NCBI GenBank assembly: GCA_001880285.1
Contig: CP016269.1
Coordinates: forward strand, 1-64,000
Length of the DNA: 64,000 bases
Reading direction: 5' to 3'
Source: Flavobacteriaceae bacterium UJ101
GTDB lineage: Bacteria; Bacteroidota; Bacteroidia; Flavobacteriales; UJ101
The notes under the pieces: generated by a model
What the model was told of the DNA's origin: nothing
What the model saw: only the letters and a program-made list of their open reading frames with translations
Database searches by the model: none
In this document: in pieces, positions 1-64,000 of the stretch
Numbering within the stretch: the stretch's first letter is position 1
Layout of the letters: every line of letters begins with the position of its first letter
Translations under genes and position numbers: made by a program

Positions 1-505
1 ATTTGAATTCTTTCCCATTTGTATCTTTTAGTTGTAAACTTGTATTTTTAATATTAGTTAAATCCATTTGACTTAAATCTCCATTCGAATTGGCTATTAA
101 AATTACTGGCAGATAATCACTACCTGAAATAACGGAAACAGCTACATAGGCTTCTCCTGTCATAGGATGCACAGCTAAATCTTTAACTAAAAAATCATCT
201 TTACTTACTTTTAGAAAAGAGGCTACCTTATCAGAAAAATCTTTAACGTTATATGCTGCTCCTTGAAAAGTTTCGGATGGTTTATCTGTTTCAAAAGCAT
301 AAATCTTTCCTTGATTAGAATCTCCTACAAATAAAATATTTTCATGAAATTCTAAAACGGTAGCTGATTTTAATTCTCCTGAGTTAATCTTCACGACTTC
401 TTTCTGTTCTTCAGTGTCATGATGTCCTTCTTTGTGGTGTTCTCCATTCTGGTTACAAGATATTATCATTCCTGCTAACACAATTGTTGTAATTACTTTT
501 TTCAT
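1..505 (-). CDS. Lipoprotein with His-rich stretch, probable beta-propeller (partial)
   Basis: The gene starts at an ATG at 505 and runs off the left edge of the window, so only about 168 N-terminal residues are visible. It opens with a lipoprotein signal (hydrophobic stretch ending MIISC, with Cys as the lipidation site), so the product is probably membrane anchored. Directly after the Cys is a His/Glu-rich piece (GEHHKEGHHDTEEQ) that could bind metal. The rest reads like blades of a beta-propeller (FVGDSNQGKIYAFET, DLAVHPMTGEAYVAVS). It lies 18 bases downstream of the porin gene on the same strand and is likely cotranscribed with it. Exact family not recognised; function unknown. Confidence 0.75.
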   Translation of the reverse strand, partial: MKKVITTIVLAGMIISCNQNGEHHKEGHHDTEEQKEVVKINSGELKSATVLEFHENILFVGDSNQGKIYAFETDKPSETFQGAAYNVKDFSDKVASFLKVSKDDFLVKDLAVHPMTGEAYVAVSVISGSDYLPVILIANSNGDLSQMDLTNIKNTSLQLKDTNGKEFK

Positions 506-523
506 TATATTATTTGTTTATTT

Positions 524-1921
524 TTAAAATTTATAACTAATAGTTGGAGCAATATGAAAAATATCTTCTGATTCCCCAGTTTGTTCGATAAAACCTCCTG
601 CAATGAAATAACTGGTATCTAAATCAAAAGAAAGATGTCGATTGAATTCATAATTTGCTGTAAAACCAATTTGATGTCCAATTGTTGTATCTGTTACATC
701 TCCAGCATCACGTACTAAAAACCTTGGTGGAGTATATAAACCATCATGTTTAGATGCTCTCCAGAACATTCCCCACTCCGCATACAATTTTAATTTATTA
801 ACTGGTTTTATCGTAATAGAAGGATGTACTGAAATCATGTTGGCAGGTGTAATATTTTTTGCCAAGCTGTAATAAGCGGGGTTTACAAACATAGGATTAA
901 ATGTATTAATTTTTCCATCTCCTGTTTTTCGATCTCCACTTGTATATTCTAACTTCAAACCAATACTAGGTGTCCATTTGGTATGAATTAATTCATAATG
1001 ATAATCTGTTTCAATATTAAATGCACTAATATCACTATCACCTATTTCTCCAAATTGATAAATTAATTCCGTGTTAAAACCAAATCGTTTTCCTAGTTTT
1101 CCAAATCGCCTCAAACCAACTGTATGACGTGTTTCTTCACCTGACACATCATTAAACCTAGAAGAATCCGATTGAAATCCTAAATAGTAAATTTCTTGGT
1201 TTCCAAAAACTCTTTTTGAAGGAACTGTTGCGTAAACTCCCCACAATTGTGGATTGGTGGCACTTCCATCAAACAAAGTAAAATCATTATCAAAAGCATA
1301 AAAATTAGGTCGTACTTCTTTTCCATAAAAACCTTGAATTTTTGCTTTATTTATATTCAAAATAACTCTTCCTGCATCAAAAGTTCTACGAATATTAGGT
1401 CCTTCTCTAAATCCTACTAACCTAGCTGAACCAAAAGCCATTTCCTGACGTCCAAATCGTAATGAAATTTTAGTTTTCTCTGATAAATTGCCTTTATATT
1501 CTGCAAATAATTGGTGAAACTCTAATTCATCGTATTCTACAAATTCTTTTCTGTGCGAAGTATAACCATTATAAAGTTCTGAAAACACACGTATATGCCT
1601 TCCAACATTCAAATTTGTATAAAATGCTAAACGTTGTGAATAAAAGGTTTCATCATTCTCTTTTGCCCAAAAACGGTTTGAATAATGCTCTACTCTAGGA
1701 CGAATTTGTCCTCCTAAATTTAGATTTACTTCTTTATCTTTTGATAAAGGAATCATTTTAATAATATCCAATTTTTCTCGTTTAATAGAATCATTAGAAT
1801 TTTTTAAATAATCATAATTTTCTTCAGCACGAAAATAGCTGAATTTTGGTGGTTCTTTTTCTTGCGCCTTTACAATGACTTGAAAAACAACCATTAACAA
1901 TAATAATCCGTGTGTTCTCAT
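524..1921 (-). CDS. Alginate-export-like outer-membrane porin
   Basis: A 465-residue protein with a signal peptide (ends near residue 19, VIVKAQ), a linker, then alternating beta strands with R/Y/W-rich segments (LGGQIRPRVEHYSNRFW, RFGRQEMAFGSARLVG) and a C-terminal Phe (SYKF), as in outer-membrane barrels. The overall pattern matches the alginate export (AlgE-like) family of Bacteroidota, which form substrate-specific pores. No alginate or other polysaccharide genes are nearby, so the substrate is unknown. It lies just upstream of the partial lipoprotein gene and probably forms an operon with it. A long inverted repeat lies upstream at 1947-1996. Confidence 0.75.
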   Translation of the reverse strand: MRTHGLLLLMVVFQVIVKAQEKEPPKFSYFRAEENYDYLKNSNDSIKREKLDIIKMIPLSKDKEVNLNLGGQIRPRVEHYSNRFWAKENDETFYSQRLAFYTNLNVGRHIRVFSELYNGYTSHRKEFVEYDELEFHQLFAEYKGNLSEKTKISLRFGRQEMAFGSARLVGFREGPNIRRTFDAGRVILNINKAKIQGFYGKEVRPNFYAFDNDFTLFDGSATNPQLWGVYATVPSKRVFGNQEIYYLGFQSDSSRFNDVSGEETRHTVGLRRFGKLGKRFGFNTELIYQFGEIGDSDISAFNIETDYHYELIHTKWTPSIGLKLEYTSGDRKTGDGKINTFNPMFVNPAYYSLAKNITPANMISVHPSITIKPVNKLKLYAEWGMFWRASKHDGLYTPPRFLVRDAGDVTDTTIGHQIGFTANYEFNRHLSFDLDTSYFIAGGFIEQTGESEDIFHIAPTISYKF

Positions 1922-1946
1922 ATCCTTATTAAATGTTTTTTTATTT

Positions 1947-1996
1947 AATAACTTGCAGTGTTATTATACGTTATTAGCTTAACACTACAAGTTATT
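1947..1996. repeat. Long inverted repeat between porin and pirin genes
   Basis: Two 17-base arms (1947-1963, AATAACTTGCAGTGTTA, and 1980-1996) are complementary except for one position and enclose a 16-base loop. It lies downstream of the pirin stop codon and upstream of the porin start, both on the minus strand. It could end the marR-pirin transcript, but the minus-strand side downstream of the hairpin lacks a run of U. It could also be an operator or leader structure for the porin gene. Confidence 0.6.
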
Positions 1997-2007
1997 TTAA
2001 GGCTAAA

Positions 2008-2868
2008 TTAATATAAATAACCCATTTTTCCTTGCTGATAGTCACGCATAGCCTCTAAAATTTCCGTTTGTTCATTCATTACATACGGCCCCCAGCTTGT
2101 AACCTTCTCATCAATAGGTTCTCCTGATAATATCAATAATTTTGATTTTTTTAAACCTCTAACATCAATTGATCTTCCATCATGATTAAAAGTTACCATT
2201 TGATTCAATCCTTTCATTAATTGTTTGTCTTCATTTACTTTCAAACTTCCATCCAATAGATAAATTAAAGTTTCATGATTTTCAGGAATATCCAAAGTTG
2301 TTTTCCCACCATCTTCAATATCCATTACCCAAACATTTATGGGTGTAAAAGTTTTTGCAACACCTTGATTATCAATAAAATTACCTGCAATCACTTGAAT
2401 TTTCACTTTATCATTATCTTGAAAAATTAAAGGTATGTCATCTCTTTTCAGATATTGATATTTTGGTGTTACCATTTTATCTTTTTTAGGTAAATTTATC
2501 CATAACTGAATTCCTTCTAAAGTACCTGTTTTTTCAACAAATTCTTTACTTGGAGCTTCATCATGAATAACTCCACTACCAGCAGTCATCCATTGTACAT
2601 CACCTGCTTTTAAAATTCCTTCATTTCCAAGCGAATCACGATGAAATTGTTCACCTTGAAATAAAAGCGTCACCGGTTCAAAACCTCGATGAGGATGTGG
2701 CGCCAATTGGAATGGATTATTTTCTGGACTAATTTCATATGGTCCATAATGATGAAGTAATAAAAAAGGCCCTACATTTTCTAGGTTATGATTAGGAAGT
2801 GGTTGTCCTAATTGGATTCCTCCCATATTAATTTCTGGTGCTGTATACACATTTTTAATCGTTTTCAT
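2008..2868 (-). CDS. Pirin family protein
   Basis: A 286-residue bicupin of the pirin family. The N-terminal cupin holds the metal-binding pattern: HPHRG with His58 and His60, then His102 and Glu104 in IHDEAP, the same spacing as the iron ligands of human pirin. Bacterial pirins include quercetin dioxygenases and redox-sensing regulators, so the reaction cannot be assigned. It starts 3 bases after the stop of the marR gene, on the same strand, so the two are cotranscribed and the MarR protein most likely controls pirin expression. Cytoplasmic: no signal peptide. Confidence 0.93.
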   Translation of the reverse strand: MKTIKNVYTAPEINMGGIQLGQPLPNHNLENVGPFLLLHHYGPYEISPENNPFQLAPHPHRGFEPVTLLFQGEQFHRDSLGNEGILKAGDVQWMTAGSGVIHDEAPSKEFVEKTGTLEGIQLWINLPKKDKMVTPKYQYLKRDDIPLIFQDNDKVKIQVIAGNFIDNQGVAKTFTPINVWVMDIEDGGKTTLDIPENHETLIYLLDGSLKVNEDKQLMKGLNQMVTFNHDGRSIDVRGLKKSKLLILSGEPIDEKVTSWGPYVMNEQTEILEAMRDYQQGKMGYLY

Positions 2869-2871
2869 TGT

Positions 2872-3321
2872 TTACTCCTTTCTTATTAATTTATTTAATA
2901 AACGATTTAATTCTTTAGCTTCCTCTTCGGAAAGTTTTATAATATCTTTTTTTATATCTTCTATTTTTTCTGTTATTTCTTCACAAAGCATTTTTCCTTC
3001 TTCTAAAATTTGAATATGCACTACTCTACGATCGCTTTCACAATTAACTCTCTTAATTAATTTCTTTTCAATTAATTTATCTGTTAAACGAGTCAAATTG
3101 GGTGTTTTATCAATCATTCTGGATTTTATATCACTAACTGACATGGGTTTATTCGATCCTTTTAAAATCCTCAGTACATTATATTGTTGCATAGATAATG
3201 TATAAGTCTTAAATGCTTTCTCTATATTGTTTTTCACCCAATTTGAGGTAAAAAGTATATTTAAATGTACTTGTTCTTTTTCAGTATTGAAGTGGGTTTT
3301 TAACTCCTTTTCTAAATTCAT
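2872..3321 (-). CDS. MarR family transcriptional regulator
   Basis: A 149-residue winged-helix repressor. The recognition region (VSDIKSRMIDKTPNLTRLTDKL, about residues 62-83) and wing (SDRRVVHIQI, 96-105) are typical, flanked by dimerisation helices. Two cysteines (Cys94 at the wing, Cys113) could sense oxidants or thiols as in OhrR-like members; this is inference. It is first in a two-gene unit with pirin. The promoter region contains a perfect 24-bp palindrome 17 bases upstream of the start codon, which is the likely autoregulatory operator. Confidence 0.93.
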   Translation of the reverse strand: MNLEKELKTHFNTEKEQVHLNILFTSNWVKNNIEKAFKTYTLSMQQYNVLRILKGSNKPMSVSDIKSRMIDKTPNLTRLTDKLIEKKLIKRVNCESDRRVVHIQILEEGKMLCEEITEKIEDIKKDIIKLSEEEAKELNRLLNKLIRKE

Positions 3322-3325
3322 GATA

Positions 3326-3333
3326 CAAAGATA
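3326..3333 (-). promoter_or_regulatory. Candidate -7 element of marR promoter
   Basis: On the minus strand this reads TATCTTTG, matching the Bacteroidota TAnnTTTG element. It ends only 4 bases before the marR ATG, which would give a leaderless or nearly leaderless transcript. No good TTTG is present at the normal -33 distance. The operator-like palindrome overlaps the spacer of this promoter. Confidence 0.4.
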
Positions 3334-3337
3334 TAAA

Positions 3338-3361
3338 AATTATTTTACATGTAAAATAATT
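3338..3361. promoter_or_regulatory. Perfect palindrome, probable MarR operator
   Basis: A 24-bp perfect palindrome; each 12-base arm is AATTATTTTACA read outward to inward, with its exact complement following. It lies between the divergent marR and ytxJ genes, over the likely spacer of the marR promoter. MarR proteins bind palindromes of about this length, so autorepression is the simplest reading. A second partial copy of the right arm (TAAAATAATT) follows at about 3367-3376. Confidence 0.75.
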
Positions 3362-3427
3362 ACTCATAAAATAATTTTGTAAGGATTTAACTCTATCTTT
3401 GTCTAAAGGATTATAAAAAATTACTAA

Positions 3428-3763
3428 ATGGAAAATTGGAGAACATTAAACACAATTGAAGGTATCGATGCTATAATAGAGGCATCAAATCATAAACCAC
3501 AAATTATTTTTAAACATAGTACTACTTGCGGAATTAGTGCAAATGCTCATCATAAATTAGAAAATGATTTTAGTGAATTGGAGGGTAAAGTAGATTTTTA
3601 TTACTTAGATTTATTAGCAAACCGTCCTATTTCTAATGCAGTGGCTGATAAAACAGGTGTATTACATCAATCTCCTCAAATTATTTTATTAAAAAATGGT
3701 GAGGTTGCGTATACCGTTACACATTTGGCTATTAATCCAACAAAAATAGCAGAACATTTATAA
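3428..3763 (+). CDS. ytxJ: Bacillithiol-system redox protein YtxJ
   Basis: A 111-residue thioredoxin-fold protein with a single active-site cysteine, Cys34, in HSTTCGIS, the monothiol motif of the YtxJ family (DUF2847). Members are linked to bacillithiol and are thought to remove bacillithiol from mixed disulfides, like a monothiol glutaredoxin. Its presence suggests this organism makes bacillithiol. It is divergent from marR-pirin and shares the palindrome region, so it may belong to the same regulon. It converges with the smr gene, with only 2 bases between the stop codons. Confidence 0.88.
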   Translation: MENWRTLNTIEGIDAIIEASNHKPQIIFKHSTTCGISANAHHKLENDFSELEGKVDFYYLDLLANRPISNAVADKTGVLHQSPQIILLKNGEVAYTVTHLAINPTKIAEHL

Positions 3764-3765
3764 AA

Positions 3766-4284
3766 TTAAAAAATTTCAACTTCGGTAGCACCTTGCTTAT
3801 AACGTTTAAAAGATGCGTCAAAATAATGGCATTGTTGTGCATACCGATCTAAAATTTTATACAATTCATTTTTTAGAACACCTTGGCCATGACCGTGAAT
3901 AAAAACAATGCGCTTGGGTGTTTTTTCTTGAATAGCTTTCTCTAATGTATTTCGAACTGTATTTAATTGGATAGTAAGCATTTCAAAATTTGACAATCCT
4001 TTTGTATAATCAACTAGATGACCAATATGTAGATCTACCTCTAAAAAATCATTCTTTTTTGACTTTTTATTACTAAGTTCTTTCTTTTGAAAATCTTCTG
4101 CTTTTAGTTCCAACGTATTAATTTCACTTAAAACAGAGGTTATTTTAACTAATTTAGATGTAGGATAAGTTTCGGGAAATCCAAAATCAGTTTCAAAAGT
4201 AATCGTATTTCCTTCTATGGAAATTACTTTTCCTTTTAAGTTTTCATCTGTAACTGCAACGATATCCCCTATTTTTAGATCCAT
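3766..4284 (-). CDS. Smr-domain protein
   Basis: A 172-residue protein. The C-terminal 85 residues form an Smr domain: EVDLHIGHLVD (the DLHG-like first motif) and FIHGHGQGVLKNEL (the HGxGxGxL motif). Smr domains nick or cut nucleic acid and occur in MutS2 and as stand-alone proteins. The N-terminal part (KIGDIVAVTDENLKGKVISI) looks like a small beta-barrel, as in the flavobacterial DUF2027/Smr proteins. It is last in a run of four minus-strand genes (kdsD, tatC, PP-loop protein, smr). Confidence 0.85.
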   Translation of the reverse strand: MDLKIGDIVAVTDENLKGKVISIEGNTITFETDFGFPETYPTSKLVKITSVLSEINTLELKAEDFQKKELSNKKSKKNDFLEVDLHIGHLVDYTKGLSNFEMLTIQLNTVRNTLEKAIQEKTPKRIVFIHGHGQGVLKNELYKILDRYAQQCHYFDASFKRYKQGATEVEIF

Positions 4285-4319
4285 TTTATATTTATCTTCA
4301 CATTATACAAAACTATACT

Positions 4320-4997
4320 TTACTCACTAATGTTATTTTCTTCAAGTTTTAAAATTACAGAGTAACTATATTCAGATTCATGAATACCTTCATTTTTAAC
4401 TTTAATCGTATTTTTAAATAATGGTCCATCATATACCAAAGTATGGTATTCTCCATTTTCACCACAAACATCTACTTGAAAGGCTTCTAATTCTTTTAAT
4501 ACTTCTTTTGTAAGTGTTCTAAACAATAAACTTTTTGGAAGAGAATGTTGTTTGGAAACAGTTTTAATTAAAGCTTTAAAACCACAATCAATAAATTCTT
4601 CAACTAGCGTTTTACGATTTTCTTTCCAAAGTGGAAAGTTTGCTTTTAAACCTGCTTCATTACATACATTAGAACACCATTCTTGATGTTCAATAATATC
4701 AATATCTCCAAAAACACATTCTGTTACTCCTAATTTTTTAGCTTTCACTAATGTCTTTATAAAAACTTCCTGATAATCTTCTCCTTTACTTTTAGCATAA
4801 ATAATCGGAATGTTTAATGATTCTGAAGTTTTTTGAATTATCTCTTGATTTACTCCATGAAACCAAGAACGGTCATTTTCTTCATTAATTGAAATAATCA
4901 AAGCTACTACTTCGTTACCCGCTTGAATAGATCGATGCAAAGCTAACGTACTATCTTTTCCTAAACTGTAGGATACACATACTTTTTTAGTTATCAT
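4320..4997 (-). CDS. Dph6-like PP-loop ATPase
   Basis: A 225-residue PP-loop ATP pyrophosphatase with the nucleotide motif SYSLGKDS (residues 9-16), followed by the conserved GVTECVFGDID and CGENGEYHTLVYDGPLF segments characteristic of diphthine-ammonia ligase (Dph6, TIGR00290-like). Bacteria do not make diphthamide, so the bacterial enzymes must amidate or adenylate another substrate, which is not known. It lies 40 bases downstream of tatC and 35 upstream of smr, in one apparent operon. Confidence 0.85.
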   Translation of the reverse strand: MITKKVCVSYSLGKDSTLALHRSIQAGNEVVALIISINEENDRSWFHGVNQEIIQKTSESLNIPIIYAKSKGEDYQEVFIKTLVKAKKLGVTECVFGDIDIIEHQEWCSNVCNEAGLKANFPLWKENRKTLVEEFIDCGFKALIKTVSKQHSLPKSLLFRTLTKEVLKELEAFQVDVCGENGEYHTLVYDGPLFKNTIKVKNEGIHESEYSYSVILKLEENNISE

Positions 4998-5037
4998 TTC
5001 TTACATATAAATACATTTACAAAAATAATCTTCTATT

Positions 5038-5865
5038 TTAGGAAGTTTTCGAAAGAGATTGCTCTGATTCATTATTTTTATGAACAACGGTTGAAACAAT
5101 AATACTTATTTCAAATAATCCATACAATGGAACTGCTGCAACTAGCATACTAAAAATATCTGAAGGTGTTATAAAAGCTGCTAAAATTAAGATGATAACT
5201 AAAGCAAATCGTCTATTTTCTTTTAAGAAAGATGGTGTAATTAAGCCTATTTTAGTAAAAAAATAAATAAAGATTGGAATAAGAAAAACGACTCCCATAC
5301 TTAAAGTTGAAGTAGTAATCGTAGAAATCACATCTCCCAATCGGAAAATATTTTCAGTTTTTTCAGAAATTTTAAATGTATATCCAAAATGAATAGCCAA
5401 AGGTGATATAACAAAATATCCAAAAGCTACACCTGAAAGAAATAAAAAAGACGTAATTCCAATAAAAGAAGATGCATATTTTTTTTCATCTTCTGATAAG
5501 GCTGGTTTCACAAAACGCCAAATTTCAAATACAATATAAGGAAAAGCTAAAATGATTCCGGCAACCAATGCCACCCATAGAAATGTATTAAATTGTCCAA
5601 AAACAGCTAAATTCTGTACATGAAATTGATCTGCAGAAAAAGAAAAAGGAGTTCCCATTCCTAAAGATTCTGTAAAATAATTTAATCCACGATATGTAAT
5701 AAAATTAGGATCTACCATTCCTAATAAAAAATCATCTACTATTTTCTCTATGAAAACACCACATATAATGGCTCCAATAACAATGGCAATTGTACTTCGT
5801 ACAAGATGCCAACGTAATTCCTCTACATGGTCTAAGAAAGACATTTCTTTTTTTTCTTCTTTCAT
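5038..5865 (-). CDS. tatC: Twin-arginine translocase subunit TatC
   Basis: A 275-residue inner-membrane protein with six predicted membrane helices and the TatC signature near the N-terminus (SFLDHVEELRWHLVRS) and the conserved FEIWRFVKPALSEDEKKY loop. TatC recognises twin-arginine signal peptides and, with TatA, exports folded proteins. A 40-residue insertion between helices 1 and 2 is usual for Bacteroidota. It sits between kdsD and the PP-loop gene with 40-base gaps. No tatA gene is in the window. Confidence 0.96.
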   Translation of the reverse strand: MKEEKKEMSFLDHVEELRWHLVRSTIAIVIGAIICGVFIEKIVDDFLLGMVDPNFITYRGLNYFTESLGMGTPFSFSADQFHVQNLAVFGQFNTFLWVALVAGIILAFPYIVFEIWRFVKPALSEDEKKYASSFIGITSFLFLSGVAFGYFVISPLAIHFGYTFKISEKTENIFRLGDVISTITTSTLSMGVVFLIPIFIYFFTKIGLITPSFLKENRRFALVIILILAAFITPSDIFSMLVAAVPLYGLFEISIIVSTVVHKNNESEQSLSKTS

Positions 5866-5905
5866 CTTTAATTATACTATTAAAGCTATATAAGCTATTT
5901 AATTT

Positions 5906-6871
5906 TTAAATAATTCCTTCTTTCAGTAAATCTTGAAAATCTAATATTCCAACATAGTTTTGAGAAGAATCTACTACTAATAGTTGCCCTACTTTATGTA
6001 ATTCTATCATTTCCAATGCTTGTGTAGCTAAAGCATCTTTTTCAATAATTTTTGGATTTTCACTCATAATTTCTTTAACCAAAGTTGTTTTAAAATCAAC
6101 TTCATTAAATAGCATTCTACGTAAATCACCATCTGTTATCACTCCTTTTAATATTCCTTGATCTTCAACAGCTGTAATTCCATTACGACTTTTAGAAATA
6201 GCCACAATAGCCTCTCGAATGTTATCATTTATATTAACTAACGGTTTTTGATCCTGATCAACCAAATCTTCTACTCGCCAATACAAACGTTTTCCCAAAG
6301 AACCTCCTGGATGAGATTTTGCAAAATCTGCATCTGTAAAATTATTTACATGCATAAGTGTCACAGCTAGAGCATCTCCCATGGCTAATTGAGCTGTTGT
6401 CGATGTGGTCGGTGCCAAATTATTAGGTCCTGCCTCTTTTTCTATTGGAACATGCAAAATATAATTAGCTTGCTTTGCTAAAAATGATTTTGTATGAGAA
6501 GTCAAGCCTACTAAAGTAATAGGGCGTGATTTCAATAATGTTACCAAGTTCTTTATTTCAGGTGTATTTCCACTTTTCGATAATACAATGACTACATCAT
6601 CTTCTTGAATTAACCCTAAATCTCCATGAATAGCTTCAGCTGCATGTAAAAATTGAGAAAAAATACCTGTTGAATTTAAAGTAGCTACAATTTTATTTGC
6701 AATATGTGCGCTTTTTCCAATTCCACTTACTACAACTTTTCCTTTTGATTTATTTATTGTACGAATTACACTTATAAAATCATTAGATAATTGATCCGCA
6801 ATGGATTTCAGCGCTTTAGCTTCGTTGTAGAATGTTTCTTTTCCTAAATTTATAATCTGTTCGTCGTTCAA
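5906..6871 (-). CDS. kdsD: KpsF/GutQ family arabinose 5-phosphate isomerase
   Basis: SIS-domain sugar isomerase followed by two CBS domains. It should convert ribulose 5-phosphate to arabinose 5-phosphate, the first step towards Kdo for lipopolysaccharide. Visible motifs are VVVSGIGKSAHIANKI, VLSKSGNTPEIKNL and the two CBS repeats near the end (GVITDGDLRRML, GILDFQDLLKEGII). The open frame extends upstream to 7021, but that part is membrane-like, matches nothing and overlaps divergent recQ. I place the start at a TTG at 6871, giving LNDEQIINLGKETF and 321 residues, the usual length for this family. It leads the kdsD-tatC operon. Confidence 0.88.
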   Translation of the reverse strand: MNDEQIINLGKETFYNEAKALKSIADQLSNDFISVIRTINKSKGKVVVSGIGKSAHIANKIVATLNSTGIFSQFLHAAEAIHGDLGLIQEDDVVIVLSKSGNTPEIKNLVTLLKSRPITLVGLTSHTKSFLAKQANYILHVPIEKEAGPNNLAPTTSTTAQLAMGDALAVTLMHVNNFTDADFAKSHPGGSLGKRLYWRVEDLVDQDQKPLVNINDNIREAIVAISKSRNGITAVEDQGILKGVITDGDLRRMLFNEVDFKTTLVKEIMSENPKIIEKDALATQALEMIELHKVGQLLVVDSSQNYVGILDFQDLLKEGII

Positions 6872-6947
6872 TTTTATTCTTTTTTTTTTGTGAGTTATTA
6901 ATTTTGATTGTAAATTTATAATAAATAATACAAACCATATAGTATAA

Positions 6948-9125
6948 GTGGGATTAAAAAAAGAATTAAAAAAATACTTTGGATTTGGAGAATTCAAAGG
7001 AAAACAAGAAGAAATAATCACAAGTTTATTAGAAGGGAATGATATTTTCGTCTTGATGCCTACTGGAGGGGGAAAATCACTATGTTATCAACTTCCTGCT
7101 TTAATTAGTGATGGATTAGCTATCATTGTATCTCCATTGATTGCTCTAATGAAAAATCAAGTTGATGTAATTCGAGGAGTATCAGAAAATGAGGGTATAG
7201 CACACGTTTTAAATTCATCATTATCTAAAACCGAAACTAAAAAAGTAATGGATGATATTGATTCAGGAATTACAAAATTATTATTTGTAGCACCAGAATC
7301 TTTAACAAAAGAAGATTATGTAAACTTCTTGAAACAATATAAGATTTCATTCTTTGCCATCGATGAAGCCCACTGTATTTCAGAATGGGGTCATGATTTT
7401 AGACCTGAATATCGTAATCTTAAGGATATTATTCACAAAATAGGAAAAGCACCTGTGATTGCATTAACAGCAACAGCAACACCTAAAGTTCAGGAAGATA
7501 TTCAAAAAAGTTTAGGAATGCAGCATGCAAAAGTTTTTAAAGACTCTTTTAATCGTGCTAACTTATTTTACGAAGTACGTCCTAAAATTAATGTAGATAA
7601 GGAAATCGTAAAATTTATAAAAAATAATACCAACAAATCAGGGATTATTTATTGTTTGAGTAGAAAAAAAGTAGAAGAAGTTGCTCAAATATTACAAGTA
7701 AATGGTGTGAATGCATTACCTTATCATGCTGGTTTTGATGCTAAAACACGTGCTAAACATCAAGACATGTTCCTTATGGAAGATGTTGATGTAATTGTAG
7801 CAACCATTGCCTTTGGAATGGGAATTGACAAACCGGATGTACGTTTTGTAATTCATTATGATATTCCAAAGAGTTTAGAAAGTTATTACCAAGAAACAGG
7901 TCGAGCAGGTCGTGACGGTGGTGAAGGACATTGTCTTACCTTTTACGATTATAAAGATATTGAAAAGTTAGAAAAATTCTTGGCAGGAAAACCCGTATCT
8001 GAGAGAGAAATAGGTATGCAATTATTAAATGAAATGGTTGCGTATGCTGAAACATCTGGATCACGACGCAAATTTATTCTACATTATTTTGGAGAAGAAT
8101 TTGATGAAATCAATGGTGAAGGTGCTGATATGGATGATAATATGCGTAATCCTAAAAAGAAAATCGATGTTCAAAAAGAAATGTTGATTTTATTAGATGT
8201 TATCCATAAGACTAACCAAATTCTTAAAACAAAAGAACTCGTTAATACTCTCACAGGAAGTGAAACAGCTATCATCAAATCGTATAAAATTAGTGATGAG
8301 GACTTTTTTGGGATTGGAAAAGAGCATAATAAACATTTTTGGACGGCTATCATACGTCAGGCATTGATTCATGACTATTTGAAAAAAGAAATTGAAAGTT
8401 ACGGAGTAATTAAAATAATTAAAAAAGGAGAAGATTTTATAAAGAACCCTACTCCTTTTATGATGGCAGAAGACCATAATTATGCAGAATTACAAGAAAA
8501 TGCCAATACGACTACTCCTAAATCAACTTCAGCATTTGATCAAGTTTTATTAGATCAGTTGAAAAAAATACGTAAAAAGGTTGCTACACAAAATTCTATT
8601 CCACCTTTTGCTGTTTTTCAAGATTTAAGTTTAGATGATATGGCCACTCGATATCCTACGAGTCTTGAAGAAATAAAAGATATATTTGGTGTAGGTGAAG
8701 GAAAAGCTAAAAAATTTGGTAAACCTTTTGTTGAATTTATTTCAAAATATGTTGAGGAAAATAATATAGAAAGGCCTGATGATTTAGTTATTAAACAATT
8801 AGCAAATAATTCTAGTCATAAAGTTTATATCATCCAAAGTACAGACCGAAAGCTTAATATTGAAGATATTGCAGCCAATAAAGGGCTTGAAATGGAAGAA
8901 TTAATAAAAGAAATGGAGCGAATTGTTTATCAAGGAACTAAATTGAATATTGATTACTATTTGAATGAAATTTTAGACGAAGATCAACAAGAAGAAATTT
9001 TCGAATATTTTATGGAAGCTGAAACAGATAAAATTACAGATGCTTATCATGAATTTGATGAAGAGTTTTCTGAAGAAGAATTACGTTTTATGCGAATCAA
9101 ATTTTTATCTGAAGTAGCCAATTAA
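6948..9125 (+). CDS. recQ: ATP-dependent DNA helicase RecQ (zinc cysteines lost)
   Basis: A 725-residue superfamily 2 DNA helicase with Walker A (MPTGGGKS), DEAH box (IDEAHCISEWGHDF), aromatic-rich loop, TATATPKV and the arginine-finger motif (YYQETGRAGRDG). After the helicase core come the RQC region and an HRDC domain (DLSLDDMATRYPTSLEEIKDIFGVGEGKA), plus a C-terminal extension. Start is GTG at 6948, giving the normal N-terminus MGLKKELKKYFGF. The four cysteines of the RecQ zinc module are all absent: Ser372 takes the place of the first, and the GADMDDNMRNP stretch replaces the C-x2-C-x2-C. It is divergent from kdsD and ends at a strong bidirectional terminator. Confidence 0.95.
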   Translation: MGLKKELKKYFGFGEFKGKQEEIITSLLEGNDIFVLMPTGGGKSLCYQLPALISDGLAIIVSPLIALMKNQVDVIRGVSENEGIAHVLNSSLSKTETKKVMDDIDSGITKLLFVAPESLTKEDYVNFLKQYKISFFAIDEAHCISEWGHDFRPEYRNLKDIIHKIGKAPVIALTATATPKVQEDIQKSLGMQHAKVFKDSFNRANLFYEVRPKINVDKEIVKFIKNNTNKSGIIYCLSRKKVEEVAQILQVNGVNALPYHAGFDAKTRAKHQDMFLMEDVDVIVATIAFGMGIDKPDVRFVIHYDIPKSLESYYQETGRAGRDGGEGHCLTFYDYKDIEKLEKFLAGKPVSEREIGMQLLNEMVAYAETSGSRRKFILHYFGEEFDEINGEGADMDDNMRNPKKKIDVQKEMLILLDVIHKTNQILKTKELVNTLTGSETAIIKSYKISDEDFFGIGKEHNKHFWTAIIRQALIHDYLKKEIESYGVIKIIKKGEDFIKNPTPFMMAEDHNYAELQENANTTTPKSTSAFDQVLLDQLKKIRKKVATQNSIPPFAVFQDLSLDDMATRYPTSLEEIKDIFGVGEGKAKKFGKPFVEFISKYVEENNIERPDDLVIKQLANNSSHKVYIIQSTDRKLNIEDIAANKGLEMEELIKEMERIVYQGTKLNIDYYLNEILDEDQQEEIFEYFMEAETDKITDAYHEFDEEFSEEELRFMRIKFLSEVAN

Positions 9126-9146
9126 ACTGTACTATTTTCTATTAAA

Positions 9147-9187
9147 AAATACCTTGACAGGTTTTTAATCTGTCAAGGTATTTTTTG
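9147..9187. terminator. Bidirectional terminator, recQ / dsbD
   Basis: An inverted repeat TACCTTGACAG ... CTGTCAAGGTA with an 8-9 base loop, flanked by A-rich sequence on the left and a T-run on the right. It lies between the converging ends of recQ and dsbD and can stop transcription from both sides. Confidence 0.9.
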
Positions 9188-9202
9188 TATTGTCTTTATA
9201 TT

Positions 9203-11203
9203 TTATTTTAAACTTTCAAAGGTTCCTAATCCACATTCTAAAAATGCTTTAAACTCTTCTACATCTTTGTAACCTCTTATATCACGATTCAATAATTTTC
9301 CATCAGCAGTTAGCAGAGCATAATTAGGTTGAGAATTATTTTTAAAATTCTCAGTTTGGAAGGTAGCCCACTTATTCCCTACTGTCTTTATTAATTTATT
9401 TTTATTTTGAATCTCTACATAAACTTCTTTTTGCTCTTCTATAGGTAGTTCTTCACTAGAATCTACATATAAAGAAACCACAATAACATCATTCTTTAAA
9501 ATAGAAAGAATCTCTGGATCGATCCATACGTTATCTTCCATTCTACGACAGTTTTCACAACCATAACCCGTAAAATCAATTAAAACAGGTTTATTTTCCT
9601 TTTTAGCTAATTCAAAAGCACGATCTAAATCGTTATCGATAATTTTAATACCGTGTTTCAATTCAAAACCATCTGTATGGTTTTCTTTCCCTTGATTATT
9701 GAATAAACTATAATTTGATGGAGGAATTAATCCACTTAATGCTTTTAAATTAGAATTAGGTGTCAATCCTGAAGCTAAATAAACTATAAAAGCTACAACT
9801 AGTACACCAAAACTAATTCGAGCAAACCCTAAGCTTTTATCTAATTTATTATCGTGAGGGAAGAAAATTCTCTTAAATAAGTATAAAGCTAACCCTACAA
9901 AAATAATAATCCATATAACTAAAAATACTTCTTTTTTTAATAATCCCATTGGTCCGTCAAAACCTACTAAATCTGCTTTTGATAAGAATTTTAAAGCTAA
10001 AGCTAGCTCTATAAAACCAATAATTACTTTTAAGGTTGTCATCCAACCACCTGAACGTGGTAATGAATTCAAAATACTTGGGAAAAAGGCTGATAAGGTA
10101 AACGGTAAGGCTAATGCCAATCCAAAACCAAACATTCCCATAGTTAATTGTGTTGCTCCATTCGGCGCCTGAATCGCATCTACCAATAAGGTTCCTAAGA
10201 TAGGTCCTGTACATGAAAAAGATACAATTACTAAGGTTAAGGCCATAAAGAAAGGACCAAATAAACCTGCTTTTTCTGATTGATTATCAATTTTATTCGC
10301 CCATGAACTTGGTAATGTTAATTCAAAATAACCAAAAAATGAAATAGCAAAAACAATAAAAATAATGGCAAAGAATAGGTTCAACCATATATTCGTCGAT
10401 ATATTATTAAACAGTTCAGGGTCTACTCCTCCTAAAATGTGGAATGGAACACTAAACAATAAAAAGATAGCAATGATAAAGAAACCATACATTCCTGCTT
10501 TAAATAATCCTTTCCCTTTATTCTCACTACCTTTTGTAAAAAAGGAAACGGTTAGTGGAATTAATGGAAAAATACAAGGCATCAATAAGGCAATAAATCC
10601 ACCTAAAAAACCTTTTAAGAAGGTTCCTAATAAGGAATTATCTTTTTCTTCATGCTCCCCACAATCATTAATAGGGTTATCAATATCAATAGAAGCTAAT
10701 TTTAATGTTTCACCTGAAGCTATCACAGGTGTATCACCTCCTTTTGAACCGTCTAAATTTAGAGTGAAATCTTTATTTTCAGGAGCTAAACATTTGGAAT
10801 CGTCACAAACTTGGTAAAAGAATCCTGTTTTAATTTCTTTTAAATCAGGATTTGTAATTTTGATTTTTTGACGAAAGGTTACTTCATGACTATAATAACG
10901 TAAATTAGCCATAAAAACATCACTATATTCTTCGATTTTTTCTCCATCAATTTGTATGGTATCAACCAATTCATAATTACCTTCTTGATTTAGAAAATTA
11001 ACTTCAGTTGGTAAACCTGCTTCCTGTTCATCCATAGAATACAAATGCCATTTATCATCTATTGTGGCTTTTAAGGCTACTTCATATTCGTTATCTCCTA
11101 TTTTTTTAATGGATTCGGTTACTTTTACTGGATCAATAATTTGAGCTGAAACAAAAATACTTGTTACCAATAATAAAACTCCTAGACCTATTTTTCTTAT
11201 CAT
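9203..11203 (-). CDS. dsbD: DsbD-family protein-disulfide reductase
   Basis: A 666-residue three-part protein. Signal peptide (1-20), then a periplasmic N-terminal domain with a cysteine pair (CDDSKCLAPENK), a membrane domain of about eight helices carrying the redox cysteines (LMPCIFPLIP and VSFSCTGPIL), and a C-terminal thioredoxin domain with the CENC motif in TGYGCENCRRMED. This chain moves electrons from cytoplasmic thioredoxin to periplasmic thiol proteins and cytochrome c maturation. It begins 7 bases after the tilS stop, so the two are cotranscribed. Confidence 0.94.
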   Translation of the reverse strand: MIRKIGLGVLLLVTSIFVSAQIIDPVKVTESIKKIGDNEYEVALKATIDDKWHLYSMDEQEAGLPTEVNFLNQEGNYELVDTIQIDGEKIEEYSDVFMANLRYYSHEVTFRQKIKITNPDLKEIKTGFFYQVCDDSKCLAPENKDFTLNLDGSKGGDTPVIASGETLKLASIDIDNPINDCGEHEEKDNSLLGTFLKGFLGGFIALLMPCIFPLIPLTVSFFTKGSENKGKGLFKAGMYGFFIIAIFLLFSVPFHILGGVDPELFNNISTNIWLNLFFAIIFIVFAISFFGYFELTLPSSWANKIDNQSEKAGLFGPFFMALTLVIVSFSCTGPILGTLLVDAIQAPNGATQLTMGMFGFGLALALPFTLSAFFPSILNSLPRSGGWMTTLKVIIGFIELALALKFLSKADLVGFDGPMGLLKKEVFLVIWIIIFVGLALYLFKRIFFPHDNKLDKSLGFARISFGVLVVAFIVYLASGLTPNSNLKALSGLIPPSNYSLFNNQGKENHTDGFELKHGIKIIDNDLDRAFELAKKENKPVLIDFTGYGCENCRRMEDNVWIDPEILSILKNDVIVVSLYVDSSEELPIEEQKEVYVEIQNKNKLIKTVGNKWATFQTENFKNNSQPNYALLTADGKLLNRDIRGYKDVEEFKAFLECGLGTFESLK

Positions 11204-11210
11204 AATTTAG

Positions 11211-12512
11211 TTATATACTTATTTTACTTACTTTTTGAGTGTTTTTACTTAATTTAAACCGATCATCCAATCGTAACCCTACAATCCAAATTAACTTTCC
11301 ATCTCCATTTTCTAACAACCAAACTTGTTCTTTTTGATGTAAGGATAATTTTTCATCTTTAAAAAACTTACTCACTTTCTTTTTCCCTTTCATTCCAAAC
11401 GGAAAAAAGAAATCACCTTTTTTCTTTTTTCTTAATACTAACGGAAAAATTAGTTTTTCCGTATCTACTTCTATTTCAGTCTGATGGTAAAAAGGCAAAT
11501 TTCTAACAAAATCCTTTAAATTCAAGGTTTTTTGATCAAATTTTTCTTTTTCCAAGAATATTTTTTCTTCTGAAATAATAGTATTTCGAATTAAAAATAA
11601 CTGTTTTCGACTTTTTATGATACGGTATTGGTCGTTAAATAATTGCTTTCCTGACACATTATTTAAAATATTCATTAAATCTTTCATTTCTAAAAAACCA
11701 TAAGGACTAAAAATCAGGTGTAAATAGGTTTCTAATGGTTTCAAATTCAATAATCGTTCTACATCAAAAACAATCTCATTTGCTTCTTCCTTTAAAACTA
11801 TCTCTTTAAGTGTTCTTTTTAAATCATTGTTAATTAATTCATTATACTGATTTAAATAATGAATTGTTTTTTGAAATTTATTTAAAAATTGATTGTTCAT
11901 TTTTTCTAATTCAGGAACTACATTTAAACGTACATGATTACGTAAATACTTATCTTCCTGATTGGAAAAATCTTCTCGCCATTCTAATTTTTGATCTATG
12001 GCATAATTTTTTATTGCTTCTTTAGAAAAGGATAATAACGGGCGTATAATTCTATTTTCATTTTCTGGAATTCCTATTAATCCTTTTAAGCCTGTACCTC
12101 GAGATAGATTAATTAAAAAGGTTTCAATACTATCATTCAAATGATGAGCTGTTGCTAAGAAATCATACTTATTTTCATCCATTAATTTTGTAAACCACTC
12201 ATAACGTAATTCTCGAGCAGCCATTTGAATGGATTGCTTACGATCAATTGCATACTTTCTTGTATCAAAATGGATGGTATAAAAAGGTATTTGTAATTGA
12301 GTTGCTACAGATTTACAAAAAAGTTGATCTTCATCAGCTTCTTTTCTTAATTTAAAATTACAATGAGCAACACTGATATTGTAATCTAAATGATGTAAAA
12401 GATAGGTTAGAACCATACTATCTACCCCTCCACTTAAGGCAATAAGTATTTTCTTCTTTTTTAAAAAAGAAAAATTTTTATTTATATGATCTTTAAAATT
12501 CTCCAATGTCAC
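11211..12512 (-). CDS. tilS: tRNA(Ile)-lysidine synthetase TilS
   Basis: A 433-residue N-type ATP pyrophosphatase with the PP-loop LIALSGGVDSM (about residues 22-32), the LATAHHLNDSIETFLINLSRGTG motif and RPLL segment, and the C-terminal tRNA-binding domain (PFGMKGKKKVSKFFKDEKL). It converts C34 of the AUA-reading tRNA to lysidine so that it decodes isoleucine; it is essential in most bacteria. It is upstream of dsbD with a 7-base gap and is divergent from the hypothetical gene at 12579. Confidence 0.97.
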   Translation of the reverse strand: MTLENFKDHINKNFSFLKKKKILIALSGGVDSMVLTYLLHHLDYNISVAHCNFKLRKEADEDQLFCKSVATQLQIPFYTIHFDTRKYAIDRKQSIQMAARELRYEWFTKLMDENKYDFLATAHHLNDSIETFLINLSRGTGLKGLIGIPENENRIIRPLLSFSKEAIKNYAIDQKLEWREDFSNQEDKYLRNHVRLNVVPELEKMNNQFLNKFQKTIHYLNQYNELINNDLKRTLKEIVLKEEANEIVFDVERLLNLKPLETYLHLIFSPYGFLEMKDLMNILNNVSGKQLFNDQYRIIKSRKQLFLIRNTIISEEKIFLEKEKFDQKTLNLKDFVRNLPFYHQTEIEVDTEKLIFPLVLRKKKKGDFFFPFGMKGKKKVSKFFKDEKLSLHQKEQVWLLENGDGKLIWIVGLRLDDRFKLSKNTQKVSKISI

Positions 12513-12578
12513 TATAAAAGCTAAATTACACTTTTTTTATTATCTTTATTCCTTTAAAAATTAAAGAATTATATTTCT

Positions 12579-13205
12579 ATGACGTATATCTTTTTTATCA
12601 TTTTCTTTATTATTCTAGGTATTATTAGCTTTATTCCTAAAGTTGGAAAAATTTTAAATAAAAATGCTTTTGGAACACACTTTATTTTAACAGTTATCGC
12701 TACTTTAATTGGTGTTTTTACAGCTATATCTATTTCTAATATAGAAGAAAACAGTAAAGAAAAACAAGATGTTATAAAAATACTTACGGCTAATTATGAA
12801 ACAGTACGAGGTATTAAAAATTATTCTACAAATTTAAAAGAAGCACTTAAAGAATTCCCTGATAGTGTAAGAAAAAACAATCCATTTCCTTACCCAGAAT
12901 CATTCGATAGTATGTTGAACAATGATTTAATACTTCGTAATATTAGTTCTGAGAGCCTAAATGAACTAACTAATAATCAGATTAATATAAAACGTCTAAA
13001 CTCAAGTTCTCCTCATTCTCAATATTATATTTCACTTATTGGACATATTGCTAAAGTTCTTAAACTAAAAATTGAATTTCAAAAAGGTCATATTAATTTA
13101 CAAATTTTAAATCAAAAAATAGATCAATTAAAAGATCCTCTTCCTATTAAAGACTCTATCAATTTAGATAATAACATTAAAATTTATGAAACACCTTCTA
13201 AATAA
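12579..13205 (+). CDS. Hypothetical membrane protein
   Basis: A 208-residue protein I do not recognise. Two hydrophobic helices (residues 2-21, YIFFIIFFIILGIISFI, and 32-52, FILTVIATLIGVFTAISIS) are followed by a charged, mainly helical soluble domain of about 150 residues. It resembles in layout the small two-helix membrane proteins with a long helical tail that are common in flavobacteria, but I cannot name a family. Its 3' end overlaps the converging ppx gene by 8 bases. Confidence 0.75.
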   Translation: MTYIFFIIFFIILGIISFIPKVGKILNKNAFGTHFILTVIATLIGVFTAISISNIEENSKEKQDVIKILTANYETVRGIKNYSTNLKEALKEFPDSVRKNNPFPYPESFDSMLNNDLILRNISSESLNELTNNQINIKRLNSSSPHSQYYISLIGHIAKVLKLKIEFQKGHINLQILNQKIDQLKDPLPIKDSINLDNNIKIYETPSK

Positions 13206-14094
13206 TACCTTTTTCTTTACATATGTAACGTATTGTACCGTCTGCCAGACCAATTTTAGGAACATAAATTTCTTCCGCTCCAGACCATTTCATAGCGCTT
13301 AAATAAATACGTGTTGCAGGCACAATCACATCAGCACGATCTGGGTTTAAACCTAAATCGTCCATTCGCTGATCATAGGTTAGCCCCTTTAAGAAGTCGT
13401 ATTGACTTTTTAAATAATCATAGGTTAAAGGAATTCCTTCTTTAACCTCTGCCATTTTATAAATTTTATTGATATTTCCTCCCGAACCAATTGCTATAAC
13501 TTCCCCTAAATCTTTTGTATTTTCTTTTACCCAAGATTTAACTTCTCCATTGAAATATTCCTCTTTTACCATTCCATTGATAAAACGAACTGTTCCAACT
13601 GGAAAAGAGCGTCTTGCTATTACTTTTCCTTTTGAAAAAATAGTAAATTCTGTTGAACCTCCTCCTACATCAATATACAAATAGGTTTTATCTTCTTCAA
13701 TGTAGTTTTTTATATTGGTTAAAAAGATAATTTCGGCTTCCTTCTCTCCATCTATTACTTCAATATCAATATCCGTTTTTTCTAACACACGATCTACCAG
13801 CTCCTTACCATTCCCAGCAGTTCTTACAGCTGAAGTAGCAAAAGCTTTATAATTTTCAACTTTATGAACTCGCATTAGTAAAGTAAATGCTTGCATAGCA
13901 TCAATTAGATTTCCTGCTTTTCGAATACTAATATCCCCTTTTGTAAAAACGTCTTCCCCTAATCGAATTGGAACACGAACTAATGAATTTTTTTTGATTT
14001 CAATCGTCCCGTTTTTATGTTCCAAAATGTTTGCAATTAATAAACGAACAGCGTTTGATCCAATATCAATTGCAGCAAATTTTCTATATTCCAT
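13198..14094 (-). CDS. ppx: Exopolyphosphatase (Ppx/GppA family)
   Basis: A 298-residue member of the actin-like ASKHA fold. Phosphate-binding motifs are AIDIGSNAVRLLIANI near the N-terminus and YIDVGGGSTEFTIF in the middle, with IGSGGNINKIYK later. It should release phosphate from the ends of polyphosphate or the 5' phosphate of pppGpp. It is short (single Ppx/GppA domain, no HD domain). It follows ppk1 with a 7-base gap, so polyphosphate synthesis and breakdown are encoded together. Confidence 0.92.
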   Translation of the reverse strand: MEYRKFAAIDIGSNAVRLLIANILEHKNGTIEIKKNSLVRVPIRLGEDVFTKGDISIRKAGNLIDAMQAFTLLMRVHKVENYKAFATSAVRTAGNGKELVDRVLEKTDIDIEVIDGEKEAEIIFLTNIKNYIEEDKTYLYIDVGGGSTEFTIFSKGKVIARRSFPVGTVRFINGMVKEEYFNGEVKSWVKENTKDLGEVIAIGSGGNINKIYKMAEVKEGIPLTYDYLKSQYDFLKGLTYDQRMDDLGLNPDRADVIVPATRIYLSAMKWSGAEEIYVPKIGLADGTIRYICKEKGII

Positions 14095-14101
14095 TCAGTT
14101 T

Positions 14102-16141
14102 TTATTTATTTAACATCTTCACCAACTCAAATTGAGCTCTAACCTTATCATGATTATTTTTCACAAATGTATTGCTTTGATTTTCATCCAAAATGCGTGC
14201 TTTTGTATTATCCTTAAAGAATAAGTTAAATGTATTTATCACTTCATTTTTTATATCTTCATCATAGATTGGACAGGTAACTTCTACTCTATGTTCAATA
14301 TTTCGGGGCATCAAATCGGCCGAAGAGATATACAATTTCTCATTACCATTTGCATGAAACCAATAAACTCGAGAATGTTCTAAAAATTTATCTACAACAC
14401 TAATAATTTCAATATTTTCACTAAGGTTTTTCTTCCCTGCAATAATAGAGCAAATTCCTCTAACTATCAAACGAATTTTAACTCCTGCTTGAGAAGCTTC
14501 ATACAATTTATTAATAATTTGCTTATCGCATAAACTATTCACTTTTATTTGAATAGCTGATTTTAAGCCATTTTTAGCATTATTAATTTCTTCATCAATT
14601 AATTTCGTCAATCCTTTTCGAGTTTGTTTAGGAGAAACCATTAGATGTTTAAAATCATAAAAATTATAGTTTTTATTAAAGAAATCAAACACCTTACCTA
14701 CTTCTTTTGTGATACTTTTATTAGCTGTCAATAAGGTATAATCGGTATAAACATTGGCTGTCCCTTCATGAAAATTTCCTGTTGAGACAATAGCAAATCG
14801 TTTTGCACTTTTATTTGAATCACGCTCAATATATCCAATTTTTGAATGTACTTTCAATCCATGAACACCGTAATAAACAATTGCACCTGCATCTTGTAGT
14901 TTGTGGACCCACTTCATATTATGAGCCTCGTCAAAGCGTGCCTGAAGTTCTACTAAAACCTCAACCATTTTTCCATTACGGGCAGCATTAATTAAAGCAT
15001 TCATAATTTCTGATTCATCTGCTACACGATATACTGTAAATTTAATGGAACGCACTTTAGGGTCCATTGCAGCATAACGTAAAAAACGAATTAGTGTGGA
15101 ATAATCATCATACGGAGTAAAAATCATATGATCCTTTTGTGTAATTGCTTCAAAATAGTTTTGTTTTTCAACTAATTTCAGCATTCTTTTTTCAGGAATA
15201 ACATTTCCATATACCAATTCTTTATCAACCATAGGAAACTTCATCAAATCACGACGATTATGATAACGACTCCCTGGAGAAAAATTATCATAATTATCTA
15301 AATTCATTTGCTTACGGAAGTATTCTAAAGTATCAGGTGCTATAGCCTGATCATAAACCATCCGAACTGGAGTACCTTTTCTTCTCCTTTTTACAGAACG
15401 TTCCATTTTTTCCAAGAAACTCTTACGTAAATCATTATCAATTGATAATTTAGCATCTCTCGTAATTTTAATGGAATGTGCTTCAATTTTTTCAACATTT
15501 TCATAAGTTGAAAAAATATCAGTTAAATAAATTCGAATAATATCTTCTAAATAAATAAAATATTTTTTGTCTTTTACATCGGGAAGTTTTATAAATCGAT
15601 CAAATTTATATGTTGGAACCTCGATTAAAGCATATTTTGGACGTTTATCTTTTCTGTGGATTTTTACAGCTAAATAAAACCATTCATCTTTCAAAGATGG
15701 GAAATCAATTATATCATTTAGAATAAGTACATCAAATGAATAAGCTAATTTGGTATGGTAAAATTCATCTAAAAACGAACGATGTTCTTTTAAAATAGAT
15801 TCTCCGTTTACAATTAGAATATTATTTTTTTCTAATCCATTTAAGATATTGGTATAAGTTTCATCAAATTTTAAAGTTTGTTTGGCAACTTCTTGATTGA
15901 TTTCTTTTAATAATTCATCTGCTGTCTGATCTTCTATAATATTTCGATATGAATTTCTTTTACCAAATAAAACAGCACGACGTACTGTAGCATATCGAAC
16001 TTTATAAAATTCATCTAAATTATTCGAATATATCCCCAAAAAACGTAGGCGTTCAATTAAAGGTACTTCTTCATTTTGTGCTTCTTGAAGTACTCTCTCA
16101 TTAAACTTAAGCCAACTTATTTCTCTATTTATGTATTTCAT
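14102..16141 (-). CDS. ppk1: Polyphosphate kinase 1
   Basis: A 679-residue PPK1 that polymerises the ATP gamma-phosphate into polyphosphate. The N-terminal domain starts YINREISWLKFNERVL; the two phospholipase-D-like catalytic domains carry the autophosphorylated His in GLKVHSKIGYIERD, the STGNFHEGTANVYTDYTLLT motif, and the second conserved His in FLEHSRVYWFHANG with ISSADLMPRNIEHRVEV. Length and motifs are normal for the family. It is the first gene of the ppk1-ppx unit. I could not find a clear promoter in the 190 bases upstream. Confidence 0.97.
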   Translation of the reverse strand: MKYINREISWLKFNERVLQEAQNEEVPLIERLRFLGIYSNNLDEFYKVRYATVRRAVLFGKRNSYRNIIEDQTADELLKEINQEVAKQTLKFDETYTNILNGLEKNNILIVNGESILKEHRSFLDEFYHTKLAYSFDVLILNDIIDFPSLKDEWFYLAVKIHRKDKRPKYALIEVPTYKFDRFIKLPDVKDKKYFIYLEDIIRIYLTDIFSTYENVEKIEAHSIKITRDAKLSIDNDLRKSFLEKMERSVKRRRKGTPVRMVYDQAIAPDTLEYFRKQMNLDNYDNFSPGSRYHNRRDLMKFPMVDKELVYGNVIPEKRMLKLVEKQNYFEAITQKDHMIFTPYDDYSTLIRFLRYAAMDPKVRSIKFTVYRVADESEIMNALINAARNGKMVEVLVELQARFDEAHNMKWVHKLQDAGAIVYYGVHGLKVHSKIGYIERDSNKSAKRFAIVSTGNFHEGTANVYTDYTLLTANKSITKEVGKVFDFFNKNYNFYDFKHLMVSPKQTRKGLTKLIDEEINNAKNGLKSAIQIKVNSLCDKQIINKLYEASQAGVKIRLIVRGICSIIAGKKNLSENIEIISVVDKFLEHSRVYWFHANGNEKLYISSADLMPRNIEHRVEVTCPIYDEDIKNEVINTFNLFFKDNTKARILDENQSNTFVKNNHDKVRAQFELVKMLNK

Positions 16142-16334
16142 CTGTTACGATTTTCCTTTTTAATAAAGTCAGATGAAATTCGCCTATTATCAATTTTAAA
16201 TGCCAATAATTTCTTTGTTAAGGCTCATTTCACATAACATTTTCATTTAGAAGAATAAATTTACTATTTTTTTATGTTATTTTCGTCTTAAATAAGATTT
16301 AACTTAATGATTAAAAATAAACTTTAAAATAGTT

Positions 16335-17252
16335 CTATTTTACTACAATTTCTTTCCCCTCATGCCCTAACACCACATTTTCAAAAACTTTTTGAGCTTC
16401 CTCTTTAAAATCATTTAAATCTGAATATCGATTGGAATAATGTCCTAAAATCAGTTTTTTAACATTCGATTTTTGTGCAATTTGGGCTGCTTCTAATGCC
16501 GTAGAATGCCCCGTTTTTTGTGCTAAACTTTTTTTGTCTTCTAAAAATGTAGCTTCATGATATAACAAATCTACATTTTCTATTAAGGGAATTATTGTAG
16601 GATTAAAACTGGTATCGGAACAAAATGCATAAGACAAAGGTTTTGGAGGATCTAATGTTAGCTTTTCATTTTGAATAACTGCACCACTCTCCAAAACATA
16701 ATCTTTACCATTTTTTAAATTTTGATAATCACAAATTTCAATTTCAGAATACTGAGAAACAGCTTCCATGTTAACTTTACGTTTTTTAAGCTTTTCTTTA
16801 AAAAGATATCCATTACAATAGACTCTATGCTTTAAAGGAATTGTATGTACTTCAACAAGATCGTCTTTAAATATTAATTCTGATTCTTTTGATTCTAATT
16901 CATGATAATAAATAGTGTACGTTTTATAAGATTGGGTCAACCGCAATTGAACCTCTATAATTTCTTTAATCCCTTTAGGGCCATAAATATGCAAATCAGC
17001 TACTCTTCCTAATAATTGAAATGTAGAAATAAGACCAATTAATCCAAAAAAATGATCTCCATGTAAGTGTGAAATAAATACATGATGAATTTTATTAAAT
17101 TTGGCTTTATATTTTCTTAACTGAACTTGAGTTCCCTCACCACAATCTATTAAAAAATAACGTTCTGCAAATTGTAAATACTGCGCAGTTGGATAAGAAT
17201 TAGAAGTGGGTGTTGCTGCATTACAGCCTAAAATTGTTAATTTAAAACTCAT
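16335..17252 (-). CDS. rnz: Ribonuclease Z
   Basis: A 305-residue metallo-beta-lactamase-fold nuclease. The zinc motif is HVFISHLHGDHFFGL; other ligands are in SYAFCSDTSFNP, LLYHEATFL and KKLILGHYSNRY. It trims the 3' end of tRNA precursors. Length is usual for the short bacterial form. It stands alone on the minus strand between glgC and ppk1, with a candidate promoter just upstream at 17272-17299. Confidence 0.95.
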   Translation of the reverse strand: MSFKLTILGCNAATPTSNSYPTAQYLQFAERYFLIDCGEGTQVQLRKYKAKFNKIHHVFISHLHGDHFFGLIGLISTFQLLGRVADLHIYGPKGIKEIIEVQLRLTQSYKTYTIYYHELESKESELIFKDDLVEVHTIPLKHRVYCNGYLFKEKLKKRKVNMEAVSQYSEIEICDYQNLKNGKDYVLESGAVIQNEKLTLDPPKPLSYAFCSDTSFNPTIIPLIENVDLLYHEATFLEDKKSLAQKTGHSTALEAAQIAQKSNVKKLILGHYSNRYSDLNDFKEEAQKVFENVVLGHEGKEIVVK

Positions 17253-17271
17253 TCGTTATTGAATTGGAATC

Positions 17272-17299
17272 CAAAAATACTGGTTTTCATTGTAAACAA
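17272..17299 (-). promoter_or_regulatory. Candidate promoter of rnz
   Basis: On the minus strand TTG (17299-17297), a 17-base spacer, then TATTTTTG (17279-17272), matching the Bacteroidota pattern. It lies 20 bases upstream of the rnz ATG. The -33 element is short and overlaps the glgC stop region, so this is tentative. Confidence 0.4.
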
Positions 17300-18571
17300 C
17301 TAACCTATTTTTAATCCGTCTTCTAGAATCATATTTTTTTTGACTACAATGATACCATCAATTATAGTATAACGTTCTTCATCACGATCTTCTAAATGTT
17401 CTCCTCCAACAATTTCAACGTTATTCCCAATTCGACAATTTTTATCAATAATAGCATTTTCAATTTTACAATTTTCACCAATACCAATTGGTGGGATTCC
17501 AGATCCTTCCATTTCTTGTATGGTTTCATAATGATCTGCTCCTAAAATATAAGTATTTTTAATCACCGTTTCTTTACCTATTCGCGTTCGAATTCCAATT
17601 ACAGCTCTACTCAACTCCTTTGCATGTATAATACAGCCATCCGAAATAACGGTGTTTTTCATTTCTGTACCCATAATTTTAGAAGTAGGTAATAATCGTG
17701 GATTGGTATAAATCATATCACGATTGTCATACAAATTAAATTGAGGAACATCATCTGCTAAATCTAAATTGGCTTCAAAAAAGGATTTAATGGTTCCTAT
17801 ATCCGTCCAATAACCATTATGTTGGAAACTTACAACTTTATATTGACCTAAAGCATTAGGGATGACTTCTTTACCAAAATCTTTAGCATCCGTATTATTC
17901 AAAATATCAAAAATAACTTCTCGATTGAAAATATAAATACCCATCGATGCTAAATAATCCCGTCCTTTATCTTGCATTTCAACTCCGGTATCAGATTTCC
18001 AGTTTTCTAATTCTTCTAAAGAAGGTTTTTCAATAAAGGAAGTAATGGTATCATTTTCATCTTTTTTCATTATCCCAAATCCAGTAGCATCATTGGCGTT
18101 GACAGGAATAGTCGCAATTGAAACCGCTGCATTATTTTTTTTATGGTGTTCTAACATGACTTGATAATCCATATGATATAATTGATCACCAGAAAGGATT
18201 AACATATAATCAAAATCTACCTTGTCAAAATGCATAATATTACGTCTAACAGCATCTGCTGTACCTTGGTTCCAAGAATTGAACTGAGGTGTTTGCTCGG
18301 CAGCTAAAATGTGTACAAAACCTTTACTAAAAATATCAAAGGCGTAAGCATTTTTTATATGACGATTCAAAGAGGCTGAATTAAATTGTGTTAACACATA
18401 AATTTTATTCATCTTTGAATTTAAACAATTTGAAATAGGGATGTCTACTAAGCGATATTTTCCAGCGACAGGAACAGCTGGTTTTGCTCTTTGATAACTC
18501 AACGGGTGTAAACGAGTTCCTCTCCCTCCTCCTAAAATAACAGATAAAACGTCAGATCCTAATTTAGTCAT
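17300..18571 (-). CDS. glgC: Glucose-1-phosphate adenylyltransferase
   Basis: A 423-residue ADP-glucose pyrophosphorylase. The nucleotidyltransferase domain begins VLSVILGGGRGTRLHPLSYQ and includes AKPAVPVAGKYRLVDIPISN, and the C-terminal part is a left-handed beta-helix (TVISDGCIIH, IENAIIDKNCRIGNNVEIV). It makes ADP-glucose, the committed step in glycogen synthesis. It follows glgA with a 4-base gap, so the two enzymes are made together. No branching enzyme or phosphorylase lies in the window. Confidence 0.96.
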   Translation of the reverse strand: MTKLGSDVLSVILGGGRGTRLHPLSYQRAKPAVPVAGKYRLVDIPISNCLNSKMNKIYVLTQFNSASLNRHIKNAYAFDIFSKGFVHILAAEQTPQFNSWNQGTADAVRRNIMHFDKVDFDYMLILSGDQLYHMDYQVMLEHHKKNNAAVSIATIPVNANDATGFGIMKKDENDTITSFIEKPSLEELENWKSDTGVEMQDKGRDYLASMGIYIFNREVIFDILNNTDAKDFGKEVIPNALGQYKVVSFQHNGYWTDIGTIKSFFEANLDLADDVPQFNLYDNRDMIYTNPRLLPTSKIMGTEMKNTVISDGCIIHAKELSRAVIGIRTRIGKETVIKNTYILGADHYETIQEMEGSGIPPIGIGENCKIENAIIDKNCRIGNNVEIVGGEHLEDRDEERYTIIDGIIVVKKNMILEDGLKIG

Positions 18572-18575
18572 AGTG

Positions 18576-19997
18576 TTACGATATTAAATTTTCATATAAG
18601 TTTAAATATTCTAATGCTGATTTATTCCAAGAAAAATCAATTTTCATCATTCTTTTCTGAATTTCATCTTTCTTTTTTGGATTATTATAAACATATTCTG
18701 CTCGACTAATAGCGTGAGCAATATCATGAATGTCATTGTGAATGAATCGTATACCAAATCCGTTATCATCATCATAATCTACAATCGTATCATATAATCC
18801 TCCAACCGTATGAACAATCGGAATTGTTCCATAACGTGTTGAATACATTTGATTTAATCCACAAGGTTCTATTTTTGAAGGAATAAGCATAAAATCGGCT
18901 CCTGCATATACTTTTCGAGACAACGATTCATTATAGCCTACATATAAGTTCATTTTGCCATCAGATTGTACAATAATACTTTCTAATGAATCTTCAATAT
19001 ATTTTGCTCCACTACCTAAAACTAAATAATTAACATCTTGTTTAGCTTTATTTAAAGAATTTAAAATAGTTTCAGCTAAAATGTCTGCTCCTTTTTCAAT
19101 TGCAAAACGACCAATAAAAGCAATTAAAGGTTTTTCCATATCAAAATTGAAGCGTTCGCAAAGCCATTTTTTATTTTCTTCTTTCCCTTTTTTAAAGGTT
19201 TTATTAGAATAATTTTTAATTAAATCTTGATCGATTTCAGGATTCCATACTTCTTCATCTATTCCATTTAAAATACCGCTACACTTTTCATATTCATCTT
19301 GAATTAGTGATTCCAAACCATTGGCATTTTGACTTAATTCCCACATATAATGAGGAGAAACAGTGGTTACTTTCCATGCACATTTAATGGCGGATGCTAA
19401 AGAATTAATTTCATGATTCCATTCTAAATATTTTTGATCATATTCTTGATGAAACCATGGAAAATATTGAAGCATATCCCAACTCATCCAACCTTGATAC
19501 TGTGCATTATGTATGGTAAAAACACTAGGTATATGCGTTAACTTTTGGTATTTAAAGGTATATTTCATCATAAAGGGAATTAACCCAGCTTGATGATCAT
19601 GACAATGTATAATATCAGGGGTGTGCTCCCACTGATTGATCCAATCTAAAACAGCTATTTGAAAAGCTAAAAACCGATAAGGATCATCTTGATATCCATA
19701 AACATTTTCGCGATTAAAAAGATAATCAATCCAAACAACATATAAATCAAACCCTAATTGATTTTTCTTTTCTTTTAAAATTTTAACTTGGTATTCATCT
19801 GCTCCACATTGCACTTTATTTTCATAATCAACCATCCATTCATTTTCTTCAATAAATGGTTTCTGATAAAAAGGCATGACTACCTTATGAATTCCTTTTT
19901 TAGCATTTAAATATTTAGGCAAAGCCCCCACTACATCAGCCAAACCACCGACTTTTGCAACGGGAAAACATTCAGCACTTACATGAATTACTTCCAT
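18576..19997 (-). CDS. glgA: Glycogen synthase (GT5)
   Basis: A GT-B fold starch/glycogen synthase of about 473 residues. ADP-glucose binding motif KVGGLADVVGALPKYL near the N-terminus, HCHDHQAGLIPF, and the C-terminal FIGRFAIEKGADIL and PSKIEPCGLNQMYSTRYGTIPI motifs are present. The open frame reaches 20048, but the family N-terminus is MEVIHVSAECFPVAKVGG, so I place the start at the ATG at 19997. It is the first gene of glgA-glgC and is divergent from crcB. Confidence 0.95.
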   Translation of the reverse strand: MEVIHVSAECFPVAKVGGLADVVGALPKYLNAKKGIHKVVMPFYQKPFIEENEWMVDYENKVQCGADEYQVKILKEKKNQLGFDLYVVWIDYLFNRENVYGYQDDPYRFLAFQIAVLDWINQWEHTPDIIHCHDHQAGLIPFMMKYTFKYQKLTHIPSVFTIHNAQYQGWMSWDMLQYFPWFHQEYDQKYLEWNHEINSLASAIKCAWKVTTVSPHYMWELSQNANGLESLIQDEYEKCSGILNGIDEEVWNPEIDQDLIKNYSNKTFKKGKEENKKWLCERFNFDMEKPLIAFIGRFAIEKGADILAETILNSLNKAKQDVNYLVLGSGAKYIEDSLESIIVQSDGKMNLYVGYNESLSRKVYAGADFMLIPSKIEPCGLNQMYSTRYGTIPIVHTVGGLYDTIVDYDDDNGFGIRFIHNDIHDIAHAISRAEYVYNNPKKKDEIQKRMMKIDFSWNKSALEYLNLYENLIS

Positions 19998-20064
19998 ATG
20001 TTGGTTCTTTGTGTTAAATTTACAAAATATCTCGTTAGAAAAGAACACGATTTACTATAATTTA

Positions 20065-20427
20065 ATGAAAGATTTACTATTAATTTTTGTTGGCGGTGGC
20101 TTAGGAAGTATTTTACGATTCTGGGCTGGAAAAGAATTAAATACAAACTTCCCATATGGTACATTATTCGTAAATGTTTTAGGGGCATTTATTATCGGAA
20201 TTATTTTAGCTCTTTTTGAAAAAGAAATCATTTCAAACTCTTCAAGATTATTACTTGCAGTAGGTTTTTGTGGAGGGTTTACAACATGGTCAAGTTTTGC
20301 TTTTGAAAAATTTCATATGCTTCGAGAAGGACATATTACTCATTTTATTATGTATATTGGTATGAGCATATTATTTTCTTTAATAGCGGTATTATTTTCA
20401 TACAAAATCATTAAATTTTTCATATAA
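20065..20427 (+). CDS. crcB: Fluoride channel CrcB/Fluc
   Basis: A 120-residue, four-helix dual-topology protein that exports fluoride as a dimer. Family motifs are FVGGGLGSILRFW, GTLFVNVLGAFIIGII and GFCGGFTTWSSFAFE. I place the start at the ATG at 20065 (MKDLLLIFVGGG) since the extra upstream residues are polar and match nothing. I searched the 67 bases upstream for the conserved parts of the fluoride riboswitch and found none. It is followed after 8 bases by a secreted zincin gene. Confidence 0.95.
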   Translation: MKDLLLIFVGGGLGSILRFWAGKELNTNFPYGTLFVNVLGAFIIGIILALFEKEIISNSSRLLLAVGFCGGFTTWSSFAFEKFHMLREGHITHFIMYIGMSILFSLIAVLFSYKIIKFFI

Positions 20428-20435
20428 AATTTAAT

Positions 20436-21242
20436 ATGAAACGTTATTGTATTATATTTTTTATTACCCTCTTAAATGCCACGCTTTTAATGGCACAATC
20501 AAAAACAATAGGTACCTGGAAAGTAGAAAAAGGAATCCTTGTCAAAAATAATTCAAATGATTATTTAGGAGCTCAATATTGGACTATTTTCTATTCTATT
20601 TTCCCAAAAGATATTACTCAAAATTATCTAACACATTTTTCTTTAATTACAGATGGTAAAGACGGTGATTTAGGAGGCTTAGTTCCTATTGATACCCAAA
20701 ATAAACAATGGAAATTAGAAATTGATACATCTGATATGAATATTACCAATTATTCAGAAAAACATATAAAAGACTATATTCATACTCTAGTTCATGAATT
20801 TGGACATGTTTTAACCCTTAATAATAAACAAGTTAAACCTACAGAAGATTTGTATCAAAACCCTGAAAAAGGATATTTAACTTCAGAAGGTTACGCTTCT
20901 AAAGATAGTTACTTAAATTTATTCGTAACACAATTTTGGGAAGGTGTTTTATTAAATAAATGGGATCGAATCAATGGGATTTCTTCTGAACAAAAACGTT
21001 TAAAAAAATTATATCAGTTTTATTTAAAAAATCAAGATACTTTTTTAACAGATTATGCAGCTGAAGCCCCAGAAGAAGATATTGCAGAATCTTGGTCTTT
21101 TTTTATATTGAATGATCGACCTTCTTCCTTAAATTTAATTAAAAATCAGAAAATCAACTTTTTTTATCAATTTCCTGAATTAATAGAATACAGAACTTTA
21201 ATTCGCAAAAATATCAATCAATACAAAAAAACGATTAATTAA
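20436..21242 (+). CDS. Secreted zincin-type metalloprotease
   Basis: A 268-residue exported protein with a signal peptide (residues 1-20, cleavage after LLMA) and the zinc motif HEFGH at residues 120-124 within [17 protein letters not shown] later acidic segment ([12 protein letters not shown]) probably supplies the third zinc ligand, as in gluzincins. This resembles putative zinc-binding metallopeptidases of Bacteroidota; the substrate is unknown. It follows crcB closely and its end overlaps the converging mnmA gene by 8 bases. Confidence 0.8.
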
Positions 21243-22422
21243 TCACTCCACTAAAAATCAGTTCATCACCAATATAACAAGCAGTAAATTGCCCTTCTGT
21301 AATGGCTTCTTGGTCTTTCTCAAATTCCACATAATAACCATTTTCAAAACGATAAAGCGTTGCTTTTTGTAAAGGTTGTCTATAACGAATTCGAGCTTCT
21401 ACTTCTAATTTTGTATCTATTTCTATTTTCAAATCTTCTCTAATCCAATGTGCTTCATCGTTTGAAACATATAATACTTTACGTAATAATCCTTTATGAT
21501 CATGACCTTGCCCAGTATACACTATATTCTCATTAACATCTACTTCAATCACAAATAAAGGTTCTACAGTTCCTCCTACACCAAGTCCTTTTCGCTGTCC
21601 GTTTGTAAAATAATGAGCCCCTTGATGCTTTCCAACTATTTTACCATCTTCTTTTGCATAGGATATTTCGGTAGAAAAATATTGTAATTCTTCTTCCTTT
21701 ACATTAAATAAAGGTGTTTCTTTTTTATAAAGATTCGACTCTTTAGGAATTTCAATAATATGACCTTCTTTGGGTTTGAGTTTTTGCTGTAAAAACTGAG
21801 GTAAACTAACATGTCCAATAAAACATAGACCTTGTGAATCTTTTTTATCAGCTGTTACTAAATCCAATTCTTTTGCTATTTCACGTACTTTTGGTTTCTC
21901 TAAATGTCCTATTGGAAATAATGCTTTACTCAATTGAAATTGATTCAATTGGCATAAAAAGTACGATTGATCTTTATTTTGATCTACACCTGCAAGTAAA
22001 CGATGAATTTCTTTCCCTTCTTTTTGAATCGTTTCTTTCTGACAATAATGCCCTGTTGCAACATAATCTGCACCCAATTTTAAAGCAGTATCCAAGAAAA
22101 CATCAAATTTGATTTCACGATTACATAAAACATCGGGATTGGGTGTACGTCCTTTTTCATATTCTGCAAACATATAATCAACAATACGCTCTTTATATTG
22201 CTCACTTAAATCAATTACCTGAAAAGGAATTCCTAATTTCTCTGCAACCAACATAGCATCTGCACTATCTTCTACCCAAGGGCACTCATCTTCTAAAGTA
22301 ACAGAAGCATCATTCCAATTACGCATAAACAATCCAATCACTTCATATCCCTGCTCTTTGAGCAAATATGCTGCAACACTCGAATCTACACCTCCTGATA
22401 AACCAACTACGACTCTTTTCAA
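21235..22422 (-). CDS. mnmA: tRNA 2-thiouridylase MnmA
   Basis: A 395-residue PP-loop enzyme that inserts sulfur at U34 of Lys, Glu and Gln tRNAs. The PP-loop is [17 protein letters not shown]. The two catalytic cysteines are Cys100 ([14 protein letters not shown]) and Cys200 ([10 protein letters not shown]), so the active site is intact. The C-terminal beta-barrel ([22 protein letters not shown]) is normal. It is transcribed alone, divergent from the unknown gene at 22571. Confidence 0.96.
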
Positions 22423-22570
22423 ACTGTAATATTATTTATTTTGCAAAGTTAGGTAATTTCACTGGAATGAAGAAGTAGATTTATATTAAAAATAGATCTT
22501 AATTTCTACTTAAAAGAAAAGATATTTTAATTATTTTTACATAATTATATTACTTAATAAACCTATTTAA

Positions 22571-23542
22571 ATGATTATTTACAACCCTACAGAAAAAATA
22601 GTTGCAAATACTTTAGAAATCCACTATTGGTTTGAAGATGAATCACATACAATGGATGCTTTAGTACAAAATCGTTGTGAATATGAAATATTAGGTATTA
22701 TTAAAGAAATTTCAAATACATTATCTACAACCGTTTCAATAGAAACAGAACCTTTTGCTGAAGGAGGTTTGAGAAGATGGCTTAAAATCACTTCAAAAAG
22801 TGAAAAGAAACATGCTACTATAACAACAGCTGTCATTACGTCCTTAGTTATTACAGTACTATCCACTCCTCTATCAAAATTATCAGAGAATCTTATTGAT
22901 AAACTTTTTGAAGATCAAACTTTAATCAATCTTGAAAAAGAAAAACTTCAACTTGAAATTGAAGTTTTAAAACAAAAAGCTTCTAAAGATTTATTCAAAA
23001 TCAATCAAAATACCATTATTAAAAAAAAGAAATCTAATTTTTATGAATACTTAGAAAACTATCCTAAAGTAAGACAGGTTTCTTATAGTATATCAGATCA
23101 TAATAGAACAACGCGTAGCAAAGAAATTCCCATTGAAAAAAAACGATTTAAAAAATATATCTTACATTCTGATGAATTAGAACCTATTGAAGTTAATGAA
23201 GCTATTATTGAAATTATATCTCCTGTATTAAAAAAAGGAAAATATAAATGGACAGGGTATTATAAAGACCAATCCATTTCATTTACTTTAAAATCAATTG
23301 AATTTAAAACCTTAGTCCAAAATGGAAAAGTAGAATTTAAAAATGGATCTTCTATTAATTGCTTGTTGAGAATTCATAGGAAAATGAATAATGAAGGGAT
23401 CATAAAAATTACAAATTATGAAGTTCTACGTGTCAATCATTATTTTGAAAAAGAAAAAACCATTGAAACCCAGGAAGGTTTCCAGTACAGAAAGAGAAAA
23501 GAAGGTAACCATACACAATATTCTCTTTTTAAGGATGATTGA
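22571..23542 (+). CDS. Membrane-anchored coiled-coil protein of unknown function
   Basis: A 323-residue protein I cannot assign. It reads as three parts: an N-terminal mixed domain (residues 1-80, including IHYWFEDESHTMDALVQNRC and EPFAEGGLRRWLKI), a hydrophobic helix (about 83-100, TITTAVITSLVITVLSTP), a charged heptad-rich coiled coil (about 103-150), and a C-terminal beta-rich domain (160-310) with VNEAIIEIISPVLKKGKYKW and FKTLVQNGKVEFKNGSSINC. No signal peptide. Codon use resembles neighbouring genes. The order sensor-like domain, single helix, coiled coil, beta domain recalls membrane effectors or scaffolds, but this is only analogy. It stands alone, without partners. Confidence 0.75.
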   Translation: MIIYNPTEKIVANTLEIHYWFEDESHTMDALVQNRCEYEILGIIKEISNTLSTTVSIETEPFAEGGLRRWLKITSKSEKKHATITTAVITSLVITVLSTPLSKLSENLIDKLFEDQTLINLEKEKLQLEIEVLKQKASKDLFKINQNTIIKKKKSNFYEYLENYPKVRQVSYSISDHNRTTRSKEIPIEKKRFKKYILHSDELEPIEVNEAIIEIISPVLKKGKYKWTGYYKDQSISFTLKSIEFKTLVQNGKVEFKNGSSINCLLRIHRKMNNEGIIKITNYEVLRVNHYFEKEKTIETQEGFQYRKRKEGNHTQYSLFKDD

Positions 23543-23556
23543 TACAGCTCAAAATA

Positions 23557-23955
23557 CTATAAAAAACGTTCTTTCAACTCTGGTGTTGGTAACCAACATG
23601 TATCAGCTTTTCCAAAAAGGGTGTAACGATTTTTAGCAATTAATTTATAAGCTAAATTTCGTAAAAAAGAAGGTAAATAGAGAAAAAATCGTGCAAAACT
23701 AAAACCTTTTAACTGGCTTAATACTTTTAAACCTGCAGTGCTCTCTGTAAAATATTCTTCTCCCTCTAATAAAATAAAAGAATCAAACTCTTGTGTATTT
23801 AATGAATGTTTTTCAAGAAATTGTTGTCCAAAATCAGATTGTAATGATGCAAATTGAAATACTTTTTCCTCATCCCGTTCAATAACAAATTGAACAAAAC
23901 CATTGCATAAATTACAAACACCATCAAACAATATGACTTTTCTTGTTTTTTCCAC
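23557..23955 (-). CDS. DCC1-like thiol-disulfide oxidoreductase (DUF393)
   Basis: A 132-residue thioredoxin-fold protein with the hallmark VILFDGVCNLCNGFVQFVIERD; Cys14 and Cys17 form the C-x2-C, and the DxxCxxC motif gives the DCC name. It probably acts as a cytoplasmic thiol-disulfide reductase; substrates are unknown. It is divergent from an HTTM protein gene with 41 bases between start codons, a pairing often seen in bacteria, suggesting joint function. Confidence 0.9.
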   Translation of the reverse strand: MEKTRKVILFDGVCNLCNGFVQFVIERDEEKVFQFASLQSDFGQQFLEKHSLNTQEFDSFILLEGEEYFTESTAGLKVLSQLKGFSFARFFLYLPSFLRNLAYKLIAKNRYTLFGKADTCWLPTPELKERFL

Positions 23956-23996
23956 ACTAAGAAATGCTTACTTTTACATACCAAAGATACAACATT

Positions 23997-25373
23997 ATGT
24001 CCATACAAAAGCTTTTCTTTAAACAAATCGATATTAGTCCACTTATTGTATTTAGAATTTTATTCGGATTATTAATGGTAACTGAATGTTGGGGTGCTAT
24101 TGGAACAGGCTGGGTTAAAGAAACTTTTGTAGACCCTCAATTCACTTTTACCTTTATGGGATTTGAATGGACACAATTTCTCCTTGGAAAAACCATGTAT
24201 GTATATTTTATCATAATGGGAGTCTTTGCTTGGGGTGTTGCATTAGGTTATCGCTACCGTATTTCTTCTATAGTATTGGCTATTATGTGGACTTTAGTCT
24301 ACTTTATGCAAAAATCACATTATAACAATCATTATTATTTTGCAGCTATTATTGCTATTATCATGTGTTTCGTACCTGCTAATCGTTATTATTCACTTGA
24401 TGTAAAACAAAAACGAGTTCAAGAATCGCAAACTTGTGACTATTGGTGCTTATGGATTTTTGCTGCAGAAATTACTATACTTTATACTTATGCCGCTATT
24501 GCTAAGTTCTATCCAGGGTGGATAAATGGTGATTTTATAGCAGTTAAATATGGCGTACAGGCTTCTTGGTTTGAAAGCAAGTTGGGTTGGCATACTTTTG
24601 CCGACCTATTACGAAATAAAACTTTACAACAATTTGTACTTTGGGCAGGTATCCTCTTTGATTTATTAATTGCACCTCTTTTGATGTGGAAGAAAACACG
24701 AACTCCTGCTCTATTATTAACACTTATTTTCCATATTTCAAATTCCATTATACTCCATATTGGTATCTTTCCTTATTTCGCTTTAAGTTTTGCACTGTTT
24801 TTCTATCCGCCTGAAACGATACGAAGTATTTTCTTCAAAAAGAAAGCACATGTCATAGAAAAAGATCAAGAATCAAACTATAAGCCTATGGTAGTTACCA
24901 TTATCAGTCTTGTATTAATTATTCACACCCTATTACCTTTACGTCACCACCTTATTCAAGATGATGTTTTTTGGACGGAAGAAGGACACCGTATGTCATG
25001 GCGTATGATGTTACGTAGTAAATCAGGTCATACACGTTTTATTATGGAGTATCCTAATGGAAAACGTATGCCTATTAATACCTCAGAATATCTAACACAA
25101 CTACAAATGGGTGCCATGCAAACCAAACCCGATATGATTTGGCAATTTGCTCAATATGTAAAAAAGAAACAAGCCGAGCAAGGGATTGATTCCATCAAAA
25201 TATTTGCTAAAGGGAAATTAAACCTAAATCGAGGGAAATATTACGATTTTATCTACGACACCGTTGATTTAACTCAAATAAAATGGAATACTTTCGAACA
25301 TGAAACTTGGTTACGACCATCACCTAAAGAATTTAATAGTTGGGAGAAAGTGAAGAAAAAATCGTTTAAATAG
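23997..25373 (+). CDS. HTTM-domain (vitamin K-dependent carboxylase-like) membrane protein
   Basis: A 458-residue protein with an N-terminal HTTM domain of several membrane helices (ISPLIVFRILFGLLMVTECW, FFIIMGVFAWG, KSHYNNHYYFAAIIAI) and a soluble C-terminal domain (RMSWRMMLRSKSGHTRF). HTTM proteins are related to the vitamin K-dependent gamma-carboxylase. Bacterial forms have unknown substrates. I take the ATG at 23997 (MSIQKLFFKQIDIS) as start. It forms a divergent pair with the DCC protein. Confidence 0.87.
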   Translation: MSIQKLFFKQIDISPLIVFRILFGLLMVTECWGAIGTGWVKETFVDPQFTFTFMGFEWTQFLLGKTMYVYFIIMGVFAWGVALGYRYRISSIVLAIMWTLVYFMQKSHYNNHYYFAAIIAIIMCFVPANRYYSLDVKQKRVQESQTCDYWCLWIFAAEITILYTYAAIAKFYPGWINGDFIAVKYGVQASWFESKLGWHTFADLLRNKTLQQFVLWAGILFDLLIAPLLMWKKTRTPALLLTLIFHISNSIILHIGIFPYFALSFALFFYPPETIRSIFFKKKAHVIEKDQESNYKPMVVTIISLVLIIHTLLPLRHHLIQDDVFWTEEGHRMSWRMMLRSKSGHTRFIMEYPNGKRMPINTSEYLTQLQMGAMQTKPDMIWQFAQYVKKKQAEQGIDSIKIFAKGKLNLNRGKYYDFIYDTVDLTQIKWNTFEHETWLRPSPKEFNSWEKVKKKSFK

Positions 25374-25477
25374 ATCTTTTAACTTCACATAATATTCATT
25401 CAATTATGACTTACTATTTCATAATTCTTACTTAAAAAAATTATTAACATCATCTCGTTAATAACTATTTTAATATC

Positions 25478-25510
25478 TTGTAAAATCAATACCATTCTTT
25501 TCTAATTTTG
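25478..25510 (+). promoter_or_regulatory. Promoter of nrdB-nrdA
   Basis: TTG (25478-25480), a 22-base spacer and TAATTTTG (25503-25510), matching the Bacteroidota pattern TTG...TAnnTTTG. Transcription would start near 25515, just before the riboswitch. The DNA before it (25374-25477) holds nothing I can recognise. Confidence 0.6.
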
Positions 25511-25515
25511 AAAAC

Positions 25516-25735
25516 AGAATTGGTGAAGACGTATTGTGATAAATACTCTTTTAAAAGGGAATCAGGTGTAAATCCTGAACATTACCCGATGCTGTAAGTT
25601 CCATTACAGATTTTTACACACTTTCGCCACTGTTTATTAAAAACGGGAAGGCTGTAAAAATTGGAATAAGTCAGAAGACCTGCCATTTCTATAAGTTTAA
25701 TACAGAGCTTTCGGGAAAAAAAGCAGGTATCAATA
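25516..25735 (+). ncRNA. Adenosylcobalamin riboswitch
   Basis: The conserved cobalamin aptamer core is present: GGGAATCAGGTGTAAATCC (25557-25575), ACCCGATGCTGTAAG, the GCCACTG (25626-25632), GGGAAGGC (25645-25652), and the B12 box AGTCAGAAGACCTGCC (25669-25684). After the aptamer, GCAGGT (25723-25728) can pair with ACCTGC (25678-25683) of the B12 box, giving a plausible switch between ligand-bound and unbound folds. It precedes class I ribonucleotide reductase genes, so high B12 should lower their expression. Confidence 0.95.
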
Positions 25736-25794
25736 TATTTTACATATTTAAAATACATTTTACCCTTATCCTTATGCTCTCAAAATATCGATAT

Positions 25795-26775
25795 ATGAAA
25801 AATATTTTTGAGAAACGCATTGCGTACAAACCTTTTGAATATCCAGAAGTTATGGACTTCATCAATGCTATTAACCAAACTTTTTGGGTACATTCAGAAG
25901 TTGATTTCACAGGTGATTTACAAGATTTTAAAGTAAATTTTAGTGAAACAGAAAAAAATGCAGTAAAAAACACACTAATTGCCATCGCACAAATTGAAGT
26001 ATCCGTTAAAACTTTTTGGGGCAATTTGTATCAAAATCTTCCAAAACCTGAGATTAATGGTTTGGGAAGTACCTTCGCAGAATGTGAATTTCGACATTCA
26101 GAAGCTTACTCACGTCTTTTAGATGTTTTAGGATTTCAAAATGCTTTTGAACAAGCCTTACAGGAACCAATTTTACAACAACGTATTGCTTTTTTAAATA
26201 ATCCAAATCGGGTTTCTAGTATTCAAAACTCAGAACGAGCTTTTGCTTTACAATTGGTTATTTTCTCTCTTCTTGTTGAAAATGTCTCTCTATTTAGTCA
26301 ATTTGCTACGATTCTATCCTTTACACATTTTAAAGGCCTCCTAAAAAACACCAGTAATATTATTGCGTGGACCAGTAAAGACGAACAAATTCATGCCAAT
26401 GCAGGAATTTATCTATTTAACCAAATCATGAAAGAAAATCCTGATTGGCTAGATGACAAAATGATCAATATTATTGAACAAACAGCTTATGAATCGATCG
26501 AACAGGAAGCTAAAATTTTAGATTGGATATTTGAAGCAGGAGAGTTAGATTTAATTACAAAATCACAGTTATTAAACTTTATGAAACAGCGTGTGAATCA
26601 AAGTTTAGAAGAAATTCACCTCAGACCTATCTTTGAAATTGACACAAATTTAAGTAATCAAATGAACTGGTTTGAAGAAGAAGTTTTTGCACAAGCACAT
26701 GATGATTTTTTTGCAAAACGCCCTGTTGATTACTCCAAACATAATCAATCATTTTCAGTTAACGACCTATTTTAA
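25795..26775 (+). CDS. nrdB: Class I ribonucleotide reductase, small subunit
   Basis: A 326-residue di-metal protein making the tyrosyl radical needed by NrdA. Metal ligands are all visible: Glu68, Glu98 and His101 (ECEFRHSEAY), Glu162, Glu197 and His200 (SKDEQIH), and the radical Tyr105 lies four residues after His101 as in E. coli Tyr122. Trp31 and Asp196 of the radical path are also kept. No N-terminal ATP-cone. An earlier ATG at 25774 is in frame, but the family N-terminus (xxIFEKRxxYKPFEYPE) fits the ATG at 25795. It is controlled by a cobalamin riboswitch and followed by nrdA. Confidence 0.94.
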   Translation: MKNIFEKRIAYKPFEYPEVMDFINAINQTFWVHSEVDFTGDLQDFKVNFSETEKNAVKNTLIAIAQIEVSVKTFWGNLYQNLPKPEINGLGSTFAECEFRHSEAYSRLLDVLGFQNAFEQALQEPILQQRIAFLNNPNRVSSIQNSERAFALQLVIFSLLVENVSLFSQFATILSFTHFKGLLKNTSNIIAWTSKDEQIHANAGIYLFNQIMKENPDWLDDKMINIIEQTAYESIEQEAKILDWIFEAGELDLITKSQLLNFMKQRVNQSLEEIHLRPIFEIDTNLSNQMNWFEEEVFAQAHDDFFAKRPVDYSKHNQSFSVNDLF

Positions 26776-26817
26776 ATCACTTTTAATAAAATATATTAAT
26801 AAAAAAACCCTTAAAAA

Positions 26818-28470
26818 ATGAATACACGAAAATACCATTGGGTAACACCAGAAACACTCACTATGCTACAAAGAGGCTATCTTTTAGAAGGTGAAACCAT
26901 TCAAGATGCTGTAAAAAGAATAACTACACGTGCAGCCAAGCGTCTAAGAAAACCTGAAATGCAACCTGAATTTGAAAACTTAATTGCACGCGGTTGGATG
27001 TCCTTATCCTCTCCCATTTGGGCTAATATGGGATCAGATCGTGGTTTACCAATTAGTTGTTTTGGTTCTTATGTAGAAGACTCGATGTCTGGTGTTACCA
27101 AAACTTTATCCGAAAGTATCATGATGACTAAATTTGGAGGAGGAACATCAGCCTATTTTGGGCATCTAAGAGAGCGAGGAGCAGCCATTAAAAATAATGG
27201 TAAATCATCAGGACCTGTATCTTTTCTCAAAATGTTTGATGCCATGATTGATACTGTGAGTCAAGGAAATGTACGCCGGGGTGCTTTTGCGGGTTATTTG
27301 GATATTGAACATCCTGATGTAGAAGAATTTTTAGAGATCAAAGATATTGGAAATCCAATTCAGAATATTTTTTATGGAATTACAGTTTCAGACAAGTGGA
27401 TGCAAAGTATGATTGACGGGGATCAAAAAAAACGTACAACTTGGGCAAAAGTATTACGCTCTCGTCAAGAAAAAGGATTGCCTTACATCATGTTTAAGGA
27501 TAATGTAAACAATCATACCACAGATGTATATCAAGATAAAAAGATGACAATACATAATTCGAACTTATGTGCAGAAATTGCATTACCTGTTAATGAATAT
27601 GAAAGTTTTGTATGTTGTTTATCTTCTATGAATTTAGAATTATATGATGAATGGAAAGATACCAATGCTATTGAATTAGCAGTATGGTTCTTAGATGCTG
27701 TTATGGAAGAATTTATTCAAAAATCAGAAGGTGTTGAATACATGGAACGAACACATCATTTTGCGAAAAGACACCGAGCTTTAGGTTTAGGTGTAATGGG
27801 CTATCATGCTTACTTACAAAAAAATAGCATCCCTTTTGAAAGTTTTGAGGCTAAACAATTTAATTCTAGTTTCTTTAAATCATTAAAAGAACAAAGTTAT
27901 CAAGCTTCAGAAAATTTAGCAAAAGAATATGGAGAACCTGAAGTTTTAAAAGGCTATGGAAGACGTAATACTACCTTAATGGCAATTGCTCCTACTACAT
28001 CTTCTAGCTCTATTTTAGGACAAACATCGGCAGGTATAGAACCTTATAGTAGTAATTATTACAAAGCAGGGTTAGCAAAAGGAAATTTTATTCGAAAAAA
28101 TAAGTTTTTGAAAGCCGTATTAGAGGAAAAGGGGTTAAATACAGATGAAATTTGGCACTCTATCATGATGAAACATGGTTCTGTACAACATTTAAATGAA
28201 CTAACAGATCATGAAAAAAATGTTTTTAAAACATTTAGAGAAATAAGCCCTAAAGAAATTATTGTTCAAGCTTCTATTCGTCAGAAATTTATTGATCAAT
28301 CACAATCCCTTAACTTAAATATACCTCCACAGGTGCCTGTTAAGGAAGTTAATGCTTTAATGATTGAAGCGTGGCAATTAGGTATTAAATCATTGTATTA
28401 CCAACGATCTGTTTCAGTTGCGCAAGAATTAGTAAACAATTTTAAAGAATGTGTAAGCTGTGCTTCATAA
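26818..28470 (+). CDS. nrdA: Class I ribonucleotide reductase, large subunit (short, no ATP-cone)
   Basis: A 550-residue catalytic subunit converting ribonucleoside diphosphates to deoxy forms. The thiyl-radical Cys251 lies in NLCAEIALP with Asn249 and Glu253; Cys81 (PISCFGSY) and Cys266 (FVCCLSSMNL) make the substrate-reducing pair; the radical-relay tyrosines are in SLYYQRSVS; and the C-terminal C-x2-C is at 545/548. It is about 200 residues shorter than E. coli NrdA and starts with no ATP-cone, as in short flavobacterial NrdA forms. It is 42 bases downstream of nrdB. Confidence 0.94.
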   Translation: MNTRKYHWVTPETLTMLQRGYLLEGETIQDAVKRITTRAAKRLRKPEMQPEFENLIARGWMSLSSPIWANMGSDRGLPISCFGSYVEDSMSGVTKTLSESIMMTKFGGGTSAYFGHLRERGAAIKNNGKSSGPVSFLKMFDAMIDTVSQGNVRRGAFAGYLDIEHPDVEEFLEIKDIGNPIQNIFYGITVSDKWMQSMIDGDQKKRTTWAKVLRSRQEKGLPYIMFKDNVNNHTTDVYQDKKMTIHNSNLCAEIALPVNEYESFVCCLSSMNLELYDEWKDTNAIELAVWFLDAVMEEFIQKSEGVEYMERTHHFAKRHRALGLGVMGYHAYLQKNSIPFESFEAKQFNSSFFKSLKEQSYQASENLAKEYGEPEVLKGYGRRNTTLMAIAPTTSSSSILGQTSAGIEPYSSNYYKAGLAKGNFIRKNKFLKAVLEEKGLNTDEIWHSIMMKHGSVQHLNELTDHEKNVFKTFREISPKEIIVQASIRQKFIDQSQSLNLNIPPQVPVKEVNALMIEAWQLGIKSLYYQRSVSVAQELVNNFKECVSCAS

Positions 28471-28476
28471 AAAAAG

Positions 28477-28514
28477 AAAAACGCATGAATTAAAAAAATT
28501 CATGCGTTTTTAAA
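28477..28514. terminator. Bidirectional terminator, nrdA / S74 protein
   Basis: Inverted repeat AAAACGCATGAATT ... AATTCATGCGTTTT with a short A-rich loop, between the converging ends of nrdA and the gene at 28536. T- and A-runs on both sides allow termination from either direction. Confidence 0.9.
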
Positions 28515-28535
28515 ATCAATATTTTCCTTATAATA

Positions 28536-29627
28536 TTATTTTAAACTTTGAACTACTTCTTTTAATTTATTTATTTCTTCTTGCTGTTCTTGTAATGCCT
28601 TTGTCAATAAAGGTATCAATTGAATATAGTGAACACTTAATGTTTTCTCTGTATCAAGACCTTCTGTAACTAAATCAGGTAATATTTCTTGTATTTCTTG
28701 AGCTATAAATCCCATTTCAGTTTTTCCATAATCTTGTGATGCTATTGTATTTCTCTTTTCATAACGAACAGGATTCAGTTTCATTACTTGATCCAATGAA
28801 TGATTAAGTTTTTCCACATTACGTTTTAATCGGATATCAGAAGTTAAAACGACCCCTCCTGCTCTTACACTACTTGACGCATTGATATTACCTACAACAT
28901 CTAATTGATAAGAAGGATTTGCTTTGCCTATTCCCACTCTTCCATTACCATTAGCTGTAAAAACATGGGCATTACCATTATTAATAATATGAACTCCATC
29001 TGAACCATCATTATTTTGTAATTGAATTACAAAATTAGAACTAACAGGCGTTCGCATTCTAATACCATCTGTTCTTGTACCTAAAACCTGTAAAGAAGTA
29101 GGATAATCAGTTGCTTTCATATCTGAAAATAGTAAAGCGTTATTTGATGACACACCTTCTACTCTTAAAATCTCACCTCCATCTGTACTATGTTTTACTC
29201 TCAGTTTAGGAGTACTAGTTGTTACTCCAATTCCTATATTTCCATCATCTGTAACTACAACATTATTTCCTGCATTATTCGCTTGAGTTGCATAAATGTA
29301 ATTAGTACCATCTGTCCATTCAGCATTAGATTCACTTATATTAGCTACCCATTTAGATCCATCCCAATAATGAAATCCTTTTGAATATCCATTAGTTGCG
29401 TCATCTGAAATTAAATACACTAATTGTCCATTTACTGTTCCGTTTGCTCCTAAAGCATTTACTCTAGGTACCAATATACCATCTGTTCCCGTAACAGCTC
29501 CATTGTGATTCGTAGCCCTTACATCAAATAAAGTTTGTGGACTTGTTGTATTTATACCCACTTGTCCCATCATCATACTGGAAATAAGTATTGATAATAC
29601 CGCTATTCCCATTCCTTTTCTTTTCAT
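28536..29627 (-). CDS. Exported protein with C-terminal peptidase S74 chaperone domain
   Basis: A 363-residue protein with a signal peptide (MKRKGMGIAVLSIL..., cleavage after MMMG), a repetitive middle (VGINTTSPQTLFDV, IGIGVTTSTPKLRVKH, VGIGKANPSYQLDVVGN), and a C-terminal S74 region starting SDIRLKRNVEKLNHSLDQVM, ending in a coiled coil. S74 domains help trimeric fibres fold and then cut themselves off. In Bacteroidota such proteins are commonly chromosomal and probably surface-exposed; the adjacent DNA shows no phage genes. Function unknown, perhaps adhesion. Confidence 0.85.
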   Translation of the reverse strand: MKRKGMGIAVLSILISSMMMGQVGINTTSPQTLFDVRATNHNGAVTGTDGILVPRVNALGANGTVNGQLVYLISDDATNGYSKGFHYWDGSKWVANISESNAEWTDGTNYIYATQANNAGNNVVVTDDGNIGIGVTTSTPKLRVKHSTDGGEILRVEGVSSNNALLFSDMKATDYPTSLQVLGTRTDGIRMRTPVSSNFVIQLQNNDGSDGVHIINNGNAHVFTANGNGRVGIGKANPSYQLDVVGNINASSSVRAGGVVLTSDIRLKRNVEKLNHSLDQVMKLNPVRYEKRNTIASQDYGKTEMGFIAQEIQEILPDLVTEGLDTEKTLSVHYIQLIPLLTKALQEQQEEINKLKEVVQSLK

Positions 29628-29639
29628 AAAATTTGTTTC

Positions 29640-29661
29640 GATTAATTAATTTCAATTAATC
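29640..29661. repeat. Inverted repeat upstream of S74 gene
   Basis: GATTAATT (29640-29647) and AATTAATC (29654-29661) flank 6 bases, 13 bases upstream of the S74 gene start codon. A TACTTTTG -7-like element overlaps its right end on the minus strand, so it could be an operator, although the sequence is very AT-rich. Confidence 0.35.
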
Positions 29662-29751
29662 AAAAGTAAACACTTACTGATAATTGTCATAATATTCTAG
29701 ACGAGACCTAGTAATATCAAGGTGAAATGCGAAATACATTATATGAAAATA

Positions 29752-29781
29752 ATAAAAGCTACTTCGGAAAGTAGCTTTTAT
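29752..29781 (-). terminator. Terminator of the nitroreductase operon
   Basis: Hairpin AAAAGCTACTT / AAGTAGCTTTT with a CGGA loop, flanked by A/T tracts, located just downstream of the nitroreductase stop codon on the minus strand. Confidence 0.85.
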
Positions 29782-29804
29782 ATAATAATGATATGAAGTG
29801 CTTT

Positions 29805-30437
29805 TTAAATTTCTTCTATCATATAATTTAATGGTCTACGAACTTTTTTAAGCTGTTTATATTGATCATCTTCAGCTCCGTAACCAATTGGTAAAACAAG
29901 TACTGAAGCTAAGTTTTTTTCTTTCAAACCTAAAACTTCATCGTACATTGGAGGCACAAATCCTTCCATAGGAACACTATCTACTCCTTCCTCAGCACAT
30001 GCAATCAACAAAGTACCCATTGCTAAGTACACTTGTTTAGCTGTCCATGTATTCATTTTTTCAGGAGTATCTTGCATTTTTAAAAAGCCAGCAGCCATCT
30101 CTTTATATGCGTCTAAAGCTCCTTTAGGTAATCCTCGTTCTACTTCCATAAAATCTACATAGTTTTCTAAGTATTTTTCATCAATATCGGTGCGAATAGC
30201 AATTACTAATAAATGAGAAGCATCAACTACTTGATTTTGGGCAAAAGAATGCTCTACCAATGCTTTTCTTTTTTCCTCATCACGAACCAATACAAATTTA
30301 TATGGTTGAATACCTATTGAAGAAGCACTTAAATTTGCAGCTTCTAAAATACGTTGAATTTTATCTTCAGATACTTTTTTTGTTGAATCAAATTTCTTTG
30401 TAGCGTAACGTTTTTGTAATTTTTCTATTAATGTCAT
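29805..30437 (-). CDS. Nitroreductase family NAD(P)H-dependent oxidoreductase
   Basis: A 210-residue FMN-dependent nitroreductase similar to NfsB. Flavin-contacting stretches are KRYATKKFDSTKKVSEDKI at the N-terminus, NLSASSIGIQPYKFVLVRDE, and EGVDSVPMEGFVPPMYDEVLGL. Probably reduces nitro compounds, quinones or flavins in the cytoplasm; physiological substrate unknown. It is last in a row of minus-strand redox genes and starts 16 bases after the quinone-reductase gene stops. Confidence 0.92.
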   Translation of the reverse strand: MTLIEKLQKRYATKKFDSTKKVSEDKIQRILEAANLSASSIGIQPYKFVLVRDEEKRKALVEHSFAQNQVVDASHLLVIAIRTDIDEKYLENYVDFMEVERGLPKGALDAYKEMAAGFLKMQDTPEKMNTWTAKQVYLAMGTLLIACAEEGVDSVPMEGFVPPMYDEVLGLKEKNLASVLVLPIGYGAEDDQYKQLKKVRRPLNYMIEEI

Positions 30438-30453
30438 GTATTTTTATTTATGA

Positions 30454-31053
30454 TTAATTAATTCCTCCTTTTTCCTTTATTTCATCATTTAATTTTTTCA
30501 ACTTAGCTATTGGATCTAAATATGGATCGGTTATATGTTGAATAAAATGGGTTGCTAATTCGGTTAATTTTTCAGGATCATTTTCTTGTCCAATTCGAAC
30601 CGCATCATTCACAATAAATGCTTTTCTAAATTCCATACCAGCAAGTTTTGCTGTTTGTTGCATTGGTCGTAAGAATTCTCCCATTGAAAAATTATTATAC
30701 TCTCCTGGTTGATAAGCATGATCAGGACCACCTGCTGTAGTTGCTATAACAAATTCTTTCCCTTTAAGTTTATCCCCCTCAACTCCATATGCAAAACCAT
30801 ATAAAAATATATCGTCAAAATATTTTTTTAATAAAGGAGTCATGTTATACCAATAAAAAGGAAACTGAAAAACAACACGATCAGCTTCTAATAGCTCTTT
30901 CTGTTCTTTTTCAGCATCTATTTCCCAATTAGGATATAAAGCGTAAAGATTACGCACTTTAATATTATTTTTTCCTTCTAATTCTTTTGAAAAGCGTTTA
31001 TTTAAAATTGATTTGCTCATGTTGGGATGAGCTTGTAAAACTAAAATTTTCAT
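30454..31053 (-). CDS. NAD(P)H-dependent quinone reductase (flavodoxin-like fold)
   Basis: A 199-residue protein of the NQO1/MdaB/KefF family. N-terminal VLQAHPNMSKSILNKRF binds the flavin phosphate; QFPFYWYNMTPLLKKYFDD and TTAGGPDHAYQPGEYNNFS are typical. It should carry out two-electron reduction of quinones, limiting oxidative damage. With the adjacent nitroreductase it forms a small detoxification unit. A CAAATTTA sequence upstream (31073-31080) reads TAAATTTG on the minus strand, a possible -7 promoter element. Confidence 0.92.
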   Translation of the reverse strand: MKILVLQAHPNMSKSILNKRFSKELEGKNNIKVRNLYALYPNWEIDAEKEQKELLEADRVVFQFPFYWYNMTPLLKKYFDDIFLYGFAYGVEGDKLKGKEFVIATTAGGPDHAYQPGEYNNFSMGEFLRPMQQTAKLAGMEFRKAFIVNDAVRIGQENDPEKLTELATHFIQHITDPYLDPIAKLKKLNDEIKEKGGIN

Positions 31054-31118
31054 TGTTTTATATTTTATACTGCAAATTTAAAAATTACATTTAAAATAAC
31101 GCTTTTAAAATATATTTA

Positions 31119-31334
31119 TTATGTATTTTTATAATACCCCAACGCTCCTGATGGACATTGATCAATTTGTGCCATAAATTCTTTTGAAGTAGCATTTTCA
31201 AGTTTTATCCAAGGTTTTTCTTTGGGATGATAAGCTTGTGGCAATGTTTTAACACAAACTGCTGCATGTTCACATTTTGAAGGAGTCCATGTAATTGTGA
31301 TGTCGTCTTTTTTGTATTCTTTTGTCTTTTCCAT
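31119..31334 (-). CDS. Fer4_19 family [4Fe-4S] mono-cluster protein
   Basis: A 71-residue small ferredoxin-like protein matching the Fer4_19 / YjdI family: TWTPSKCEHAAVCVKTLPQAYHPKEKPW and QIDQCPSGALGYYK. Cys residues in SKCEHAAVC and QCPSGAL are the likely cluster ligands; only three are present in canonical places. Role probably electron transfer or sensing in stress. It lies 65 bases upstream of the quinone reductase gene on the same strand. Confidence 0.85.
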   Translation of the reverse strand: MEKTKEYKKDDITITWTPSKCEHAAVCVKTLPQAYHPKEKPWIKLENATSKEFMAQIDQCPSGALGYYKNT

Positions 31335-31425
31335 TGTTATAATTTTTTATACAAAATACAACATATTCTAAAACCGTAATAAGTTTTAAACTAATTTAGA
31401 ATGAAATTAAAAATACTTTAACTAT

Positions 31426-31911
31426 TTACTTTCTGTTTATTCTTTCAAATTCAAAAGGAATCTCCATAGTTTCATTCGAAACTTTTGCTTTCATTTTCTC
31501 CTCTTCTTTCCAGTATTCTATCTTTTTAGGAAACTCAATGGCTGGATTCTCACAAATAAAACGATTTGTATTCATTTTAGTCATTTTAAAAATAGTGGAT
31601 GCAGAATCTTCTGGTGAAACAACTTCCAACCTCCATTCACTATCAGATTTAATCAACATCATTTTTTCTTGAGAAATTGTATCAAGATTTTGTAGAGTAA
31701 ATCCTATTCCTGAATATTCTGTATTACTATTTTTTATCCATGTTTCAAAAGTTTGTTGATTTTCTTGATTATTTATACGTTTCCAATCACCTAATAACCA
31801 ATCAAAATTTTGATTAGTTTCACTAGGATCTTGTGATTGTGGAATAACATTCTTTTTATTACATGATACTATCATCATGCTAATTATTATCATTATGATT
31901 AATTTCTTCAT
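31426..31911 (-). CDS. Lipoprotein, DUF6265-like
   Basis: A 161-residue lipoprotein. The signal peptide ends in MIVSC, followed by NKKNVIPQ. The body (FDWLLGDWKRINNQENQQTFETWIK, EYSGIGFTLQNLDTISQEKMMLI) has the DWLLGxW opening typical of the DUF6265 lipocalin-like family. Likely anchored in the envelope; ligand unknown. It starts 9 bases after the membrane-protein gene at 31921, so they are cotranscribed. Confidence 0.8.
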   Translation of the reverse strand: MKKLIIMIIISMMIVSCNKKNVIPQSQDPSETNQNFDWLLGDWKRINNQENQQTFETWIKNSNTEYSGIGFTLQNLDTISQEKMMLIKSDSEWRLEVVSPEDSASTIFKMTKMNTNRFICENPAIEFPKKIEYWKEEEKMKAKVSNETMEIPFEFERINRK

Positions 31912-31920
31912 TTTTAGTTT

Positions 31921-32307
31921 TTATATTTTATTCTTTTTAAAAGATTTTATATAGTAAAAAAGAGACCAAATAAACATCAAAGGAGCTATAACTAATGATA
32001 ATATATTTTCATCAATTAAAAATTTATCATAAAAAATTTCAGTGATAACATAAATTAATTCTACAATCCAGCTCCACATCGAAATAATTAATGCACCTTT
32101 TTCATGAAGATACACCCCACCATATAATCGAGCCAATCCCAGCATTAAAAATAAAACACCAACCGTCCTTATATAAGTGTTATCTAATGTATTCAAATCA
32201 AATTGGGGTAATAAACTTAAAAGCAATTCTGGATTAATTTGGGAAATTAAAAATATTAAACTGTCTACTATAAAAAATATAATTAAAACATATTTTAAAT
32301 ACTTCAT
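31921..32307 (-). CDS. Small membrane protein (BphX/DUF4345-like)
   Basis: A 128-residue protein with four predicted helices: MKYLKYVLIIFFIVDSLIFLI, TVGVLFLMLGLARLYGGVYL, ALIISMWSWIVELIYVI and LSLVIAPLMFIWSLFYYI. This layout and the LGLARLYGG motif recall BphX-like proteins of unknown function. It lies between a DUF1059 gene and the DUF6265-like lipoprotein gene on one strand. Confidence 0.75.
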   Translation of the reverse strand: MKYLKYVLIIFFIVDSLIFLISQINPELLLSLLPQFDLNTLDNTYIRTVGVLFLMLGLARLYGGVYLHEKGALIISMWSWIVELIYVITEIFYDKFLIDENILSLVIAPLMFIWSLFYYIKSFKKNKI

Positions 32308-32347
32308 AAATATAGTGTCTTAAACATTGAATATTTTAAATTTATAA

Positions 32348-32593
32348 TTATTTATTCTCAGAAAGTAATTCAAATTCTTTCTTTTTACTTTCAAACCATT
32401 CATTCATCCTATCAGGAGATTTCATAAGTTCCTGCATTTTATTCATAGCCTCAAGATGAGCCTTATCTCCTTTTTGAAACATCTCTACACCATGTTTTTT
32501 ACTCATTTCAGCTATTTCTTCAAATGTATTAGCTTGAAATTCTTTATCACAGCCTCCTCCTAACTGTTTGCAAGTCATTGTTTTCATATTCAT
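32348..32593 (-). CDS. DUF1059 family small protein
   Basis: An 81-residue protein with the DUF1059 signature MKTMTCKQLGGGCDKEFQANTFEEIAEMSKKHGVEM. Two Cys residues (in MTCKQLGGGCD) might bind metal. Cytoplasmic. An ATG two codons downstream (MKTMTC) could equally be the start. It lies between the LysR regulator and the small membrane-protein gene, in the same direction. Confidence 0.85.
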   Translation of the reverse strand: MNMKTMTCKQLGGGCDKEFQANTFEEIAEMSKKHGVEMFQKGDKAHLEAMNKMQELMKSPDRMNEWFESKKKEFELLSENK

Positions 32594-32683
32594 TAAGTTT
32601 TATCGTTATCGTATTAAATATAATCAATTTTACTAAGTTATACATTCAATTTAAAGACTTTATCAAAAAAAAACAATACTTTT

Positions 32684-33571
32684 TTATGAATTTAAATCTT
32701 TATAATACTTTCCAAACTCGTTAAATGAATTGGCTTTAAGTTTATTTTTAGAAAAATATTCAACTACTTGTGCTACTGCTACGTTTCTTAAACTTTTTGC
32801 TGAATATGATAATCCAACTTCTCTGAAATATTGAGGACCAACAAAAGGTTTAATTTCAAACCCATACCATCCATCAACAAAATGTTCAGGTAAAAAAGTA
32901 ATACCTAACCCTGCCATTAAAAAACTTAAGGTTTCTGTTTTTGTTGAACAATGAGCAATGGTTACCATTTCGCTAGTATCATAATTCAAAATAGATAATA
33001 ATTGTTGATGTGCTTCACATGTTGGACAGTGTATAAATGTTTCATTTTTCAAATCTTCTAATGTAATTTCGTCCTTTTTTATCAAATGATGTTCATTAGG
33101 TACACATAAAACATAATTTTCTTTCCATAGTGGTAAAAATAGCTCTTCTTCAAATTTCCACTCTCTGATCAATAAATTAAGTTCACAATCACGATGAATA
33201 CCTTTAACATCCCATTCTAAGGAATCAACCAAACTTGATACTTTTCTAAAAAACTGTTGTTTATATTCTTGTGGTAAACTTTCTGTTATACCAATAGTAA
33301 TTTTATTAGTAAACTCCTTTTCTTTAAATGTATTCGATAACGAATTTACTTCACTCACTAAACGTTTAGCTCTAGGATATAAATAATGTGCTTCAGGCTT
33401 TAATTCTACCCCCCTTTTATGTCTAATAAAAAGTTCTTTCCCCAGTTCTTCTTCTAATTGCTTAATTCCATTTGAAATATTGGGTTGAGATACAAAACAT
33501 TCTTTTGCAGCTCTAGTCAAATTCTTTTGTTCATATACTGAAATAAAAAATCTCAATAATCTAACATCCAT
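32684..33571 (-). CDS. LysR family transcriptional regulator
   Basis: A 295-residue regulator with the N-terminal winged helix (RLLRFFISVYEQKNLTRAAKECFVSQPNISNGIKQLEEELG) and a periplasmic-binding-like effector domain. A Cys cluster in FIHCPTCEAHQQ (about residue 170) could sense oxidants, as in OxyR-like proteins; this is speculative. It is divergent from an SDR and an alpha/beta hydrolase, so it likely controls them, and it may also affect the downstream redox genes. Confidence 0.93.
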   Translation of the reverse strand: MDVRLLRFFISVYEQKNLTRAAKECFVSQPNISNGIKQLEEELGKELFIRHKRGVELKPEAHYLYPRAKRLVSEVNSLSNTFKEKEFTNKITIGITESLPQEYKQQFFRKVSSLVDSLEWDVKGIHRDCELNLLIREWKFEEELFLPLWKENYVLCVPNEHHLIKKDEITLEDLKNETFIHCPTCEAHQQLLSILNYDTSEMVTIAHCSTKTETLSFLMAGLGITFLPEHFVDGWYGFEIKPFVGPQYFREVGLSYSAKSLRNVAVAQVVEYFSKNKLKANSFNEFGKYYKDLNS

Positions 33572-33693
33572 AATTTTTAATTATAATAAACATTAAAAAA
33601 TAGTATTTTGAAAGTATTTAAACCTATAATAATTTTGTTACAGATTATAAAATCACACAATATTATAAAAAATAATTATTATAAAACCGCATT
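33572..33693. promoter_or_regulatory. Divergent control region with repeated ATTATAA boxes
   Basis: The 122 bases between lysR and the SDR gene contain four or five copies of (A)TTATAA, at about 33581, 33645, 33661 and 33674. LysR proteins bind repeated AT-rich half-sites in such divergent regions. The strong AT bias means chance repeats are possible. Confidence 0.35.
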
Positions 33694-34419
33694 ATGGACA
33701 CTAAAAAATTAATTGTAATTACAGGAGCAAGTTCAGGAATTGGAGCTGCTACAGCAAAATTATTCTCTTCAAAAGGACACCCTTTATTATTACTAGCAAG
33801 AAGAATAGAAAAAATTGAAGCTTTAAATTTACCTGACACTTTATACAAAAAGGTTGATGTTACAGATTTGAAAGCTTTAAAAAATGCTATACAAGAAGCC
33901 GAAGAAAAATTTGGACCTGTTGATTGCATGATTAACAATGCTGGTTTAATGCTTTTGGGAGATATTGCTACACAAGACCCTTCTGAATGGAAAAAAATGT
34001 TTGATGTTAATATTCTAGGCGTATTAAACGGTATGCAAGCTGTTTTACCTCAAATGAAAGAGCGTAATCATGGAACCATCATCAATACAAGTTCAATTGC
34101 TGGAAGAAAAACATTTCCTAATCATGCAGCTTATTGTGGGACTAAATTTGGAGTACACGCCCTTACTGAAAATGCACGTGAAGAATCAGCCACATTTAAT
34201 ATTCGTATGGTAACTATTGCTCCTGGAGCTGTTGAAACTGAATTATTATCTCATACAACTTCAAATGAAATTAAAAATGATTATGAATCATGGAAAGATG
34301 ATATGGGAGGCGTTTTAAATCCTAATGATATTGCAAACGCTATGTGGTATGCCTATAATCAGCCACAAGGAGTTAACATTCGTGAAATTGTATTAGCCGC
34401 TACAAAACAGCAACCTTAA
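33694..34419 (+). CDS. SDR family NAD(P)-dependent oxidoreductase
   Basis: A 241-residue short-chain dehydrogenase. The cofactor loop is VITGASSGIGAATAKLF (TGxxxGxG), followed by NNAGL and the catalytic Ser, Tyr and Lys in NTSSIAGRKTFPNHAAYCGTKFG. Probably oxidises or reduces an alcohol or aldehyde with NADP; substrate unknown. Divergent from the LysR regulator and followed after 44 bases by an alpha/beta hydrolase. Confidence 0.93.
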   Translation: MDTKKLIVITGASSGIGAATAKLFSSKGHPLLLLARRIEKIEALNLPDTLYKKVDVTDLKALKNAIQEAEEKFGPVDCMINNAGLMLLGDIATQDPSEWKKMFDVNILGVLNGMQAVLPQMKERNHGTIINTSSIAGRKTFPNHAAYCGTKFGVHALTENAREESATFNIRMVTIAPGAVETELLSHTTSNEIKNDYESWKDDMGGVLNPNDIANAMWYAYNQPQGVNIREIVLAATKQQP

Positions 34420-34463
34420 ATAAATAATTTTTTAATTAAATAATAACCTTATAATTTTTTATC

Positions 34464-35459
34464 ATGTTTAATATAAACGCACAAACAAAAAAAAGTGATG
34501 CTACTTACGAAGTAGCTTTCGTTTCAGGAAAAAATAAAGTAAATTTTATGAGTGAAGGAACTCGTATAGCCGGAAATTTATTTATTCCTGACAATTATAA
34601 CCCTCAAGGTGATTTTCCAGTAATTGTCTGCATAACACCAGCTAGTGGTATAAAAGAACAAACAGCAGGTATTTATGCCGAAAAACTTGCACAAAAAGGC
34701 TTTATAGCTTTAGCTTTTGATCACAGAACTTATGGTGAAAGCGGCGGATATCCAAGAGGAATGGAAAACGCTCCTATGAAAGTTGAAGATATCAAAAGTG
34801 CAATTTCTTTTATCGGAACACTATCAGGAGTAAACAAAGAACGAATTGGTGTACTTGGTTTATGCTCAGGAGCAGGCTACAGTATTCAAACAGCTATTTT
34901 TGATCAACGTGTAAAAGCTGTCGCAACTGTAAGTGGTTTTGTTGACTTTATTGATTACGGATTAGGAGGAGCTACTCAATATTCTGATGTATTAAAAGGA
35001 AATAATATTGAACAGTTTCAACAACAAATCAAAATGGGTAATGATGCACGTCAAAAGTTTTATGAAACAGGAGAAGTTGTTTTAGTAGATGGTATTCCTG
35101 TAAAAAATTCAGGTATGGGAGATTTTTGGGATAGAGCAGCTGACTATTATAGAAACCCTGAAAGAGGAGGTCAGTTTCCTACGTACACTCCTTTACGTGC
35201 GGCAATGTCATTAGACACACGTTATTTCTTTAATCCTAGTGAACATATGGAGTTAATGGCCAATCGACCTTTTTTAGCTATTATTGGAGAAAATGCGCTA
35301 TCAGCTTATTTTAGCCAAGTAGCAGTTGAACGTGCTAAAGGAGATAAAGAATTGTATGAAATAGCAAATGCTACACATTTTGATTTATATGATCAAGAGC
35401 AGTACGTCAATCAAGCAATTGATAAACTTCATCAATTTTATCAAAAAAGATTAAAGTAA
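34464..35459 (+). CDS. Alpha/beta hydrolase with Cys in the nucleophile elbow
   Basis: A 331-residue alpha/beta hydrolase similar to the YcjY / X-Pro dipeptidyl-peptidase-like group. The elbow reads VLGLCSGAGYS: in the GxNxG pattern the central residue is Cys, as in dienelactone hydrolases, although the following Ser could act instead. Later acidic and His residues (YEIANATHFDLYDQ) complete the triad. The N-terminus (MFNINAQTKKSD) looks like the tail of a secretion signal and may mean a lost signal peptide. It follows the SDR gene. Confidence 0.82.
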   Translation: MFNINAQTKKSDATYEVAFVSGKNKVNFMSEGTRIAGNLFIPDNYNPQGDFPVIVCITPASGIKEQTAGIYAEKLAQKGFIALAFDHRTYGESGGYPRGMENAPMKVEDIKSAISFIGTLSGVNKERIGVLGLCSGAGYSIQTAIFDQRVKAVATVSGFVDFIDYGLGGATQYSDVLKGNNIEQFQQQIKMGNDARQKFYETGEVVLVDGIPVKNSGMGDFWDRAADYYRNPERGGQFPTYTPLRAAMSLDTRYFFNPSEHMELMANRPFLAIIGENALSAYFSQVAVERAKGDKELYEIANATHFDLYDQEQYVNQAIDKLHQFYQKRLK

Positions 35460-35483
35460 TAATTCTTTAAACCTTACTACAAT

Positions 35484-35529
35484 AAAACCTTATCATCATA
35501 TTTGGAATTTAATGATAAGGTTTTTGTTA
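35484..35529 (+). terminator. Terminator after the hydrolase gene
   Basis: Stem AAAACCTTATCAT / ATGATAAGGTTTT with a 15-base loop, followed by TTTTTG, 24 bases downstream of the hydrolase stop codon. Confidence 0.85.
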
Positions 35530-35557
35530 TATATTTGAAAAAAATTAAAAAGTACTT

Positions 35558-36664
35558 ATGTTTACAAAGAGAATCTACCCTTTAAAGTCCATGATAAAAT
35601 GGACACGAAGAAACACTTATATTTTTATTATTATGGCAGCTATTCCAGTTGTTTTATATTCTGGATTACGCTGGTATTGGCTACATTTACCATGGCTTCC
35701 AATTGGTTTAGTCGGTACAGCTGTTGCCTTTATTATTGGTTTTAAAAATAATGCTTCATATGGACGTTTATGGGAGGCTCGAAAAATTTGGGGAGGAATC
35801 GTTAATTCTTCTCGCTCATTTACCATTATGTTGAATGATTTTATCACCAATGAACATGCTGAAAACCCTTTATCAGATGAAGAATTTTTCAAAATAAAAA
35901 AGGAAATGGTTCTACGTCATGTTGCATGGATGACTTCTTTACGTCACGCACTACGTACACCGAAACCTTGGGAAATATCCAATATTAATAAATCGGACAA
36001 AGAATATATGTCGAGTATTGATATTCACGAGCGAAAATATACATTAAAACAAGAATTAGAGGGGTATTTATCTGATGAAGAAATGAATTATGTTTTAAGT
36101 AAATCCAATAAACAAACAGCTTGTATTAATCTACAATCCAAACAATTAAAAAAATTAAAGTTAGCAGGATATATTGAGGATTTTCGCCATATGGAAATGG
36201 AAAAAATGCTAGTTGAGTTTTATACTTTACAAGGAAAAGCAGAACGCATTAAAAACTTTCCTTATCCAAGACAATTTGCAACGCTAAATTATTTGTTTGT
36301 TTGGACATTTATCATTCTTTTACCTTTCGGAATGATGCACGAATTTGATAAAATTGGTAATACTATTGTTGAAAGTATGCAACAATACAAACCTTACCCT
36401 AATGGGGGTTACCACCATATTATCGAATTAATTGGGGAATATTTCGTATGGTTTACAGTACCTTTTAGTGTTATTATTTCATGGATTTTCCATACAATGG
36501 AACGTATTGGAGAAGTATCTGAAAATCCATTTGAAGGTATTGCGAATGATGTCCCTATTACCACTATGGCAAGAGGTATTGAAATTGATATCCGTCAAAT
36601 GATAGAAGATGATCCTAATGAAATTCCAAAGCCTATAGAAAGTCAATATGACGTACAAATGTAG
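35558..36664 (+). CDS. Bestrophin-like anion channel
   Basis: A 368-residue membrane protein of the bestrophin / YneE (UPF0187) family. Characteristic stretches are LPIGLVGTAVAFIIGFKNNASYGRLWEARKIWGGIVNSSRSF and the C-terminal ENPFEGIANDVPITTMARGIEIDIRQM. Bacterial members form pentameric channels. It stands as a single gene between two terminators. Confidence 0.93.
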   Translation: MFTKRIYPLKSMIKWTRRNTYIFIIMAAIPVVLYSGLRWYWLHLPWLPIGLVGTAVAFIIGFKNNASYGRLWEARKIWGGIVNSSRSFTIMLNDFITNEHAENPLSDEEFFKIKKEMVLRHVAWMTSLRHALRTPKPWEISNINKSDKEYMSSIDIHERKYTLKQELEGYLSDEEMNYVLSKSNKQTACINLQSKQLKKLKLAGYIEDFRHMEMEKMLVEFYTLQGKAERIKNFPYPRQFATLNYLFVWTFIILLPFGMMHEFDKIGNTIVESMQQYKPYPNGGYHHIIELIGEYFVWFTVPFSVIISWIFHTMERIGEVSENPFEGIANDVPITTMARGIEIDIRQMIEDDPNEIPKPIESQYDVQM

Positions 36665-36684
36665 ATAACATTCTCATATAACAT

Positions 36685-36726
36685 AAATAAACCAAGTAAA
36701 GTTGAATTTACTTGGTTTATTTATTT
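36685..36726. terminator. Bidirectional terminator, bestrophin / carbonic anhydrase
   Basis: Stem AAATAAACCAAGTAAA / TTTACTTGGTTTATTT with a 6-base loop between the converging genes at 35558-36664 and 36744-37265. Confidence 0.85.
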
Positions 36727-36743
36727 ATATAAGGGCTTCTAAA

Positions 36744-37265
36744 TTATTCTTCCTCTTTAAACCAACTTGAATATTTTACGTAATTGTTTGCAATTCGTTC
36801 TATTTCTCCTTTTTGGAGATTAGAATCTACATCTTTTATTTTTTTAGCAGGAACACCTGCCCACAATTCTCCTTTTTTAATATGAACACCTTGTGTTACG
36901 ACAGCTCCTGCAGCTACAATACTCCCTGATTCAATTATAGCTTCATCCATAACAATTGCTCCCATACCAATCAAAACATTATCGTGAATTACGCAACCAT
37001 GTACAATTGCATTATGCCCAACTGAAACATTATTTCCTAAAATTGTTTTTGTTTTCTGATAAGTACAATGCACCACTACTCCATCTTGTATATTCACTCG
37101 ATCTCCCATAATGATAGAATTAACATCTCCTCGTACAACAGCATTAAACCAGATACTACATTCCTTTCCCATTATGATGTCTCCGACTAAAGTTGCATTT
37201 CCAGCAATAAAACAATTTTCACCTATTTGAGGTTCTTTTCCTTGTATTTTTTTTATAATAGGCAT
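36744..37265 (-). CDS. Gamma carbonic anhydrase family protein
   Basis: A 173-residue left-handed beta-helix protein of the YrdA/PaaY group. Repeated hexapeptides (IAGNATLVGDIIMG, VNIQDGVVVHC, VSVGHNAIVHGCVIHDNVLIGMGAIVMD) carry the three expected zinc or iron His residues. Similar proteins act as carbonic anhydrases or have unknown roles, and activity cannot be proved from sequence. Single gene on the minus strand, divergent from thiN. Confidence 0.93.
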   Translation of the reverse strand: MPIIKKIQGKEPQIGENCFIAGNATLVGDIIMGKECSIWFNAVVRGDVNSIIMGDRVNIQDGVVVHCTYQKTKTILGNNVSVGHNAIVHGCVIHDNVLIGMGAIVMDEAIIESGSIVAAGAVVTQGVHIKKGELWAGVPAKKIKDVDSNLQKGEIERIANNYVKYSSWFKEEE

Positions 37266-37396
37266 ATTCTAATTTTTAAATGAAATTAATCAAATATATA
37301 TAATAAATGATCTTTTATCTCTTAAAACTTTTCCAACCCCAATACTATTTTAACAAATAGAGTCACTTTGAAAACGTTTTACATTGAAACATTTAT

Positions 37397-37404
37397 TATA
37401 TTTG
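37397..37404 (+). promoter_or_regulatory. Candidate -7 element of thiN
   Basis: TATATTTG, an exact match to the Bacteroidota -7 consensus, 30 bases before the thiN start at 37435. The nearest TTTG upstream (37367-37370) is 26 bases away, slightly too far, so the -33 part is uncertain. Confidence 0.5.
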
Positions 37405-37434
37405 AATGAAATCTCTTATCAATGCAACCACTTT

Positions 37435-38034
37435 ATGAAAGTTCTATTATTTTTAAACGGTCTTTTCCCAAATGATATACCTGATACGAGTTTATATGAT
37501 CTCGTTTTTTGTACAGATGGAGCTTATAATACACTAAAAACACATAATATAAAACCTGATATCATTTCAGGAGACCTAGATTCAATCAAAAGACTTCCTT
37601 CTGATATCGAAATTATAGAAACACCAGATCAAAATTTTACAGACTTTGAAAAAACATTAGAAATTATTATTCAAAAAGGAGGCATTTTTGTTGATGTATA
37701 CGGTGCAAGTGGTAAAGAACAAGATCATTTTCTAGGCAATTTAACAACTGCTTTAAAATTTGAAGATAAATTGTCCATAACCTTCTATGATAATTTTCAT
37801 TATTATTTTATAACATCTAAAAATGCTTCATTAAAAACACAAATAGGAAAGATCGTTTCCCTATACCCTTATCCTTCTGCCAAAAATATCACAACAAAAG
37901 GATTAAAATACCCTCTTTCCAATGAAACACTTGATTTAAAAGATCGTGTAGGAACACGAAATCAAGCTACAAATACAACAATTGAAATTTCTTTTACAGA
38001 AGGTACACTCATCATTTTTATAGAAAAAGACTAA
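37435..38034 (+). CDS. thiN: Thiamine pyrophosphokinase
   Basis: A 199-residue enzyme that makes thiamine diphosphate from thiamine and ATP. Typical motifs are FCTDGAYNTLKTHNIKPDIISGDLDSI and DQNFTDFEKTLEII, DVYGASGKEQDHFLGN. An open frame runs back to 37384, but that would begin before the promoter, and the family N-terminus MKVLLFLNG fits the ATG at 37435. No TPP riboswitch is visible upstream. It is followed by gltA. Confidence 0.9.
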   Translation: MKVLLFLNGLFPNDIPDTSLYDLVFCTDGAYNTLKTHNIKPDIISGDLDSIKRLPSDIEIIETPDQNFTDFEKTLEIIIQKGGIFVDVYGASGKEQDHFLGNLTTALKFEDKLSITFYDNFHYYFITSKNASLKTQIGKIVSLYPYPSAKNITTKGLKYPLSNETLDLKDRVGTRNQATNTTIEISFTEGTLIIFIEKD

Positions 38035-38079
38035 AAAGTCTTATTTTTTATCCTTATTTAAATTTGTAATCCATTTTCT

Positions 38080-38110
38080 TTTGGTAAGAATAAAAAATAT
38101 CGTACCTTGG
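38080..38110 (+). promoter_or_regulatory. Candidate promoter of gltA
   Basis: TTTG (38080-38083), 19-base spacer, TACCTTGG (38103-38110), one mismatch from TAnnTTTG. Transcription would start near 38116, 34 bases before the gltA ATG. Confidence 0.5.
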
Positions 38111-38149
38111 AAGTTCGAATTTTAGTGATTTTAAACACATATTATACAA

Positions 38150-39427
38150 ATGCAAGATAAAATAGAATTTGATTATGACGGTAAATCAGTAGCGTTACCT
38201 TTATTAAGAGGCACTATGAATGAGACAGCTATTGATATTAGTAAATTAAGAGCTCAAACAGGTTTAATTACATTAGATTTAGGATTTAAAAATACAGGCT
38301 CTACAGCAAGTAAAGTAACCTTTTTAAATGGTGGTGAAGGAAAATTATCTTATAGAGGATATTCTATTGAGGAATTAGCTGATAAAGCGACTTTTACTGA
38401 AGTTTCTTATTTATTAATTAATGGAGAACTTCCAAATAAAACACAGTTAAAAGAATTTACAGATCAAATCGAGAAGCATATTTTAGTAGATGAAGAAATG
38501 AAAAACATCATTGATGGTTTTCCTAAATCTGCTCATCCAATGGGAATATTAGCTTCTCTAACATGTGCTTTAACTGCTTTCAATCCTGATGCAGTAAAAT
38601 CAGATCAAGATTTAAATAGAGGAATTGCTAAATTACTAGCAAAATTCCCTGTTTTAGCTTCTTGGGCACACAGAAAAAGAGCAGGATTACCTGTAAACTA
38701 TTCTAAGAAAGGATTAGATTATACAGATAATTTATTACAATTATTATTTGCTACTCCTAGTGAAGAATACAAAATAGACCCTGTTATCTCAAGAGCATTG
38801 AACAAAATTTTAATTTTACATGCTGATCATGAGCAAAACTGTTCTGCTTCAACTGTTCGTATTGTTGGTTCATCTCATGCAGGATTATTTGCTTCAATTT
38901 CGGCAGGTGTTTCTGCTTTATGGGGACCTTTACACGGAGGAGCCAATCAGGCGGTAATTGAAATGTTGGAAATGATTAAAAATGATGGTGGTGATCTACA
39001 AAAATGGGTTGATAAAGCAAAAGATAAAGATGATGATTTCCGTTTAATGGGATTCGGACACCGTGTTTATAAAAACTTCGATCCACGTGCACGTATCATT
39101 AAAAAATCATGTGATGAAGTTTTAGATCTATTGGGAATTGATGATCCAATTTTGGACATTGCAAAAAGACTTGAAGAAGTTGCTTTAAATGATGAATATT
39201 TCAAATCACGTAATTTATATCCTAATGTTGATTTTTACTCAGGAATTATTTATCGTGCTTTAGGAATACCAACTGAAATGTTTACTGTAATGTTTGCTTT
39301 AGGACGTTTACCAGGATGGATTGCTCAGTGGAAAGAAATGAGAGAAAATAGTGAACCAATCGGACGTCCTCGCCAATTATATATTGGGGAAACTCCGAGA
39401 AGTTTTGTAGAAATCGATCAACGTTAA
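38150..39427 (+). CDS. gltA: Citrate synthase
   Basis: A 425-residue type II citrate synthase. Catalytic motifs are HADHEQNCSAST, GPLHGGANQAV and GFGHRVYKNFDPRARIIK, containing the active-site His residues and Arg. It condenses acetyl-CoA with oxaloacetate to start the TCA cycle. Gram-negative-type length and N-terminal beta domain (FDYDGKSVALPLLRGTMNE). Single gene with its own promoter and terminator. Confidence 0.97.
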   Translation: MQDKIEFDYDGKSVALPLLRGTMNETAIDISKLRAQTGLITLDLGFKNTGSTASKVTFLNGGEGKLSYRGYSIEELADKATFTEVSYLLINGELPNKTQLKEFTDQIEKHILVDEEMKNIIDGFPKSAHPMGILASLTCALTAFNPDAVKSDQDLNRGIAKLLAKFPVLASWAHRKRAGLPVNYSKKGLDYTDNLLQLLFATPSEEYKIDPVISRALNKILILHADHEQNCSASTVRIVGSSHAGLFASISAGVSALWGPLHGGANQAVIEMLEMIKNDGGDLQKWVDKAKDKDDDFRLMGFGHRVYKNFDPRARIIKKSCDEVLDLLGIDDPILDIAKRLEEVALNDEYFKSRNLYPNVDFYSGIIYRALGIPTEMFTVMFALGRLPGWIAQWKEMRENSEPIGRPRQLYIGETPRSFVEIDQR

Positions 39428-39460
39428 TTTTTGAAAAATAATTCAAATTAAGTATATTCG

Positions 39461-39490
39461 AAGGCGCTAATTAAAATTGGCGCCTTTTTT
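39461..39490 (+). terminator. Terminator of gltA
   Basis: Stem AAGGCGCTAATT / AATTGGCGCCTT (one G-T pair) followed by TTTTTT, 33 bases downstream of the gltA stop. Confidence 0.9.
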
Positions 39491-39505
39491 AATCAATATA
39501 AAACT

Positions 39506-40426
39506 ATGTTAGACTTATACGTAAACAATGAAAATTCAAAATTAAAAACCGTTGTTTTAGGAACTTCGGAAGGCTTTGGTGATACTCCATTTATTGAAGA
39601 TTGTTATGATCCAAAGTCAAAAGAAAGTGTAAAAAAAGGTATCTACCCTACTCAAGCTGATATTAAGAAAGAATTTGATGCTATTTTAAAAGTATTTGAA
39701 AAATATAATATCGAAGTTATTCGTCCTGAAAAGATTGATAATTGTAATCAAGTTTTTGCTCGAGATGTTGCTTTTGTTATTGAAGATAAATTTATATGTT
39801 CCAATATCATTGAAGATCGTGAAGAAGAAATTTATGCTTTACAACATAAAATAATCAATAAAATTAATCCTAAAAAAGTAATCAATTTACCTGAAGATTC
39901 ACATGTAGAAGGTGGTGATGTAATGTTATATGATGATTATATTTTTGTAGGAACATATCGTGGAGATGACTATTCTAGTTACAAAACAGCTCGCACCAAT
40001 TACAAAGCAGTACGAATGTTACGAGAATATTTTCCTAATAAAATTGTGGTGGCTTTTGAATTGAAAAAAGACAATGATAATCCATACGAAAGTATTTTAC
40101 ATTTAGATTGCTGTTTTCAACCAGTTGGTGACGGCAAGGCTATCATCTATAAAGAAGGATTTGTTTTTCAAGATGACGTTGAATTTATTGAAAATCTTTT
40201 TGGTAAAGGAAATCTATTTGAAGTGACCAAAGAAGAAATGTATCACATGTTTCCTAATATTTTTTCAATAAGCCCTGAAGTGGTTATATCAGAGAAAAAT
40301 TTTACTCGTTTAAATAATCAACTTCGTGCTTGGGGGATTACGGTTGAAGAAGTTCCCTATTTTGAAATATCAAAAATGGGAGGCTTATTACGTTGTACAA
40401 CAATGCCTTTAAGAAGAGAAAAATAG
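39506..40426 (+). CDS. DDAH-like amidinohydrolase
   Basis: A 306-residue protein of the pentein fold. Catalytic Cys is in GLLRCTTMPL near the C-terminus; other conserved parts are FARDVAF, EDSHVEGGDVML and ESILHLDCCFQPV with the catalytic His. The family includes dimethylarginine dimethylaminohydrolase and arginine deiminase-type enzymes, so the product likely hydrolyses a guanidino group. Exact substrate unknown. It lies between the gltA terminator and a bidirectional terminator. Confidence 0.88.
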   Translation: MLDLYVNNENSKLKTVVLGTSEGFGDTPFIEDCYDPKSKESVKKGIYPTQADIKKEFDAILKVFEKYNIEVIRPEKIDNCNQVFARDVAFVIEDKFICSNIIEDREEEIYALQHKIINKINPKKVINLPEDSHVEGGDVMLYDDYIFVGTYRGDDYSSYKTARTNYKAVRMLREYFPNKIVVAFELKKDNDNPYESILHLDCCFQPVGDGKAIIYKEGFVFQDDVEFIENLFGKGNLFEVTKEEMYHMFPNIFSISPEVVISEKNFTRLNNQLRAWGITVEEVPYFEISKMGGLLRCTTMPLRREK

Positions 40427-40447
40427 AATTATATCCTTATAAATAAA

Positions 40448-40490
40448 AATACAGTCTTGATTAAAAATTAATCAAGACTGTATTTTTTTA
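40448..40490. terminator. Bidirectional terminator, DDAH-like gene / prfC
   Basis: A perfect 17-base stem (AATACAGTCTTGATTAA and its complement) with a 3-base loop, followed by TTTTTT, between converging genes. Confidence 0.92.
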
Positions 40491-40499
40491 TCTTCTATA

Positions 40500-42098
40500 T
40501 TATTCTTTTATAATTTTTTCTGAAGTATACCTCAATTTTATACTAGGGTATTTTTCTTCAGTCATGGTAATTGTAAAAGGTGAATCTGCTAAAAACACCA
40601 ATTGATTATCTTTATCTCTAGCTAAATAACGTTGTTTTACGCGTTTAAAATCTTTAAATTCCTCTGAATTTTCATCTTCAACTTCTACCCAACATGCTTT
40701 ATGAATGGAAATATTTTCATAACTACATTTTGCTGAATATTCATGTTCTAATCGGTACTGAATGACTTCATATTGAAGGGCTCCTACCGTTCCAATTACT
40801 TTTCGATTATTCATTTCTAAGGTAAAAAGCTGTGCTACACCTTCATCCATTAATTGATCGATCCCTTTATTCAATTGTTTGGCTTTCATAGGATCATTAT
40901 TATTGATGTATCGAAAATGTTCTGGAGAAAAACTAGGTATTCCTTTAAAATGCATTTTTTCACCTTCTGTTAAAGTATCACCTATCTTAAAATTTCCTGT
41001 ATCATGAACTCCCACAATATCACCAGGGAACGACTCATCTACAATTTCTTTTTTATCAGCAAAAAAGGCATTGGGAGAACTAAACTTTAATTTTTTATCC
41101 TGACGAATATGTAGATAATTAGTATTTCTTTTAAAAATACCCGAAACCACTTTAATAAAAGCTAATCGGTCACGGTGTTTTGGATCCATATTCGCATGAA
41201 TTTTAAAGACAAATCCTGTAAATTTATTTTCATTTGAATCCACATAACGAATATTTGTTTCTTTCCCTTTCGGTGAAGGTGCTATTTCAATAAAAGCATC
41301 TAATAATTCTCGAACACCAAAATTGTTCAATGCAGAACCAAAAAATACAGGTTGTAAATTCCCTTCTAAATAAATTTCTTTATCAAATTTAGGATAAACC
41401 TCCATAGCTAATTCTGCTTCTTCTCGCAAAGTGTTGGCCGCAGTTTCTCCTACTAATTCATCAACTTTAGAATCATTTAAATCTGAAATCTCAATAGAAT
41501 CGGCTATCTTTTGTTTATTTTGATCACTAAAAAGGTTAATATTCTTTTCCCAAATATTGTAGATTCCTTTAAACTCTTGTCCCATTCCAATTGGAAAAGA
41601 CATAGGTGTTACTTTCAAACCTAGCTTTTCTTCCACTTCATCCATCAAATCAAAAGCATCCTTTCCTTCTCGATCTAATTTATTAATGAAAACAATCATA
41701 GGAATATTACGCATACGACAAACTTCAACTAATTTTTCAGTTTGTGCTTCAACTCCTTTTGCTACATCAATCACAACAATAACACTATCTACTGCTGTTA
41801 AAGTTCTAAACGTATCTTCAGCAAAATCTTTATGTCCAGGAGTATCTAAAATATTAATTTTTTTGCCTTTGTATTCAAAAGCCAATACAGAAGTTGCTAC
41901 CGAGATTCCTCTTTGACGTTCTATTTCCATAAAATCGGAAGCAGCTCCTTTTTTAATTTTATTGCTTTTTACGGCTCCTGCTTCTTGAATTGCTCCACCA
42001 AATAGTAATAATTTTTCAGTTAATGTCGTTTTACCTGCATCTGGGTGTGATATAATTCCAAAGGTTCTTCTACGTTGTATTTCTTCTGTAAATCCCAT
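40500..42098 (-). CDS. prfC: Peptide chain release factor 3
   Basis: A 532-residue translational GTPase that removes RF1 and RF2 after termination. G1 SHPDAGKTTLTEK, G2/switch RQRGISVATSV, G3 DTPGHKDFAEDTFRTL and G4 NKLDREG are present, and the C-terminal domains are complete. A TTG immediately precedes the ATG; I take the ATG at 42098. A consensus promoter lies at 42189-42219. Confidence 0.96.
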   Translation of the reverse strand: MGFTEEIQRRRTFGIISHPDAGKTTLTEKLLLFGGAIQEAGAVKSNKIKKGAASDFMEIERQRGISVATSVLAFEYKGKKINILDTPGHKDFAEDTFRTLTAVDSVIVVIDVAKGVEAQTEKLVEVCRMRNIPMIVFINKLDREGKDAFDLMDEVEEKLGLKVTPMSFPIGMGQEFKGIYNIWEKNINLFSDQNKQKIADSIEISDLNDSKVDELVGETAANTLREEAELAMEVYPKFDKEIYLEGNLQPVFFGSALNNFGVRELLDAFIEIAPSPKGKETNIRYVDSNENKFTGFVFKIHANMDPKHRDRLAFIKVVSGIFKRNTNYLHIRQDKKLKFSSPNAFFADKKEIVDESFPGDIVGVHDTGNFKIGDTLTEGEKMHFKGIPSFSPEHFRYINNNDPMKAKQLNKGIDQLMDEGVAQLFTLEMNNRKVIGTVGALQYEVIQYRLEHEYSAKCSYENISIHKACWVEVEDENSEEFKDFKRVKQRYLARDKDNQLVFLADSPFTITMTEEKYPSIKLRYTSEKIIKE

Positions 42099-42188
42099 CA
42101 ATTTTATTTAAAAACTTAATATTCAATCAATCAAATGTTTTTTAAGTACTCTATATTATAAAAATTATGTACTAAAAATTTGATTTTG

Positions 42189-42219
42189 CAAATATACAAG
42201 TAAAAAAGGCGCTTTCAAA
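42189..42219 (-). promoter_or_regulatory. Promoter of prfC
   Basis: On the minus strand TTTG (42219-42216), a 19-base spacer and TATATTTG (42196-42189), an ideal Bacteroidota promoter. It implies a 5' leader of about 85 bases. Confidence 0.75.
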
Positions 42220-42868
42220 TCATTTATTTGAGAATTGAATTAACTATTACTTTATCGTAAAAATTTTGTCTATTTATACAAATAACTTATATCTTATATT
42301 ATGGTTTAATAGCCTCAAACCTACATCCTAAGAAAAATTATTTATGATATTTATCATGATTATCATTACAGTTTATCTTTTAAAGATGTTTCGCATATTA
42401 AAATAGTTTCAAAAAATAGTTCCTTAAACCTTTTAGTAGTAACAATCTTTAATAAAAATGATACAATTTTTCACTTATTTACTATTATGATTTTCATATT
42501 TCCATTCTTATATACTATACTTTTAAGTACTTGATACAAAATAACTTTGAACTGTTTTATTAATTTTTCTATGAAACATATAAGTTGTTGTTAAACTATT
42601 TTTCATAACGTTTTGGTTACTTATTTGACAGCTTGTATGTTTCTTTTTATTTAAAAATCTGGAGTATTTCAAACTACAATTCGTTTAATTTTAACGATCG
42701 TATATCTTAAATCATCTACACTATTCTACTCTTATGATTTTTTAACATTTCCATGGCATACATATTGAAATTATTATGACTGAAGTGAGTAATAGTCTAA
42801 TAAGCTTCAAAATAGTGTAAAGTGTTATTTGTGGGAAAGGGTTGTTTATCCTAGATAAGCAGCTCTTT
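42220..42868. other. Gene-poor, AT-rich stretch of about 650 bases
   Basis: The longest non-coding stretch in the window. I find only tiny open frames (for example a 20-codon hydrophobic one at 42344-42406), no tRNA-like folds and no terminal repeats. Near the right end, 42837-42870 can form a long stem with several G-T pairs (GGGTTGTTTATC with GATAAGCAGCTC). The hairpin is followed by CTTTTTATTT on the plus strand, so it could end a small plus-strand RNA or be a relic. It could be a decayed gene, but I cannot trace one. Confidence 0.5.
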
Positions 42869-43126
42869 TTATTTATTATTATTTCGATCTAAAGAAGCTA
42901 TCATTTGTACCGTTACAGCAGCAACTTGAATAAGTTCTTTTCTATATTCGTCATAATGTGTTTTACCTCCAAATCCAAAATGAGTTTCTAAAGCCGCTTT
43001 TTGTACTTCACCAATTTCTTCTCCTAAAATGGCACACCATTCGATTGGTTTATGATTCTGTTCTCCCCATTTCTTATTCTGACTTTCTAATTCTTGCTTG
43101 ATTTCTTCAAATATAGTACTACTCAT
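42869..43126 (-). CDS. MazG-like nucleotide pyrophosphohydrolase
   Basis: An 85-residue all-helical protein of the MazG-like family. The metal-binding EExxE appears in CAILGEEIGEVQKAALE, followed by YRKELIQVAAVTVQMIASLDR, where ExxQ replaces the usual ExxD, as in the small phage-type MazG subgroup. It may hydrolyse (d)NTPs. It sits beside an orphan gene and a stretch of DNA with no genes, in what looks like a variable spot. Confidence 0.82.
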   Translation of the reverse strand: MSSTIFEEIKQELESQNKKWGEQNHKPIEWCAILGEEIGEVQKAALETHFGFGGKTHYDEYRKELIQVAAVTVQMIASLDRNNNK

Positions 43127-43184
43127 AGTCTTTTTTTAATATAGCAGCAAAAGGTAGTTAATATATCTGAGAATATAAAGTTTC

Positions 43185-43460
43185 TTATTCTAATCCATCA
43201 ATAAAACCATGTGTATACTTATTATTAATGATATCAGCTAAAGTTCTCTTTATAAATTTTTTATAGGGTTCTTTCATTATCTCTGGTTTAATTGTTAAAT
43301 CAAACTCAGTGTTTCCACTAATAAAATCTAATTCAAGTTCTTCTATTCTTTTTCTATTCAATAATTCAAATATACCTGTTAAACAAATAATATTTTTTAA
43401 TAGGGGGTTATTATCCACAATATCCTTATTTCCATTATAGTTTATTTTTAGTTTACCCAT
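43185..43460 (-). CDS. Orphan hypothetical protein
   Basis: A 91-residue protein starting at an ATG at 43460 (MGKLKINYNGNKDIVDNN); a longer frame would need a TTG at 43526. Contains a central amphipathic segment (LKNIICLTGIFELLNRKRIEELELDFISGN) and a charged C-terminus. No family recognised, no signal peptide or membrane helix. Could be the remains of a longer gene. Confidence 0.5.
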   Translation of the reverse strand: MGKLKINYNGNKDIVDNNPLLKNIICLTGIFELLNRKRIEELELDFISGNTEFDLTIKPEIMKEPYKKFIKRTLADIINNKYTHGFIDGLE

Positions 43461-43647
43461 AACTCGTTTGTTTGTAATACAAATATTGTTTTTTTGTATC
43501 AATCCCCTAAACTTATTATGTAACAACCCATATTTTGAATATGAACCGCTTAATTTGATCGTTTTTAGTATATACCGATAATAGATAAATGATTTAATTT
43601 TAATATTTTAAAGTTTTCTTCAATAAGATTAATAGATTTCTACTTTA

Positions 43648-44466
43648 TTACGTATATATTTTAAAAATATCTTGGTTAGAATCAAATTTACCAGACTTTC
43701 CTTCATATGGCACTTTACTCAATACATATTTAATGCATTCTAAACGAGCTTTTTTCTTACTATCCGTATTTACCTCAATCCATGGAGAAAACGTTGTAGA
43801 AGTAGTTTTAAATAATTTTTCAATATAATGAGTATAATCATCCCATTTTTCTTGAGCTTGTTCATCTAATTTACCTAATTTCCATGCTTTTAATGGATCT
43901 TCCCTTCTTGATTCTAAACGATCAGCTTGTTCTTCCTGAGAAATGGTTAAAAAAAGTTTGATCATAATAACTCCATCATCAATTAACATTTTCTCTACAT
44001 TATTTACTTGGCTTAAAAATAATTCATGTTGTTCGTCTGTACAAAATCCAAAAACAGGTTCTACAACAGCTCTATTATACCAACTTCGATCAAAAAACTT
44101 AATTTGTCCTGCTTCAGGTAAATTATTTAAATAACGCTGAAAATACCACTGTCCCTGTTCTTTTTTAGTTGGTGCAGGTAAGGCTACCACTTTTACCATT
44201 TTTGGATCTAAATATTCTATAAATCGCTTAATAGTACCTCCTTTACCAGCAGTATCTCTTCCTTCTAAAATAATTAAAACACGTTTATTATTTTTCTCTA
44301 CCCAAGTTTGTAATTTCACCAATTCATGCTGTAAATCTAATAAGTTGGTTTCATATTCGTATTCTTCTTTAAACTTTTTTTCACTTAATATTTTAGCTTC
44401 AAATAAATCGTTTAATAATTTTTTATTGCTATCTAATTTTTTTAATTTTTTAATACTTAACTCCAT
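43648..44466 (-). CDS. ppk2: Polyphosphate kinase 2
   Basis: A 272-residue PPK2 that uses polyphosphate to phosphorylate nucleotides. Walker A is LEGRDTAGKGGTIKRF, the lid and Walker B region is FFDRSWYNRAVVEPVFGFC, and DDPLK-like REDPLKAWKL is present. Length and single domain suggest class I (NDP to NTP). A GTG just before the ATG at 44466 is a less likely start. With ppk1 and ppx elsewhere in the window, this gives a full polyphosphate cycle. Confidence 0.95.
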   Translation of the reverse strand: MELSIKKLKKLDSNKKLLNDLFEAKILSEKKFKEEYEYETNLLDLQHELVKLQTWVEKNNKRVLIILEGRDTAGKGGTIKRFIEYLDPKMVKVVALPAPTKKEQGQWYFQRYLNNLPEAGQIKFFDRSWYNRAVVEPVFGFCTDEQHELFLSQVNNVEKMLIDDGVIMIKLFLTISQEEQADRLESRREDPLKAWKLGKLDEQAQEKWDDYTHYIEKLFKTTSTTFSPWIEVNTDSKKKARLECIKYVLSKVPYEGKSGKFDSNQDIFKIYT

Positions 44467-44511
44467 CACATTTTAATTTGATTAAAAATAGTCTTTTCTT
44501 AAAATTTAAGC

Positions 44512-44540
44512 AAAAAAAAATTTGACGAAATGTCAAATCA
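44512..44540 (-). terminator. Terminator of exported-protein gene
   Basis: On the minus strand the stem ATTTGAC / GTCAAAT (44538-44520) is followed by a run of nine T. It ends the gene whose stop is at 44572. Confidence 0.85.
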
Positions 44541-44571
44541 GCATATTATTATATAATAAGTTAATGTGTTA

Positions 44572-45276
44572 TTAAACGATCTTAGGAGGTATAAAAATTT
44601 TTGAAAAATCTTCGTCTTTGTAAGTTTGTGTGTAATAATAATCTGAAGATTCTTTTGTGTAATAAGTATTTATTAATGGTAAATTAATGAAATCATTGTT
44701 ATTTGCTACTACATTATTCACTGAGGTAGAAGCTAATCCTTTAGCAGAGCTGGATGTTGTTTTCTTAATTACTTCTGTAATATTAACAATAAACCCATAC
44801 CCTAAAACTTCAGGAACAAATTCCTTTTCAACTTTTTGGTTGTTTTTATGAATTTTATCTTCAACTGCCAATGCAGTCTTTGTATTAATTGTTTTATCTT
44901 GTGATAATATGTTTCCTAAATATTTCCCAGAAAAAGAACTTCCTTTAGCTATATAAATTTCTTCGGCAACTACTAAGCGACCTTTTCCTTTAACTTCGGC
45001 TCCTTTTTTATTTTTAATTGAAATTTTAGCTAATTGAGTTTGTGCCTTTTTAACAATTACATTTTGTTTTTTATCTCCTGAAAGTACAATCTCCCCTTCT
45101 CCTGATATTTCTTCAGTATCTAAAACAACATCTGTTTTAACATGTATTTGTGTTCCTTTTTCAATATGAACTCCTTCACCTATAAATAGCTGAGCCTGCG
45201 AAACAACAGGTATAAGCATAAATATTGTCCCCAATATCATACTTAAAATTACGCTATTTAACTTTTCGAATTTCAT
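44572..45276 (-). CDS. Exported protein, beta-rich, unknown
   Basis: A 234-residue protein with a signal peptide (VILSMILGTIFMLIPVVSQA, cut before QLFIGEG) and short repeats rich in Val, Ile, Gly and Lys (GVHIEKGTQIHVKTDVVLD, GEGEIVLSGDKKQNVIV) that look like a beta-solenoid. The C-terminus is Asn/Tyr-rich and ends in IPPKIV. Function unknown; probably envelope or surface. A TATATTTG -7 element lies on the minus strand at 45287-45294, just upstream. Confidence 0.72.
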   Translation of the reverse strand: MKFEKLNSVILSMILGTIFMLIPVVSQAQLFIGEGVHIEKGTQIHVKTDVVLDTEEISGEGEIVLSGDKKQNVIVKKAQTQLAKISIKNKKGAEVKGKGRLVVAEEIYIAKGSSFSGKYLGNILSQDKTINTKTALAVEDKIHKNNQKVEKEFVPEVLGYGFIVNITEVIKKTTSSSAKGLASTSVNNVVANNNDFINLPLINTYYTKESSDYYYTQTYKDEDFSKIFIPPKIV

Positions 45277-45359
45277 ACTTCAACTACAAATATAAATAAT
45301 TAAAATGAATATAACGTCCTAATCTACTATTTTTTAACAATTTCGCTATAAAATTTCAT

Positions 45360-46352
45360 TTACAAATCAGTATACTTTTTTTTATTTTTAATAAAATATT
45401 CTAGAATAATCCATTTAGAAACCATAAAACTGTTCTTTTTTTTAGAAATAGTTCTTTTATTATTCATTTTTAATGAGAACCTATAAAAACTGAAATGAGC
45501 TCTGATGATTGCAAAAAAATGATCAAATTGTCTTTGAAATAAAAACTTAATCCCTGCTACTCCATCTAAACACAACCGAAGGAATATTTTTAATAAAGCT
45601 TTAAATAAAGTGTTGTTTTTTAACAAATTAAACAAACTGTTTCGGAAATTCAGAAATGTTTTTTTGGGGTTCATATTCGAAAGTGTTGCACCTCCTAAAT
45701 GGAATACTACTGATTTATAGGTATAAAAAATTTTATATCCTTTATTTTTTACTCTCCAGCATAAATCAATTTCTTCTTGATGTGCAAAATAATCTTCATC
45801 TAGTCCTCCTACTTCATCAAAAATATGTTTTCGAATGAAAAAAACAGCTCCTGATGCCCAAAAAATTTCAATTTCATCGTTATATTGCCCTAAATCTTCT
45901 TCAATAGTATCAAAAATTCTTCCTCTACAAAAAGGATATCCTAAATTGTCTAAAAACCCTCCTGCAGCACCCGCATATTCAAAATGGGTTTTCTTTTTAT
46001 AATCTAATAATTTAGGTTGTACTACAGCTATTCTCTCATCTTTTTCAAAGAGTTTTTGAATAGGAGTAATCCAGTTTTCTGTAACTTCTACATCAGAATT
46101 TAATAAACAAACTATATCAGCTTCTACAGATTTTAATCCTTCATTGTATCCTTTAGAAAACCCATAATTTTCTTTATTCTGTATGATGCGAATAGAAGGA
46201 TAATTTTTTTTTAGAAAATTTATAGAATCATCTTCTGAAGCATTATCGATCACATAAATTTCTGCTTGTGAAGAATATTGTACAACAGATGGTAAGAACT
46301 GTTGTAACAATTTTTTTCCGTTCCAATTCAATATAACAATGGCTATTTTCAA
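45360..46352 (-). CDS. Glycosyltransferase family 2
   Basis: A 330-residue GT-A enzyme. AIVILNWNGKKLLQQFLPSV, VIDNASEDDS, LLNSDVEV and EIDLCWRVKNKGYKIFY (the ED motif) are the donor and acceptor parts. It lies directly after the two LpxL-like genes with a 4-base overlap (ATGA), which argues for a role in lipid A, LPS or a glycolipid. A C-terminal hydrophobic stretch suggests membrane association. Confidence 0.9.
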   Translation of the reverse strand: MKIAIVILNWNGKKLLQQFLPSVVQYSSQAEIYVIDNASEDDSINFLKKNYPSIRIIQNKENYGFSKGYNEGLKSVEADIVCLLNSDVEVTENWITPIQKLFEKDERIAVVQPKLLDYKKKTHFEYAGAAGGFLDNLGYPFCRGRIFDTIEEDLGQYNDEIEIFWASGAVFFIRKHIFDEVGGLDEDYFAHQEEIDLCWRVKNKGYKIFYTYKSVVFHLGGATLSNMNPKKTFLNFRNSLFNLLKNNTLFKALLKIFLRLCLDGVAGIKFLFQRQFDHFFAIIRAHFSFYRFSLKMNNKRTISKKKNSFMVSKWIILEYFIKNKKKYTDL

Positions 46353-47218
46353 AAATCAATTCCTTTTTTTAATTTCCAACGCTTATGGGACCATAACCAA
46401 TTATCAGGATTACGTTGAATGGTCTTGGTTAAATGCTCATAAAACGCATCAACCAATTCATTCTTTTCAAATTTAGCCCCATTTTCAGGTTCAATCTTAT
46501 ATAACGTTGTCTTGTAATAACCTCTTTTTATTTTTACTGTATCAGCATATACGGGAATTTGATTGTATTTGTTTACAATATCCTCATAACCCCTATAAAC
46601 TGCAGTATCTTGATTTAAAAATCGTAATGAATACTGAATGTTTTCTTTTTTAGGACTTTGATCTGATAAAAAGTATAACATATGTTTTCCATCATTCGGA
46701 ATTGCTACTACTTTTCGTAAAGTTAATTTTGAAGGAATTCCTTCTGCATTAAACTTTCTTCTTAACTGATTAACTTTATCATTTATAAACTTACTTCGAA
46801 GGGGTTTATATACATAATGAAATCCTTCGTAATTCTCTACTCGTAGCATAAATGATAAATACCACTCAAAATTGAACACATGACCTGATAAAATGGTTAC
46901 ATTCCTACCTCCATTTATGTTAAGCTCTTCAATATTAGTAAAAAGCATACGCTTATTCAATTCCTCTTTAGAGATCGTCAGACCTTTTATATTTTCAACT
47001 AAATAATCAGATAAATTTCTATAGAATTTTTTTGCTATTTTTTTCTGTTCTGATTTTGATTTTTCAGGAAATGAATTGGCTATATTTTCAGTAATAATTT
47101 TCTTTCTGTAATGGATAATGTAATAATTTACAACAAAAGAAATATCGGATATCATATACAATATTCTGAAAGGCAATCTGGAAAGTCCCAAAATACAATA
47201 GTAGATAATTTTTTCCAT
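46349..47218 (-). CDS. LpxL-like lysophospholipid/lipid A acyltransferase, copy 1
   Basis: A 289-residue inner-membrane acyltransferase. The catalytic HX4E motif is in LSGHVFNFEWYLSF, and FLSDQSPKKENI and NPDNWLWSHKRWK are typical of LpxL/HtrB proteins. One N-terminal membrane helix. It adds acyl chains to lipid A or related lipids, or makes ornithine- or phospho-lipids. It is next to a paralog with the same architecture and downstream partner GT2. Confidence 0.92.
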   Translation of the reverse strand: MEKIIYYCILGLSRLPFRILYMISDISFVVNYYIIHYRKKIITENIANSFPEKSKSEQKKIAKKFYRNLSDYLVENIKGLTISKEELNKRMLFTNIEELNINGGRNVTILSGHVFNFEWYLSFMLRVENYEGFHYVYKPLRSKFINDKVNQLRRKFNAEGIPSKLTLRKVVAIPNDGKHMLYFLSDQSPKKENIQYSLRFLNQDTAVYRGYEDIVNKYNQIPVYADTVKIKRGYYKTTLYKIEPENGAKFEKNELVDAFYEHLTKTIQRNPDNWLWSHKRWKLKKGIDF

Positions 47219-47268
47219 GGTACAAAATTAAAAAAAGTCATTAAAAAATGGCCTATTGTAACATTTTT

Positions 47269-48156
47269 TTAACAACGAAGTTCTTCAACATCTTTCTTAG
47301 TATACTTCCATCTTTTATGCGACCACAACCAATTATCGGGGTTTCTCTTTAAGGTAATGGTTAAGAGTTCAAAATATTTTTTCAACATCTCTCCTTCTTC
47401 AAATGTTTCTCCATTATCAGGTTTTATCTCTCTTAAAATCATTCGATAATGTCCTCTACGATCTTTTATTCCATCTATAAATAATACATTATGATTATAT
47501 TTTCTTACAATATCTTCAAAACCTTTAAAAACAGCTGTTTCTTGATTCATAAAATCAATAAAATATTTTGCTTTATGTTTATTAGGACTTTGATCGGTTA
47601 AAAAATAAAACAAATGTTTCCCATTATTAGGAATTTGAGCAATAGTACGATAGGTTTCTTTCGCTGAAATACCTGTTCCATTAAAACGAGATCTCAGCTC
47701 ATTTACTTTTCGATTCAAATACTTGTTTTTAAGGGGCTTGTAAATAAAATACAATCCATCAAAACCTTGTATATTTTTTGCAAAAAAAGGATACCATTCA
47801 AAATTAAATACATGACCTGATAGAGCCATTAAATTTTTTCCTGTATTGGTATATTCTTTAATCAATTCTGGATTTTCACATACAACTCTTTTTTCTAATT
47901 CATTTGGATCTACAGTAAGACCTTTTATACTTTCAAAAACATAGTCTGTAAAATTTCGATTGAATTTTTTATGTATTTGATTAATTTCTTTTTGTGACTT
48001 CTCAGGAAAAGAATTCTTTAAATTATTTTGAATTATATCTTTTCTATAACGAATTATATAATGATTAATGAAAAAAAACAAATCTGAAAATAAATACAAT
48101 AACTTAAACGGAAGTATTGATATAAAAATGAAAACTAAATAAATGAGTCGATCCAT
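47269..48156 (-). CDS. LpxL-like lysophospholipid/lipid A acyltransferase, copy 2
   Basis: A 295-residue paralog of the previous gene, easily aligned over the full length (both have FPEKSxxE, LSGHVFNFEWY, IPNxGKHxxYFLxDQSPxK and RNPDNWLWSHKRWK). The catalytic HX4E is intact, so both copies may be active on different positions of lipid A. It is the first gene of the three-gene set lpxL2-lpxL1-GT2. Confidence 0.92.
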   Translation of the reverse strand: MDRLIYLVFIFISILPFKLLYLFSDLFFFINHYIIRYRKDIIQNNLKNSFPEKSQKEINQIHKKFNRNFTDYVFESIKGLTVDPNELEKRVVCENPELIKEYTNTGKNLMALSGHVFNFEWYPFFAKNIQGFDGLYFIYKPLKNKYLNRKVNELRSRFNGTGISAKETYRTIAQIPNNGKHLFYFLTDQSPNKHKAKYFIDFMNQETAVFKGFEDIVRKYNHNVLFIDGIKDRRGHYRMILREIKPDNGETFEEGEMLKKYFELLTITLKRNPDNWLWSHKRWKYTKKDVEELRC

Positions 48157-48189
48157 AAGTTTGCTAAAATAACATTTAATTCTTTCTAA

Positions 48190-48224
48190 AAAGAAAAAAG
48201 AGAGAATTTTTCAATTCTCTCTCT
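48190..48224 (-). terminator. Terminator after the lipoprotein operon
   Basis: Stem AGAGAGAATT / AATTCTCTCT with a TTTC loop. On the minus strand it is followed by TTTTTT. It ends the transcript that includes the lipoprotein gene at 48244. Confidence 0.88.
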
Positions 48225-48243
48225 AAAATTTTCTATTTAATAT

Positions 48244-48870
48244 TTATTTTATAATGTTATTTTTAACTAAATAATTAACTAAATTATTTGAAAAGCTAGA
48301 AGCTCCACTAGAAATAGAAGATGGGTCATAAAGTGTTGATTGCCCTTTCCAAACCATTACATCTTGTTTATTATCTCCTTGAGTTAAATCATATAAATTA
48401 GCTTCAATTACATAATTTTGATTTTGTTCATAATAACCTGGCCCGTATACCATATCATAAGTTCTATAGACACGTCTTCCAACTCTTCCATATACAGGCA
48501 TTGTATACATTTCTCCTGGATTATAATCTGTACTTACATATGAATTTACAGGTGTAACTGTTATAACAGCATCGACTTGATTTTTCTCTAATACTTTCGC
48601 TACATTCTCTTCTGACCAAGCCTCTTTTGATACATTAGGAGGAAATAAACTTAAACCTGAAACGGTTTGAATCATTTTTTGATTTTTTAAATCAGAAATA
48701 ATATTATTCTCCATGCTTTGACGTACTTCTAAATTTTTACTAATCGCAATAACTGCAATTTTTTTAAAAGGTTGTGAATCATATCCTTCTTTTTGCCACT
48801 CAGAAGTCATCGCTGGACCACAGCTAATCCATAACAAAGCACCTAATGCTACAATAATTAATTTTTTCAT
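48244..48870 (-). CDS. Lipoprotein of unknown function
   Basis: A 208-residue protein starting at the ATG at 48870 (MKKLIIVALGALLWISCGPAMTSEW) with a lipobox ISC. The body (PFKKIAVIAISKNLEVRQSMENNIISDL, VDAVITVTPVNS) resembles outer-membrane-type periplasmic proteins with a TolB/CsgG-like alpha/beta fold, though I cannot name the family. It is last in the block DUF493, DUF6452, DUF6048, this gene. Confidence 0.78.
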   Translation of the reverse strand: MKKLIIVALGALLWISCGPAMTSEWQKEGYDSQPFKKIAVIAISKNLEVRQSMENNIISDLKNQKMIQTVSGLSLFPPNVSKEAWSEENVAKVLEKNQVDAVITVTPVNSYVSTDYNPGEMYTMPVYGRVGRRVYRTYDMVYGPGYYEQNQNYVIEANLYDLTQGDNKQDVMVWKGQSTLYDPSSISSGASSFSNNLVNYLVKNNIIK

Positions 48871-48906
48871 ATAGTATGTATTTTTCATAAAAATAATAAA
48901 AACTAT

Positions 48907-49644
48907 TTAGTTTGTTTCTTTTTCTTCGATGATTTCTTCCTTTTTAATTTTTTTCTTAAATAATGGAATTCTATAATTCAAACTTATATTTATCCAAGCA
49001 TTTGCATTGTTAATATCATCCCCAAAACCTGGAATAACAATAGATTCTACTCCTGATTGTTTCCCAGAACTAACTAATATTTTAGGACGAATAGAGGTAT
49101 CTAAGAAAAAATTAGTATTCCATAACTCTTTTCGAGCTCCTACTACAAATTCAATCCAACTAGCTGACACCGTAGCTTTTCCTAAGCCAGAAGTACTTTG
49201 TTGAACCGTTACATTACCCGCTTCATCTCTTATGGTTAAAGGGTAAGCATTAATTTGTTGATTATATGATGTAAAAGCATAACGAATTCCTGCATAAAAA
49301 AAATCATCCTCACTATATCGGGTTTCACTAAACGACCAATTGGCTCCTATTTTATAATACGTTCCATCTACATCTACATCCCAATTTACTTTTGAATAAT
49401 TGTTTTTTTGATAACCTACTTCTACTACCCCATGCAATTTTTTATATAAACGCATATTCGCATTAAACTCATATCCACTTGATTTATCCCAAATGCTTGT
49501 CAATGGAGCTATTAAATCACCTCCAATAAATAACTTATATTGTTTTTCTTTCACTTCAACTATTGTATCCTTCTCATTTTGAGCTGTCAAACATAGCATG
49601 AAGAAAAAACTAAAAATAAATAAACATCTGTGCTTCTGTTTCAT
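48907..49644 (-). CDS. DUF6048 family outer-membrane protein
   Basis: A protein of about 245 residues starting at the ATG at 49644 (MKQKHRCLFIFSF), with a signal peptide ending CLTAQ and a small beta-barrel (VEVGYQKNNYSKVNWDVDVDG, FFYAGIRYAFTSYNQQ). Matches the DUF6048 pattern; function unknown. Its 5' end overlaps the DUF6452 gene by 35 bases, so the two are translated from one message. Confidence 0.82.
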   Translation of the reverse strand: MKQKHRCLFIFSFFFMLCLTAQNEKDTIVEVKEKQYKLFIGGDLIAPLTSIWDKSSGYEFNANMRLYKKLHGVVEVGYQKNNYSKVNWDVDVDGTYYKIGANWSFSETRYSEDDFFYAGIRYAFTSYNQQINAYPLTIRDEAGNVTVQQSTSGLGKATVSASWIEFVVGARKELWNTNFFLDTSIRPKILVSSGKQSGVESIVIPGFGDDINNANAWINISLNYRIPLFKKKIKKEEIIEEKETN

Positions 49645-50101
49645 TTGTAATAGAAATTTGATTATTAGCATCAACTAAATTAGGGTTCCATTCCAATTTT
49701 TTCAACGTTTTACTACTTGTTCCTAATGTAGCACTTACATTGGTATAATTTATTTTAAAACCACAACCTTTAGAAACGTATTCTTCTGTTCGTGTAAAAC
49801 TTAATGCTATGGTATCCACATCTGTAGCATTTGTTGATGTTCTATAAAATAATGTATCTACTGAATTATTTAATGATAGTGGTAGTTGAATAGAATCTTG
49901 AGATGAAAATGTATAATCAGTAAATTCAGTAGTTGAAATAACACCCGATTTACTGGCTACCTCATTAGTTGCTTCATCATAAAACTTAATAATTAACCGA
50001 GCTGTTGTATCTTCCCCACAAATTTCTTGATCATCTTCACAGGAAACAAAGAAAAAAACACTCAGTAAAGTAGCACTTATTATAAAACTTATCTTTTTCA
50101 T
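49610..50101 (-). CDS. DUF6452 family lipoprotein
   Basis: A protein of about 163 residues starting at the ATG at 50101 (MKKISFIISATLLSVFFFVSC), with a lipobox VSC. CGEDTTARLIIKFYD and LSFTRTEEYVSKGCGFKINY are typical of DUF6452, which is normally encoded beside DUF6048. Envelope-located, function unknown. Confidence 0.83.
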   Translation of the reverse strand: MKKISFIISATLLSVFFFVSCEDDQEICGEDTTARLIIKFYDEATNEVASKSGVISTTEFTDYTFSSQDSIQLPLSLNNSVDTLFYRTSTNATDVDTIALSFTRTEEYVSKGCGFKINYTNVSATLGTSSKTLKKLEWNPNLVDANNQISITNETEAQMFIYF

Positions 50102-50112
50102 ATAAAACAAAC

Positions 50113-50403
50113 TTACAGCATCATAACACCTTCTATTTTAGACACTTGTTTATATTTTTCAATAACACTTTCAGGATCTAGCATATAGACTTGAATCGTT
50201 AAACTTGTATATTTACCATTTTTTGACTCTTTTGAAGAAACGTTAGGACGCATTCCATCAAAAACTCGTTGAACTTCAGCCAATTTTTGATTATCTGTGG
50301 TTACAATAAATTTATATCGATAATCAGAAGGAAAAGAAACTGTTTCTTCTAATTGTTTTTTAAATCGTTTATAAAATTCTTCTGGATTTTCTTTTTCACT
50401 CAT
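50113..50403 (-). CDS. DUF493 (YbeD-like) protein
   Basis: A 96-residue ferredoxin-like-fold protein with the YbeD/DUF493 pattern FPSDYRYKFIVTTDNQKLAEVQRVFD and a regular beta-alpha-beta layout. In other bacteria it is linked to lipoate metabolism, but the role is unproven. It leads the minus-strand block and is divergent from the AAA ATPase gene. Confidence 0.85.
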   Translation of the reverse strand: MSEKENPEEFYKRFKKQLEETVSFPSDYRYKFIVTTDNQKLAEVQRVFDGMRPNVSSKESKNGKYTSLTIQVYMLDPESVIEKYKQVSKIEGVMML

Positions 50404-50455
50404 GGAATAATTTTATTTATATAAACGGTAAAATTAAAGAAAAAATATCAAACAC

Positions 50456-50488
50456 TTTGACAAACCATAGAATGTTTCTTTATATTTG
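50456..50488 (+). promoter_or_regulatory. Promoter of the AAA ATPase-recQ operon
   Basis: TTTG (50456-50459), 21-base spacer, TATATTTG (50481-50488). The position fixes the start codon of the next gene: the upstream ATGs at 50457 and 50472 would be outside the transcript, leaving GTG at 50511. Confidence 0.7.
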
Positions 50489-50510
50489 TTGTTTTAGTGA
50501 AAAAACCATT

Positions 50511-51047
50511 GTGAGAAGGAAAATTATCATTTCAGGAGGCCCTAGTTCGGGGAAAACAACTATAATCAATGCTTTAATGGAACAAGGTTTTCATTGTGAA
50601 GAAGAATTTTCACGGCATATAATTGAAGAAGGAATTCGTACAGGAAGTGGTATCGTTCCATGGGATAAACTAGATTTATTTACCGAAAAACTCTTTGAAG
50701 GTCGAATAGAGCAATTTTATCATGGAGATCAATTTGATGAAACTATTTTCTATGACCGAAGTATTATTGATTCTATTGCCTACATGGAACATGATAATGA
50801 AGTAATACCCGATCAATATGTTCAAGATGCCAAAAAGTTACGCTATTATGCTCAAGTTTTTATAACGCCTTATTGGGATAGTATTTATACCACTGATGAA
50901 CAACGAAAAGAACCATCTGAAAAGGCTAAATCGTTAGAAAAAGCCATTATTGACTGCTATAAAAAATATAATTATCAAACCATCCTTGTACCTAAAACTA
51001 CCATTGAAAAACGTATTGAATTTATTTTGAATCATATCAATGAATAA
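50511..51047 (+). CDS. AAA family P-loop ATPase
   Basis: A 178-residue P-loop kinase/ATPase of the AAA_28 type. Walker A is ISGGPSSGKTTIINAL, the Walker B-like motif is IFYDRSIIDSIAYME, and ITPYWDSIYTTDEQRKEP follows. GTG at 50511 is chosen because the promoter lies just upstream. It overlaps the following recQ gene by 8 bases, so they form an operon. Likely a small-molecule kinase; substrate unknown. Confidence 0.87.
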   Translation: MRRKIIISGGPSSGKTTIINALMEQGFHCEEEFSRHIIEEGIRTGSGIVPWDKLDLFTEKLFEGRIEQFYHGDQFDETIFYDRSIIDSIAYMEHDNEVIPDQYVQDAKKLRYYAQVFITPYWDSIYTTDEQRKEPSEKAKSLEKAIIDCYKKYNYQTILVPKTTIEKRIEFILNHINE

Positions 51048-52746
51048 ACCTACTCCAATATCTATTTTAAAGCAATATTGGAACTATGATCAATTCAGAC
51101 CTTTCCAAGAAGAAATCATACAATCCATTATTAATCAAAATGATACATTAGGGCTTTTAGCTACAGGAGGAGGAAAATCAATTTGTTTTCAAGTGCCCGG
51201 AATGTTTTTTGAAGGTATTACTTTAGTAATCACTCCTTTAATTGCTTTAATGAAAGATCAAGTTGAAGGGTTACAGAAACGAAATATTCAAGCTCGATAC
51301 ATAAGTTCTGAACTTTCTTATAAAGAAATTGATCAAATTTTAGATAAATGTATTTATGATGCTGTTAAGTTTCTATATATAGCTCCAGAACGAATTCAAA
51401 CTGAAATTTTTCAAGTTCGTGTACAAAAAATGCCTGTTTCTCAAATCGTAATTGATGAAGCACATTGTATCTCTCAATGGGGAAACGATTTCAGACCTTC
51501 TTATTTGAAGATTAATTCATTACGTGATTTTTTTCCTAAAACTCCTTTCTTAGCATTAACAGCAACAGCTACTCCAAAGGTTGTTTTAGATATACAACAA
51601 CAACTTGATTTTAAAAAGAATCATGTTATTAAAAGTTCTTTTGAACGAAAGAATTTAACTTTTCAAGTCTTTCATACAGAAAACAAACTACATAAGTTAG
51701 TTGAACTTTTGAAAAATAAAAATGAGTCAGCCATCATCTATGTTCGAAGTCGTAGAAATACTAAAGAAATTGCAGAATATTTAAATAGCTATGCCATTTC
51801 CTCTGATTTTTACCATGCTGGGTTAAGTAGTAAAGAAAAAAATAATAAAGAGCATGCTTGGAAAACAGAAAAAACACCTGTTATTGTTTCTACTAATGCT
51901 TTTGGTATGGGAATCGACAAATCGACTGTTCGAACCGTAATACATTATGATTTACCCGACACTATAGAGGCATATTATCAAGAAGCGGGACGTGCAGGAC
52001 GTGATCTAAAACCTGCACATTGTATTCTTTTATATAATGACCAGTACGATTTTGAAAAAACCAAAAATCGTTTAATTATGAGTTATCCAACTCAAAAAGA
52101 ATATCAACAAATTGTAACATTACTTTTTAATTATACACAAGTTGCTATCGGAGAACTTCCAGATCGCACTTTTGAAATTGATTTAAAACAATTTGAAAAA
52201 AAATTAGATATCTCCTTATTAAAAATTCATCATACATTAGAGTTTTTACACCGATCGGGTATTTTAATTTTTAAAAGAAATGAACATAAAAGTACATTGA
52301 AAATTAATGCTCATCCCAAAAGTATTGAGAATTATCCTCTATTAAATTTATTGGTAAGGTCTTATCCCGGAATTTTATCTCAACTAAAAAGAATTAATGA
52401 ATATGAGTTAGCTCAAACACTAAACATTCGTTATAAAAAAGTTTTTCAAGCACTCCATACTTATCAATTACAAAATATTGTAGAGTATCACCCAGCATTA
52501 TCTAATTTGATCATCTTTTTAGAACAACGCGATGATGCTCATATTAAAAATAGACTTTGGAAAAAATTTGAAGCTTTTATACACAATAAGGCACAAATGC
52601 AAGCTAAAATGCTTCAATATCCTAAAAGTACACAATGTAGAATGCAATTTATATTAGCGTATTTTGGTGAAATTACACCTACTGTTTGTTCACGCTGTGA
52701 TAATTGTAATCGTTCTCCTCGTATTTTCTTAGAAAATATTCTGTAG
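51040..52746 (+). CDS. RecQ family DNA helicase, short form with zinc site
   Basis: A 568-residue RecQ-type helicase. Walker A LLATGGGKS, DEAH box IDEAHCISQWGNDF, TATATPKV and QEAGRAGRD are intact. The zinc module is complete (Cys533, then Cys550, Cys553, Cys556, same spacing as E. coli RecQ). It lacks an HRDC domain, unlike the long RecQ at 6948. It is downstream of and overlaps the AAA ATPase gene and precedes fmt. Confidence 0.93.
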   Translation: MNKPTPISILKQYWNYDQFRPFQEEIIQSIINQNDTLGLLATGGGKSICFQVPGMFFEGITLVITPLIALMKDQVEGLQKRNIQARYISSELSYKEIDQILDKCIYDAVKFLYIAPERIQTEIFQVRVQKMPVSQIVIDEAHCISQWGNDFRPSYLKINSLRDFFPKTPFLALTATATPKVVLDIQQQLDFKKNHVIKSSFERKNLTFQVFHTENKLHKLVELLKNKNESAIIYVRSRRNTKEIAEYLNSYAISSDFYHAGLSSKEKNNKEHAWKTEKTPVIVSTNAFGMGIDKSTVRTVIHYDLPDTIEAYYQEAGRAGRDLKPAHCILLYNDQYDFEKTKNRLIMSYPTQKEYQQIVTLLFNYTQVAIGELPDRTFEIDLKQFEKKLDISLLKIHHTLEFLHRSGILIFKRNEHKSTLKINAHPKSIENYPLLNLLVRSYPGILSQLKRINEYELAQTLNIRYKKVFQALHTYQLQNIVEYHPALSNLIIFLEQRDDAHIKNRLWKKFEAFIHNKAQMQAKMLQYPKSTQCRMQFILAYFGEITPTVCSRCDNCNRSPRIFLENIL

Positions 52747-52773
52747 TTTTGTTTTTAAATATAAAATTATAAT

Positions 52774-53730
52774 ATGAACAACGATACGCGTATTGTTTTT
52801 ATGGGAACACCTGATTTTGCAACAGGTTGTTTAAAAAAGTTAGTAGAGAACCGTTATAATATAGTAGGTGTTGTTACAGTGGCAGATAAACCTGCAGGGC
52901 GTGGAAAAAAGATTTCACAATCCTCCGTTAAAAAATATGCTCAAGAGCATCATCTACCCATTTTACAGCCAACTAACCTTAAAGATGAGAACTTTTTAAA
53001 GGAATTAAAAGAATTAAAAGCTGATTTACAAATAGTAGTGGCTTTTAGAATGCTTCCTGAAGCTGTTTGGAAAATGCCTACATTAGGTACATTCAATTTA
53101 CACGCTTCTCTTTTACCTGATTATCGAGGTGCTGCTCCTATTAACTGGGCTATTATTAATGGAGATCAAAAATCAGGTGTAACAACCTTTATGATTGATG
53201 AGAAAATTGATACAGGTGAAATTTTATTACAAAAAGAAGTTCCGATCTCAGAAAACATGACAGCCGGAGCATTACATGATGAATTATTGTATACAGGAGC
53301 TGAATTAATATTGGAAACCGTTGATGGGCTTATTCAAAAAAATATTAAACCCCAACCCCAACCTTTGCATTCAACATTTAAAAAAGCACCTAAAATATTT
53401 AAAAATGACTGTAAAATAAACTGGAATGATACATTAGAAAACATTCATAACTTTATTAGAGGTCTTTCTCCATATCCTGGTGCATGGACGGAATTAAATT
53501 TAAATAATGAAACGTTTTCTTTCAAGATTTTACAAACTGAAAAAATACTTGAAGATCATTCTTATAAAACAGGTATTATTTTAATCGACAAAAAGACCTT
53601 TAAGATTGCTGTTAGTGGTGGTTTTATACTAATAAATCAAGGACAAATACAAGGCAAAAAAGTACAAAATTCTATCGATTTAATTAATGGAACAACAAAT
53701 TATAATGCCATTACCTTAAAAAACTGTTAA
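52774..53730 (+). CDS. fmt: Methionyl-tRNA formyltransferase
   Basis: A 318-residue enzyme that formylates initiator Met-tRNA. FMGTPDFATGCL at the N-terminus, the formyl-folate site with NLHASLLPDYRGAAPINWAIINGD, and FMIDEKIDTGEIL are typical; a C-terminal domain (FIRGLSPYPGAWTEL) binds tRNA. Usual length. It is 27 bases after recQ and precedes the HU gene. Confidence 0.96.
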   Translation: MNNDTRIVFMGTPDFATGCLKKLVENRYNIVGVVTVADKPAGRGKKISQSSVKKYAQEHHLPILQPTNLKDENFLKELKELKADLQIVVAFRMLPEAVWKMPTLGTFNLHASLLPDYRGAAPINWAIINGDQKSGVTTFMIDEKIDTGEILLQKEVPISENMTAGALHDELLYTGAELILETVDGLIQKNIKPQPQPLHSTFKKAPKIFKNDCKINWNDTLENIHNFIRGLSPYPGAWTELNLNNETFSFKILQTEKILEDHSYKTGIILIDKKTFKIAVSGGFILINQGQIQGKKVQNSIDLINGTTNYNAITLKNC

Positions 53731-53776
53731 AAATGGCTATTTATTTAAAAATCAAGCTATTTTTTTACTTGTTTTA

Positions 53777-53807
53777 TTTGGAGAGTATTATTTATACTCT
53801 ATATTTG
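53777..53807 (+). promoter_or_regulatory. Promoter of the HU gene
   Basis: TTTG (53777-53780), 19-base spacer, TATATTTG (53800-53807), ideal Bacteroidota promoter, 39 bases before the HU start codon. Confidence 0.75.
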
Positions 53808-53846
53808 CTACATTATTAACTTTTTATAATTTTTAAAAAAAGAACT

Positions 53847-54119
53847 ATGAACAAGTCAGAATTAGTTGATGCAATGGCAGCTGACGCTGGGATTTCAAAA
53901 GCGGCAGCAAAAAAAGCTTTAGATTCATTTACAGGAAGTGTAACAAAAGCTTTAAAAAAAGGTGATAAAGTTGCTTTAGTAGGATTTGGAACTTTCTCTA
54001 CAACAAAAAGAAGTGCGAGAGAGGGAATTAACCCAAGAACTAAGGAAAAAATTAAAATTGCTGCAAAAACTGTAGCTAAATTTAAGCCTGGTTCTGAATT
54101 AGCTGAAGCAGTTAAATAG
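53847..54119 (+). CDS. HU family DNA-binding protein
   Basis: A 90-residue histone-like protein (MNKSELVDAMAADAGISKAAAKKALDSF) with the beta-arm region VALVGFGTFSTTKRSAREGINPRTKEKIKI. It binds and bends DNA in the nucleoid. It has its own promoter and terminator. Confidence 0.96.
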   Translation: MNKSELVDAMAADAGISKAAAKKALDSFTGSVTKALKKGDKVALVGFGTFSTTKRSAREGINPRTKEKIKIAAKTVAKFKPGSELAEAVK

Positions 54120-54142
54120 AATTGTGTTTACTAAAAAAAGAT

Positions 54143-54179
54143 AAACCATTCCGATACGATCGGGATGGTTTTGTTTTTT
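54143..54179 (+). terminator. Terminator of the HU gene
   Basis: Stem AAACCATTCCGA / TCGGGATGGTTT (one G-T pair) followed by TGTTTTTT. Confidence 0.9.
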
Positions 54180-54233
54180 ATATAAATAATAGTTTTATTA
54201 TTTACCAATAAAAATAGAGTATTACTCATAAAT

Positions 54234-55637
54234 TTATTCTAACTCATAAGCTCCTAAATCTGGAGATAGCGTTCTATTCACGTCTAATAAATCTTTTGGA
54301 ACAGTGTTAGCCACAGTTATGTTTCCAACATTCAATGCAGGAGAAGCTACTGTAAGCTGTAAATCATTTGATGAAAAATTTGTTGCTTCTTTTAATAAAG
54401 GATTTTGATTAATAATGGTATTAGAAAAACCAGCTCCTGAAAGATTGATTTCTCCTGAAATTTCATTAATCAAATTAGTATCAAAATCTAATATAGCTCC
54501 AGCGTTTTCTGTATCTATAAACATTCTCAATCCATCTGATTCTGGACTATATATTATAGAATTCTTAAAATTAGCTTTTAAATTACCATATGTTAATTCC
54601 CCATTCTCACTTTTAGTATTACTAACATATAAAGCAACTTCTTCATTTGATGTATAAGGCCAATAATTCACCAAAGTACATTGTATAAAATCATAATAAC
54701 CTCCTTCATTCAAAAACACACCATATCGTCTAGCATGATTTACAACTAAATTAGAAGCCATTATCGTCGCATTCTCTCCATATAGACCAAACTGTTCAGA
54801 ATTATAAATTTGTGTATTGGTTAGTTCTGCCTCTGCTTTTATAACCTCTAGAGCAGTTGTTCCTCCTTTGATATAGGCATAATTAATTTTGGCCATCGCA
54901 TTTTCCTCTAGACCAATTTTATTCCAAGTTCCTATAATGGTATCATATTGAGGCTCTGTTCGGTAACCACTAAAATTCACTAATTCATCTTTTGTCCCGT
55001 TAATAATAAGCTCTCCCCCTCCTTCAACTACTAATTCAGAATCTGTATAAAAATATACTTTCGTACCTTTTTCAATTGTTAAGGTTGCTCCTTCTTTTAC
55101 TAAAAGACCTTCATAAATTATCTTAGATGTGGTATTATCCCATGTTGTATCAGATGTTATCTCATAATGTGTATTATCATCATCAGGTCGAAATAATTCA
55201 ACATTTTCAATGACAGATGATAATTTTATTTCTTGAGTTTGATTTCCTAAATTAAAAATAATTTTATCTTCATATAAACTATTTACACTATTTTCAGCTG
55301 TTATAGTAACATATATTGTAATAAAATCATTATTACGAATTAAAACATCATCGTATTGTTCTTCATTATTTTGATTTCCATCTACTTCAATAGAATATAA
55401 AGAACTTGCTCCTTTTTCTAAAAAAATAGAAGGTATAGAAATATCTTTATTCTCATTATTCGTCACGGTCAATGTATATGTTGAGGAAGGAATATCAGTA
55501 AATACAGTATTTAAAAATATTTCATCTTCAGAAAAACTAAGATCTTGAGAAGGTATACTCGTCTCATAATCTTCTCTACATGAGACAGTAAACAGTATTC
55601 CTAAAAGAATTATATGACTTATTTTTTTAAAATTCAT
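54234..55637 (-). CDS. Lipoprotein with right-handed beta-helix
   Basis: A 467-residue lipoprotein with signal ending TVSC, an N-terminal domain of about 130 residues with Ig-like character, and a C-terminal parallel beta-helix (LLVKEGATLTIEKGTKVYF, NYAYIKGGTTALEVIKAEAELTNTQIYNSEQFGLYG). Ends DLGAYEL. Probably a surface or periplasmic protein; the right-handed beta-helix is common in adhesins and polysaccharide lyases. No catalytic site seen. Function unknown. Single gene. Confidence 0.8.
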   Translation of the reverse strand: MNFKKISHIILLGILFTVSCREDYETSIPSQDLSFSEDEIFLNTVFTDIPSSTYTLTVTNNENKDISIPSIFLEKGASSLYSIEVDGNQNNEEQYDDVLIRNNDFITIYVTITAENSVNSLYEDKIIFNLGNQTQEIKLSSVIENVELFRPDDDNTHYEITSDTTWDNTTSKIIYEGLLVKEGATLTIEKGTKVYFYTDSELVVEGGGELIINGTKDELVNFSGYRTEPQYDTIIGTWNKIGLEENAMAKINYAYIKGGTTALEVIKAEAELTNTQIYNSEQFGLYGENATIMASNLVVNHARRYGVFLNEGGYYDFIQCTLVNYWPYTSNEEVALYVSNTKSENGELTYGNLKANFKNSIIYSPESDGLRMFIDTENAGAILDFDTNLINEISGEINLSGAGFSNTIINQNPLLKEATNFSSNDLQLTVASPALNVGNITVANTVPKDLLDVNRTLSPDLGAYELE

Positions 55638-55697
55638 AATATTAATTTCTATAAAGCAAATATAAGGAGTATTTTTAGAAATATATTTTTGTTTTTG

Positions 55698-55728
55698 TTT
55701 GTTGTTATTTAAAAATAATTTATATTTG
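55698..55728 (+). promoter_or_regulatory. Promoter of rpmE2
   Basis: TTTG (55698-55701), 19-base spacer, TATATTTG (55721-55728), ideal Bacteroidota promoter, 29 bases before the rpmE2 start codon. Confidence 0.78.
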
Positions 55729-55757
55729 CACTCCGAATAAAATAATTACAAGTTAAG

Positions 55758-56003
55758 ATGAAACCAGGAATACATCCAGAAAATTATAGATTAGTTGCAT
55801 TCAAAGACATGAGTAATGATGAAGTTTTCATTACAAAATCTACAGCTAATACTAAAGATACTATCGAAATTGAAGGTGTTGAATATCCTTTAATCAAATT
55901 AGAAATCTCCAATACATCTCACCCTTTCTATACTGGAAAAGTGAAATTAGTAGATACTGCTGGTCGTATTGATAAATTCAAGAAAAAATACGCTAAAAAA
56001 TAA
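55758..56003 (+). CDS. rpmE2: Ribosomal protein bL31, type B
   Basis: An 81-residue large-subunit protein ([50 protein letters not shown]). It contains no cysteine, so it is the zinc-independent type B form. Its strong promoter and terminator fit high expression. Confidence 0.97.
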
Positions 56004-56024
56004 TATTAGCTTAAAAAAATATAG

Positions 56025-56058
56025 AAAGCACTCTTTTATTGGAGTGCTTTTTTTATTT
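56025..56058 (+). terminator. Terminator of rpmE2
   Basis: Stem AAAGCACTC / GAGTGCTTT with an 8-base loop followed by TTTTTATTTTT. Confidence 0.9.
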
Positions 56059-56083
56059 TTGAGTAAAATTAGCCTATTAAAAA

Positions 56084-57256
56084 ATGAATTACATATTATT
56101 TGATGGTCCTGAAAGAGATCATTTATTACCTCTTACTTTTACTAGACCTGTTGGAGAATTAAGAACGGGTATTTTAACCATTAAAGAAAAGTGGGAAATC
56201 CATTTAGGATTAACCTGTTCGTATCTTACTCAAGAATATTTGTCAAAAAAGTATCCTATGGTTGACTTAGAGGATAATATTTTAATCAATGCTTCTTTTT
56301 TACCTACAGAACACCTTGTAGAACAAATTAAAAATTTAAAGGAAAAACAAGCTTTAATGCTTGAAGATGATATTATTGCCTTATATACACATCCAGAAGA
56401 AGAAATAGAAATTGAAAACTTTGAAGTAATTGAATACAACCAAGAACTTATTCATATTGAAAGACCTTTTCATTTATTCTCTTACAATCATCAAACCTTA
56501 CAAGATGACTTTGACCTTTTAACAAAAGGACGTCAATCTCAACCTATTTCGGATACTAACCGCGTTATTAACCCTGAAAATATATTTATAGAAGAAGGAG
56601 CTGAAGTAGAGTTTTCTATCCTAAATGCTTCTACTGGTCCCATTTACATCGGTAAAAATGCTAAAATATTAGAAGGATGTTTAGTCCGTGGAGGATTGGC
56701 TTTATGTGAAAATTCACAACTCAATATGGGAGCTAAAATATACGGAGCTGTTACAATTGGTCCTTTTAGCAAAATTGGTGGCGAAGTAAATAATTCTGTA
56801 TTAACAGGGTATTCAAGTAAAGGTCATGAAGGTTATTTAGGAAATGCTGTATTAGGTGAATGGTGTAATTTAGGTGCTGATACCAATAACTCTAATTTAA
56901 AAAATGATTATAGCGAGGTAAAATTGTGGAACTATGCAACCAACAAATTTGAAAAAACAGGCTTACAATTTTGTGGGTTAATCATGGGAGACCACTCTAA
57001 ATGTGCTATTAATACACAATTTAATACAGGAACTGTTGTAGGAGTTTGTGCTAATATTTTTGAAGCTGGTTTTCCTAAAAATATGATTCCTTCTTTTACT
57101 TGGGGAAGTTCGAGTGAATATAGAGTGACCAAAGCACATAGTGTAGCTAAAAAGGTAATGATTCGACGAAATGTTGAATTCAACGAACTGGATGCACAAA
57201 TTTTAGAATATGTTTTTGAAGAAACAGCTGAATCTAGAAATCTATTTATACGATAA
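56084..57256 (+). CDS. GlmU-family protein (putative sugar-nucleotide enzyme)
   Basis: A 390-residue protein of the flavobacterial GlmU family: N-terminal NYILFDGPERDHLLPLTFTRPVGELRTGILTIKEKW, then a C-terminal left-handed beta-helix (GPIYIGKNAKILEGCLVRGGLALCENSQLNMGAKIYGAVT). The usual nucleotidyltransferase G-rich loop is not clear, so activity is uncertain. Its stop overlaps the methyltransferase start by one base, indicating coupling. Confidence 0.85.
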   Translation: MNYILFDGPERDHLLPLTFTRPVGELRTGILTIKEKWEIHLGLTCSYLTQEYLSKKYPMVDLEDNILINASFLPTEHLVEQIKNLKEKQALMLEDDIIALYTHPEEEIEIENFEVIEYNQELIHIERPFHLFSYNHQTLQDDFDLLTKGRQSQPISDTNRVINPENIFIEEGAEVEFSILNASTGPIYIGKNAKILEGCLVRGGLALCENSQLNMGAKIYGAVTIGPFSKIGGEVNNSVLTGYSSKGHEGYLGNAVLGEWCNLGADTNNSNLKNDYSEVKLWNYATNKFEKTGLQFCGLIMGDHSKCAINTQFNTGTVVGVCANIFEAGFPKNMIPSFTWGSSSEYRVTKAHSVAKKVMIRRNVEFNELDAQILEYVFEETAESRNLFIR

Positions 57257-57786
57257 TGAATAAATACGAATCTTACCGTCAAAAAAGGTATAAAAAGACC
57301 TTACATTTTTTAGAAAAACATGTTCCTAAAGGTACTAAAATCCTAGATTTAGGTACACGAAATCCTTTTTCTGAAATAATGGAACAAAATGATTATACCG
57401 TTTACAATACAGAGGGAGAAGATTTGGATGTTGATTTTAAAAAAATTAATCAAAAAGATGCTGAATTAGTCACAGCGTTTGAAATATTTGAACATCTTTT
57501 TGCACCTTTTAATATTTTACAAGAGATTAAAGCTGATAAAATGATTGTTTCTATTCCATTGAAACTATGGTTTGCCGAAGCTTATTGGGGAAAAGATGAC
57601 TGGGACAAACACTATCATGAATTTGAACCTAAACAATTGGATTTTTTATTAAAAAGAACAGGTTGGAAAATTATAGATTCAGAAAAATGGACGAGTTCCA
57701 ATCCTTGGAAAATAGGTGTTCGCCCTATTTTACGTCACTTTTATCCAAGATACTACATTGTATATTGTGAAAAAATCAAAGATTAG
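57256..57786 (+). CDS. Class I SAM-dependent methyltransferase
   Basis: A 176-residue methyltransferase with a small Rossmann fold: KILDLGTRNPFSEIMEQND (motif I, GxRxP rather than GxGxG) and AELVTAFEIFEHLFAPFNILQEI (motif after the third strand). Substrate unknown. Overlaps the GlmU-like gene by one base and precedes a pseudouridine synthase gene. Confidence 0.82.
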   Translation: MNKYESYRQKRYKKTLHFLEKHVPKGTKILDLGTRNPFSEIMEQNDYTVYNTEGEDLDVDFKKINQKDAELVTAFEIFEHLFAPFNILQEIKADKMIVSIPLKLWFAEAYWGKDDWDKHYHEFEPKQLDFLLKRTGWKIIDSEKWTSSNPWKIGVRPILRHFYPRYYIVYCEKIKD

Positions 57787-57805
57787 TTAAATTTACTCCT
57801 ACTTT

Positions 57806-58507
57806 ATGGCTTCAACAGTACAAAATTTACAAGTATTATACGAAGATAATCACATTATCATCATTAATAAAAGAGCTTCGGATATTGTTCAGGGAGATAA
57901 AACAGGCGATACACCCTTATCAGACATTGTAAAGGATTATCTAAAAAAAAAGCATAATAAACCTGGAAATGTATTTTTAGGAACCGTACATCGATTGGAT
58001 CGCCCTACGAGTGGCATTGTTCTTTTTGCCAAAACCAGTAAAGCTTTAACTCGCTTAAATAAGATGTTTCAAAACCATGAAATTGAGAAAACGTATTGGG
58101 CTATTACTTCTAAAAACCTATCCATAAAGTCGAAAGATACTTTAATTCATTTTCTTCGTAAGAATACAAAACAAAACAAATCGTATGTTACTACAGAAAA
58201 TGCAAAAGGTGCAAAAAAAGCTATTTTACATTACCAAATCATTCAAAAACTTGAAAGATACCAATTGTTTGAAATTCAATTAGAGACCGGTCGGCATCAT
58301 CAAATACGTTGTCAATTAGCTTCTATTGAATGCCCTATTGTTGGCGATTTAAAATATCATTATCCAAGAAGTAATCCCGATACCAGTATCTGTTTGCATT
58401 CTAGAAGAGTACAATTTACACACCCTGTCAGTAAAGAAAATTTAACCATAACAGCTCCTATTTCAAAAGAAAATTTGTGGAAATTTATTGATCCATTAAG
58501 TGAATAA
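57806..58507 (+). CDS. RluA-family pseudouridine synthase
   Basis: A 233-residue RNA pseudouridine synthase. The catalytic Asp is in TVHRLDRPTSGIVLFAKT, followed by FEIQLETGRHHQIRCQLASI, the RluA pattern. It isomerises uridines in rRNA or tRNA; target not determinable. It lacks an S4 domain. It lies 19 bases after the methyltransferase gene. Confidence 0.92.
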   Translation: MASTVQNLQVLYEDNHIIIINKRASDIVQGDKTGDTPLSDIVKDYLKKKHNKPGNVFLGTVHRLDRPTSGIVLFAKTSKALTRLNKMFQNHEIEKTYWAITSKNLSIKSKDTLIHFLRKNTKQNKSYVTTENAKGAKKAILHYQIIQKLERYQLFEIQLETGRHHQIRCQLASIECPIVGDLKYHYPRSNPDTSICLHSRRVQFTHPVSKENLTITAPISKENLWKFIDPLSE

Positions 58508-58531
58508 TAAACAGCAACTCAATATTTCTTA

Positions 58532-58557
58532 TTTTTCACTTTTCGTTTTTCATTTTT
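58532..58557. repeat. Short repeat, copy 1 (upstream of thioredoxin gene)
   Basis: CACTTTTCGTTTTTCATT is seen here; the complement of a nearly identical piece forms part of the repeat downstream of the thioredoxin gene (58955-59010). It may be an interspersed repeat. Confidence 0.5.
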
Positions 58558-58578
58558 TAGTATATTGCATTCATACTT

Positions 58579-58956
58579 ATGCTTAATAAATTATTTCAAA
58601 AATCTAAAAAAGTAAAGCCTCTTGAAGTTACCGACTTCAACTTCAATGAAATTGTTCTCAATTCTGAAGTTCCTGTTGTCATTGATTTTTGGGCTTCTTG
58701 GTGTCAACCTTGCCATGTAATGCTTTCTTTAATTAGTCGTTTAGCAAAAGATTATGATGGAAAAGTATTAGTCTGTAAAATTAATATTGATCAAAATCCA
58801 AAATTGACACAACATTTTAAAATTCGTAGTGTCCCTACTCTACTCTTTATCGATGGTCAAACCATTCACAATCGAATTACAGGACTAATCAATTATGGAG
58901 AAATTATACAACACACTGAAACATTAATTGAAACCATAAAAAATGAAAATGAATAA
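58579..58956 (+). CDS. Thioredoxin family protein (CQPC active site)
   Basis: A 125-residue thioredoxin with active site WASWCQPCHVML; Cys42 and Cys45 flank Gln-Pro instead of the usual Gly-Pro. This sequence suggests a less reducing or substrate-specialised thioredoxin. No signal peptide, cytoplasmic. It has an extra N-terminal 15 residues rich in Lys. It lies between two copies of a short repeat. Confidence 0.9.
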   Translation: MLNKLFQKSKKVKPLEVTDFNFNEIVLNSEVPVVIDFWASWCQPCHVMLSLISRLAKDYDGKVLVCKINIDQNPKLTQHFKIRSVPTLLFIDGQTIHNRITGLINYGEIIQHTETLIETIKNENE

Positions 58957-59010
58957 TGAAAAACTAAAAGTTAGCAATCATTATTCACTTTTCGTTATAC
59001 GTTTTTCATT
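58955..59010. repeat. Inverted repeat containing two copies of the short repeat
   Basis: AATGAAAAACTAAAAGT (58955-58971) and its near-complement 58987-59010 (ACTTTTCGTTATACGTTTTTCATT, with a 7-base insertion) surround 15 bases. It sits between the converging thioredoxin and S9 peptidase genes, touching both stop codons, and may act as a terminator. Confidence 0.6.
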
Positions 59011-61136
59011 TATTTATTATTCTCTACGACATAATCCAAAACCTTTCGCATAAGGTGTACACGATCTTTTCCTCGAACATTATGAGGATGCATTGGATAC
59101 GTAAAAAAGTCAATTTGAACACCTTTATCAACCGCTTCTTTCAAAAGTGTCATACTATGTTGAGGCACTACCACATCATCTACACTACCATGAATCAATA
59201 ACAATTTACCTTCTAAATGATCTAAATATTCTCCTAAACGAGCTTTTTTATAACCTTCAGGATTTTCTTCCGGACGATCCATATAACGTTCTCCATACAT
59301 CACTTCATAATATTTCCAATCGGTTACAGGACCTCCTGCTACCCCAACATTAAATGTGCCCGGTTCTCTTACCATTAAAGATGAAGTCATAAAACCACCA
59401 AAGCTCCAACCATGAACGGCTAAACGACTCCCGTCTACATAAGGCAATGATTTTAAATATTGTACACCTTTCATCTGATCTTCTACTTCAATTGTTCCTA
59501 ATTGACGATGAATCACATTTTCAAACTCAAATCCACGGTGAGCAGAACCTCTGTTATCTAATGTAAAAACTAAATAATCATGAGCTTCGGCAAATTGCTG
59601 CATCCATAAAGAAGCACCTCCTAACCAGCTATTGGTTACCAATTGAGCATGTGGACCACCATATACATATACCAATACAGGATATTTCTTTGAAGGATCA
59701 AAATCAGATGGTTTAATTAATCTTCCTTCTAAAATAGTACCATCATTTGCTTTTAATTCAAGTAACTCTGTTGATCCATATGCATAGTTTGTCAAAGGGT
59801 TGGATGCTTGTAACAACATCGTTTGCTTATCCGTTTTTGTATTAATCAAACGCACAACTCTTGGTATTGATAGCGTTGAATAATCATCAATTAAATAAGT
59901 CCCAGAATCATTTAGTATTGTTCTGTGTGTTCCTTTTTCCTTTGTTAACAACGTTGCTTGTTGATTTTTAAGATTAACTTTATAAGTATGTCTATTTAAA
60001 CCATTTTCATCAGCTCCACTAATAAAAACATGTTGAGCATCTTTATCAAAACCTAGTATTTCTTGAACTTCCCAATTAAAATCAGTTAGTTGTTTAACTA
60101 ACTTACCTTTTGTAGTATACTGGTATAAATTCATAAAACCATCACGTTCACTAAACCACAAGAAATGGGTTGTACTGCTTGGTAAAAAATAGGGTGCATA
60201 TTCAGGTTCTACCCATTTATTATGTTTTTCTTCAAACAATGTATTGACTTTCTTTCCTGTCTTTACATCATAACGGTTTAACCACATATGGTTTTGATCA
60301 CGATTCACTTCTGCTAAAAAGATATATTTCTCATCAGGTGACCAACCTAAATTGGTTAAATAATGTTCATCAGAAGTATCAATATTCAAATAGGATGTTT
60401 GTTGCGTTTTCATATTGAAAAGTCCCACTTTTGCTCTTTCAGAACCATTTCCTGCCATAGGATACTTAATATTCTTTAATTGTGCAGGATATTCGCTTAT
60501 ATCGACTAATGGATAATCAGTCACATGACTTTCATCTTTTTGATAAAACGCTAAATAGTTTCCTGCTGGAGACCAAAAAGTACCTTTGGTAATTCCAAAT
60601 TCTGAACGATGAATCGCTTGTCCTGAAACAATATTAGGATCTGTACTTTGAGTAACTACTATTTTTTGTGTGGTAGGGTTAGCTATATAAAGATTGTTTT
60701 CTAAAGTATAAGCAACCGCTTGCTGTTTTTTATTAAAATCTTGATTCTCACCATTGGCAGGAACCTTAATCTTTTCTACTGTTTGACTTTCATAATTATA
60801 CGCTATTTGATTTCCTCCTTCTGTAAAATAGATATGATCAGCATCTACTCCACTAACCTGAGGAATATGCCGTAAATCTGAAAATGTTTTTCTTAAATCA
60901 TGAAGGGCTATTCTCTTAACTTCTTTTCCTTGATAATCTTTAAAAATTAGATTTCGATAATCTGAAGAAGTATAAACAAACTGGTCTTTTCCTTCTACAA
61001 ATTGTATGTTATTTAAATTTTCTGGATACAATCCTTTATAATATCCTAATACGGCATCTGATAGTGTTAATTCTTGCTTTTGAGCAATCGAAAACGTACT
61101 GACTACGAGAGCCATTAATACAAAGATTCTTCTCAT
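59010..61136 (-). CDS. S9 family dipeptidyl peptidase (DPP IV-like)
   Basis: A protein of about 708 residues with a signal peptide (start ATG at 61136, MRRIFVLMALVVSTFSIAQ), an N-terminal beta-propeller and a C-terminal alpha/beta hydrolase. The catalytic Ser is in HGWSFGGFMTS, the Asp in LLIHGSVDDVVVPQHS and the His in FTYPMHPHNVRG. It should remove dipeptides or tripeptides from proline-containing peptides in the periplasm. A frame extending to 61163 would begin upstream of the -7 element (61161-61168), so it is unlikely. Confidence 0.94.
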   Translation of the reverse strand: MRRIFVLMALVVSTFSIAQKQELTLSDAVLGYYKGLYPENLNNIQFVEGKDQFVYTSSDYRNLIFKDYQGKEVKRIALHDLRKTFSDLRHIPQVSGVDADHIYFTEGGNQIAYNYESQTVEKIKVPANGENQDFNKKQQAVAYTLENNLYIANPTTQKIVVTQSTDPNIVSGQAIHRSEFGITKGTFWSPAGNYLAFYQKDESHVTDYPLVDISEYPAQLKNIKYPMAGNGSERAKVGLFNMKTQQTSYLNIDTSDEHYLTNLGWSPDEKYIFLAEVNRDQNHMWLNRYDVKTGKKVNTLFEEKHNKWVEPEYAPYFLPSSTTHFLWFSERDGFMNLYQYTTKGKLVKQLTDFNWEVQEILGFDKDAQHVFISGADENGLNRHTYKVNLKNQQATLLTKEKGTHRTILNDSGTYLIDDYSTLSIPRVVRLINTKTDKQTMLLQASNPLTNYAYGSTELLELKANDGTILEGRLIKPSDFDPSKKYPVLVYVYGGPHAQLVTNSWLGGASLWMQQFAEAHDYLVFTLDNRGSAHRGFEFENVIHRQLGTIEVEDQMKGVQYLKSLPYVDGSRLAVHGWSFGGFMTSSLMVREPGTFNVGVAGGPVTDWKYYEVMYGERYMDRPEENPEGYKKARLGEYLDHLEGKLLLIHGSVDDVVVPQHSMTLLKEAVDKGVQIDFFTYPMHPHNVRGKDRVHLMRKVLDYVVENNK

Positions 61137-61160
61137 TTTATTATTTTGATTTGTATATCT

Positions 61161-61168
61161 CAAATATA
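61161..61168 (-). promoter_or_regulatory. Candidate -7 element of the S9 peptidase gene
   Basis: TATATTTG on the minus strand, 24 bases before the ATG at 61136. No good -33 TTTG is found at the usual distance, so evidence is partial. Confidence 0.4.
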
Positions 61169-61247
61169 AGGTAATTCTAAGAATATAGAAACCTTTTTTA
61201 TTCGATTAATTTATGATAATTGTAGTCTCTTCGAGCAATCTAATCTC

Positions 61248-62411
61248 TTAAAAATAATATCCTATGTTGATATTAAAACGCATTTCCCAATTAGCATCAT
61301 CAGTACCCGAAGCTAAAGCATTGGTCCATTCAGGACCTAACCAAGGTTGATCTTTTCCTGCTGCAAAATCAAAATAGGTATATACATTTCCTGCTGTTAC
61401 CATAGCTCCTGTTACATTCATAAAAGAATCATTGAAGCGGTCAATTGCTTTATCCATATAACCAAAATCATTGTAAACGTGAATATTCGATATAGGTCCC
61501 CATTTAACAGGAATAGAATAACCTAGGCCAACTGTATACAACGTAGCTTTAGAAGCAACCAAATAAGGTGCTCCATAAGCCGTCATAGCCACCACATCTT
61601 CTGTTTCTCCTTCTTTATTTTTAGGATTATTATTATAATGTGCTACTTGTGCCTTTGCACCAAATCTTTTCGTATTCAATTCATAATGTGCTGCCATTGC
61701 ATAATGATTCCCTGTTTTTTTTGTATCCAAATTATACAATCCTCCAAACTCACCAGAAACACCTAATTTATGCTTCACCCTTTCATTTCCTAATTTATAC
61801 GCTACTTTAGCATTTACTTGATTTACTTCTTTATTCCGAAGATCCAATACGCCATCTCCATCTAAATCAATGGAACTGACATCATAAGAATAACGACTAT
61901 CAGAAATATCAGTATTAGCTCCAAAACGTAATTCTTCAGCATTTTTAAAGAATGCTACATCGTATTCTAATCGTTCTCCTCTATGTTGAAATTTCACCCC
62001 CATATCATGGTCATCTTCTAATCCCACATAATAATTTAAGCTAAAAAACCAACTATTTGAATTATATTGTGTAATTCCAAAAGGTACTTGTGTTAACCCT
62101 ATTTGTATTTCATCTTTAGGATTAAAATCATAGGCTATCCAACCTTGCTTTAACATTCCTCCTCCAAAATCATCTGAATACAAACGGTATTCGGCATTTA
62201 GTTTAATTCCTTTGTAAGAACCTTTAGCGTTCATTCTAAAAACATCATAGCCAAAATCTCCCCCTCGATCTTGTTGTCCATCTTTCCATGTGGAATAATT
62301 ATAATTAAAGCGTAAAGCTCCTCCTAAACGTAGTTCAGGCTTTTCTTGTGAAAAAGCACATGCAGTAATCAACAAGGATAATAATCCCCATTGATATTTT
62401 TTAAATATCAT
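61248..62411 (-). CDS. Outer-membrane porin-like protein
   Basis: A 387-residue outer-membrane barrel with a signal peptide ending ITACAFSQ, 14-16 predicted amphipathic strands (LGGALRFNYNYSTWKDGQQDRGGDFGY, FNPKDEIQIGLTQVPFGITQYN) and a C-terminal aromatic (NINIGYYF). Resembles phosphate-selective or general porins. An Asp-rich loop (SSIDLDGDGVLDLRN) is of the EF-hand type and may bind calcium. Substrate unknown. The 291 bases upstream (62412-62702) hold no gene, only short weak hairpins (for example 62559-62578). Confidence 0.8.
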   Translation of the reverse strand: MIFKKYQWGLLSLLITACAFSQEKPELRLGGALRFNYNYSTWKDGQQDRGGDFGYDVFRMNAKGSYKGIKLNAEYRLYSDDFGGGMLKQGWIAYDFNPKDEIQIGLTQVPFGITQYNSNSWFFSLNYYVGLEDDHDMGVKFQHRGERLEYDVAFFKNAEELRFGANTDISDSRYSYDVSSIDLDGDGVLDLRNKEVNQVNAKVAYKLGNERVKHKLGVSGEFGGLYNLDTKKTGNHYAMAAHYELNTKRFGAKAQVAHYNNNPKNKEGETEDVVAMTAYGAPYLVASKATLYTVGLGYSIPVKWGPISNIHVYNDFGYMDKAIDRFNDSFMNVTGAMVTAGNVYTYFDFAAGKDQPWLGPEWTNALASGTDDANWEMRFNINIGYYF

Positions 62412-62702
62412 ATTAATACTATTATGGTTTAACTGTTATTATTTGAGATATTTTTCTAAAATATATTAGAAGTGTTTGTTGAAATAAAATAAATTAAATC
62501 ATTTCAAATCAGTAAAATAAACTATATATGAAATATTAAATTCCAGGAGGAATAAAACGTTTAGATAGATTTCTAAACACTAAAAATTGAAAGCAATAAA
62601 TTCGGTTATTTCTCTTTTTGTGAAGTTTATTTATTCTCATATAAGTGTAAAGGTACAGAAAATAAACTCATTAAAACTTATATTTTCTTATCAATCAAAA
62701 AA

Positions 62703-63269
62703 TCATACAGTACTATATAGCTCTCTTTTATTTAAAAAAACCAATGTAATTATATAAAGTAATACAATTGCAAAAGGAATTATAACGAAACGATCATCAG
62801 GAAAAACATACCATAAAAGTACACAAACAAGTGTTCGAGCTACTGAATGGAAAATTCCTACCCAATGTTTGATAATCCATGAAAAAGGGACCCACATAGT
62901 TCCTGTTAAAATCCCTACCGTTAAGGGCAAAGAAGTATAGTCTTGTAGAAAAAAAGGAATGGCAATTGAATAAATCAAAACAGCCTGTCCTACTGAAAAT
63001 AGAAAAAGCGTATCAAATGTATTTTTAGGCTTTGTTTTATCTAAAAAATTTTCCCCTGTAAACTTTGATATAAATAAAGCTAAATATACAATACTCCCTG
63101 TTCCAATGAATAAAATCCATACGGTTGTTTCTACAGGAAATACAAGACCTGAAACACCTATTATCAACCAAATAATTAATCCTGATAAAGGAGTAGCTAT
63201 AAATTTTCTATTAGCAAATTCTTCACGCTGTTCTTCTAATGTTCTCTTCGTTTTAGTATTAGTGTTCAT
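62703..63269 (-). CDS. Membrane protein, DUF7010-like
   Basis: A 188-residue protein with a charged N-terminus (KTKRTLEEQREEFANRKF) and five to six membrane helices (LSGLIIWLIIGVSGLVF, WILFIGTGSIVYLALFI, TLFLFSVGQAVLIYSIAI). Matches the general pattern of the DUF7010 family of uncharacterised membrane proteins. Single gene; function unknown. Confidence 0.75.
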   Translation of the reverse strand: MNTNTKTKRTLEEQREEFANRKFIATPLSGLIIWLIIGVSGLVFPVETTVWILFIGTGSIVYLALFISKFTGENFLDKTKPKNTFDTLFLFSVGQAVLIYSIAIPFFLQDYTSLPLTVGILTGTMWVPFSWIIKHWVGIFHSVARTLVCVLLWYVFPDDRFVIIPFAIVLLYIITLVFLNKRELYSTV

Positions 63270-63369
63270 TTTTCTTACTATTTAGATTGGGTATAAGATA
63301 CTATATATTTTCAAGTCTTACTGTAACTATCATAATATACATTACATTAAAAACACCCCATCTACTCAA

Positions 63370-63407
63370 ATAAAAAAACCTTATTGAATCCTTGATTCAA
63401 TAAGGTT
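63370..63407 (-). terminator. Terminator of purD
   Basis: Perfect 14-base stem AACCTTATTGAATC / GATTCAATAAGGTT with a 3-base loop. On the minus strand it is followed by TTTTTTTA. It lies 29 bases after the purD stop. Confidence 0.92.
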
Positions 63408-63435
63408 ATCTATATATTATTTTAAATAGACCGTA

Positions 63436-64000
63436 TTACAAACCTATATCTTCTCGGTAATACTTAAAGTCAAAACGAATCTTCTTTACATTATCATAGG
63501 CTACTTTTCGAGCTTCTTCTAATGTATCACCATAGCCCACCACATTAATTACACGTCCTCCTGAAGTAATTTGTTTTCCATCTATAAGCTTTGCTCCTGC
63601 AATGTAATAATCAGTATCTACATTATTTAGCCCTGAAATTTCAAAACCTTTATCATAATTCATTGGATAACCTCCAGAAACCATTACTACACAACAAGAA
63701 TGTTGTGGTTTCCATTTTACTGATAATGATTCTTGATTCAATGCTTTTTCTGTAATTTCTAATAAATTGGATTCCATTAATGGCAAAACGGCTTGTGTTT
63801 CAGGATCCCCCATTCGTAAGTTATATTCTAACGAATAAACTCCTTTATCTGTAATCATTAAACCAAAGAAAATCACACCTGAAAAAATTAAATCTTCTTC
63901 TAACAAGCCTTTTAGTGTAGGATTTAAAATATCCTCTATAAAAGCATAATTCACTTCATCTGTTACATAAGGGTTTGGTGCAATAACACCCATACCTCCT
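63436..64000 (-). CDS. purD: Phosphoribosylamine-glycine ligase, C-terminal part (partial)
   Basis: The visible 188 residues are the C-terminal half of PurD, beginning GGMGVIAPNPYV and including VIFFGLMITDKGVYSLEYNLRMGDPETQAVLPLM and the C-terminal domain GGYPMNYDKGFEI. The gene continues beyond the right edge. It makes glycinamide ribotide, the second step of purine synthesis. It ends at a strong terminator. Confidence 0.96.
   Translation of the reverse strand, partial: GGMGVIAPNPYVTDEVNYAFIEDILNPTLKGLLEEDLIFSGVIFFGLMITDKGVYSLEYNLRMGDPETQAVLPLMESNLLEITEKALNQESLSVKWKPQHSCCVVMVSGGYPMNYDKGFEISGLNNVDTDYYIAGAKLIDGKQITSGGRVINVVGYGDTLEEARKVAYDNVKKIRFDFKYYREDIGL

Follow-up and report, generated by a model that had tools for sequence, protein, structure and literature searches.

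The window, by which we mean the whole stretch of DNA analysed (64 kb, positions 1 to 64,000 of contig CP016269.1 of Flavobacteriaceae bacterium UJ101), contains near its beginning a marR gene and a ytxJ gene that point away from each other. The marR reading frame (2872-3321, minus strand) encodes a winged-helix protein of the MarR family, 149 aa long, with the stretch PNLTRL in the presumed recognition helix. It is followed after 3 bp, on the same strand, by a pirin gene (2008-2868). The divergent neighbour ytxJ (3428-3763, plus strand) encodes a monothiol bacilliredoxin (BrxC/YtxJ) and is separated from marR by an intergenic region of 106 bp (3322-3427). Pfam and NCBIfam agree on MarR and YtxJ, and the pirin gene was recognized by Pfam. 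The YtxJ protein scores 122.5 bits against TIGR04019, above the cut-off of 77.25 bits that defines bacilliredoxin YtxJ/BrxC. The MarR protein matches the Pfam MarR model (9.8e-11) and, by sequence, solved structures of MarR-family proteins; in NCBIfam, it lies below every equivalog cut-off, with HpaR as the best model (50.5 vs. 121.2 bits).

Between the two genes lies AATTATTTTACATGTAAAATAATT (3338-3361, no strand assigned), a putative MarR operator. As claimed in the initial annotation, it is a perfect 24-bp palindrome, identical to its own reverse complement. It is also the longest perfect palindrome of the window, the next longest measuring 18 bp, and in 100 order-3 Markov sequences, each as long as the window, palindromes of at least 24 bp occurred at a mean of 0.03 per sequence. 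A search of the 3.07-Mb genome for the same palindrome, which the initial annotation had proposed, revealed no second place with up to three mismatches allowed, so that the 24-mer is unique at this stringency. Its inner 14-mer has one other exact copy in the genome, at 2558461, without the outer arms. What the palindrome has in common with the sites of related bacteria described below is its inner 18 bp (3341-3358, TATTTTACATGTAAAATA) rather than the full 24 bp; this core is in the same frame as the putative operators of MarR-pirin loci in a family of relatives designated f3 (TATTTTCCATGGAAAATA type).

The sigma-A box of Flavobacterium psychrophilum, TAnnTTTG, spans positions -12 to -5, and leaderless messages account for 5.5% of the mRNAs considered (PMC9723704). 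We applied this box position to the window to predict transcription starts. On the minus strand, a -7 box, TATCTTTG (3326-3333, read from 3333 to 3326), lies four bases from the palindrome and four bases from the ATG of marR. The predicted +1 is at 3321, the A of that ATG, and the marR mRNA would be leaderless. On the plus strand, a second TATCTTTG (3394-3401) gives a predicted +1 at 3406 and a 22-nt leader for ytxJ. Both boxes are thus located where they had been noticed before, and since TAnnTTTG occurs at 1.67 per kb on both strands of the window, they constitute little proof by themselves. Relative to the predicted marR start, the palindrome covers -17 to -40 and its 18-bp core -20 to -37, in agreement with the earlier proposal that it overlaps the spacer of the marR promoter. 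Relative to the predicted ytxJ start, it lies at -68 to -45, upstream of the core promoter. Due to these positions with respect to the predicted starts, the palindrome fits the blocking of marR and not of ytxJ. Autoregulatory operators of MarR proteins are inverted repeats of about 16-20 bp that overlap the regulator's own core promoter, and the 18-bp core over the predicted marR promoter has this form.

Relatives of the MarR protein were gathered by order, phylum, and named-contig searches. A search within the family of the window found no genome other than this one, and for this reason the comparison of gene order does not extend to close range. In the order search, a MarR match was found in 126 of 395 genomes, and pirin neighbours were assessed in the best 30 loci. 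The flanking DNA of most of these loci is 1.5 kb long, and some gene names were assigned by eye from N-terminal likeness. Family f3, which belongs to the same order as the window and is probably Flavobacteriaceae, contributed 15 loci in which a pirin-like match lies no more than about 1.5 kb from the MarR gene. In seven of them, the pirin is 51-64% identical to that of the window, and in the other eight it is a distant pirin (24-36%). The f3 loci differ from the window in having longer apparent operons, with an FMN reductase-like gene ahead of marR on the same strand in all 15 (recognized by eye, and by Pfam for one), and in having ytxJ elsewhere. Some of them also contain DoxX-like, acetyltransferase, 4Fe-4S, OsmC, and glutaredoxin genes. 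In two loci from other families (L034 and L059), a pirin-like match is likewise found near MarR, but the recognition helix and the type of site are different.

In 14 of the 15 f3 loci, the gene that heads the apparent marR operon is preceded by the palindrome TAKNTTCCWWGGAANMTA, exact in 13 cases and with one mismatch in L160; in L162 (genome G195), this MarR is present without a site of the TAKNTTCCWWGGAANMTA type. In five of the 15 loci, an additional exact copy is found between the marR and pirin genes. The -7 box starts 13 bp downstream of the site in 11 of 14 loci and 5 bp downstream in two, while in the remaining one the sequence 13 bp downstream is no consensus box; in the window, the box starts 7 bp downstream. 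The window site resembles the f3 sites in frame, arms, promoter placement, and helix class of the adjacent MarR, and its arms are identical to those of the TATTTT...AAAATA sites. It departs from them in one base pair per half, the third from the centre: f3 sites have CC..GG at the inner positions, whereas the window has AC..GT, and this change of C to A at the ±3 positions distinguishes it from all 18 f3 sites used. A weight matrix built from the f3 sites alone ranks the window site first in the 64 kb by a narrow margin, at 14.2 bits vs. 13.5 for a site within coding sequence and 25-28 for the source sites. With the ±3 positions masked, the scores are 22.7 vs. 9.9 for the next, the mask having been chosen after the site had been seen. 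The 3341-3358 site is also the single position of the window that matches TATTTTCCATGGAAAATA in at least 16 of 18 letters.

A degenerate 18-mer was counted in the genomes of the order. The 16 genomes that encode this MarR (the window's own included) contain 20 exact sites vs. three for the reversed control; of these sites, 19 are located at the marR operon or at pirin, and one at a YceI gene. The other 379 genomes contain 26 sites vs. 45 for the control. These totals over 395 genomes were counted by eye, and they measure specificity rather than serve as a blind test because the pattern was derived from the same loci. None of the 16 outside sites inspected (of 26) adjoins MarR or pirin, as judged by eye from the list of reading frames; 13 of them are within reading frames and three outside. 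A wider regulon in the window's own genome was considered and rejected, as the exact 18-mer occurs there once and so does its reversed control. The 14-mer with up to two mismatches has 192 places in this genome vs. 148 for the control, and among the matches listed, which extend to about 1.48 of the 3.07 Mb, at least six places with one mismatch are all in reading frames. Across the order, a 16-mer search found matches in 18 of 395 genomes; some are operators, others lie in coding sequence, and others resemble terminators.

Sites of the same type were also observed away from marR. In four genomes of genus g22 (L120, L183, L184, and L185), an exact or one-mismatch site precedes a gene for a YceI-domain protein, and in L183 two such sites stand in tandem. 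Judging from these sites, the YceI gene is likely a second member of the regulon in this genus. A one-mismatch site in genome G280 (L187:1739-1756) is located about 340 bp upstream of a gene for a LigB-type extradiol dioxygenase, which is reminiscent of the targets of MhqR, discussed below.

The presence of the motif follows the regulator. The stretch PNxTRL was found in all 16 of these MarR proteins and in none of 38 other homologues, and the motif, at up to one mismatch, was found in none of the 38 other MarR loci within the locus DNA compared. In the phylogenetic tree, the 15 f3 MarR proteins form one group (support 100/98), which the window MarR adjoins (82/75); its placement is moderately supported, and the tree program warns of long branches meeting. 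Taken over 11 genera, the window's own included, the motif tracks both the MarR subfamily and the type of recognition helix, with marR as the constant gene of the loci. The site is conserved together with its regulator in 14 of 15 related loci, and in the window with one changed pair per half. As the helix class is shared and the motif is missing at the 38 other MarR loci, the palindrome at 3338-3361 very likely serves as the operator at which the MarR encoded next to it would repress marR-pirin. In this respect, the initial annotation, which had assigned control of the pirin unit to MarR through the palindrome, is well supported by the co-variation of site and helix among the relatives.

The following mechanism may be proposed. 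A MarR dimer would recognize TATTTTACA-TGTAAAATA, an inverted repeat of 9-9 bp that overlaps the spacer and -33 region of the predicted marR promoter, and would thereby block RNA polymerase. An inducer, most likely a quinone or another electrophile in the MarR pocket, would release the dimer, and marR and pirin would be switched on together. In this scheme, the promoter starts are predicted, and DNA binding, repression, the nature of the inducer, and what pirin does are inferences. The sensing of quinones or oxidants, which had been suggested at the outset, is made plausible by the neighbours found among relatives (DoxX-like, FMN reductase, OsmC, glutaredoxin, pirin, and YceI genes), and to that extent the suggestion may stand. 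As to a thiol switch of the kind seen in OhrR and YodB/QsrR, a cysteine before the wing (C..DRR) occurs in 11 of the 16 MarR proteins and is replaced by S or G in the other five, which tends to argue against conservation of such a switch at this position; the window MarR contains no cysteine within its first 90 residues.

By analogy, the closest worked example for this mechanism is MhqR, a quinone-sensing MarR repressor of Bacillus subtilis and Staphylococcus aureus, for which self-repression and a quinone bound in the pocket have been described and whose operator is an 18-bp 9-9 inverted repeat, TATCTCGAA-aTCGAaATA (PMC6798810, PMC12893000). As in S. aureus, where mhqR heads its own operon, the window marR stands first in its unit, and the window site shares with the MhqR operator the length of 18 bp, the 9-9 symmetry, and the TA...TA ends (TAT...ATA). 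A further likeness is that MhqR governs redox and ring-cleaving enzymes. Unlike the MhqR operator, the window site has TTTACATGTAAA as its inner bases and does not conform to the TATCTCGAA-aTCGAaATA repeat. The S. aureus operator is located at -6 to +12, whereas the window palindrome spans -17 to -40 with respect to a predicted start, and the proposed target in the window is pirin rather than MhqE/MhqD.

It was originally suggested that one MarR protein controls both units and so links the sensing of quinones or oxidants to thiol repair. A single dimer at a single operator would then regulate marR-pirin and the divergent ytxJ, and electrophile sensing would be coupled to thiol repair. We regard such joint control as rather unlikely. 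The 106-bp region is common to both genes, and the bacillithiol label for ytxJ is reasonable because BshC is encoded in the same genome, which makes bacillithiol chemistry likely in this bacterium. Furthermore, bacillithiol genes are upregulated under quinone stress in S. aureus (PMC6798810), and the glutaredoxin gene found between the operator-like site and marR in two relatives (L017 and L020) is an analogous thiol-redox partner. Against this stand the distance of the palindrome from the predicted core promoter of ytxJ and the result of the weight matrix, which detects no second site scoring above 0 within the marR-ytxJ intergenic region. In addition, ytxJ is present in all 15 relatives (36-45% identical to that of the window) and adjoins MarR in none of them, and the top operator score near it in these 15 genomes is 8.5 bits, far from the values of the f3 operators. 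The gene divergent from the operator-like site also varies among f3 loci, being a carboxyl transferase gene in L109 and a MarR-GNAT fusion in L122, so the divergent neighbour appears to be interchangeable. Joint control of ytxJ is thus not sustained by these comparisons outside the window's own family; the gene probably has a promoter of its own and is a bystander, with a weak influence of the operator at most. In 13 of the 15 relatives (ytxJ loci L128-L142), the gene next to ytxJ in divergent orientation is clpB-like, as recognized from N-terminal sequence, with one case checked by Pfam.

It is improbable that the palindrome belongs to another regulator and not to the adjacent MarR. Such a view could draw on the many other MarR homologues of Bacteroidota (L036-L049, L034, L035, L058, L059, and others), which also have a palindrome before marR, often near TAnnTTTG, but a different one, with TGT-N4-ACA sites in 24 of 38 loci and other recognition helices. 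It is opposed by the association of the motif with this MarR subfamily and its helix across the 11 genera, in loci where marR is always present. Within the set L036-L049, mostly Saprospiraceae MAGs, 12 of 14 loci have TGT-N4-ACA a short distance upstream of marR (for example, TGTCAAGACA and TGTTAAAACA), and 11 of the 14 marR genes are preceded by the same layout of TAnnTTTG, four bases, and ATG as the window marR. Finally, it is hardly credible that the palindrome is a terminator of transcription, forms an RNA hairpin, or arose by chance in AT-rich sequence: the region has 17% G+C, and in genome G329 a similar 16-mer between converging genes is part of a longer hairpin followed by T's, resembling a terminator, but the palindrome of the window lies between diverging genes, upstream of both predicted starts, and this reading is opposed by the rarity expected by chance and by the promoter positions of the same-frame sites in relatives.

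In the open-licence literature, searched by title and the start of the abstract, no description of the MarR-pirin pair or of its operator appeared among the matches listed, and a pirin/thiol-redox MarR regulon of Bacteroidota was not found in the literature searched. In the text of a paper on Bacteroides pirin available to a word search (PMC11304471), "MarR" occurs solely within an author name.

Returning to the proposed role of the palindrome as the MarR operator, what it adds is a regulatory detail, ordinary in kind and without a new mechanism. A broader idea, which we consider doubtful, is that a small MarR electrophile regulon of Bacteroidota pairs pirin with thiol-redox partners, that the inner pair of the operator and the recognition helix changed together, and that ytxJ was recruited to this operator in the present lineage. 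If this were true, the thiol partners would be glutaredoxin in two relatives and bacilliredoxin YtxJ in the lineage of the window. For family f3, the comparisons offer a candidate short regulon consisting of DoxX-like, FMN reductase, pirin, and YceI genes. They also suggest a testable operator code, in which PNATRLM helices would correspond to TTCC-W2-GGAA and PNLTRLT helices to TTAC-AT-GTAA.
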